Made by a program: the position numbers and the translations under genes
Part shown: positions 1 through 37,741 of the stretch, piece by piece
Position numbering within the stretch: position 1 is the first letter of the stretch
How the letters are laid out: the number at the start of each line of letters is the position of its first letter
Notes under the pieces: generated by a model
Told to the model about the DNA's origin: nothing
The model's input: the letters and a program-made list of their open reading frames with translations, nothing else
Databases searched by the model: none
From: Draconibacterium orientale
GTDB lineage: Bacteria; Bacteroidota; Bacteroidia; Bacteroidales; DYQJ01
NCBI GenBank assembly: GCA_020719345.1
Contig: DYQJ01000005.1
Coordinates: forward strand, 1-37,741
DNA: 37,741 nucleotides
Direction: 5' to 3'

Positions 1-98
1 CTATTTTTGGGCTTTTTACAAGAAAGTCACCATTTTTTTACGTTATCAATTATTTATTGATTATCAATTGTTTATTATTAATTATTCATTAAATTTAT

Positions 99-2516
99 AT
101 GAATGCTATCAAAATTTATTTATTATTTTTTTTAACATTAATACTTCTGAATATTAATGCGCACGCACAAAAGAAACAGCTTATTTGCCAAAAAATAACT
201 TCGCCTCCTACAATAGACGGCTTTTTAGGTGACTCTGTCTGGTTAAATAAACCAGTAGCAACAGATTTTATTCAATTAGACCCCGACAACGGCACAAAAG
301 CAAATTTCAAAACAGACGTAAAAATAGTTTACGACAATGATGCCATATACATAGGCGTCATGATGTATGACAACGCACCAGACAGCATCTACAAACAACT
401 TAGCCAACGTGACGAAATTTATATGTCCGACTTCTTTGGCATATATATAGACCCCTTCAATACTGGACTCGTCGCATACGGCTTTTTTGTAACATCAGCC
501 GGCGTGCAAATAGATATGAAAGTAGAGACTTTTGAAGACGCAAGTTGGGACGCAGTCTGGTATAGCAAAGTTAAAATAATAGATGACGGCTGGAGCTGTG
601 AGATGAAAATTCCATACTCAGCAATACGATTCTCTTCCGAAGAAAAACAAACTTGGGGAATAAATATGTTCCGAAATATACAGCGAAGACGCGAAAAAAT
701 AACGTGGAACTTTATTGATAAAAAAATAGAAGGTATTATCACGCAGAGCGGCGAACTTACAGGGATAGAAAATATTGTTCCGCCACTAAGACTTTCTTTT
801 ATGCCTTACTTCTCCAATTATTTTCAATATAACTCGGAGCATCAATCATGGACGCGCTCAACAAGAGGCGGAATGGATTTAAAATATGGCATCAACAAGA
901 GCTTCACAATAGATATGATGTTAATTCCAGACTTTGGACAAGTACAATCAGATGACCAAGTATTGAACATTTCGCCGTTTGAAACTTATTATTCGGAAAA
1001 ACGCCAGTTCTTTACCGAAGGGACAGAGCTGTTTAACAAAGCAAACATTTTTTACTCCCGCCGAATAGGAGGAGAACCTAAAAATTATTACCAAGCAGAA
1101 AACGAACTCAAAGAAAACGAGAAAATTATTAGTAATGTCGCTAATAATCAATTAATTAATGCTACCAAAATCACTGGAAGAACAAACAAATCTTTAGGAA
1201 TAGGTTTTTTAAATGCTATAACTTTAAAATCGTTTGCAATCATAGAAGATACAATAACTAAACAAAGACGCGAATTTACAACCCAATATTTTACTAACTA
1301 CAACGTATTAGTATTTGACCAGTCCCTAAAAAATAATTCTTATATAAGCTTGATTAACACAAATGTAACCGAGTTTCAAACCCAATACTTAGCCAATGTA
1401 ACCGCTACAGATTTCAAATTTTATAACAAAAACAAGACCTATGCCATAGGTGGAAACTCGGCAGTAAGTCAAATTCACGACTCGCAAGACAGCCAAGAAT
1501 ATGGTGCTACGTACACTGTTTTCGTCTCTAAAACGAGTCAACGTTTTCGTTTTGACATCTATCACTTTCTTGAGACCGACAAATACAATCCCAATGACAT
1601 GGGATATTTGCAAATGAACAATGCCGTAGGAGGTTTTATTGATTTGGCTTACAATTTCTACAATCCAATATGGAAGTTCATCTGGTGGCGAAATAATGTA
1701 AATATAACTTACGAGTCGTTATACAAGCCACTCGCATACAATAAATTACAACTTTCTACAAGTAACTATGTCACCTTTAAAAATTATATCACTCTCGGTA
1801 TAAATTCCGCATACAATCTCCTCAACGAACACGATTATTTTGAAACACGAGTAGAAAATAGATATTTTGAAGTCCCTAATTGGTACTATTTTCAATTATA
1901 TTTATCAACTGACTATCGCAAACCTATTGCCATGGACATAATACCCGGAATCTGGCGCTCTACACTCAACGACTTTAATGGCTACTGGATAACTTTTATC
2001 CCGCGTTTTAAAATAAACGACCGAATGTTGATAGTACATAACATAACAATAAACAACGAGATAAAAAGAAATTACGTAACACATGACAGCGAAAATGAAA
2101 TATATTTTGGAAAAGACCTATTAAAAAATATCTCTAATACCCTTGAAATAGGTTATATCTTTAATAACAAACAAGGAATAAATATCAGAGCAAGACATTA
2201 CCTGGCATCAGTAGATTTTACTGATTTTTATTTTCTTACAACAGAAGGACAATTATTTACTACAAATAACAGCTTTGATAACTACGACATAAACTTTAAT
2301 ATCTTTAATATAGATTTTATTTATAACTGGAACTTTGCACATGGAAGTGAGATGTCGGTAGCATGGAAAAATATCATCAATGCGTATGACGAAAAGATAA
2401 TTACATCTTTTCATGAAAATATAAAACATACTTTAGAGTCTCCGCAAATAAATGATTTCTCATTAAAAATCATCTATTATCTTGATTATCAATATATGAA
2501 AAAAAATGTACTGTAA
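99..2516 (+). CDS. DUF5916 / CBM9-like secreted outer-membrane protein
   Basis: Intact 805-aa ORF with signal peptide, N-terminal CBM9-like region (ICQKITSPPTIDGFLGDSVW...) and a long beta-rich C-terminus including 'FSPYFSNYF'-type and 'DFGQVQSDDQVLNISPFETYYSEKRQFFTEG', typical of DUF5916 proteins. Confidence 0.85.
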   Translation: MNAIKIYLLFFLTLILLNINAHAQKKQLICQKITSPPTIDGFLGDSVWLNKPVATDFIQLDPDNGTKANFKTDVKIVYDNDAIYIGVMMYDNAPDSIYKQLSQRDEIYMSDFFGIYIDPFNTGLVAYGFFVTSAGVQIDMKVETFEDASWDAVWYSKVKIIDDGWSCEMKIPYSAIRFSSEEKQTWGINMFRNIQRRREKITWNFIDKKIEGIITQSGELTGIENIVPPLRLSFMPYFSNYFQYNSEHQSWTRSTRGGMDLKYGINKSFTIDMMLIPDFGQVQSDDQVLNISPFETYYSEKRQFFTEGTELFNKANIFYSRRIGGEPKNYYQAENELKENEKIISNVANNQLINATKITGRTNKSLGIGFLNAITLKSFAIIEDTITKQRREFTTQYFTNYNVLVFDQSLKNNSYISLINTNVTEFQTQYLANVTATDFKFYNKNKTYAIGGNSAVSQIHDSQDSQEYGATYTVFVSKTSQRFRFDIYHFLETDKYNPNDMGYLQMNNAVGGFIDLAYNFYNPIWKFIWWRNNVNITYESLYKPLAYNKLQLSTSNYVTFKNYITLGINSAYNLLNEHDYFETRVENRYFEVPNWYYFQLYLSTDYRKPIAMDIIPGIWRSTLNDFNGYWITFIPRFKINDRMLIVHNITINNEIKRNYVTHDSENEIYFGKDLLKNISNTLEIGYIFNNKQGINIRARHYLASVDFTDFYFLTTEGQLFTTNNSFDNYDINFNIFNIDFIYNWNFAHGSEMSVAWKNIINAYDEKIITSFHENIKHTLESPQINDFSLKIIYYLDYQYMKKNVL

Positions 2517-2698
2517 GTGTAAAACGAGAGTTTTAGAAAACTAATAAATCCAAATGCAAAATTATTTGAAATAAAATAATAGAAAATATTGCATGCGATG
2601 AAGGAAAAAATTTTAGACAAAATTTTATCACTTGAAGAATTGTTGATGATGAGAGTGCCAAGAAAATGACTTATCTTGTTTTTAGCCATAGAGAAATG

Positions 2699-2739
2699 AA
2701 AGGAATGAAAGTTTTTTCTTTCATTTCTTTCATTCCTTT
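2699..2739 (-). terminator. Hairpin downstream of the coiled-coil gene
   Basis: Perfect 13-bp inverted repeat aaaggaatgaaag (2699-2711) / ctttcattccttt (2727-2739), just past the stop of the minus-strand gene ending at 2748. Confidence 0.45.
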
Positions 2740-2747
2740 GTGGTTCA

Positions 2748-3629
2748 TTATTTTAACAATTTATCTAATAGTTCTTTTCCGGAAGAGAAGAACAACATGG
2801 CAAATATGAGCGCATTTAAGATGGTCAAAATAATAACAAAGAAATTGGTTCGCGAGTTTTTAGATTGTATGCTTTTTACTTTTTGCAATATCAATAAATT
2901 GGTCTCGTTTTTTAATACCGAGTCTAATATGGTATTGTTATCTATTTGATTTTTACGTATTTCGGATAGCAAATGAATCATTTTATTCAATGTTTCATTG
3001 GTCTCGGCTTGTTTTGTTGTTATTTGATTAAGCTGCGCTTCAAAATCTATACTATTAAGTTCTTTTTTCAATGTGGCAGTTGCCTGTGCGAGTTCTAAAT
3101 AGCTGTTCAGTAGTTCATCTATTTTGTGCAACTTTTCTTCGTTGCTTAAAAGGGAGGCATTTATTCGTTCTGTTATCTTGTCGGCAAATATTTTTAAGCT
3201 TTGCTGATGAATGTCTACCTGTTTTTTATTTTCGTCTCCTATCTGATTAAGAATAGAACGATGATTATCTATTGCTCCTTTCAAATATTCATGCGTTAAA
3301 TCTTCGGTTCGCAAAGAGAGCTCCGTATATTTTTCCAGTACTCTCTCTTCATCTCGCACTTTTTCTTGAAACAGCTCGTACAATTTTCTTACGTTTTCTT
3401 CCGAGTGACGATATGTCTTGTTTAAATATTCTGAATACAAGGCGATTATTTTATTTAGCTGCTCGGCATATTTTTCTTGTATAGCTCTAATATTCGTAAC
3501 TGTGCCTTCAGTAAGGTCACCTACTCTTGTGATGTGTTTTACTGCACTATCTAAAAGACTTAGCTCGTCTTGTAGCTTTCGTAATTCTTTATTTATATTT
3601 TCTTCCATTAGTAATGTGTTATATTTCAT
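2748..3629 (-). CDS. Coiled-coil protein with C-terminal transmembrane anchor
   Basis: 293 aa; long heptad-rich E/K/L segments, then TNFFVIILTILNALIFAMLFFSS near the C-terminus. Start codon overlaps the upstream stop (ATGA). Confidence 0.75.
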   Translation of the reverse strand: MKYNTLLMEENINKELRKLQDELSLLDSAVKHITRVGDLTEGTVTNIRAIQEKYAEQLNKIIALYSEYLNKTYRHSEENVRKLYELFQEKVRDEERVLEKYTELSLRTEDLTHEYLKGAIDNHRSILNQIGDENKKQVDIHQQSLKIFADKITERINASLLSNEEKLHKIDELLNSYLELAQATATLKKELNSIDFEAQLNQITTKQAETNETLNKMIHLLSEIRKNQIDNNTILDSVLKNETNLLILQKVKSIQSKNSRTNFFVIILTILNALIFAMLFFSSGKELLDKLLK

Positions 3630-6600
3630 TGTTTTATTTTAAATCCTTTTAAAAAATTGGCATTGAATTGTCTCAGCCATTCTACATGATATTTTAGCTC
3701 AATAAAATCTTCAAATTTTGACTTGATAGAGCTATTTTTTTCGTAAATTTTCTCCAATAAATAATTTTTGTCGCGGTCAACAATCTCCGAGTTCGCATGC
3801 GTAGTCATTTGCATCATAGAATATCCGGCATTTATTTTGGATAGTCCGTCACTGACAATCTGCTCGTTGTCCGAGTTATACAAAATATCGGCAAATCCAT
3901 TAAGTATCTGGCAAATAGCATTGTTAGGATTTTCTTTGAGTAAAATATCTGTTGTTTTATATAGATGCGACAAGTTGTCTTTAAAATACGAGAGCTCTTT
4001 TATGTAATAATCTATAACTTCGTTATTTACAACAGAAATATTGCGCAAGCCAAATAAATATTTGGCATCAAAATAATCATTATGTAAGCTGCAAATATAA
4101 TCTTTATTTTTTGAATATCCATTCTCAGACAAATTAGGATTCTTTATTTGTGTTGCTACCAGATTTTGCATGGACACCAACGAATCACGTCTTTTGGCAA
4201 CAATATTTTGGTACCAGAATGTATTGAAAAAGATAAAAGATTTTTCTAACATGCTATCTGCTTCTATATCAGATAATTCTGACATCATCGTCTTCAATTT
4301 TTCTTCGGTTATATATAGTTTCAAATAATTTTGAAGCGAGTTATAATAAAAAATATCTTCCCGTTTTGTGAAATATATTGTTATCTCGGATTTGTGATAA
4401 TTGATTGTATAATCGTCAATTATATTTATCAACCACATCTTATGAACTACCGACCATGTCTGATAAAAATTTCGGCAGCGATTATACAAATCTACTACTT
4501 GGTTATAATTATCTCGCGTGAACTTGCTAAGATTTAATTCATTGCGTTTGAGTAACAACTCTTGAAATTCATTGAAATTATTTGACAACTTATAAAAGTT
4601 GTTTAGTTGCGAGTCCTCAAAATTTTCCCATATACTTGCTTTAATCTTTTTTGCGATTCTCTCCACATAATCATTTGTGAAACCGACAGTTAGAGTATTT
4701 TCTGCATTTAGCGTCATCTCTTGTAACAAAGTTTTCATTCCTTTGCTATTCTCTTTTTTTGTTGTAGTTTCAAGCCATGTAACTAGGTCAGTTTCCGATT
4801 GCCGTTTGGTTTCTATGTCGTTTTTGGCAAAATACAAAATGCGTTCGTTCATCTCTTTGTCGTAAACGGAAGATTTGATAACAATCTCATTGCTTTTAAA
4901 ATCTATGAATCCAATTAATTTTTCGGTTTTAAGAATATGCAATTGATGTGGATTCGTTCCCGGCTCGGTTCGTAATTCAAAGATGTCATCAAACTCATAA
5001 TCAAGATGTTCCTTCAAATTATTGATAGGTGTTTCGGTAGAATAAGATATTTCATTTATCAACTCCTCAAAGATAAACACATTTTTTTCGGCAGTTAGAT
5101 GTATTTTATCAAAGATAATATTTAATAAATTTATATCAGCTTCTTGATTATTGAAAAAAGTAGTTATCAAGGCATTATCTATTTGTCGTCCTGCACGCGC
5201 ATTGGTTTGTATAAAATGCTCTACCGACAGTGGTAAATGCAGATGTACTAAGTTATTGATTCCTTGCATATTTAATGCCACACGAATAGATTGTGAGGCA
5301 ATTAATATATTTTTTTCTTTATTTTTAAAACTTCTATAATCGCGGTACGAGTTATAACTTTTTATCTCACTAACGGCAAAAAAGCCATCATCTATCGTGC
5401 CTTCAAATTTGGCGAGAGATAAATTTTTCGCATTTTCCAATTTATCATAAATTCCATCACCTGTCTTTGTAGAGACACTTGTAAGTCCCTGTTGTTCAGT
5501 GCAAACGACTAATAAATTGTTGTCATTAGTAATTTTTTCCTCAATAAAATTAAACAATCTTTGTTGCTTATATATCTTAACGGCATTTTCAAGCATTGTA
5601 GAATCAGAGAGTTCTTCCGGATTTTCTATTTTTATATCAACAAATTGAAAATCCAGATTATTAAAATTATTTTTGTCATGCAATATTTTCAAATTGTTGT
5701 CTAATTTATTAGTAATGTCATAAATAACATTATAACTGCAATACGAAGAGAAAATATACAACGGCAGATGTGTCAAATTAGTTGGTTTACAATAAGTTTG
5801 CAAATTTCTTATTAAAGACGAATGCGCCATAGAAAAATCGTGTCCCCATTCGGAGATGCTATGCGCTTCGTTAATTATTGCCGAAGAAAATGTTAAATTA
5901 TTTTGTTTCATCTCGTTTAAAACATTTCTAAACTCTTGGGTTAAAAACATTTCTGCCGATATTAAGATAACTAATATTTCTTTATTTTTCAAGTTATTTA
6001 AGACTTTCTGTTTCTCTAACATCTTTGTTTGTAAGCGATTGACATAATAAATGCTATCTATTCCCTGATTTTTCATCTCGTCTATATATTCTTTGAGCGC
6101 CGACATGTTGGCAGGTATTACCATTGTGATGGCATTTTGAAAGAAATTAACAAATAAAGCAATGAAATTTCTATTCTGTGAGAATGCCGAGCTGACAAGA
6201 CAATTATTTAATCCCAACGCCGACAAAACAAATTCTAACTCGTTGTTAGACAACTCATATTTACGAAAAATAGTCCGTAAAAAGAAAGTTATACTATCGG
6301 TAACCGATGAGATTCTTTGTTCTGATATTTGATTATCCGGAGTAGAATATAAATCTTGATATTTTGTTAATTGATTATTAATAAGGAATTTGCGTCTGGA
6401 TTTTTGTCCGCGAGCGCTGCGAATTTGTGCATAATATTTAGCCGAGTTATTAAGATATTTGAAATCTATGCCGTTTCGTCTTAGAACAGAAACATCAACA
6501 ATCAAATCAAAATAACGACTTGATTCAAAATCTGATATAAGATATTTCTCACCTTGATAAAGCACATTTAGCTCTGCTTGTTCAAACTCTTCGCTGTGAT

Positions 6601-7696
6601 AAATAGTTAAATTTATTTTGGGTAATTTGCGTTGCGCATTTTCTATAATAGCGAAATTTTTGAAATAAAGTTTAAAATCTTCTATGGCAAGAAATCCGCA
6701 AGGAATGTCTTGCTCTATGACCGCAATATTCCACTGCTCTTGGTCTATGTTTAATTTATTAGCTAAAATAAATTCTATTAAAGTCTTATGAATGCGTGCT
6801 ATAGCAAGCGGCGCCAATGCTATTTGCAGTGCTTGACGTCCGTCTTCGGTCTTGTACAAAGGTGTTTTAAAAAATTTTTGAATATTCTCAAAATAATCAT
6901 CAGACAAAAAATATGATAACAATTCCAAATCTTTTTCTATGTTTTGGAAGCTGTCTTTTTTTAATCCTATATATGCATCCCAATTGACACTTTTTAGGAG
7001 TTTGTTTTTTAATTCTTCCGCTTTATAATCACTAAAATTATTGTCGGCGTCGTCTTCTAAGTTAATAATAATTCCTTTATAGTCTCGCTCCGTAAATGGT
7101 GATTCTATGGAGAAGCTGGTCTTTTCATATAAAAAATTATAACTTGCGTTTTTTGTTAATCTGTCTATATCTTCAAAATTATTCTCGTGATTTTCAATTA
7201 TATTTTTATAAGTTCTTCCGAAATCTATCATCTGAATCAAATAGTCACCGTAATATAGTGGCAGAATATCTAAGACAAAATATTTTTGCAATAAGACTTT
7301 TTCATCTTTTGTGTCATAAGTATATTTAGTAAAATATTTCTTATCAAAACGTGGCTCAACAATATGAAGTGCTTGATATATAATACGTTTGAAGTCATCG
7401 GTAGTAAAATTATATACAATGTCGTTCTGTGCGGTTATTTCTTTGGTAGTTTTAGAAAACGTATTCGCTATCATATCTTCAATAAAACACGAGGGACGAG
7501 TAGGCAGACCGCGGGTAAGCAGATTATTGAATCGGCACAAAATAGAGTCCATATTTGTGTGCTTCAAGTCGGCATTGGTCTCTAATTCAAAAAATGACAG
7601 CTGCCGCAATAAGTCCGTTACTTTATGTTTATTTTTATCTTGTAAAAACAAATTTTTTATCCCGTCAATAAAATAAGACGCTTGTAATTGTGCCAT
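3626..7696 (-). CDS. RecQ-like SF2 helicase-related protein, probably ATPase-defective
   Basis: 1356 aa. '[14 protein letters not shown]' matches the RecQ motif II/aromatic loop (IDEAHCxSQWGHDF). '[12 protein letters not shown]' matches motif VI. The Walker A position reads '[13 protein letters not shown]', with no GKS/T. Confidence 0.75.
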
Positions 7697-7810
7697 CAGA
7701 AAAAGTTTAGATATTTTTATATAAAAAATTTTTCAAAAATAGTTTTTTTTTTTTATCTTTCAAAAATAATTTTAATTAAAAAAATATTAATAATTTTAAT
7801 ACTACGAAGT

Positions 7811-8725
7811 ATGGAGAAGAAGTATTTAGATATAAAGACGGAAATATACGAAGCTGTACAAAATAACCTTCCAGTTGTCTCCCTTGAAAGCACGATAATA
7901 TCACATGGGATGCCGTATCCACAAAATGTAGAGATGGCTAAAAGGTGTGAGCAGATAATTCGCGACAATGGCGCAATCCCCGCTACAATAGGCATTATCA
8001 ACGGCGTAATAAAAATCGGTTTAAGTGACTCAGAGTTAGAATATATGGCTAATTCTAAAAATATAGCGAAGGTCAGCCGCCGCGACTTTGCATGGATAGT
8101 CTCAAAAAAATTAAGCGGCGCCACTACCGTTGCCTCAACTATGATTGCCTCAAAACTCGCCGGTATAAAAGTCTTTGTTACCGGAGGCATCGGAGGAGTA
8201 CATCGGGAAGCCGAAAAAACTTTCGATATATCTGCTGACTTATATGAACTCGCAACTACCAATGTAGCAGTGGTTTGTGCCGGTGCGAAATCTATTTTAG
8301 ATTTAGGACTAACCCTTGAATATCTTGAAACGCATGGCGTTCCGGTAATAGGTTATAAAACAGACGAATTACCGGCTTTTTATACCCGAAAAAGCGGACA
8401 TAAATTAGTTTTATATTCGGACAGCATCACCGAAATAGCACAAATGATAAAGACAAAATGGGAATTAAAACTTGACGGCGGAATAGTTGTAGCAAATCCT
8501 ATCCCTGAAGAATTTGCCATGAACGAATTTGTTATCGCAAAAGCAATAGAAGATGCCTTAGATAAAGCAAAATATTTTAAGATACATGGAAAAGAACTGA
8601 CTCCATTCCTCCTCGCCGAGATAAAAAATATAACCAAAGGCAAAAGCTTAGATGCTAATATACAATTAGTTTACAACAACGCACTAACCGGAGCGCTCTT
8701 AGCAAAAGAATTGGTTGATGAATAA
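7811..8725 (+). CDS. psuG: Pseudouridine-5'-phosphate glycosidase
   Basis: ATG at 7811 (ORF track extends further upstream). '[21 protein letters not shown]', '[18 protein letters not shown]', '[33 protein letters not shown]' are characteristic. Confidence 0.95.
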
Positions 8726-9376
8726 TTATTCAGATATCCGAATTATCTTTTTTGCATTTTTTATGTGCATATCATAAATCGGGTCACTATGGGGATTATT
8801 ATTTGCTGCGGCTTTTTTATAAATCCCCTCTAATATTTCCATGCCTGCTTCTGCCGAGTGCAAGAATAAGTTTCGGTGACTCAATCCTATGGCAGAGACA
8901 TTAGTTATTTTTGCCTTCTGCGGATAGAATTTTAAGACCATTCCATTTTTTTTGTTCTGTATCTTTATAAGATTAGATTTTTTAGCTTCAAACTTAAAAT
9001 TGTCTGTATTAAAAGCATTCCTCCAATCTTTAATATATGTATCCGAATTTTCTATTTTAGAAAGTTTAGTGAATAAAACCGAGTTTTCATCATACAATTT
9101 AACATCTTTGACCACCATTGAACTATCTACTCCCACTGATATAAGTGCTATAATATTTGCTTTTCGGAGAGTAACGGCTTCGTTCCAGTTCTCAAAATTA
9201 GAAGTCACGTAGTACCATTTTTTGCCATTATCTATAAAAGTACTATCATGTTGATTCTCTATCCATATATAATTTCCCTGATTGTCGGTGTATCCGTCTG
9301 TTTTTTTAGTATAAAATGTTGTTTTACACAAGATTAATACCATGAAAAGATAAGTAAAAATGAAAGTATATTTCAT
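8726..9376 (-). CDS. Hypothetical secreted/membrane-anchored protein
   Basis: 216-aa intact ORF with N-terminal hydrophobic segment; no recognised domain. Confidence 0.6.
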   Translation of the reverse strand: MKYTFIFTYLFMVLILCKTTFYTKKTDGYTDNQGNYIWIENQHDSTFIDNGKKWYYVTSNFENWNEAVTLRKANIIALISVGVDSSMVVKDVKLYDENSVLFTKLSKIENSDTYIKDWRNAFNTDNFKFEAKKSNLIKIQNKKNGMVLKFYPQKAKITNVSAIGLSHRNLFLHSAEAGMEILEGIYKKAAANNNPHSDPIYDMHIKNAKKIIRISE

Positions 9377-9501
9377 AAAGATTCAAGTTTATTTTGCATT
9401 TTTAATTTGCATGTTTTTTATTTTTAATTTTAAAATATTGGTTTAATTTACTTTGCGTCTTTGCGTGATAATTAATTTTCCACAAAAATAATTGAATAAC
9501 C

Positions 9502-9627
9502 GTAACTATTTAGCACCTATCAATGTATTGAATATCAATATTTTTTCTCGCAGAGTTCCGCAAAGTTAAAAAACGCAGAGTTTCGCAAAGAATTGATTAC
9601 CAATAAATTTAGATGCTAAATAGTTAC
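9502..9627. mobile_element. MITE-like element family 2, copy A (126 bp)
   Basis: About 18-bp TIRs gtaactatttagcaccta / tagatgctaaatagttac flanked by perfect 8-bp direct repeats gaataacc (9494-9501 and 9628-9635). About 97% identical in inverted orientation to 31962-32086. Confidence 0.8.
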
Positions 9628-9643
9628 GAATAACCTAAATTAT

Positions 9644-10189
9644 CTATAATCTTCGCGTAAAAGAAATATTAAGAGTATTGTTCCACCATAGGTCACCATA
9701 TTTTTTGACATTTATAAACGAGTAAGAATTTCCCATATTTAACATCAGTTTTTCACTAATATAATAATTTATGCTCCCATAAGTGCAAGGAGCAAAATTT
9801 CTTAGTTTCAAATCTCCGTAATGTGAAGGACTGTTGCCACGTATCAAATAATCAAAATTCAATCCCGCGGTCAGCGAAATATTATGATAAACAACGACTT
9901 CTAAAAGAAGAGGCACCTGAATATAATGCAGGTGAACTCGGTAATAATCTTGATTTTTTGCATTGGCGGCACCTTTATTAATATATTCAACCCCGGACTG
10001 AAGCTTAACGTTGTCAGAGAACGGATAACGGACATCTATCCCAAAATGTCCACCTATTTTGTGATAACCGCCGTAACTATCGCCATCTATTTGCGAGGCA
10101 GCAAATCCCAGAACTAACAATCCCTCAAAGCTCTGCGAGTAAATATTTTTAGAAACCAGCAATAATATTATGAGTAATATTTTTTTCAT
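9644..10189 (-). CDS. Outer-membrane beta-barrel (PorT-like/porin family) protein
   Basis: 181 aa, signal peptide, alternating beta-strand pattern ('[28 protein letters not shown]'). ATGA overlap with upstream pdxJ. Confidence 0.65.
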
Positions 10190-10911
10190 AACTCCGGATG
10201 TTTCAATTTTTGCAGATAACGTTTTATCGTCTTTTCCAATCCCAGATAGAGAGAATCCGAGATGAGTGCATGTCCTATAGAAACTTCGGCAGTGTACGGT
10301 ATATGTCTCACAAAAAACGCTAAGTTGTCAAGATTCAAATCATGTCCTGCATTTATTCCAAGTCCTATGGAATGTGCTAATTGCGCGGCTCGTTTAAAAT
10401 CAGCAATAGCTTTTTCTCGTTCCATGTAATAATATTTTGCATACGGTTCGGTGTACAACTCTATTCTGTCGGTCTCTATTTTTTTTGCTTCTTCTATATT
10501 TTTCAAATCAGTATCTACAAAGATAGAAGTACGTATTCCATTTCGTCTAAATTCACTAATAGTTTCTTTTAAAAAAGAAGCATTTTTCTCTACTTGCCAG
10601 CCCGCATTTGACGTCAAAGCATCCGGCGGGTCGGGAACAAGAGTAACCTGATGCGGTAGCACTTCTAAGACGAGGTCAATAAACTTCTTGTCCGGATATC
10701 CTTCTATATTAAACTCGGTTGCTATAAGAGGACGTATTTCGCGAACATCGGAATATCTGATATGACGTTCATCCGGACGCGGATGCACAGTGATTCCTTG
10801 CGCGCCAAATATCTCACAATTTATTGCTGCCATCAGCACATCCGGCACATTTCCACCTCGCGCATTGCGAATGGTTGCAATTTTGTTTATGTTTACACTT
10901 AATTTTGTCAT
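10186..10911 (-). CDS. pdxJ: Pyridoxine 5'-phosphate synthase
   Basis: 241 aa; '[48 protein letters not shown]', '[13 protein letters not shown]', '[21 protein letters not shown]'. Confidence 0.97.
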
Positions 10912-11046
10912 CGCATTTGTTTTTTATCTTTTTTTAAAATTATTTTCTGCAAAGTTAGTTACTATTTTTCAATAAATTAAAATTTTTTTGCAAAAAAAAT
11001 CTTTTATATTAATTTTTTTTGTATTTTTGGCAATAATATTTTGAAA

Positions 11047-11712
11047 ATGACAGCAAAAGAACTTATTTCTAATAAAATCCCGGCACTAACCCCGGAGGAC
11101 ACCGGACACCGAGCATTAAATTTGATGGAGATTTTTAAACTCTCGCATCTGCCTATCGTAATAGATAACGAACTACGAGGCATTATATCCGATAATGAGA
11201 TTAATAAAACTAATCTCTTAAACAATAAAATACGAGATTACAGCTCGCCACTGCTAACAGATTTTATCTATGAAGACCAGCACGTTTACGAAATAATTGA
11301 AAAAGTAAACAATACCAAGCTCTCGTTAATTCCGGTACTTGATAAACAGAAAAAATATATCGGCGCAATCACGTTGTTGGATTTAATAGAATTTTTCGGA
11401 AACACTGAAACCATCAGAACGCAAGGAGCGCTCATCGTCATAGAAATAAATGCAAACAGCTATTCTCTCACACAAATAGCTAATATTATTGAGGGAAACG
11501 GCGCCAAAATACTCGGATTACACATAAACAGAATCCCCGAAACTAATCTCTTGGAGATAACTATTAAATTAAATACGACTAATTTAACCGCAATAATACA
11601 GACTTTCAACCGATACAGCTACGAGATAAAAAATTCTTTCATGGAAGATGAATTTACAAAAAGTGTGTATGAAGATAGATATGAAAGCTTTATTAATTAC
11701 TTAAATCTTTGA
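11047..11712 (+). CDS. CBS-domain protein
   Basis: Tandem CBS repeats ('HLPIVIDNELRGIISDNEI', 'LIPVLDKQKKYIGAITLLDLIEFF'). ATG at 11047; the ORF track uses an upstream TTG. Confidence 0.8.
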   Translation: MTAKELISNKIPALTPEDTGHRALNLMEIFKLSHLPIVIDNELRGIISDNEINKTNLLNNKIRDYSSPLLTDFIYEDQHVYEIIEKVNNTKLSLIPVLDKQKKYIGAITLLDLIEFFGNTETIRTQGALIVIEINANSYSLTQIANIIEGNGAKILGLHINRIPETNLLEITIKLNTTNLTAIIQTFNRYSYEIKNSFMEDEFTKSVYEDRYESFINYLNL

Positions 11713-11714
11713 TT

Positions 11715-12206
11715 ATGACTAAAATAGGAGTTCTATCAGATACACATGGCTCACTCAATCCTAAAATAGTGGACTTCTTGTCCGAGTGTCAAGAAATATG
11801 GCACGCCGGAGACATCGGAAGCTTAGATATTATTGATAAATTAAAAACCAATAAAACGCTAAGAGCCGTCTTCGGAAACATTGACGACGCCCGTTTAAGA
11901 AGTGAAACATCTGATATGATACGCTTTAACTGTGAAGGATTTGACATCTTGATAACTCACATCGCCGGAACTCCAAGCAGATATGATAATAAGATAAAAA
12001 AAATTATGGCACTAAAGTCCCCGAATATATTAGTTTGTGGACACTCGCATATCTTAAAAATATTCTTTGACAAAAAAAATGACTGTTTGTTTATTAATCC
12101 CGGAGCAGCCGGTGAATATGGAAATCACATAGTAAAAACAGCACTCCGTTTTGACTTAGATAATAAAGATATAAAAAATATGGAAATTTTGGAAATACAA
12201 AAATAA
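11715..12206 (+). CDS. YfcE/MJ0936-family metallophosphoesterase
   Basis: 'IGVLSDTHGSL', 'WHAGDIGS', 'VFGNIDDARLR', 'VCGHSHILK', 'FINPGAAGEYG'. Confidence 0.9.
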   Translation: MTKIGVLSDTHGSLNPKIVDFLSECQEIWHAGDIGSLDIIDKLKTNKTLRAVFGNIDDARLRSETSDMIRFNCEGFDILITHIAGTPSRYDNKIKKIMALKSPNILVCGHSHILKIFFDKKNDCLFINPGAAGEYGNHIVKTALRFDLDNKDIKNMEILEIQK

Positions 12207-12219
12207 TTTATTACTTTTG
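12189..12219 (+). promoter_or_regulatory. Putative Bacteroidetes-type promoter for ffh
   Basis: TTGG at 12189 and TACTTTTG at 12212-12219 (TAnnTTTG), about 20 nt spacer, immediately after the yfcE-like stop. Confidence 0.5.
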
Positions 12220-12232
12220 CAACGGCAAATTA

Positions 12233-12426
12233 TTGATAGCGTAAAATAATGGTGACTAAACACGCTATTTATTTTATTTTCAAGTACTTATAAAATTCGT
12301 TTATTTATAATTTTGTATATACATTTTAAATGTTATATTATTGAAAATCAGATATATAAAAAAATATTTGTATATATGAAAAATCAGTAAATTTGAATTT
12401 TGGTCACTATTTTTATACGCTACCAA
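12233..12426. mobile_element. MITE-like element family 1, copy 1 (194 bp shared core)
   Basis: Identical by eye to 27384-27577. Imperfect TIRs TTGATAGCGTAAAATAATGGTGAC / rc TTGGTAGCGTATAAAAATAGTGAC. Flanking repeat CAAATTATTG at 12226-12235 and 12424-12433. Confidence 0.85.
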
Positions 12427-12463
12427 ATTATTGTTCATTATTAATTATTCATTTACTTAGATT

Positions 12464-13804
12464 ATGTTTGAAAATTTATCGGAACGTCTTGAAGCGTCCT
12501 TGAAAATATTCAAAGGACAACATAAAATTACGGAAATAAATATAGCGGAAACACTTAAAGAAGTCAGACGAGCATTATTAGATGCTGACGTAAACTATAA
12601 AATAGCAAAAGACTTCACCGCTACAGTCAAGGAGAAAGCATTAGGAGCAGATGTCCTCACATCGTTACAACCTGGACAACTGATGGTAAAAATCGTTCAC
12701 GACGAACTCGTGCTGTTAATGGGAGGAGATAGAGTAGATATAAATATAAAAAACAAACCTTCTATCATACTGATGGCTGGACTACAAGGATCCGGAAAAA
12801 CAACTTTTTCTGGCAAACTCGCAAACCTCTTAAAAACTAAAAAAGCAAGGAATCCTCTTCTTGTTGCTTGCGACGTTTACAGACCCGCAGCGATAGAGCA
12901 GCTAAAAGTTCTCGGACAACAAAAAGGAATAGAAGTGTACACTGAAATAGACAATAAAAATCCTATCAAAATAGCAGAAAATGCGGTCAAATATGCCAAA
13001 CAAAAAAACTATGACATAATTATTGTGGACACCGCAGGACGTCTCGCAATAGACGAGCAGATGATGACCGAAATTGCAAATATCAAAGCCGCTATAGAGC
13101 CCCAAGAAATACTTTTCGTAGTAGACTCCATGACCGGACAAGATGCCGTAAACACTGCCAAAGAATTTAACGAACGACTAAATTTTGACGGAGTGGTGCT
13201 TACTAAACTTGACGGCGACTCAAGAGGCGGTGCCGCATTATCTATCAAATATGTTGTAAACAAACCTATTAAATTCATTGGGACAGGCGAAAAATTAGAT
13301 GCCCTTGACTATTTCTACCCGCAAAGAATGGCAGACAGAATACTCGGAATGGGAGACGTCGTGACATTGGTAGAAAGAGCGCAAGAACAATTTGACATGG
13401 AAGAAGCTAAAAAATTGCAAAAGAAAATCGCTAAAGACCAATTTAATTTTAACGACTTCCTATCACAAATCAACCAAATCAAAAAGATGGGAAATATTAA
13501 AGAACTCGCCAGCATGATACCCGGAATAGGGAAAATGATGAAAGACATAGACCTCGAAGACGACGCCTTCAAAAGCATCGAAGCTATTATACAATCTATG
13601 ACCCCCGCAGAACGTGAAGACCCTCTCCTACTAAACGGAAGCCGAAAGAAAAGAATAGCACAAGGTAGCGGAACTGACATACAAGAGGTCAACAGATTGA
13701 TAAAACAATTTATGGAGACCCGCAAAATGATGAAAATGATGACCAATTTCAAAGGTAAAAATCTTAACAGAGCCGTAAACTCAATGAAAATGTTTAAATC
13801 TTAA
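12464..13804 (+). CDS. ffh: Signal recognition particle protein
   Basis: 446 aa; '[18 protein letters not shown]', '[15 protein letters not shown]', '[16 protein letters not shown]', '[15 protein letters not shown]', C-terminal M-domain. Confidence 0.98.
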
Positions 13805-13808
13805 TATC

Positions 13809-14699
13809 ATGCAAATTATTGACGGAAAAAAAATCGCTGAGCTAATTAAGACGGAAATAGCACAAGAAGTGAAAGAACTGATTACCAGATACGGTAAAGC
13901 TCCGCATCTTGCCGCTATTCTCGTAGGAGAAGATGGAGGTAGTGTAACGTATGTCAATCATAAAGTCAAAACATGCAACGAACTCGGTTTTGAGTCCACG
14001 CTTATAAATTATCCGAGCAACGTATCCGAAACCGAGCTATTAAACAAAATAGAAGAACTAAATAATAATACTGACATTCATGGTTTTATTGTGCAACTTC
14101 CTCTCCCTAATCATATTGACGAACAAAAAATTATAGAAGCCGTATCCGTAAGCAAAGATGTAGACGGTTTTAACCCGCTTAATGTAGGTAGAATGTCAAT
14201 CGGATTACCCGCTTTTATCTCGGCTACCCCGCAAGGAATTATTTTCTTGTTGGAGAGATATAATATTGAAACTGCCGGTAAAAATTGCATAATATTAGGA
14301 AGAAGTAATATCGTTGGAAAACCAATGGCTACGCTGATGGCACGAAAAGGTTACCCCGGTAATTCTACTGTAACTATTTGTCACAGCAACACTAAGGACT
14401 TGAAAGAGCATACTTTAAAAGCCGACATAATTATCGCCGCACTCGGTAAACCCGAATTTGTAACTGCAGATATGGTCAAAGAAGGGGCTGTTGTTATAGA
14501 TGTAGGCACAACACGAGTAATCTCTCAGGAAACCAAAACGGGCTGGAAACTCAAAGGAGATGTTAAATTTGACGAAGTAGCTCCTAAAACGTCATATATT
14601 ACTCCCGTACCCGGCGGAGTAGGTCCAATGACAATCGTTTCACTAATGAAAAATACACTTATTGCAGCTAAAAACGCTTTTACTTCTAACGTAAGATAA
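13809..14699 (+). CDS. folD: Bifunctional methylenetetrahydrofolate dehydrogenase/cyclohydrolase
   Basis: 296 aa; '[28 protein letters not shown]', '[13 protein letters not shown]', '[17 protein letters not shown]'. Confidence 0.98.
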
Positions 14700-14802
14700 A
14701 AATATAACAAAAAAGAATCTTGGAACGTTCATAAAATTGAGTATTTACATTTATTTTAATCATTGAAAATCATAATTATCAATCAAATGTAAATACAAAA
14801 AG

Positions 14803-15165
14803 ATGAAAAATATGAAACAAAAAATAATTACGGTAGATCAATATATATCATCGTTTCCGGAAGATGTTCAGATTATATTAGAGAAAATACGAATGATATT
14901 GAGAACTCACGCACCTGAGGCAATAGAAAAAATAGCGTACCAAATGCCGGCTTATTATCTTGGAAAACCGCTGCTTTATTACGGCGCTTATGAAAGACAT
15001 ATCGGTTTATATGCAATGCCTTCTGCCAACACAGCTTTTAAGGAAAAACTGAAACAGTACAAACAAGGGAAAGGTTCTATACAATTCCAACTCAACGAGC
15101 CAATACCTTATGAACTGATAACAAATATAGTTAAATACAGGGTGATAGAAAACTGTATTGTTTGA
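14803..15165 (+). CDS. DUF1801 / YdhG-like (frataxin-fold) protein
   Basis: 120 aa; 'SSFPEDVQIILEKIRMILRTHAPEAIEKIAYQMPAYYLGKPLLYYGAYERHIGLYA'. Confidence 0.85.
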   Translation: MKNMKQKIITVDQYISSFPEDVQIILEKIRMILRTHAPEAIEKIAYQMPAYYLGKPLLYYGAYERHIGLYAMPSANTAFKEKLKQYKQGKGSIQFQLNEPIPYELITNIVKYRVIENCIV

Positions 15166-15212
15166 TTTGAAAATATTTTATTTTAACGACTAAAATTATA
15201 TAAAAAAGGAAC

Positions 15213-17189
15213 ATGTCTGAAAACAAAGAAATTAAAGATGATAAAAATAAAGAGGTAGCACAACCGACTAAGAAACGAAATTTCAAGAACAATATTTTCT
15301 GGATTTACGGAATAATATTATTAGGGATCTTAGCTATACAGTTTTTCAATTTCGGAGGCACGCCGCCAACAGTAGAGTACAATCAACTAAAATCTCTGAT
15401 AACTGCAAAAGAGATAGAAAAGATGATTGTCGTTAGTGATAAAAAAATAGAAATTTATATTAAACCCAGTTTACTCTCGCAACAAAAATTCGCAGAGCTT
15501 ACCGAGAAGAAGATTGACTCGCAAGGTCCTCATTATTACTACAATATCAATTTGCATACATTAGAACGTTTAGAAGAGCAAATTGAACAGCTTCAGAAAG
15601 ATTTTGCCGAAGACGACAAAATTTATATAGCCAACAATGTCCGAACAGATGTATGGAGCGAAATTCTTAGCTGGCTAATTCCTATCGGTTTATTAGTCTT
15701 CCTTTGGATATTCATTTTCAAACGAATGGGAGGCGGCGGCGGAGTCTTCAACATGGGAAAATCTAAGGCGAAGATATTTGATAAAGAAGACTCTCAAATA
15801 AAAATAAATTTTGCTGACGTAGCAGGTCTCGTAGAAGCAAAACAAGAAATCTCCGAGATAGTAGATTTTCTCAAGAATCCAGATAAATATACCAAACTCG
15901 GTGGCAAAATACCGAAGGGAGCGCTTCTTGTAGGTCCTCCCGGAACAGGAAAAACTCTTCTCGCAAAAGCAGTAGCAGGAGAAGCCGCAGTTCCATTCTT
16001 CTCAATGTCGGGTTCCGACTTTGTTGAAATGTTTGTAGGAGTTGGTGCCTCACGAGTAAGAGACCTCTTCGCACAAGCAAAAGCTAAGGCGCCTTGTATT
16101 ATTTTTATTGACGAAATAGATGCGATAGGACGCTCACGAAGCACTCGCGTAAGCTTCAGCTCAAACGATGAACGCGAAAATACATTGAATCAACTACTCA
16201 CCGAAATGGATGGTTTTGACACTAACACCGGAGTTATTATCCTCGCCGCCACCAACAGAGCAGATATATTAGATAGCGCACTGATGAGAGCAGGACGATT
16301 TGACCGACAAGTTATGATAGAGCTGCCAGACCTGATAGAACGTTCCGAAATATTTAAAGTACATTTGAAACCACTCAAAACCGCAGAAAACTTAGATGTG
16401 CAGTTCCTCGCAAAACAAACGCCCGGATTCTCCGGCGCAGATATAGCAAACGTATGCAATGAGTCCGCGCTGATAGCAGCTCGCAAAAACAAGGAAATGG
16501 TTGAAAAACAAGACTTTCTCGACGCCGTAGACCGAATAATTGGAGGATTAGAAAAAAAGAACAAGATTATTACAAGTAATGAGAAACGTACTATTGCTTA
16601 TCACGAAGCCGGACACGCATCGGTCAGCTGGATGCTGGAACATGCGCACCCGCTTATAAAAGTTACAATAGTCCCTCGCGGGAAAGCACTCGGCGCCGCA
16701 TGGTACCTGCCTGAAGAACGACAACTCGTTACGAAAGAACAAATATTAGATGAAATGTGTGCTACCCTCGCAGGAAGAGCATCAGAAGAAATATTTTTTG
16801 GCAGAGTCACAACAGGAGCGCTTAACGACCTTGAACGAGTCTCAAGACAAGCACATTCTATGGTAGTATATCTCGGAATGAGTGACAAGATAGGTAATAT
16901 CAGCTACTATGATTCCTCCAGCGAAAACGAATACGCTTTCCAAAAACCTTACAGCGAAAAAACTGCCGAACTTATTGATACCGAAGTAAAAATAATTATA
17001 GAAGCCGCATATCAACGGGCAAAAAGTATCATCACTGAAAATAAAGATAAAGTAGAAAAACTCGCCGAAAAATTAATCACAGCCGAAGTAATTTTTACCG
17101 AAGACGTAGAAGAAATTTTTGGGAAACGAAAATTTGAGAATCAACAGCGAAACGAAGAAATATTACAACTAAACAAGAAATCCGAATAA
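15213..17189 (+). CDS. ftsH: ATP-dependent zinc metalloprotease FtsH
   Basis: 658 aa; '[21 protein letters not shown]', '[12 protein letters not shown]', SRH, '[12 protein letters not shown]'. Confidence 0.98.
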
Positions 17190-17282
17190 CTTGAATTTTT
17201 ATCTTTGCGAAACTCGGCGAGAGATATTTGATTATCTATTTCAGTCCGAGTTTTTTGCAATTTTTCAAAAAAAATAAAAGCT

Positions 17283-17537
17283 ATGAATTTTGAACATTTA
17301 ATAAATTTAATAGATAAAACACATAATGTGTTGCAAAGCAATGCAATAAAAGCTGTAAACAGAAACTTAACCATCAGAAATTGGTTAATAGGTTTTTATA
17401 TTAAAGAATTTGAACAAAACGGCGAAGATAGAGCAAAATATGGTGAAAAATTATTGCAAAAAATAGCAGAAAAAATTTGTATAAAAGGACTGTCAGAAAC
17501 GGGCTTAAAACGATGTCGTTTGTGGCTACCCACGTAA
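17283..17537 (+). pseudogene. Truncated N-terminus of DUF1016 (YhcG-type PD-(D/E)XK nuclease)
   Basis: 'LTIRNWLIGFYIKEFEQNGEDRAKYGEKLLQKIAEKICIKGLSETGLKRCRLW' matches the DUF1016 N-terminal domain; the frame is lost on entering the palindrome starting at 17522. Confidence 0.8.
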
Positions 17538-17657
17538 TCTTGGACAAAATTTTGAACCATATAAGGAATATAAGGTCATATAAGATTGACTGGTACAACT
17601 TATATGACCTTATAATTCTTATATGGTTCAAAATTTTGTCCAACTTTATAAGGGTAG
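17522..17657. repeat. 136-bp long palindromic element
   Basis: 61-nt arms 17522-17582 and 17597-17657 (about 54/61 complementary, including an uninterrupted 26-bp block TTGGACAAAATTTTGAACCATATAAG), 14-nt loop, ends ggctaccc/gggtagcc. Confidence 0.9.
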
Positions 17658-17731
17658 CCCAAAATTCTATACGGCACTTCTTGGTGATGATTAACAACTT
17701 TTTCTTTACCTATCCAATTTAGTGTTGGCAT
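17600..17731 (-). pseudogene. Truncated N-terminus of a Mod-type site-specific DNA methyltransferase
   Basis: Reverse strand from ATG at 17731 reads MPTLNWIGKEKVVNHHQEVPYRIL-(enters palindrome)-GYPYKVGQNFEPYKNYKVI*. The 'LNWIGKEKVVNHHxxVPYR' start is typical of such methyltransferases; the rest is absent. Confidence 0.7.
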
Positions 17732-17865
17732 ATTTTAAATTTATCGGTTTATGAGTGTTTGTTTATCGTTTATTTTGTAGTTGCGGACATTTTGTCTCAT
17801 GGTACAAAAGTAATTTTTTTTAGATTAAATGCAAATTTTTTTTTCATAAAAAAATATATGGTGTG

Positions 17866-18852
17866 TTAAGAAGTGCAATTATTGCATATTTTTATTTTTC
17901 TGCGATGCGTTAATATCGTGCTTTTAAATTTGTTAGCTGCTTCTGAGTTAATAATATCTTTCAAATTATTAGTTCTGAGATTTCCAAAAATGTGGTCAGC
18001 ATTTTTATCAAAACAGCATGGAAGTACATCTCCTTCCCACGTAATTGCTGTTGCGTTCCATAGTCTTTGGCATCTGTTGTTTAATTGTTTTCGCATGAGA
18101 TATTTGCCGTTTTTTAATATATATCTTGAGTATTTTTTTTGTAAAGGGATTAAATTTGCGTTGTTTATAAAATCATATACTTGAATAGTTTTAAGTTCTA
18201 ATTTATTTACTTTTAAAGATTTACACAGTTTTTGCATGTCGCTGATTTGCGATTCGTTATACGAAGTGACAAGGAATTGTATTACAATATATGGTTTTAT
18301 TGTTTTTAATCTTTTTTTTGTGTCGGACAGATTTTTAACGCCATCTATAACTTTCTGCAACCTCCCTCCTACTCTATATGTTTGATATACATTTTGAGTT
18401 GTTCCATCTATGGAAATAATAATTTTATCTAAACCACTTTTAATCAAATTATAACAATTTTCAGGAGAAAGAAAATGTCCATTAGTAGAAGTTGTGACAA
18501 AAATATTTTTGGAGTTGGCATATTTTATCATCTCAAAAATATCTTTGTTTAAAAAAGGTTCGCCTTGAAAATAAATGAACATATTTAACAAATATTTGTA
18601 AGTTTGGTTGGCAATATTTATAAAATCAGTCGTGTTCATATATCCTGTTTGTCGGGTCAATAATTTTAGTCCGCTGGGACATTCTTTACATTTCAAGTTG
18701 CAAAAATTAGTTGGCTCTACCGAAATAGAATATGGCATTCCCCAAGTTATAGGTTTGTTAGCAATAACAGATATAATATAGCTGATAGTTATTTTGAAGA
18801 AGTTTAATATTTTAAGTAGCGTTATTTTTTTTAGAAATATAATAATCAACAT
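17866..18852 (-). CDS. Radical SAM/SPASM domain protein
   Basis: 328 aa; 'EPTNFCNLKCKECPSG' radical SAM CxxxCxxC, C-terminal 'GDVLPCCFDKNADHIFGNL...KICNNC' SPASM cysteines. Confidence 0.9.
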   Translation of the reverse strand: MLIIIFLKKITLLKILNFFKITISYIISVIANKPITWGMPYSISVEPTNFCNLKCKECPSGLKLLTRQTGYMNTTDFINIANQTYKYLLNMFIYFQGEPFLNKDIFEMIKYANSKNIFVTTSTNGHFLSPENCYNLIKSGLDKIIISIDGTTQNVYQTYRVGGRLQKVIDGVKNLSDTKKRLKTIKPYIVIQFLVTSYNESQISDMQKLCKSLKVNKLELKTIQVYDFINNANLIPLQKKYSRYILKNGKYLMRKQLNNRCQRLWNATAITWEGDVLPCCFDKNADHIFGNLRTNNLKDIINSEAANKFKSTILTHRRKIKICNNCTS

Positions 18853-18980
18853 AATTTATAGTATAAGTAAATTATAAATTATAAATTATAAATTAAGAAT
18901 TATAATTTGGCTTTTGCTTGAATATCAAGTAGTTGTAAATTATAAAATCCGAAGTTATTTTTTTAATTTTACTAAATTTC

Positions 18981-19013
18981 AACTTTGCCAAAGTTGAAAA
19001 CTTTGGCAAAGTT
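18981..19013 (-). terminator. Hairpin downstream of the 2200-aa gene
   Basis: Perfect 13-bp arms aactttgccaaag / ctttggcaaagtt, located 9 nt beyond the stop of the minus-strand giant ORF. Confidence 0.4.
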
Positions 19014-19021
19014 TAAAAAGT

Positions 19022-22000
19022 CTAATTGTTGTTTAAGAACTTAATTACGGCAAATTTAGCTGCGGCTATGGTTTCGCGATTAGCTTTCTCCATTATTTTG
19101 CTGCGATTGAGGTCTTCTACGCTGAGGTGTCCATGCATAATTAGGAGTTGTAAAATCATGTTATTAACAATTGTATCTTGCGAATACCCTCTTGCGATAT
19201 AAAGTTTATGACATTCGGCGAAAAATTCTTCGGAGAAATCATTGTTATTTGGTAAGCTCATTATTTGCAAATAAGTTTCGGAGAAGCTGTTTATTTCTGT
19301 ATTAATATTAGGAGTTACGAGTAGTGGCGAAAATTCGTAGTTCTTTTTAAGTGGCTTAAACCCTTTTAGTTTTGACATGTTAATAACAGTTTTCATGTCA
19401 TCGATTCTAACAAACTCGGCTTTTCGCATTTGTTCTATCTGCCAGAGGACGAAGTTGTATCTAAGTATTTCGGGACTGAGATAAGTATCCACGAATATAT
19501 GTTTGTAATGTTCTATTACGGTGTTTCTAACTTTTTGTTTATTTGCGTTAATTTCGGGATTTTCTATGCGTACTTCTTGTATTAGTTTTTGCAGTTCTTC
19601 GGCGGCTTTTTGTGGTCCGGAGATTTCTCTGCCTTTTCTACCTATGTCAGTAGATAATAGTCCGAGTTGAATTTTCGTTCCTTTACCTTTTCCATATTTT
19701 CCTTTCAAAATGTTGAGTAAGTGCAATTTAGTTTCAATTTGTCCTTCTTCCGAGATGAAAGGTTGTCCTGTAGGCGTGCTTGCGAGAGCATTAAACATGT
19801 TTGCAAACATATTTTTAGTTATCCAGACGCTAATAGTATTGTTATTCGTGTCGGTAGCGGTGGCGTTAAACCGATTTTTTATTATGTCAAATTGGATATT
19901 TAGTATCTTATAAGTGACATTATTTTGTATAAAAGTTTTGTCCACAAAAATTTGTTTGACAATATCTTCTATGTCAATTTTATCAATCAATTTATATGAT
20001 GAAGCCAAATAGAAATCAGTTGTACGGTCGTCTTTTTGCCAGTCGAGTATCTCGTCAAGATAATTTCCATGTTTATCAAGAACGGAGACGATATTAGGAT
20101 ATGCTGTATATCTTAACAAAGTTCGTTGAAAATGTGGGTGGTCTGAGCTGGTGGCTTTTTCTTTTCGTTCGCCATGCGATTCGCGGTAGTAAATAAAATT
20201 TTCGGGGTTGTCGTATCTGATAACACCGGCTTCTTGTCTTGCGAAATTGCTTGCTGTCAGCATAATATCAATTTTATAAGGCATTGAGATGTCGCAAAGT
20301 CCACTGATAGTGCTTCGTGAGTTGAGGTCTTCTACGTTGCTGTCCGAAGCGTTTTCAAAGAGGGAATTGTAATATTTTATATATTCCGGGTCAAAGTCGG
20401 TTACTCGTGAGAAGTCACCTACTTCGGTACCGATGCCATATAAATTTCCTTCTTGGTCAGGGAATATGTGGAACATGTCACCGGCGATTAATTTGATAGA
20501 GCGTATTCTGTTCATGTCTTTTTTCAACCACTTCAACATTAATGCGGCAAGCATTTCGGATTTTCCTACTCCACTGTCTCCGCTTACTTCTACCACGAAT
20601 ATTGCGCCGTCTTCTTCTTCTACGGCAAACATAGAGCCGTGTACGGGTATTCCTCCCATCTCTTTAACTTTTTCATTTATCATCGTGAGTCTCGGTTTCT
20701 TAACATCACCAAAATAGTCCACCTTCTTTTTTAGCGGAGTGATGAGTGTTTTTATTTTGCCGTTAGGTCCATTTAAGTCAAAATAACCTATTTGCGGGAA
20801 TGAGATGACTTTTTCAGGAGCGCCGAGTATCATAATCACATCCGGCACAAACGTTTTTATTTGTTCCAACGTGACATCGTTATAGCTTAGCAGTCTGTAA
20901 TTATCAGCCAGATATTTAATATAAGATTTGTGAAAGACAACTAATTCTTTAATAAGTCCTTGCGCTATTATTTTGCAACGGTAGTCTTGCTTGTCTATAT
21001 TTTTGACAAATTTTTCTAATCGTTTGGCAAAAAAGTCGGCATTCGGCTTAGGTGCGAGATTTTTAATGTAGTCATTGATAGAAGGATTGAGTTTAGAATT
21101 TTCTATTCCTTTCTTTCGCAATTCTTCTTCGTGTTCGGTTCGGTCAATTTTGTGAAATGGATATTCGCGTTTTTTGGCGTCAGTAACTATTCGGGTGTGC
21201 ATTTGTACGGGTTGCTCGGCGGAGATGACTCCACAATTTTTTAACATCTCGTTGATCCATTTTAAAGAGCCGTTATTGTAGTAATATAATATATTCTCTT
21301 GATTATCAAATCCGGAGTATATAGTTATGCCATGTTGTATCATCTCGTTAATAGCCGAGTTTTGACGTTTGAACTCTATTTCAGTGAATTTCATTAAGAA
21401 GTGAGTATATTTATCATAATATTCGGTGGACTTGGTTCTATTTATTATATCAATGATAAATATCGCCATTCTGCGGCATTCGTTATGGAGATTCGTTATA
21501 GAAATTTTGGTATTTTCTGTCTCGCCAATTTGCAATAAAATAGATTCTAATTCGGTATTCAACAAATCATATAAAATATTTTCTGCGAACATTACATCTT
21601 GCGAATCAGAGTATTTAACTATTTGATTTTCATATACGGCTATTTTTTTCAACAAAAGATTTTCAAAATTTTTATCTCGTTTCAAAAGATATAAGAAGAG
21701 TATTTTCTTGGCAAATTCGGTTTCTTTGTTATCAATAAATAGCAGTAAATATTTGCTAATCAGTCCAATGTATTTATCGTTTTGCTTGAGATGGACAAAT
21801 TTTTCGGTATATCTAATTTCATGCATCAGAGCTTCGGTGTAGGATTTTATACCAAAGTCGGTTATCGGGTTTCGTGTGATTTCTTGATATTTTGTCAAAG
21901 TAGTAAAAAACAGTTCTTTAATAGAAGGTTCGTGTCCGTTGTTTGCGAAAGGTAAATTAAAATTGATAAGTAGCTCTTTGATAAACTTTTTCAAGATTTG

Positions 22001-25000
22001 ATTAGCACCTTCTAATCGTTGTCGGTCAAAGTTTACATCATTAGATGCGTTGAGTGCCATGATTTTGAACTTAGCATTAGAAAAGAGTATATTTTCCATC
22101 TCTATCAAAATTTCTTTCATTATACTAATTTCGTCGGCGTCGTCAAGTACGTAGTTATTCGGTTGATTATCAAACTTATTTTCTATGTACTTTAAAATAG
22201 TCGGTTTGCCGTATTTAGAGCGCACTATTCTATAGTCCAATTTTTTGATGGCAGGAATATTTTTATATATCTGTGGCAAAAGATTTTCGTATATTTTAGT
22301 AAATGCCTTGCTTCGGATAAAATCTTTTATATCAGTGCAGTTGCCTATAATTTCGGAAAATTCAAATACCGAGTTTTTAGATTCGGGTATTCCATTGATA
22401 CACACGCCACTATCGGTAGGAAAAGCCAGATATAAAGTTATCTCATTAGATATTTTTAAGCTGTCTATCTTAGTTTTTTTAATATCTTTAATAAGATAAA
22501 AATCTATTATCACATTATTAATAAACTCTTTATCTGATGCCGAAGCAAAAATTTCTTTTAAGAGGTCTTCCGAACGTTTGTTTTTATTTTTTATGTCGTT
22601 TCTCGCTTCTATATAAATAGTCCAGTATTTAAAAAATATTTGTAAAGCGTTTTTAAATTCTTTTCCGAAGTCGTCATAGCTTTTGTCGTTTCCTTGCAAA
22701 TATCCGCCCATAGAAAATCTGACGAATCCTGTTTTATACGGAATGACAGCGATGCCGCGTTGCTCGGTCAGTTTTTTGGTAAATTTTTCAAGACCTTGAT
22801 AAGACGTGATGTCTTTCAATATCAAGTTGAATAAGTAAGAACCATCCGAGTTGACTATTTTAGCATATCTGTCATAGTTATTTTGAGTAATAACCTCATT
22901 AGCAATGTCCTTAGCTATTTGCATACGGAGTGCGGATTCTTTTAAAAAGACTTTATTGACTCTAAAATTATTTAGATTCCTCAATAATTGCGAGTGATAA
23001 TATTTGAAAAATGCTTGTCCTTTATAAATAAAATCATCAGGCAGATTAAGGACTTCTAATTTATCTATGGCTTTGAGTTCGTCAAGTAGAAATATATGTA
23101 ACGGACTTCCCTCAAAATCAGATATTTGCGCATCGGATTTGATATTATCGGCTATACACTTTTTGATACTTCGCCACGAGGCATTTTGAGAGAGATATTC
23201 TTCTAATTGGTCTTTGTATTTTTTAGCTCTTTGTGCGGTCTCCAAAATTTTTATTAACATATAAATAGAATTGGTGTTACAATATTCACCGCTATTTTGT
23301 TGCTTTGCATAGCTAATAACATCTTGTCGCATTGGAGTAGCCACAAGACAGCCAAGACGATTGCCTGTTCCACTTAGATTTTTTGTCGTAGAAATAGAAG
23401 AGACGATGCTAATATTAGGAAAACTTTGAATATTGTTCAAAACATATCTTGAGATGGAGCGCCATTTAGGTTCCAAAATATTAGGATTTTTAACCGAATC
23501 GTTGTAAGCTTCGTCAAGAAATAAAGTTATTTTTGTCATGCCGATGAACTTGAGAAAGGTCACAAAATTTTCGTTATTGAAGTCGGTGTATCCGGTGGGA
23601 TTTGAAGGGTCGTTGATGACAATAGTAAGGTTTTCACAAAATCTGTCCCATAAATTTCCGGTGTCGTCGAACAAAGTAAAGGTGCTTTTCATGCGCATCA
23701 GACGTAATGTTAGCCGTTGCCAATAGATTCGTCCTTCTTCGTTCATGCCTATTTCCAAATCAAAGGAGTTAATATCAAATCTATCAAACGGAAATAAGTC
23801 TTGATATTCCCATGATAAATCCATGTTATACAATATGTAAGGTCTTAGACTTTCTTCTTTATGAAAAAGGATATCTCTAATAATCATCTGGACGTCATCC
23901 GAGATGGAAGTTTTATCTATATTGCCTAAGTCGGAAAGAAAACTTTTTAAGATATTTTTTTCTTCTTCGGTTTTGCTGTCATATTGATTTTTTATCCCTA
24001 AGTCAAGCAAGAAGTTAGTAAAACGTCCTTTGTTGTCGGCTTCGTTTTCGCGCTTCGTCAAATGTTCTTTGTAACGTTCTAAAAATAAATTTATTCCGAA
24101 GTTCTTATGAAAATGGTTTTTCAAAGTTCGGCTGTAATTATTAGGGATAATATCTAATATAGTTCGGCATTTTTTGAGGATAGCCGAGTCAATGGGTTTT
24201 AGTTTTCGTTGCAACAGATATTCGCCATAGGTTCGGATTTGATTGCGTCCTCCGCCTTCTGTTATGGTTGCTATTTGCAAATATTTATTGTTGGAATAAG
24301 AATATTGACGGGTTCGCATCTCGTATTCTGCGATAAGCTCGGTGTTTTGAATTTTAAATATTTCAGGATTATTAATGTTGATAATCAATTTAATATAATT
24401 ATTAAGTTTTGTAACCGCATATTTATCTTTGATTATTTGTTGTGCGAAATCATCAAATTTGTAGAGCATCGTATTTTTTTCTACATTATGCAATTCGCCT
24501 ATTTGTTCAGTTTTGATGGCATCTAATTCTTCCTGATAATCTTTTATTTTATTCTCTAACAGCGAGACAAATTTTTTAAGCAATTCTACATTTATTTTAT
24601 CTAAAATAAGTCTTAGATTGAGTTGAGTATTTGCAAGTGAGCCGAGTTTTTTATTATGGACTTTGTTTAAAGTGTTAATTATTCCGTTGTGAAAACAAAA
24701 GACTAATGAGGTATTAGTAGCTTGTGATTCAAAAGAGTCATCTACAAAAATAATTCTTGACAGATAGGGAAACCATTTTTTCTCTGTCAATATATTTCGT
24801 CTCATGTTTTTTATTTTTACGACAAAAATATTAGTAAAATCGTCTTTTATAGTTTCAAACAAGATTTCCTGATTCTGATATTCAATAATTTTCACATTAC
24901 TGTTTCTAAAAACTTCTTCGGAGATTAATTTTATTGTTGTTCCGGAATTAGCACTGACTACTGTTCGGATAAATCCGTTTAGTCCTTTATAATTAACTGT

Positions 25001-25624
25001 TAATTCTGTTTTTTCCAAAAAGTCGCGTTTTTCGGCGACGGTGGTATAATGTGTAGATTGTATTATCATCTGGTCTAAGACTTCGAGCAAATAGTTCCAC
25101 TGCGATTTTTCTTGGTCATCGGTGATTCCTATAACTTCGGTAAATTTTTTAAATTCGTCGGCTTTATTACCTAATAATAAGTCATATAAATAATCAATCA
25201 AATTTTGTGTAACCGGAGGAGTGCCGATGGAAAAATCTTGTGATGCCAAAATATTATTAGCTTGATTCTTAGTATTTTCATCTACAGACTCGTTGTCAAT
25301 CAGTGCGGTTAGTCTATCTACAAATTCTAATTTTTGTGTTCTATATTGGAATGCTTTAGAGTCTTCATGCGGGCTGAGCATTAGCGAGACATCTACATAA
25401 CCGGGAATGGCTTCTTTGAGCTCTATAATTTGCTTGTTTATTTCGCTACCTATCTTAGCGATGTCATCTGCCGGCTCGTAACAGAGACGGACAAAAGTAG
25501 CCAATTTTTCAAAGATATAACTGGGGAGAAAGTTCTCGGCGCGCTCACCGAGAGAAGAATACAAATTGACAAAGTCCTTAGCATCATGTTTTAATTCTAA
25601 TTTTAATTTTCCGGGTAACTGCAT
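19022..25624 (-). CDS. Giant multidomain protein: PLP-dependent aminotransferase fold type I core plus PEPCK/HPr-kinase-like P-loop kinase region
   Basis: Uninterrupted 2200-aa ORF. 'NDPSNPTGYTDF', 'TLFLDEAYNDSV', 'SSISTTKNLSGTGNRLGCLVA', 'GFVRFSMGG' (aminotransferase). 'GGIPVHGSMFAVEEEDGAIFVVEVSGDSGVGKSEMLAALM...IKLIAGDMFHI' (P-loop kinase of PEPCK/HprK type). Confidence 0.8.
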   Translation of the reverse strand: MQLPGKLKLELKHDAKDFVNLYSSLGERAENFLPSYIFEKLATFVRLCYEPADDIAKIGSEINKQIIELKEAIPGYVDVSLMLSPHEDSKAFQYRTQKLEFVDRLTALIDNESVDENTKNQANNILASQDFSIGTPPVTQNLIDYLYDLLLGNKADEFKKFTEVIGITDDQEKSQWNYLLEVLDQMIIQSTHYTTVAEKRDFLEKTELTVNYKGLNGFIRTVVSANSGTTIKLISEEVFRNSNVKIIEYQNQEILFETIKDDFTNIFVVKIKNMRRNILTEKKWFPYLSRIIFVDDSFESQATNTSLVFCFHNGIINTLNKVHNKKLGSLANTQLNLRLILDKINVELLKKFVSLLENKIKDYQEELDAIKTEQIGELHNVEKNTMLYKFDDFAQQIIKDKYAVTKLNNYIKLIININNPEIFKIQNTELIAEYEMRTRQYSYSNNKYLQIATITEGGGRNQIRTYGEYLLQRKLKPIDSAILKKCRTILDIIPNNYSRTLKNHFHKNFGINLFLERYKEHLTKRENEADNKGRFTNFLLDLGIKNQYDSKTEEEKNILKSFLSDLGNIDKTSISDDVQMIIRDILFHKEESLRPYILYNMDLSWEYQDLFPFDRFDINSFDLEIGMNEEGRIYWQRLTLRLMRMKSTFTLFDDTGNLWDRFCENLTIVINDPSNPTGYTDFNNENFVTFLKFIGMTKITLFLDEAYNDSVKNPNILEPKWRSISRYVLNNIQSFPNISIVSSISTTKNLSGTGNRLGCLVATPMRQDVISYAKQQNSGEYCNTNSIYMLIKILETAQRAKKYKDQLEEYLSQNASWRSIKKCIADNIKSDAQISDFEGSPLHIFLLDELKAIDKLEVLNLPDDFIYKGQAFFKYYHSQLLRNLNNFRVNKVFLKESALRMQIAKDIANEVITQNNYDRYAKIVNSDGSYLFNLILKDITSYQGLEKFTKKLTEQRGIAVIPYKTGFVRFSMGGYLQGNDKSYDDFGKEFKNALQIFFKYWTIYIEARNDIKNKNKRSEDLLKEIFASASDKEFINNVIIDFYLIKDIKKTKIDSLKISNEITLYLAFPTDSGVCINGIPESKNSVFEFSEIIGNCTDIKDFIRSKAFTKIYENLLPQIYKNIPAIKKLDYRIVRSKYGKPTILKYIENKFDNQPNNYVLDDADEISIMKEILIEMENILFSNAKFKIMALNASNDVNFDRQRLEGANQILKKFIKELLINFNLPFANNGHEPSIKELFFTTLTKYQEITRNPITDFGIKSYTEALMHEIRYTEKFVHLKQNDKYIGLISKYLLLFIDNKETEFAKKILFLYLLKRDKNFENLLLKKIAVYENQIVKYSDSQDVMFAENILYDLLNTELESILLQIGETENTKISITNLHNECRRMAIFIIDIINRTKSTEYYDKYTHFLMKFTEIEFKRQNSAINEMIQHGITIYSGFDNQENILYYYNNGSLKWINEMLKNCGVISAEQPVQMHTRIVTDAKKREYPFHKIDRTEHEEELRKKGIENSKLNPSINDYIKNLAPKPNADFFAKRLEKFVKNIDKQDYRCKIIAQGLIKELVVFHKSYIKYLADNYRLLSYNDVTLEQIKTFVPDVIMILGAPEKVISFPQIGYFDLNGPNGKIKTLITPLKKKVDYFGDVKKPRLTMINEKVKEMGGIPVHGSMFAVEEEDGAIFVVEVSGDSGVGKSEMLAALMLKWLKKDMNRIRSIKLIAGDMFHIFPDQEGNLYGIGTEVGDFSRVTDFDPEYIKYYNSLFENASDSNVEDLNSRSTISGLCDISMPYKIDIMLTASNFARQEAGVIRYDNPENFIYYRESHGERKEKATSSDHPHFQRTLLRYTAYPNIVSVLDKHGNYLDEILDWQKDDRTTDFYLASSYKLIDKIDIEDIVKQIFVDKTFIQNNVTYKILNIQFDIIKNRFNATATDTNNNTISVWITKNMFANMFNALASTPTGQPFISEEGQIETKLHLLNILKGKYGKGKGTKIQLGLLSTDIGRKGREISGPQKAAEELQKLIQEVRIENPEINANKQKVRNTVIEHYKHIFVDTYLSPEILRYNFVLWQIEQMRKAEFVRIDDMKTVINMSKLKGFKPLKKNYEFSPLLVTPNINTEINSFSETYLQIMSLPNNNDFSEEFFAECHKLYIARGYSQDTIVNNMILQLLIMHGHLSVEDLNRSKIMEKANRETIAAAKFAVIKFLNNN

Positions 25625-26081
25625 AAAAAAAGTTTTTTTTCGTTAATAAAAAATTCGTCCAAAAGTAATAATTTATATCTTTAAAAACAAATAATGAATA
25701 ATGAATAATGAATAATTAACGAGGTTGCAAAACATTGCTTTATCCTTAATAATTCATAAAATATGCTAACTTATTTTTAACCACAAAGATATGAAAGGAA
25801 TCAAAGAAAAAGAAAATTTTTATAATATTTTTATTTTTATCTATTTATGCAATTTTATGAATAAATTAGGTTATAGGGTCGTAAAAAATGTTTTTGGATT
25901 AGTAAAAAAATATTTTGAAAAAAAGTATAAAATGTTTGGTGCTTAAATTTTTTTATTTAAGTTTGCAGAGTAATAGAGAAGAACAACAAAATGTGTTATT
26001 CTGAGGTTATAATAAATTTGCCGCAAAAGCAGATTTTTTCAGTGGAAGAAAAACACGAATTTTCGGAGTAACAATTTAAAA

Positions 26082-26165
26082 ATAAGAAGGATACACTTGC
26101 ATTTAATAGGTCTTATATACGCAACTGCAGCAGAAGATAAGAAGGAGAAACTTGCATATATAAGG
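26082..26165. repeat. Imperfect 29-bp direct repeat pair upstream of the methyltransferase
   Basis: ataagaaggatacacttgcatttaatagg (26082-26110) and ataagaaggagaaacttgcatatataagg (26137-26165), 24/29 identical. Confidence 0.6.
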
Positions 26166-26293
26166 TGTAAAAGCACAATTGAATATATAATAATGTTATG
26201 GTGTATAAAAAAAGACGAACAATCGAATAGATTTGAAGTTAATAGAAAAATTATTAATTTTGTTCTTTGAAATAAAGAATAGATAATAAAAAT

Positions 26294-27136
26294 ATGCAAG
26301 GAACAACAAATATAATATTAGGAGATTGCAAAGAAGAACTAAAAAAATTACCTGAAAATTCAGTTGATTTAATTGTAACTTCACCACCTTACGCAGACCA
26401 GCGAAAAAATACTTATGGTGGAATTCATCCTGATAAATACGTAAATTGGTTTTTACCAATCTCAGAACAATTATTGAGAGTGTTAAAACCGACAGGAACA
26501 TTTATTTTAAACATTAAAGAAAAAGTTGTTGAAGGTGAACGTAGCACTTATGTAATAGAGATGATTTTAGAAATGCGAAAACAAGGTTGGCTATGGACAG
26601 AAGAATTTATTTGGCATAAAAAAAATTGTTATCCGGGAAAGTGGCCTAACCGATTTAGAGATGCTTGGGAACGATTGTTACAATTTAATAAAGATAAACA
26701 ATTTACAATGTATCAAGATAATGTAAAAGTTCCCGTTGGCGATTGGGCAAAAGATAGATTGAAAAATTTGAGTGATACAGATAAAACAAGAGATAACGCA
26801 AAAAATGGAAGTGGTTTTGGTAAAAACATTTCAAATTGGGTTGGTCGTGAATTGGTTTATCCTACAAATGTAGTTCATTTAGCAACAGAATGTAGTAATA
26901 AAAATCACAGTGCGGCTTTCCCTGATGATTTACCAGAATGGTTTATGAAACTGTTTACAAAAGAAGGCGATACAGTTTTAGACCATTTTTTAGGTTCAGG
27001 AACAACTGCAATAACTGCAAAACGATTAAACAGAAATTCTATTGGAATTGAAATTTTACCTGAATATTACGAAATTGCTTTAAAATCAATTCAAAACATA
27101 GTTGTATATCCATCATTATTCGCAGAAGTTGTATGA
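26294..27136 (+). CDS. Site-specific DNA methyltransferase (TSPPY, N4-cytosine/N6-adenine type)
   Basis: 'NSVDLIVTSPPYADQRKNTYGG' motif IV and 'GDTVLDHFLGSGTTAITAKRLNRNSIGIEI' motif I. Confidence 0.93.
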   Translation: MQGTTNIILGDCKEELKKLPENSVDLIVTSPPYADQRKNTYGGIHPDKYVNWFLPISEQLLRVLKPTGTFILNIKEKVVEGERSTYVIEMILEMRKQGWLWTEEFIWHKKNCYPGKWPNRFRDAWERLLQFNKDKQFTMYQDNVKVPVGDWAKDRLKNLSDTDKTRDNAKNGSGFGKNISNWVGRELVYPTNVVHLATECSNKNHSAAFPDDLPEWFMKLFTKEGDTVLDHFLGSGTTAITAKRLNRNSIGIEILPEYYEIALKSIQNIVVYPSLFAEVV

Positions 27137-27387
27137 AAAAATTAAATTTAAAAGAAGTTACAGAATACGTTGAAAATAATATTGGAACATTTCATTTAAA
27201 GCGATTACATTCGTTAGAAAAATTGAAATTACACGAAATTTTGCAGAGAAAAAATCCTTATTTGTTCAAAGCGAAAAACGTTTTAACAGCACAAGATTTA
27301 GTAAAAAATGTGCTTGATGCTTTTTTGCAATCGCAAGAAGAAACAATGTTTGGTGATTTTTTAGAAGGAGTTGCAATATTCATTTGA
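27133..27387 (+). pseudogene. 5' fragment of a PmeII-family-like type II restriction endonuclease
   Basis: 84 aa, 'NPYLFKAKNVLTAQDLVKNVLDAFLQSQEETMFGDFLEGVAIFI' then TGA formed at the MITE junction; ATGA overlap with the methyltransferase; no continuation beyond the repeat. Confidence 0.7.
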
Positions 27388-27577
27388 TAGCGTAAAATAA
27401 TGGTGACTAAACACGCTATTTATTTTATTTTCAAGTACTTATAAAATTCGTTTATTTATAATTTTGTATATACATTTTAAATGTTATATTATTGAAAATC
27501 AGATATATAAAAAAATATTTGTATATATGAAAAATCAGTAAATTTGAATTTTGGTCACTATTTTTATACGCTACCAA
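27384..27577. mobile_element. MITE-like element family 1, copy 2
   Basis: Same 194 bp as 12233-12426 in the same orientation; flanks (tattcattt / ttaaatatg) show no target-site duplication. Confidence 0.85.
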
Positions 27578-27583
27578 TTAAAT

Positions 27584-28360
27584 ATGAAGAAGGTTATTGC
27601 TTTTCAAATCGCAGAATTTATTGATATTAAAATATTCAGACGAAAATATACTGATAATGAAGTTTATTACTCATCAGCAGAAGTCTTGTATGTAAACCAA
27701 CAAAATCAATATTTGTACATACTCGCATACGGAGTAGTATGCTTCATCGGATATGACGAAGTAAAAATGACCGAAATTATTGACTATATCAAATCTCTAT
27801 CTAAGAATATTCTTAATGAAAAACTAAGAGAAGAATTTATTATTCACACTGATACTCAAAAAGATGCACTTTATTATAACGAAATACACATCACCAAACA
27901 AGACGAAAAAATACTGAGACTTATTATGCTTAACGTAGCACAATCGGTAGCACTCGACTACTTCTCTAATCAAGCAGAAGAACTACTCGAAGAAACTACT
28001 AAATTTACATTACAACTCGAAAAATACGGAAAACTTAAAATATCTATTAATACATTGAAAAAATTCATCGGAAAAGTACTAAACGTCAAAAATAGAATTG
28101 CTAACAACCTCTACATACTCGACTCCCCAGAAGAAACATGGGAAGACGAATATATAGATAAAATAGATGAAGGACTAAGAAAAACTTTTGATGTAAAAGT
28201 CCGATTCCGAGAAATTGACTATCAATTACAAATTATTAAAAACAATCTCGACCTTTTTAAAGATATAGTACAACACAGAAACAGTAACTTCCTCGAATGG
28301 ATAATTATTATTCTTATCCTCGTAGAAGTGGTTAATATGTTTATTGAAAAATTATTCTAA
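27584..28360 (+). CDS. RMD1/DUF155 family protein
   Basis: ATG at 27584 (upstream ORF part lies in the MITE). 'YLYILAYGVVCFIGYD', 'LNVAQSVALDYFSNQAEELLEETTKFTLQLEKYGKL', C-terminal TM 'FLEWIIIILILVEVVNMFI'. Confidence 0.88.
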   Translation: MKKVIAFQIAEFIDIKIFRRKYTDNEVYYSSAEVLYVNQQNQYLYILAYGVVCFIGYDEVKMTEIIDYIKSLSKNILNEKLREEFIIHTDTQKDALYYNEIHITKQDEKILRLIMLNVAQSVALDYFSNQAEELLEETTKFTLQLEKYGKLKISINTLKKFIGKVLNVKNRIANNLYILDSPEETWEDEYIDKIDEGLRKTFDVKVRFREIDYQLQIIKNNLDLFKDIVQHRNSNFLEWIIIILILVEVVNMFIEKLF

Positions 28361-28391
28361 TGATATTTCTAAAACTTTTAATATTATAAAT

Positions 28392-28514
28392 ATGAAAACT
28401 AAAATAAAAATTATTATTGTTATCTTCTCCATCACTTTTTTGTTTTTACAAACCTCCTGCAAACCTAAACGAGGAATAGTGCCATGCCCTCATTTCAATG
28501 CCGCACTAAAATAA
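28392..28514 (+). CDS. 40-aa predicted lipoprotein
   Basis: MKTKIKIIIVIFSITFLFLQTSCKPKRGIVPCPHFNAALK*: signal peptide with lipobox-like LQTSC; absent from the supplied ORF track because of size. Confidence 0.6.
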   Translation: MKTKIKIIIVIFSITFLFLQTSCKPKRGIVPCPHFNAALK

Positions 28515-28537
28515 CAACTTTTAAATAATATTTTAAT

Positions 28538-29107
28538 ATGTATTCTGAAATTATTACAATATTTCTCATCGGACTAAGTTTAACAGCAGATACGTTTGCA
28601 GTATCTATAACTACCGGATTGTCGGTGTCTAAAATACGTTTTAACCAAGCAATTAGAGTAGCAGCAATTCTCGCTATTTTCCAAGGAGCAATGCCTATAA
28701 TTGGATGGACACTCGGTATTAATATAAAAGAATACATTGCCAACTACGACCACTGGATAGCATTTATTCTGCTCGCTTTCATCGGAGGTAAAATGGTATA
28801 TGAAAGCTTTAAAAACGAAGAAATTGATAACAATATCAACCGTTTAAAACTCTTTTTTATTGTTTCTATTGCCGTAGCAACAAGCATAGACGCACTCGTC
28901 ATTGGGGTAGGGTTTGCCATAATGAACATAAAAATATGGGTAGCAGCAACGATAATTGCTGCCTTAACTTTTATTGTGTCCATGTTAGGTATGCTCATCG
29001 GTAAAAAAACGAGCAACCTATTAGGTAAAAAAATGGAAATAATAGGTGGAATTATATTATTTGCAATAGGGCTTAAAATACTTATACAACATTTATTCTT
29101 CAAATAA
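28538..29107 (+). CDS. mntP: Manganese efflux pump MntP
   Basis: 189 aa, six TM segments, 'SLTADTFAVSITTGLS', 'ATSIDALVIGVGFA'. Confidence 0.93.
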   Translation: MYSEIITIFLIGLSLTADTFAVSITTGLSVSKIRFNQAIRVAAILAIFQGAMPIIGWTLGINIKEYIANYDHWIAFILLAFIGGKMVYESFKNEEIDNNINRLKLFFIVSIAVATSIDALVIGVGFAIMNIKIWVAATIIAALTFIVSMLGMLIGKKTSNLLGKKMEIIGGIILFAIGLKILIQHLFFK

Positions 29108-29575
29108 TTCCGAACCTTTTAAATCCCGAACAAAATCCTCCCATATATCAACACCATTTATACGCTTTAGATTGTCTTGAATAGACTTCTTATTCTTTAA
29201 TATAGATTTACGCATCGCTAATAACATCTTAACGTTATTATTCTTTAACGACTCAAGCTCTTTAGAATCATGACTTTTTACGATATCATTATATATCGGC
29301 AATACTATTACGTTACACTTGATTGAATCTCTATAACTCATCTCCGACTTACAATATCTATCTCGCAACTCAAAAATAGATATACTTACCTTACCGCCAG
29401 ACTCAGACGACCCAGAAGAAGACGAACCCAAATCTGCAAAAAACAATACATAAACAACTACTGCTACTACTGTCAAAATAATAGCAATAGTTTTTATGAT
29501 CTTCTTTAAAAATTTTATGGTGAGAATTAAACTAAATATTGCAAGAACTACAAGAACTATTATTTCTATGTTCAT
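29093..29575 (-). CDS. Hypothetical membrane protein
   Basis: 160-aa ORF with N-terminal TM segments; convergent 15-bp overlap with mntP. Confidence 0.6.
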   Translation of the reverse strand: MNIEIIVLVVLAIFSLILTIKFLKKIIKTIAIILTVVAVVVYVLFFADLGSSSSGSSESGGKVSISIFELRDRYCKSEMSYRDSIKCNVIVLPIYNDIVKSHDSKELESLKNNNVKMLLAMRKSILKNKKSIQDNLKRINGVDIWEDFVRDLKGSELFEE

Positions 29576-29595
29576 AACTGTTAATCATTATTTGT

Positions 29596-29886
29596 TTATT
29601 CTTCATATTCTTCCTCATCATCACTTTGAAAAATATAATTTACTGCATCGTTAAAAGCTATAGAAAACTTCTCAAAATCCTCCTTATATAAGAAAATTCT
29701 ATGCTTCTCAAACTCTATCTTGCCGGTAACCTTGTTAAAAGTCTTCTTCTTCTCTGTTATTGTAAGATAAAAATCATCCTGCTTGGTCTGTTTAACATCA
29801 AAAAAGTAAGTTCGTTTACCCGCCTTAACCAAACGACTAAAAGCGCCTTCGCCATTCTCAAATTCATTATTTTCAAACTCTTCCAT
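29596..29886 (-). CDS. DUF3276 (PUR-alpha-like nucleic-acid-binding) protein
   Basis: 96 aa; 'AGKRTYFFDVKQTKQDDFYLTITEKKK...KHRIFLYKEDFEKF'. Confidence 0.88.
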   Translation of the reverse strand: MEEFENNEFENGEGAFSRLVKAGKRTYFFDVKQTKQDDFYLTITEKKKTFNKVTGKIEFEKHRIFLYKEDFEKFSIAFNDAVNYIFQSDDEEEYEE

Positions 29887-29915
29887 ATCAAAAAATTATT
29901 TATTTTATTATTATA

Positions 29916-31250
29916 CTAATACATCTTTGTCGGCTGACCTGTGCTTTCCAACACATTCCACCATAACTCACTCTCTAAATTGATTCGCTTCCGAGTACCA
30001 ACAGCAGCCGGAATAGGTAACAATGTAAAATTCTCACTCCAATGTCCTATTAATACATCGGTATAACCTGCCATCGCCGCATGAACAGCATTCTGTGCAA
30101 GCAAGGTACAAAATTTACTATCATTGGCATTCGCCTGAGCACTCCTTATTATATAACTCGGATCTATGTACTTGATAGTATGTGCAAAACCATCTTTTTT
30201 AAACTCCTCTGATATTACCGATTTAAGATATAAACCTATATCTTTAAATTTTTTATTACCAGACAAATCTTTATCTAATTGACCACCATCAAATAAAAAT
30301 TGACCTGCACCCTCGCCTACGATTATCAACGCATGATGACTACGCTCCAAACGTTTACGTAACGCACTTAAAAAACCTTGTTCCCCATGAATGCTAAAAG
30401 GCATCTCCGGTATTAAGACAAAATTTGCCTCCTGAGTAGATAAAGCCGCATTCGCCGCGATAAAACCTGAATCGCGACCCATCAATTTAACTATTGCTAT
30501 TCCATTGTAGGCACCCTTAGCCTCATTGTGCGCATTCCTTATTATCTCGTTGGCTATTGTGAACGCAGTCTCAAATCCAAAAGTCTTATTTACAAAATTA
30601 ATATCATTATCTATTGTCTTCGGAATACCTACCATTGCTATTTTTAAACCACGTCGCTCAACCTCCTCCTGAATAACATGCGCGCCCGTTTGTGTGCCAT
30701 CACCGCCTATTGTAAATAAAATATTCAAATTGTTTATCTCCATACTATCTACCATCTCTCTTATATCCTGATCACCACGAGATGAACCTAATATACTGCC
30801 ACCCAAAGTATGTATATTGCCAACCGAATCCGGAGTCAACTCTACATAAGGATGTCCAAAAGATGATATAAAACCCTCATAGCCATATTTAAAACCTAAA
30901 ATCCTACGAACTCCATAACGATAATTCAACTGCATTACCAAACCACGAATCACGTTATTTAACCCAGGACACAAGCCACCACACGTGACAATACCTACCT
31001 TAGTCTTGCTCGGATCAAAAAATATCTTCTCCTTCGGACCCGCCTTTTCAAAAGAGATAGGAGTCAAACCGCGTGATATATAAGACTCATAACTACTTAC
31101 TGTCGGATTATACAAAATACGCTCCCCATCTTTTACATAATCATACACACCATCACCCTCATACTTAGATAAATGAATCGGAGAACTCACGCGACGCTCA
31201 CCCAAACTTTTAACTTTAAAATCATCATTTGTTAATTGCGATAAATCCAT
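29916..31250 (-). CDS. 6-phosphofructokinase (GGDG, plant-like/ATP-type)
   Basis: 444 aa; 'GIVTCGGLCPGLNNVIRG', 'FTIGGDGTQTGA', 'GIPKTIDNDI', 'MGRDSGFIAANAAL'. Confidence 0.95.
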   Translation of the reverse strand: MDLSQLTNDDFKVKSLGERRVSSPIHLSKYEGDGVYDYVKDGERILYNPTVSSYESYISRGLTPISFEKAGPKEKIFFDPSKTKVGIVTCGGLCPGLNNVIRGLVMQLNYRYGVRRILGFKYGYEGFISSFGHPYVELTPDSVGNIHTLGGSILGSSRGDQDIREMVDSMEINNLNILFTIGGDGTQTGAHVIQEEVERRGLKIAMVGIPKTIDNDINFVNKTFGFETAFTIANEIIRNAHNEAKGAYNGIAIVKLMGRDSGFIAANAALSTQEANFVLIPEMPFSIHGEQGFLSALRKRLERSHHALIIVGEGAGQFLFDGGQLDKDLSGNKKFKDIGLYLKSVISEEFKKDGFAHTIKYIDPSYIIRSAQANANDSKFCTLLAQNAVHAAMAGYTDVLIGHWSENFTLLPIPAAVGTRKRINLESELWWNVLESTGQPTKMY

Positions 31251-31388
31251 GATAAAAACAATTATTTTTTTTACTTTTGCAAATGTATTAATTTGTTCAT
31301 ATTATTAAAAATATTTTCGTATTTTTTTTTATTTTTATAATATTTTTATATTTTTGTCACAAAATTTTTCTTTAATATTCTTTATAAT

Positions 31389-31958
31389 ATGAAAATTAAC
31401 CAAATCAAGAACAAATATAATACGCTCAACGACATTTTCAAACTCGTGATTAATGCCGCAATTTTATTGCTTATATGGATAATATTTTATTCTTTCTTAA
31501 AAAATATCGCTTGGATTAAAGAAATTTATGAATTAATGACAATATATTTTACTAATTTCCTAACCAATGCAACAAAATTATCTTTAAATTTAATAGGGTA
31601 TGAAGCCGAAGTCGTGGGAAAAATTGTCCGAATTGTTGGAACATATGGGGTTTACCTGGACAAAGGTTGTCTCGCAAGAAACCTGATGGGAATATTTGCA
31701 GGATTTGTCATCGCATACCCAGGCAAAATAAAACATAAATTATGGTTCGTTCCAATGGGTATATTTATTATTATTATATTAAATATCTTCAGACTATCGG
31801 GACTCGCAATACTCGTAGAATGTTGTCCCGAAAAAGTAGAGTTCAATCACCACTATGTATTTAAAATAATAGTATTTGCTTTCACTTTCTTATTATGGTA
31901 TATATGGGTATTTAAAATTGTTGTTACAAAAAATAAACCAACAACTTTTGATAAATAA
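31389..31958 (+). CDS. Exosortase/archaeosortase family protein
   Basis: 189 aa multi-TM with catalytic-type motifs 'DKGCLARNLMGIFAGF' (Cys), 'LNIFRLSGLAI' (Arg), 'FNHHYVFKI' (His). Confidence 0.85.
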   Translation: MKINQIKNKYNTLNDIFKLVINAAILLLIWIIFYSFLKNIAWIKEIYELMTIYFTNFLTNATKLSLNLIGYEAEVVGKIVRIVGTYGVYLDKGCLARNLMGIFAGFVIAYPGKIKHKLWFVPMGIFIIIILNIFRLSGLAILVECCPEKVEFNHHYVFKIIVFAFTFLLWYIWVFKIVVTKNKPTTFDK

Positions 31959-31961
31959 AAC

Positions 31962-32086
31962 GTAACTATTTAGCACCTAAATTTATTGATAATCAAATCT
32001 TTGCGAAACTCTGCGTTTTTTAACTTTGCGGAACTCTGCGAGAAAAAATATTGATATTCAATACATTATAGGTGCTAAATAGTTAC
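31962..32086. mobile_element. MITE-like element family 2, copy B (125 bp, inverted relative to copy A)
   Basis: Perfect 18-bp TIR gtaactatttagcaccta / taggtgctaaatagttac. Begins 4 nt after the exosortase stop; no obvious TSD. Confidence 0.8.
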
Positions 32087-32122
32087 TGTACCTGTTTAAA
32101 ACTTTGCCAAAGTTGTCGTTTA

Positions 32123-33625
32123 TTAGCTTATTCGCATACCTATAATAAGGATATCATCTATTTGTTCATATTTTTTGCCATGATTATCTTTATGTGACAT
32201 CCACTGTTGAATTCGGTGAGTCAAAATATTCTTTTGCTCTTGCATGGACTCCATTTGGATAGCGAGCAACAGATTTTTTAAATTTCTTATTAAGAACTTG
32301 CGTCCTGCACTTCCACCAAACTGGTCTGCATAACCATCTGACAAAATATAAAAAGTGTCATCTTGGAGCAGGTCTATCTCGTGATTTTCAAAGACTTCTT
32401 GGCTGTCGTTATAATATATGCCTATGGGCATCTTGTTTGCCTTTAGTGTTTTTAGTTCGTAATTTTCTCCATTCTTGCGGATAAAATAAGCATCGTTATT
32501 AGCGCCTGAATATTGAAATTTTTGTTGGACACTGTCAACTATACACACAGATATATCCATTCCATCTTTTTGTTCACCATCTTTTCCTGTTTGATGTAAA
32601 GAATCAATAATTTTATGTTTTAGCTTGTTAAGAATTTCTGATGCCTTTATTGTGTCGGTTCGTACTATTTCGTTGAGAAATGAGATACCGAGCATGCTCA
32701 TGAATGCGCCTGGCACTCCATGACCGGTGCAGTCGGCGGCTACAATAAAAACCGAGTTCTCTATCTTCTTAGCCCAATAGAAGTCCCCGCTTACGATGTC
32801 GCGAGGTTTATACAAAATAAAATGCTGTGGCAAAATGGCATTGATAAATTCTTCCGGCGGCAATACAGCGCGTTGTATATAACTCGCATAATTAATGCTG
32901 TCAGTTATTTTTTGCTTCTGGTCTTCTACTTGTTTCTTTTGTATATTAACCTGTTCCATTGCGAGTTTGATGGCAGTGAGGTCGGCATCTATCGCTGCAA
33001 AATTTATTATATTTCTACTTTCATCTAAAATGGGTACCAGACTTCGCTGAAACCATACTTTATTATCAAACTCGTCAGTATATTCGGAAGAGTAAAAGAC
33101 AGGTTCTTTCTTTTGTTTGCATTCTTCTATAACTTTTTGATTCTTCTCGTTGACCTCGTCAAAGATATTTGCCGAGTTCTGCTCTTTAAACTCTTCATAC
33201 GTTTTTCCGAACAAACTTGAAAAACCATTATTTGCCCACAATATATTCCCGCGTAGGTCACTAATTAGTATAGAATTTTCCGTATGATTAAGAATTTGTC
33301 CTAATTTGAGGACTTCAAATTTGCGGAACTCCAATTCGCGCTCCTGTATTTTAACTAATTTAAGGACTTCCTTGATTTTGGTATTATAAATATATAATAT
33401 CATTATTACTACAAGAATCATGAAAATAAAGCTTATGATAAATATATTTCGCTGAATCTTCTGATTTGTAACTTCGGTTTGTAAGCTAAAAATCTCTTCA
33501 TGAGTCTTCATATCATCCAGACTCTGTTTGTTATTAATCAATGAGTCAAAATTATAATCTTGGGCAAATCCATTAATTGTTAAAATAAACAAATTAATAA
33601 TCAATAAAATAAATATCTTTTTCAT
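32123..33625 (-). CDS. PAS-domain PP2C-type (SpoIIE) serine phosphatase
   Basis: 500 aa; signal/TM, PAS ('ILISDLRGNILWANNGFSSLFGKTYEEF'), SpoIIE ('IVSGDFYWAKKIENSVFIVAADCTGHGVPGAFMSMLG'). Confidence 0.93.
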   Translation of the reverse strand: MKKIFILLIINLFILTINGFAQDYNFDSLINNKQSLDDMKTHEEIFSLQTEVTNQKIQRNIFIISFIFMILVVIMILYIYNTKIKEVLKLVKIQERELEFRKFEVLKLGQILNHTENSILISDLRGNILWANNGFSSLFGKTYEEFKEQNSANIFDEVNEKNQKVIEECKQKKEPVFYSSEYTDEFDNKVWFQRSLVPILDESRNIINFAAIDADLTAIKLAMEQVNIQKKQVEDQKQKITDSINYASYIQRAVLPPEEFINAILPQHFILYKPRDIVSGDFYWAKKIENSVFIVAADCTGHGVPGAFMSMLGISFLNEIVRTDTIKASEILNKLKHKIIDSLHQTGKDGEQKDGMDISVCIVDSVQQKFQYSGANNDAYFIRKNGENYELKTLKANKMPIGIYYNDSQEVFENHEIDLLQDDTFYILSDGYADQFGGSAGRKFLIRNLKNLLLAIQMESMQEQKNILTHRIQQWMSHKDNHGKKYEQIDDILIIGMRIS

Positions 33626-33643
33626 ATATATCTTTTTTTCTAT

Positions 33644-35050
33644 CTATTCTTGACGTTCTAAGGCACCTATATCTGGTTTGCTGTCTAACAACCTATCTTT
33701 TCCTTCTATGTCTTTATGCAGAAGCGCATAATTTAGATTTATTATCTCTACATCGGCTTTATCTTTTACAGGCGAAAGCGTGTCAAGATTAAAATCAAAT
33801 TTCTCTACCGATTTATATTTTATATTAGCGTTAATAATACTTTTAGTGAACACGTCACTAAATTTATTATATAAATCGGGGTCTATTTCTACATAACAAT
33901 TTATAAAAAGAAGCTCCATGCCTTCTTCTATATTATAGGCATCTGGAACAAACTCATTTTTCAAGCTTCCCGAAATAATAGTATTTATAAAACGAGCTTC
34001 TAGCTTGCCCCAGAAATGCTGAACTTTATTTGTATCTGTTACATAGTTATTCAAAACAAGTGCCGGGGTTTGGCGTGTTCCCCATTTCCAGTGATTATCT
34101 ATTGTAGAATTATAGAAATAATATGTTCCGCCATAAACACATGCTACCGAATAGATACCGCAGTCGGCAATAATAGAATTAGCCACAACCAGATGAGTCC
34201 CTTTGGCATAAATACCTGCGATGCTGTGTGTTAATATTTTTGAATTAAGTAATGTCAAATTAGGTTGACCGGCAGTCATCACAGTATCTATTGTTATTCC
34301 TATGACCGCATTTTTTATCTCCGCAAAATTGATATAATTATCATGGCTACCATGCGTTAAATATATGCCATTCCATTGTCCTGGAACATCTTGATAAAAG
34401 TCTTCCAACCTATCTGCCTGAAAAACAACAGGCTCTTCTAATGTTCCGTTGACTATTAAACTGCCTTTTACAATAAAAGTAGAATTGCGGTGACTATAAA
34501 TTTGAGTGCCAGACTCTATTTGTAAGACCTCTAAAGTGTCAAGCATAACAGAATTATATATAAGATACGGCTTCTCTTTGTTCCATGTCTGAGATTTAAT
34601 TATCTCGCCGTTAATTAAATTAACATCTTGTCCAAAAGATACTAAATCAACGTCCTGCATATTTTGATTAATGATAAAAACTATGGAGTCTTGTTCTATC
34701 ATCTTATTGCGATTAGGAGTTATGGTGACTTCTACAAAGATGAATATACTGTCATTTGCTTTTATCTCGTAGTCTTCTATCTCGTCATTTGCGATGCCGT
34801 CTATATTTAGACGATAACATGAAGACTTACCGCCTGCCAACTTTAATTTATTGATAACTACATTTTTATCATTCCTATTATAGACAGTTAAGATTTTGGT
34901 AGTAGAACCGATTGTAGTAAAAACAGTATCAAACATAACGGTATCTACTGAAAAATCAAGCTCCGCATTGGTGAGTATATCTTCGCGGTTACAGCTAAAC
35001 AAAATAACTACGATGAAGATAGCGAAAATAAAAAAACTTAGTCTATTCAT
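33644..35050 (-). CDS. Right-handed beta-helix lipoprotein
   Basis: 468 aa; lipobox 'VVILFSCNRE', repetitive beta-helix region 'GTLEEPVVFQAD...GQWNGIYLTHGSHDNYINFAEIKNAVIGI'. Confidence 0.8.
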   Translation of the reverse strand: MNRLSFFIFAIFIVVILFSCNREDILTNAELDFSVDTVMFDTVFTTIGSTTKILTVYNRNDKNVVINKLKLAGGKSSCYRLNIDGIANDEIEDYEIKANDSIFIFVEVTITPNRNKMIEQDSIVFIINQNMQDVDLVSFGQDVNLINGEIIKSQTWNKEKPYLIYNSVMLDTLEVLQIESGTQIYSHRNSTFIVKGSLIVNGTLEEPVVFQADRLEDFYQDVPGQWNGIYLTHGSHDNYINFAEIKNAVIGITIDTVMTAGQPNLTLLNSKILTHSIAGIYAKGTHLVVANSIIADCGIYSVACVYGGTYYFYNSTIDNHWKWGTRQTPALVLNNYVTDTNKVQHFWGKLEARFINTIISGSLKNEFVPDAYNIEEGMELLFINCYVEIDPDLYNKFSDVFTKSIINANIKYKSVEKFDFNLDTLSPVKDKADVEIINLNYALLHKDIEGKDRLLDSKPDIGALERQE

Positions 35051-35113
35051 TGTTGTATTATAGAAATTTTATGTGGCAAAGATAAGAAAAAAAATAATAG
35101 TTTAATTTTTTTT

Positions 35114-35147
35114 ATAAAAAAAAACTCTGCAAGTTTCACTTGCAGAG
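35114..35147 (-). terminator. Intrinsic terminator of tRNA-Arg
   Basis: Reverse strand: CTCTGCAAG-TGAAA-CTTGCAGAG hairpin (35125-35147) followed by a T-run. Confidence 0.8.
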
Positions 35148-35167
35148 CATAAACTTTTAATCATGTG

Positions 35168-35241
35168 TGAACTCGGAGGGATTCGAACCCCCAACCTTCT
35201 GATCCGTAGTCAGGAGCACTATCCAATTATGCTACGAGTTC
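35168..35241 (-). tRNA. tRNA-Arg (anticodon ACG)
   Basis: rc GAACTCGTAGCATAATTGGATAGTGCTCCTGACTACGGATCAGAAGGTTGGGGGTTCGAATCCCTCCGAGTTCA; 7-bp acceptor GAACTCG/CGAGTTC, T-loop TTCGAAT, anticodon loop CTACGGA. Confidence 0.93.
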
Positions 35242-35330
35242 AAAAGACTTTGCAAAGATATAAAACTTTTTTTTACTTGCAAATTTTTTTCGCACTTTTT
35301 TTATTTTTTTTTATTCTTTACTCTGACCAC

Positions 35331-35363
35331 AGATTTGACAACTTTTTAAAAGTTGTCAAATCT
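35331..35363. repeat. Perfect hairpin repeat (copy 1)
   Basis: agatttgacaactttt-t-aaaagttgtcaaatct, 16-bp perfect arms. Confidence 0.9.
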
Positions 35364-35374
35364 AAACTTTTACT

Positions 35375-35434
35375 AAACAATATTTGAAATTTAGAATACA
35401 ATCAGCCGGCTTTTTTGATTGGTATAACGAATTG
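35375..35434 (+). pseudogene. Remnant duplicate of the 3' end of the gene at 35775-36401
   Basis: aaatttagaatacaatcagccggctttttt(t)gatt.gtataacgaa matches 36344-36390, including 30 identical bases. Confidence 0.8.
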
Positions 35435-35551
35435 ACTTTAATTTATAAATAAATATGAATTAAAAAATCAAAAATTATTTTTTCAAGTTAAACCTACAAA
35501 CCAAAATAATTTTTACTACATTTGTATTTAATTTTAAAACGACAAACAAAT

Positions 35552-35770
35552 ATGGCAATCACTATTATTACTTGTATAATTTTAACAATTGCAATTTTAT
35601 TTTTTGCTCAACATGGTAAAAATGACGGGCGTTTAGAACAAGAAGAACTTGAAACACTTGAAACAAAAGAGAAAAATGGAAATATTACAAAAGAAGAAAA
35701 ACAAAAATTAAAAAAACACGAAAAAAATCTTGGTAATAGAAAATCAAGACAAAATAAAGATAAAAAATAA
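35552..35770 (+). CDS. Small membrane protein with charged tail
   Basis: 72 aa from ATG 35552: MAITIITCIILTIAILFFAQHG... then K/E-rich helix; TACATTTG promoter-like motif just upstream. Confidence 0.55.
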   Translation: MAITIITCIILTIAILFFAQHGKNDGRLEQEELETLETKEKNGNITKEEKQKLKKHEKNLGNRKSRQNKDKK

Positions 35771-35774
35771 TATT

Positions 35775-36401
35775 ATGAAAATTCAAAACTATTTAGAATT
35801 AACAAGTTCGGATTATCAAACCGCATTGAATGCGCTAAAAAATAATATCGTTTTACAATTAGACGAAGAAGATTTAAAACTAATTTTTTCGTTGGAAGAA
35901 AAATTATTGATTTCCGATTTTTTGGAAAATTATAATAATTTTACCGATGAAGATTTATTATATGTTGAAAAATTTATAATCAAAAATTTGGAAGACTCCG
36001 ATAAATTATTTGTATCCGATTTAATTGAATTTGCAACCGAATTTGATTTGAATTTACCTTACCCGAAATGTTTAGATTTTTTGAATAATAACATTGAAGA
36101 TAATTCTTACGTTCTATTGTCAACTATTTTTTATATTTCTAAAAATATTAAATTTCAATATATTGAACAAATTCACGAAAAATTAAATAATATTCTAAAT
36201 GATCCTCAACATAATCAAAGTGCGCAAATTGCATCCGCCTTTTTATTGTTTAGAATTACTCATAACAAACAATATTATAACGATTTAACCGATTTAGTTA
36301 TTAATGGACATAAAGACAATAAATTATTATTACAAAATATTTTAAATTTAGAATACAATCAGCCGGCTTTTTTTGATTTGTATAACGAACTACAGATTTG
36401 A
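35775..36401 (+). CDS. Helical (HEAT-like?) hypothetical protein
   Basis: 208 aa from ATG 35775; regularly repeating amphipathic helices; stop codon lies inside the following hairpin. Confidence 0.6.
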   Translation: MKIQNYLELTSSDYQTALNALKNNIVLQLDEEDLKLIFSLEEKLLISDFLENYNNFTDEDLLYVEKFIIKNLEDSDKLFVSDLIEFATEFDLNLPYPKCLDFLNNNIEDNSYVLLSTIFYISKNIKFQYIEQIHEKLNNILNDPQHNQSAQIASAFLLFRITHNKQYYNDLTDLVINGHKDNKLLLQNILNLEYNQPAFFDLYNELQI

Positions 36402-36428
36402 CAACTTTTAAAAAGTTGTCAAATCTGT
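36392..36428. repeat. Perfect hairpin repeat (copy 2)
   Basis: acagatttgacaactttt-a-aaaagttgtcaaatctgt, 18-bp perfect arms; same sequence as 35331-35363. Confidence 0.9.
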
Positions 36429-36486
36429 AAAATCTTGTCAATTCTGAAAAATCTGAAAATTCTGGTTAAAAAAACATAATAAAAAA

Positions 36487-36530
36487 GGAATATATTCCGC
36501 AAATATTATTATTTTTGCGGAACATATTCC
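36487..36530 (+). promoter_or_regulatory. Inverted repeat overlapping the putative promoter of the AAA ATPase gene
   Basis: ggaatatattccgcaaa (36487-36503) / tttgcggaacatattcc (36514-36530), 16/17 complementary; the right arm overlaps TATTTTTG (36510-36517), a TAnnTTTG -7 motif. Confidence 0.6.
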
Positions 36531-36539
36531 TTAAAATAA

Positions 36540-37673
36540 ATGTTTATGATAGAACGACAACTTAAAAATCTTATTTTAAATCGTTTAGGTAAAGCCATAA
36601 TTATATTAGGTCCTCGTCAGACCGGAAAGACAACGATGCTAAGAAGTATCTCAGAGATTTTGGGCAATTACTTATTTCTTGATGCCGATGACCCGACTGT
36701 AAGAGTCATGCTTGCCAATGCTAATACCGAGCAGCTAAGACAAATTATAGGTACCCACAAAGTTGTTTTTATTGACGAGGCACAACGTATAAAAAATATC
36801 GGTTTAACACTTAAAATTATTACCGACCAGCTAAAAAATGTTCAGCTTCTTGTGAGTGGTTCGTCTTCGCTTGAGCTTACTAACCAAATAAATGAACCAT
36901 TAACAGGTCGCAAATGGGAGTATATGCTTTATCCTATTAGTTGGCAAGAATTTACCAATTATGTCGGGTATTTAAAAAGCGAACAACAGCTTGAAAATCG
37001 CATTATTTATGGAATGTATCCGGAGGTGATAACGAGTGCAAGTTTAGAGAGACAAATATTACAACAACTTTCAAGTAGTTATTTGTATAAAGATTTGCTG
37101 ACTTACGAAAAAATCCGTAAACCTGAACTTATAGAAAAATTACTGCGAGCCATTGCTTTTCAAATAGGTAACGAAGTTTCGTACAACGAATTGTCCAGTA
37201 CTTTGCAAATAGATAGCAAAACTATCGCTACTTATATTGATTTATTAGAAAAAGCATTTATTATTTTCAAATTAAGTCCGTTGAGCAGAAATTTACGAAA
37301 CGAAATTTCGAGCAATCGCAAAATATATTTTTACGATACCGGCATACGTAATGCTCTGATTTCTAATTTCAATCCTTTATCTTTGCGAAATGATACCGGT
37401 GCTTTATGGGAAAATTTTTTAATTAGCGAAAGAATGAAATATTTAGAATACAACGAATTACATAATAATAAATATTTCTGGCGAACCACTCAACAACAAG
37501 AAATAGACTATATTGAAGAACATTCAGGAAAATTGTTTGCCTACGAATTTAAGTGGAACGTCAACAAAAAAGCAACGTTATCTAAAACTTTTGCAAATGC
37601 CTATCAAGAGCATGAATTTAAGGTAATAACTAAAGAAAATTATACACAATTTATTACTTTATGTACAATGTAG
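36540..37673 (+). CDS. AAA ATPase with DUF4143 domain
   Basis: 377 aa; 'AIIILGPRQTGKTTML', 'VVFIDEAQRIKNIG', 'LLVSGSSSLEL', C-terminal DUF4143 'FWRTTQQQEIDYIEEHSGKLFAYEFKWN'. Confidence 0.92.
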   Translation: MFMIERQLKNLILNRLGKAIIILGPRQTGKTTMLRSISEILGNYLFLDADDPTVRVMLANANTEQLRQIIGTHKVVFIDEAQRIKNIGLTLKIITDQLKNVQLLVSGSSSLELTNQINEPLTGRKWEYMLYPISWQEFTNYVGYLKSEQQLENRIIYGMYPEVITSASLERQILQQLSSSYLYKDLLTYEKIRKPELIEKLLRAIAFQIGNEVSYNELSSTLQIDSKTIATYIDLLEKAFIIFKLSPLSRNLRNEISSNRKIYFYDTGIRNALISNFNPLSLRNDTGALWENFLISERMKYLEYNELHNNKYFWRTTQQQEIDYIEEHSGKLFAYEFKWNVNKKATLSKTFANAYQEHEFKVITKENYTQFITLCTM

Positions 37674-37741
37674 AATATTTTAAACAATTTAGCAACGTAG
37701 TTGCGTCATCTTTGTAGAAAATAGGTAACCTCCACACTACA

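Follow-up and report, generated by a model that had tools for sequence, protein, structure and literature searches.

A RecQ-like protein with eroded ATPase motifs and its predicted tail-anchored partner in Bacteroidales

A long reading frame of Draconibacterium orientale raises the question of whether a RecQ-like helicase that has lost its ATPase motifs is a gene in decay, an error of sequencing, or a protein retained for another purpose. The frame lies in a window of 37,741 nucleotides (GCA_020719345.1 DYQJ01000005.1:1-37741), which is the whole stretch of DNA analyzed here; the features are collected in Table 1. The original prediction, made from the sequence alone, had described an otherwise intact frame of 1356 residues, and this frame was found to be open throughout. 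The encoded protein matched the NCBIfam recQ model (E = 5e-21; 74.8 bits against a curated cutoff of 640.2, which was not reached), scored above the cutoff of Helicase_C, and matched the sequence of the Escherichia coli RecQ structure 1oyw (E = 8e-10). By these matches, the likeness of the sequence to RecQ is beyond chance. When an AlphaFold2 model of the protein (pLDDT 88, pTM 0.91) was searched with Foldseek, RecQ catalytic cores were the first matches (E about 1e-16), and in this model the RecQ fold is retained. No Pfam match to RQC or HRDC was found in the window protein, and a fold search of the C-terminal domain against the PDB gave no match below E = 0.3.

Table 1. Features of the pseudo-RecQ locus (window coordinates)
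Feature	Position	Strand	Basis
Pseudo-RecQ protein, intact frame, 1356 aa	3626..7696	-	ORF; orthologues
DUF559-type PD-(D/E)xK nuclease remnant, residues about 190-246	6959..7129	-	alignment; Pfam DUF559 in homologue L117
Middle domain, residues 268-450	6347..6895	-	conservation in alignments
RecQ core, first RecA-like domain, residues about 459-690, ATP motifs lost	5627..6322	-	AlphaFold2/Foldseek; motif table
Walker A position, residues 502-514, Lys to Arg, GxGKS absent	6155..6193	-	motif table
Walker B position, residues 609-612, NEAH replacing DEAH	5861..5872	-	motif table
RecQ-specific aromatic-rich loop (SEWGHDF), kept	5834..5869	-	motif table
Motif III region, SSYCS where TATAS is expected	5735..5749	-	motif table
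RecQ core, second RecA-like domain, residues about 699-850	5147..5602	-	AlphaFold2/Foldseek
Motif VI, QTNARAGRQ, both Arg kept	5183..5209	-	motif table
C-terminal domain, residues 860-1356, confidently folded in model	3629..5119	-	predicted structure
Partner, 293-aa coiled-coil protein with one C-terminal membrane helix	2748..3629	-	ATGA overlap with pseudo-RecQ stop
Membrane helix predicted at the C-terminal end of the partner (19 residues, hydropathy 2.77)	2787..2843	-	hydropathy
Near-palindrome, 17 pairs, terminator-like, just after partner gene	2695..2734		sequence

The helicase motifs were compared in a table covering 64 homologues. At Walker A the window reads SSAFSQNRN, with the glycines gone and the lysine replaced by arginine; the absence of GxGKS stood as predicted, the position formerly put at about 6149-6192 being off by a few bases. 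NEAH was found for DEAH at exactly the position given beforehand and SSY for TAT within motif III, and the RecQ-specific loop and the QTNARAGRQ of motif VI, both said to be kept, were located. The replacement of the Q-motif glutamine by Glu486 had been missed. In a 48-homologue alignment, the Walker A lysine and the DExH aspartate, which are Arg and Asn in the window, are conserved in at least 90% of sequences. The window protein shares with RecQ helicases (E. coli RecQ, 1oyw) the two RecA-like domains, the aromatic-rich loop and motif VI; it differs from them in its missing Walker A, TAT and Q-motif Gln, in NEAH for DExH, and in long N- and C-terminal domains that RecQ does not have. Sequence homology, the model and the motif alignment together bear out a RecQ-like protein with eroded ATPase motifs. 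The missing motifs might be a sequencing or assembly error, in favor of which it can be said that the assembly is fragmented (442 contigs), or a P-loop might lie elsewhere in the protein. Both explanations were rejected and are extremely improbable, since the frame is intact, similar erosion recurs across many independent assemblies, and the alignment of the family's homologues contains no alternative conserved P-loop.

Five true long orthologues were found in related genomes. Searching with a profile recovered about 37 members from 393 genomes of the order. A single-protein search of genome contigs gave no match, whereas a profile scan of an 84,980-species collection yielded 63 loci, mostly in Bacteroidales; members outside that order belong to Hymenobacter, Flavobacteriales, Ignavibacteriota, Kapaibacteria and Cloacimonadota. 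Two full-length members are plasmid-borne, and no homologue was found in the viral contigs and phage records searched. When the helicase and nuclease columns were left out of the tree, the family split with 99% support into two groups, A and B, of which group B (Bacteroidales) contains the window; a second tree built without the helicase columns only gave the same main groups. Over the tree columns, the window protein shares only 36% identity with its nearest homologue.

The original prediction had left about 480 N-terminal residues with no function assigned. That description could be refined, and a nuclease remnant and a middle domain were delimited there. The N-terminal region of group A has the EhDGxxH...D..R pattern of DUF559-type PD-(D/E)xK nucleases, and Pfam DUF559 itself matched the group A homologue L117 (26.8 bits; cutoff, 20.6), the other group A members scanned falling below the cutoff. 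No member of group B has this pattern. In the window its catalytic residues have been replaced: the conserved DF is SF, EhDGxxH is NLEDDAD and RD is KN, and as read from the alignment this second active site, upstream of the helicase, is dead as well. The middle domain carries five invariant residues (R301, E328, D330, P359 and D401) and two that are nearly so (D397 and R426), and within group B it is the most conserved part of the protein. In a wider phylum sample it was confined to ORFs of 1129-1506 aa (10 of 395 genomes besides that of the window). Sequence profiles found no known relative of the middle domain, and an N-terminal profile compared with PDB sequences gave nothing credible (best E = 0.11). 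A large-model fold search of two libraries gave only helicases among the matches listed and was therefore uninformative on the middle domain. A receiver-like origin, hinted at by VIExD...DLLIDIS, was rejected by profile comparison (hhalign probability, 0.9%, in the wrong region). The conservation points to a newly delimited domain with a candidate active site.

The two groups differ sharply in what they have kept. The nuclease motif is present in 19 of 24 group A members, leaving 5/24 without it, and in 0 of 37 in group B; full helicase motifs are present in 21/24 and 2/37, respectively. Since the two group B members with full helicase motifs (L087 and L089) already lack the nuclease pattern, loss of the nuclease most likely preceded loss of the helicase motifs. 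A single clade of Walker A loss was rejected (p-AU = 3.5e-45). On the assumption that motifs are not regained, and counting only forks with at least 95% support, losses number at least 6 for GK[ST] of Walker A, at least 6 for DE of motif II and at least 10 for the motif VI arginines, of which one lies in group A; the sister pairs L100/L103 and L075/L138 differ directly. Compared across homologues, the Walker erosion is thus common to the clade, recurrent, and not of single origin. Some group B members, notably a 15-row rumen clade (L071-L074 and relatives), retain GKT and DE and may therefore still bind or hydrolyze ATP. That clade keeps GK[ST] and DEAQ and has lost motif III and, in most rows, the motif VI arginines; to judge by these motifs, ATP binding without unwinding may still be possible there. 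L142, L145 and L128 form a divergent branch of group A in which the nuclease motif is absent and motif VI reads GRxGH rather than GRxGR.

Sequence conservation shows where constraint now lies. Mean identity in group A is higher in the helicase (0.50) than in the middle domain (0.36), and in group B this order is reversed (0.24 versus 0.44); the window compared with group B gave 0.21 for the helicase and 0.42 for the middle domain. Pairwise dN/dS ratios in group B ranged from 0.04 to 0.25 for the helicase region and, when every region is considered, from 0.03 to 0.28; these values are approximate because many pairs have dS near or above 1. The ratios come from group B clade mates, the search having turned up no close relative in the window's own lineage. 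The expectation of a dN/dS below 1 was borne out: in the clade mates open to testing, every domain gave a ratio far lower than that. Slow decay, in which the gene is heading for loss and its intact frame is historical, could account for the shortened members L025 (1100 aa) and L133 (1216 aa) and for L105, which is split into two frames. It is nevertheless very unlikely, given that most members are full-length, that the middle-domain residues are invariant, that dN/dS is well below 0.3 in all domains, and that the gene is fixed in three genera (see below). The view that this is not simply a decayed gene agrees with the shared, recurrent erosion and with the low dN/dS in clade mates. By sequence comparison, the window protein is a retained pseudo-helicase, neither a decaying gene nor a sequencing error.

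A near-constant membrane partner was overlooked in the original prediction. In about 55 of the 56 loci with enough flanking sequence, the next gene downstream encodes a partner with one strong predicted membrane helix; the exception is L133, and the partner of L143 was identified by profile, not by distance. Partners range from 107 to 463 aa, and the helix usually lies within about 20 residues of the C terminus; those of L128 and L142 are longer coiled-coil proteins of 426-463 aa. In alignments and models, the order within the large protein is N-terminal region, DUF559-type nuclease, middle domain, RecQ core and C-terminal domain. Together, the approximately 1400-aa helicase-nuclease protein and the tail-anchored coiled-coil partner make up a two-gene cassette, delimited by more than 60 homologues and apparently one that has not been named. 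The window has both marks of the cassette, namely, a middle domain with R301, E328, D330 and D401 and an adjacent downstream tail-anchored partner. The helicase cores of group A match PADLOC models of DpdF, the RecQ-like helicase of the Dpd system (E down to 1e-84); the window differs from DpdF in scoring 20 bits on the NCBIfam DpdF model, against a cutoff of 550, and in its two-gene context.

In the genera sampled, the gene is fixed in group B and patchy in group A. A group B member was found in three genera in 16/18, 5/7 and 3/4 of the genomes, respectively, and in 15 of 15 good ones (completeness 90% or more, contamination 5% or less); these counts come from three group B genera, the window's own family being represented by a single genome. 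In two genera with group A members, the gene was present in 1/5 and 1/17 genomes and in 1 of 10 good genomes (Fisher test on good genomes, B versus A, P = 5e-6). Group B neighbors include SecDF, adenylosuccinate lyase, the DNA polymerase III delta subunit, a SurA-like PPIase and a T9SS plug protein. Group A neighbors include a DNA methylase, GmrSD, a reverse transcriptase and UvrD, with others that are ordinary, such as tRNA synthetases and a cytochrome; two plasmid copies adjoin DISARM-like DUF1998/helicase genes and a restriction cluster. Patchy presence, together with a defense-island or plasmid setting, was seen for several group A members and not for group B, and may point to an immune-system role of group A. 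One alternative is that the window protein belongs to a still-active anti-phage system with a changed output, in which nuclease and motor can be dispensed with because the tail-anchored partner is a killing effector and the large protein only its sensor. Essentially every locus of both groups has retained the partner, and several group A members lie near defense genes, as this alternative would lead one to expect; however, group B is fixed in genera, has housekeeping neighbors and is under strong purifying selection, unlike most defense genes, and we consider this alternative unlikely. Repeated loss, fixation in Bacteroidales and the membrane partner instead give group B the appearance of an old mobile immune-type machine turned resident. 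We judge it likely that the window protein is a catalytically dead, domesticated and retained member of a defense-type helicase-nuclease family.

Pseudohelicases are already known in RecC, AddB and Utp25. RecC also has a dead nuclease-like domain. The resemblance to RecC and AddB lies in a helicase fold that no longer has its motifs and has been retained for recognition, their inactivated helicase domains recognizing Chi (PMC4824097). RecC and AddB differ in belonging to SF1, whereas the window family is of the SF2 RecQ type, with repeated losses, a membrane-anchored partner and no known active motor partner. Utp25, a yeast pseudohelicase, has a DEAD-box fold with dispensable motifs (PMC9539457); it differs in being a eukaryotic ribosome assembly factor with unrelated extra domains. 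By analogy, we propose that the window protein is a RecQ counterpart of RecC and AddB. The analogy could be taken further if the dead RecQ were the non-motor half of a pair, with a canonical RecQ supplying the motor and being steered or regulated by it, as in AddA/AddB or RecB/RecC. The genome of the window does have four further RecQ-like frames, and in one rumen subclade (L109, L112, L113, L114, L139 and L146) a RecQ-like gene of 735-736 aa lies directly upstream on the same strand. That arrangement is limited to the one subclade, however, and the corresponding neighbor of the window gene is a divergent pseudouridine glycosidase-type (Indigoidine_A) gene, making such a pairing improbable.

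These comparisons document a pattern of loss and retention that comprises motif loss, repeated losses, purifying selection among clade mates, the partner, and fixation in three genera. A bolder reading, which we hold with somewhat less than even confidence, is that an immune machine was captured, that its motor was emptied in many lineages, and that its job moved to the middle domain at the inner membrane, together with the partner. On the domestication reading judged likely above, which is also the most economical one, the ancestral form, represented by group A, would have been a mobile defense-type cassette coding for a fusion of nuclease, middle domain, active RecQ motor and C-terminal domain, along with the partner. 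One Bacteroidales lineage (group B) would then have become a resident core gene, a direction from A to B that we infer on a tree that is not outgroup-rooted. In group B the nuclease site would have been lost, and the ATPase motor would have been lost or weakened many times afterwards; on the bolder reading this happened independently because the job had by then moved to the middle domain. Selection would still act on the middle and C-terminal domains, on the RecQ fold as a whole and on the partner. The middle domain would carry a conserved activity or contact site, and the dead RecQ core would provide a passive platform for either nucleic acid or a partner, tethered at the inner membrane through the coiled-coil protein. 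What we infer in this scheme is that the protein binds DNA, that it is tethered and what it does in the cell; the nucleic-acid-binding scaffold or sensor of the original prediction is likewise a possible role, and the specific form of a membrane-tethered nucleic-acid platform, which is drawn by analogy, is put forward more tentatively still.

A literature search, with subscription papers mostly outside its reach, found no description of a bacterial RecQ-family pseudohelicase, a DUF559-RecQ system or this cassette. The family adds a helicase-nuclease cassette, probably an unnamed one, that has a membrane partner and is found in defense-like contexts. Because the dead recognition helicases RecC, AddB and Utp25 are few and old, the change from motor to scaffold cannot be watched in them. 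The present family includes motors that are fully intact, half-eroded and emptied; the eroded branch lacks the nuclease site throughout, and the partner is nearly always kept. With this full range in one family, domain swaps and deletions could test in what order the parts were lost and what function remains. If the capture reading proposed above is true, a single gene family would contain a natural progression from a working helicase to a dead scaffold.

Several minor observations were made on the loci and on the window. In the rumen subclade with an upstream RecQ-like gene (7771-9978 in L109), that gene may form one operon with the pseudo-RecQ gene. A record titled Candidatus Beckwithbacteria contains a cassette 89% identical to an Ignavibacteria one (L092 and L093), and a record titled Lachnospiraceae (L122) contains a Bacteroidota-like copy; both could reflect either transfer or mis-binned contigs. 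At a contig end, L023 (1-400) has short repeats encoding VPFVDKNFRALRAFRGQK-like peptides. Elsewhere in the window, a 2200-aa ORF (19022-25624, minus strand) has an aminotransferase class I/II domain at residues 667-811 and, beyond it, a GDSGVGKSE P-loop that by eye resembles that of HPr kinase/PEPCK. No sequence match to this ORF was found in the PDB, and full-length homologues with 53-57% identity are present in three other families of the order.

What the first reader, a model, noticed from the sequence alone, without database searches (positions are those of the whole stretch)
19022..25624. 2200-aa single polypeptide fusing a PLP aminotransferase core to a PEPCK/HPr-kinase-like P-loop region
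Seen directly: one uninterrupted ORF carries fold-type-I aminotransferase signatures in order: DPSNPTG at about 23592-23612, DEAYNDS at about 23500-23517, TTKNLSGTGNRLG at about 23350-23400 and GFVRFSMGG further on. About 900 residues later comes VHGSMFAVEE...VSGDSGVGKSE. Established: the first set is typical of class I/II aminotransferases, with K as Schiff-base lysine and R binding the carboxylate. I know of no characterised enzyme with both modules. Inference: a large enzyme that transaminates or PLP-activates one substrate and phosphorylates it or a partner; about 1200 residues are unassigned. It could make a modified amino-acid signal, or act as a large conflict/defence factor.
Basis: partly seen in the sequence, partly recalled or inferred. 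Interest (0 to 1): 0.82.

Follow-up and report, generated by a model that had tools for sequence, protein, structure and literature searches.

The report
Giant conserved aminotransferase–PEPCK-like fusion enzyme
A single 2200-residue bacterial protein really does join a complete, apparently active vitamin-B6 enzyme to a PEP-carboxykinase-like ATP-using domain; it is an undescribed, strictly conserved enzyme family of Bacteroidota and Ignavibacteria whose reaction is still unknown.

Summary
One uninterrupted 2200-aa ORF (19022-25624, minus) carries a fold-type-I aminotransferase (AT) domain (residues ~495-1010; Pfam 1.8e-11; Foldseek prob 1.00) and, ~900 residues on, a PEPCK-superfamily domain (~1430-2040; Foldseek's 50 best hits are all PEPCK). 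It is not an artefactual fusion: 43 near-full-length homologues align end to end (~50-64% identity), and every match in a 393-genome Bacteroidales sample is the whole protein or is cut by a contig end. It occurs in 5.9% of those genomes, single copy, including cultured Odoribacter and Alistipes elsewhere. All AT and PEPCK/HprK-type catalytic residues examined are invariant, except one of PEPCK's two Asp, which is Gly. dN/dS is ~0.02-0.07 in nearly all comparisons. No conserved neighbours, family-coherent inheritance, no defence-family match: the profile of a housekeeping enzyme, not a conflict factor. The first 440 residues are found only in this protein. Best mechanism (moderate confidence): a bifunctional enzyme that interconverts an amino acid and its 2-oxo acid on PLP and moves ATP phosphate to/from the enol or hydroxyl form on the PEPCK-like domain; Asp-oxaloacetate-PEP is the simplest case. 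Substrates are not shown.

The parts
19022..25624 (-). whole gene, 2200 aa, monocistronic-looking
24305..25624 (-). N-terminal region, residues 1-440: helical plus small alpha/beta part; no known family; found only in this protein
   Evidence: structure model; no Pfam match above noise in 24 members; profile search of 98 genomes hits only the 5 fusion carriers
22595..24142 (-). PLP fold-type-I aminotransferase domain, residues ~495-1010; N675, D704, Y707, S745, K748 (Schiff-base Lys), R756, R969 invariant in 43 homologues; W605 (tentative AspAT W140 equivalent, by motif only) also invariant
   Evidence: Pfam; profile vs PDB; Foldseek; column counts
21350..22582 (-). middle region, residues ~1015-1425: small alpha/beta part, then long helices; least conserved segment
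   Evidence: model; conservation
19505..21337 (-). PEPCK-superfamily (PEPCK/HprK-like) domain, residues ~1430-2040; Y1637, K1642, K1643, H1662, P-loop GDSGVGKSE 1682-1690, D1716, E1734, R1770 invariant
   Evidence: Foldseek; hhalign to PEPCK P 2.9e-5 with controls >=0.0045; standalone relatives
20555..20587 (-). Walker-A motif VSGDSGVGKSE
19025..19492 (-). C-terminal helical region, residues 2045-2200
   Evidence: model
25660..25667 (-). candidate Bacteroidetes -7 promoter element TACTTTTG (consensus TAnnTTTG, from general knowledge), 35 nt before the ATG
   Evidence: read from sequence; not tested

Best explanation
A cytosolic, stand-alone bifunctional enzyme. Shown: one chain holds a fold-type-I PLP domain with a complete catalytic set and a PEPCK-superfamily ATP-binding domain with the P-loop and the residues that align with PEPCK's metal-binding Lys/His/Asp; both are kept together under strong purifying selection. 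Inferred: the PLP domain interconverts an amino acid and its 2-oxo acid (or activates the amino acid), and the PEPCK-like domain transfers phosphate between ATP and the enol or hydroxyl form of the same small acid, so the fusion passes an unstable intermediate between sites. The simplest chemistry is Asp + 2-oxoglutarate <-> oxaloacetate + Glu, then oxaloacetate + ATP <-> PEP + CO2 + ADP. The unassigned ~1000 residues would be scaffold, oligomerisation or regulation. My probabilities: real co-conserved PLP + PEPCK-like enzyme ~0.95; both domains act on one small-molecule pathway ~0.4; specifically Asp/oxaloacetate/PEP ~0.2.
For: AT domain: Pfam 1.8e-11, PDB profile hits to ACC synthase 4.9e-5 and class I/II aminotransferases, Foldseek 3.2e-6; catalytic residues 43/43. 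PEPCK domain: Foldseek 1.5e-5, 50 of 50 listed hits PEPCK; transitive profile chain fusion-to-standalone P 6.7e-22, standalone-to-PEPCK 1.9e-7, fusion-to-PEPCK 2.9e-5 against shuffled/reversed controls no better than 0.0045; motif Y-F-G-D-V-K-K aligns with PEPCK Y-G-G-E-M-K-K, VHGS with MHCS, GDSGVGKS with GLSGTGKT, NSR with NTR. dN/dS ~0.02-0.07 in nearly every segment and pair. Full-length co-conservation and single copy. Family-coherent inheritance.
Against: No substrate evidence at all: no conserved neighbours to name a pathway. All 8 carriers tested also have one or two canonical PEPCKs, and the window genome has ordinary aminotransferases, so Asp/PEP chemistry would be redundant. One of PEPCK's two Asp (E. 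coli D268) is an invariant Gly (G1715), and the P-loop GKSE is HprK-like, so decarboxylating PEPCK activity may be lost. The second-half model is only moderate (pTM 0.57).
Confidence: 0.4

Rival explanations
1. Kinase plus PLP lyase/decarboxylase: the PEPCK/HprK-like domain phosphorylates the hydroxyl of a hydroxy-amino acid (Ser, Thr, homoserine) and the PLP domain then eliminates phosphate or decarboxylates the product, as in threonine kinase followed by CobD.
For: Weak similarities of the AT core to GntC (3.3e-7), CobD (1.2e-3) and ACC synthase, all non-transaminating fold-type-I enzymes; HprK-like GDSGVGKSE and HG segment, HprK being a serine kinase (general knowledge). A kinase/PLP-decarboxylase CobD in Methanosarcina mazei is recalled from memory, not verified here.
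Against: Those matches rest on the generic PLP core and are far below family cut-offs; ordinary aminotransferases score similarly. The fold matches PEPCK first, not HprK.
Confidence: 0.2
2. Regulatory or protein-modifying role: the PEPCK/HprK-like domain phosphorylates a protein or senses ATP/PEP, and the PLP domain is a substrate sensor that gates it.
For: Redundant canonical PEPCK in all carriers tested; HprK-like motif; large helical middle and ends; stand-alone chromosomal gene without operon.
Against: All PLP catalytic residues including the Schiff-base Lys are invariant, more than a sensor would need; no partner is conserved nearby.
Confidence: 0.2
3. Large conflict or anti-phage defence factor.
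For: Patchy presence (23 of 393 Bacteroidales); big multidomain stand-alone gene; a DNA methylase gene lies upstream in the window.
Against: dN/dS ~0.02-0.07 in nearly all comparisons and every segment; Rikenellaceae and Odoribacteraceae each one clade, with shared flanking genes inside Rikenellaceae subgroups; no PADLOC family (best E 0.068); no recurring neighbours; no match in 50,697 phage records.
Confidence: 0.04
4. Artefactual fusion of separate genes.
For: None found.
Against: Same single ORF in dozens of independent assemblies, including a complete Alistipes chromosome and cultured Odoribacter.
Confidence: 0.01

Closest known systems
PEP carboxykinase (PEPCK_ATP PF01293 / PEPCK_GTP)
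   Same: fold; Y-x-G-x-x-K-K, catalytic His, P-loop Lys, one Asp, downstream E-x-G and Arg
   Different: below Pfam detection in the fusion; one of the two Asp is Gly; P-loop GDSGVGKSE instead of GLSGTGKTT; extra insertions; fused to an AT domain
Standalone ~570-590-aa 'phosphoenolpyruvate carboxykinase'-like proteins of Bacteroidales (L061-L063) and Limosilactobacillus (AYP99509.1)
   Same: closest relatives of the C-terminal module (26-33% identity; profile P 6.7e-22)
   Different: no AT, no N-terminal region; keep both Asp (DDM); function also unknown
HPr kinase/phosphorylase (HprK)
   Same: HG...GDSGxGKSE segment
   Different: lacks the PEPCK-type N-domain and Y-G-KK motif (general knowledge); not among the 50 best structural hits
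Class I/II aminotransferases, incl. GntC, ACC synthase, CobD, Sar2028 (2x5f)
   Same: fold and full catalytic set
   Different: only 10-16% identity; embedded in a 2200-aa chain with long conserved extra segments (EGGGRNQ, KNHFHKNFG, FEGSPL, LPDDF)

Membership tests
Fold-type-I PLP enzyme (aminotransferase class I/II, PF00155) | score above Pfam gathering cut-off | tested here: met
   44.3 vs 19.7 bits, over the core only, res 667-811
Fold-type-I PLP enzyme (aminotransferase class I/II, PF00155) | N (NPxG), D (DEAY), Schiff-base K, RLG Arg, C-terminal carboxylate Arg | tested here: met
   43/43 at each position
Fold-type-I PLP enzyme (aminotransferase class I/II, PF00155) | three-dimensional fold | tested here: met
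   Foldseek prob 1.00, E 3.2e-6
Fold-type-I PLP enzyme (aminotransferase class I/II, PF00155) | transaminase activity / PLP binding | not testable with these tools
   needs protein
PEPCK (PF01293) | score above Pfam gathering cut-off | tested here: not met
   no PEPCK match at E<=1 for the fusion; a standalone relative reaches 23.9 of 26.5 bits
PEPCK (PF01293) | PEPCK fold | tested here: met
   Foldseek prob 1.00, E 1.5e-5, but low TM-score of a pTM 0.57 model
PEPCK (PF01293) | metal/nucleotide residues K213, H232, K254, D269, R333 (E. coli numbering) | tested here: met
   K1643, H1662, K1688, D1716, R1770 aligned by profile and by eye, invariant
PEPCK (PF01293) | second Asp (D268) of the GDD motif | tested here: not met
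   invariant Gly1715
PEPCK (PF01293) | oxaloacetate-binding Arg of the N-domain (R65) | tested here: inconclusive
   invariant R1478/K1484-R1486 lie at a comparable distance, but the alignment there is weak
HprK | HprK domain match in Pfam/NCBIfam | tested here: not met
   no match for the fusion; E 0.03-0.05 for one standalone relative
Known anti-phage defence family (PADLOC) | profile match | tested here: not met
   best E 0.068

The most novel reading that the evidence does not exclude
The founding member of an unrecognised bifunctional enzyme family in which a PLP site and a PEPCK-type phosphotransfer site on one chain carry out a reaction sequence not previously known (for example direct conversion between an amino acid and a phosphorylated enol or hydroxy acid), held by part of the gut and sediment Bacteroidota.
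Probability: 0.35. Interest if true: 0.78.

Novelty: new variant of a known kind. Interest (0 to 1): 0.62.

Why it matters
A 2200-residue, single-copy enzyme under dN/dS ~0.03 must do something its carriers need, yet no paper or curated model I could reach describes it. It occurs in culturable gut commensals (Odoribacter laneus, Odoribacter sp. Z80, Alistipes sp. dk3624), so a knockout or purified protein is feasible. Solving it would also illuminate the standalone PEPCK-like proteins annotated by default as 'phosphoenolpyruvate carboxykinase', which lack an assigned role.

Tried and rejected
(1) Artefactual fusion: rejected. (2) Conserved operon partner: none; neighbours shared only within subclades. 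(3) Conserved 5' leader or riboswitch: no conserved upstream block, no Rfam match but a tRNA. (4) N-terminal region as a degenerate second PLP domain: suggested by a long structural match to an 867-aa viral protein and to sphingosine-phosphate lyases, but profile comparison with the genome's own PLP enzymes and with the AT domain gave nothing significant and the D295-to-N313 spacing looks too short; left unassigned. (5) Fusion as the genome's only PEPCK: rejected, 8 of 8 carriers have a canonical one. (6) Phage origin: no match in phage records. Viral-contig scans returned no answer. (7) Literature on such a fusion or on PEPCK-like proteins: nothing relevant.

Full report
OBSERVATION. The window holds one uninterrupted ORF at 19022-25624 on the minus strand, 2200 aa. 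Pfam finds Aminotran_1_2 over residues 667-811 (E 1.8e-11, above cut-off); the P-loop region has no curated match above cut-off.

FOLD. I aligned 43 near-full-length homologues and folded the protein in two overlapping halves. Residues 1-1190: mean pLDDT 79.5, pTM 0.77. Residues 1011-2200: 74.3 and 0.57, so the second half is less certain. The first half matches fold-type-I aminotransferases in the PDB (best 2x5f, E 3.2e-6, then GntC, kynurenine aminotransferase, ACC synthase; prob 1.00). In the second half all 50 listed hits are PEP carboxykinases (best E 1.5e-5, prob 1.00).

PEPCK-LIKE MODULE. A profile of residues 1400-2045 aligned to ten canonical PEPCKs taken from the carrier genomes gives P 2.9e-5; reversed and column-shuffled controls give 0.0045 at best. 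Intermediates close the gap: 570-590-aa standalone proteins in Bacteroidales (L061-L063) and on a Limosilactobacillus fermentum plasmid (annotated PEPCK). Fusion to standalone P 6.7e-22, standalone to PEPCK 1.9e-7. Aligned motifs: Y1637-F-G-D-V-K1642-K1643 to Y-G-G-E-M-K-K; H1662-G-S to MHCS; GDSGVGKSE to GLSGTGKTT; GD1716 to the second Asp of GDD; R1770 to the Arg of ENTR. All are invariant in 43 sequences. The first Asp of PEPCK's GDD is an invariant Gly (1715), so it should not be called a PEPCK. The HG and GDSGxGKSE segment reads as in HprK (general knowledge of that family).

AMINOTRANSFERASE MODULE. N675, D704, Y707, S745, K748, R756 and R969, and the tentative AspAT-Trp140 equivalent W605, are invariant in 43 sequences. 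I infer a catalytically competent PLP site; transamination as such is not shown. The best sequence matches (ACC synthase, GntC, CobD) include non-transaminating enzymes, so the reaction type is open.

UNASSIGNED PARTS. Residues 1-440 match no Pfam family above noise, and a profile search of 98 genomes of the order finds them only in fusion carriers. Residues ~1015-1425 (helical, the most variable) and 2045-2200 are also unassigned.

DISTRIBUTION AND EVOLUTION. Homologues: 48 loci in public genomes, among them Odoribacter laneus, Odoribacter sp. Z80 and a complete Alistipes chromosome; 23 of 393 sampled genomes of the window's order; 6 of 134 of an order in another class of the phylum, whose sequences group with an Ignavibacteria MAG; 2 of 297 across the phylum. 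That the window's order is Bacteroidales is inferred from the named relatives. Always one gene; shorter matches reach contig ends. Rikenellaceae and Odoribacteraceae each form one clade (FastTree, Odoribacteraceae weakly supported). Within Rikenellaceae subgroups flanking genes are shared, between deeper clades they are not. Nei-Gojobori dN/dS for close pairs is mostly 0.02-0.07 in all five segments (range 0.003-0.11 among unsaturated comparisons; several pairs are saturated).

NEIGHBOURHOOD. In the window the gene sits among housekeeping genes: FtsH, a radical-SAM/SPASM protein downstream, a DNA methylase divergent upstream. No gene recurs beside it across clades, and there is no conserved leader. 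A TACTTTTG box 35 nt before the ATG fits the Bacteroidetes -7 consensus (inference).

MECHANISM. Constraint, full-length co-conservation and intact residues argue for an enzyme that uses both sites. The most economical idea is a two-step small-acid pathway, with Asp-oxaloacetate-PEP as the simplest chemistry. Against that specific version: every carrier tested has canonical PEPCK, and the Asp-to-Gly change. Kinase-then-lyase and regulatory roles are live rivals. Defence is unlikely on the evolutionary evidence.

NOVELTY. Both modules belong to known superfamilies; their combination with a private N-terminal region is not described in any curated model or paper reached here (the library omits most subscription journals). 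I rate it a new variant of a known kind, with a real chance of an unknown reaction.

Noticed in passing
window 17866-18852 (-): Radical SAM/SPASM protein 170 bp downstream of the big gene; best NCBIfam model is a tungsten-cofactor oxidoreductase maturase, far below its cut-off.
   Followed up: no
window 26294-27136 (+): N6/N4 DNA methylase divergent from the big gene; not conserved beside homologues.
   Followed up: partly
window 31389-31958 (+): Exosortase-like protein (XrtX model 120 bits, cut-off 170).
   Followed up: no
L061-L063, L098-L101, L066: Standalone ~570-590-aa PEPCK/HprK-like proteins in Bacteroidales and on a Limosilactobacillus fermentum plasmid (there annotated 'phosphoenolpyruvate carboxykinase' though below the Pfam cut-off); no common neighbours seen.
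   Followed up: partly
L041: The antisense frame over this Rikenellaceae locus is open for 2644 codons, longer than the real gene frame; a trap for ORF callers.
   Followed up: no
window 3626-7696 (-): 1356-aa ORF not examined.
   Followed up: no
window about 25690-25715 (-): Short tandem repeat CATTATT in the big gene's upstream region.
   Followed up: no
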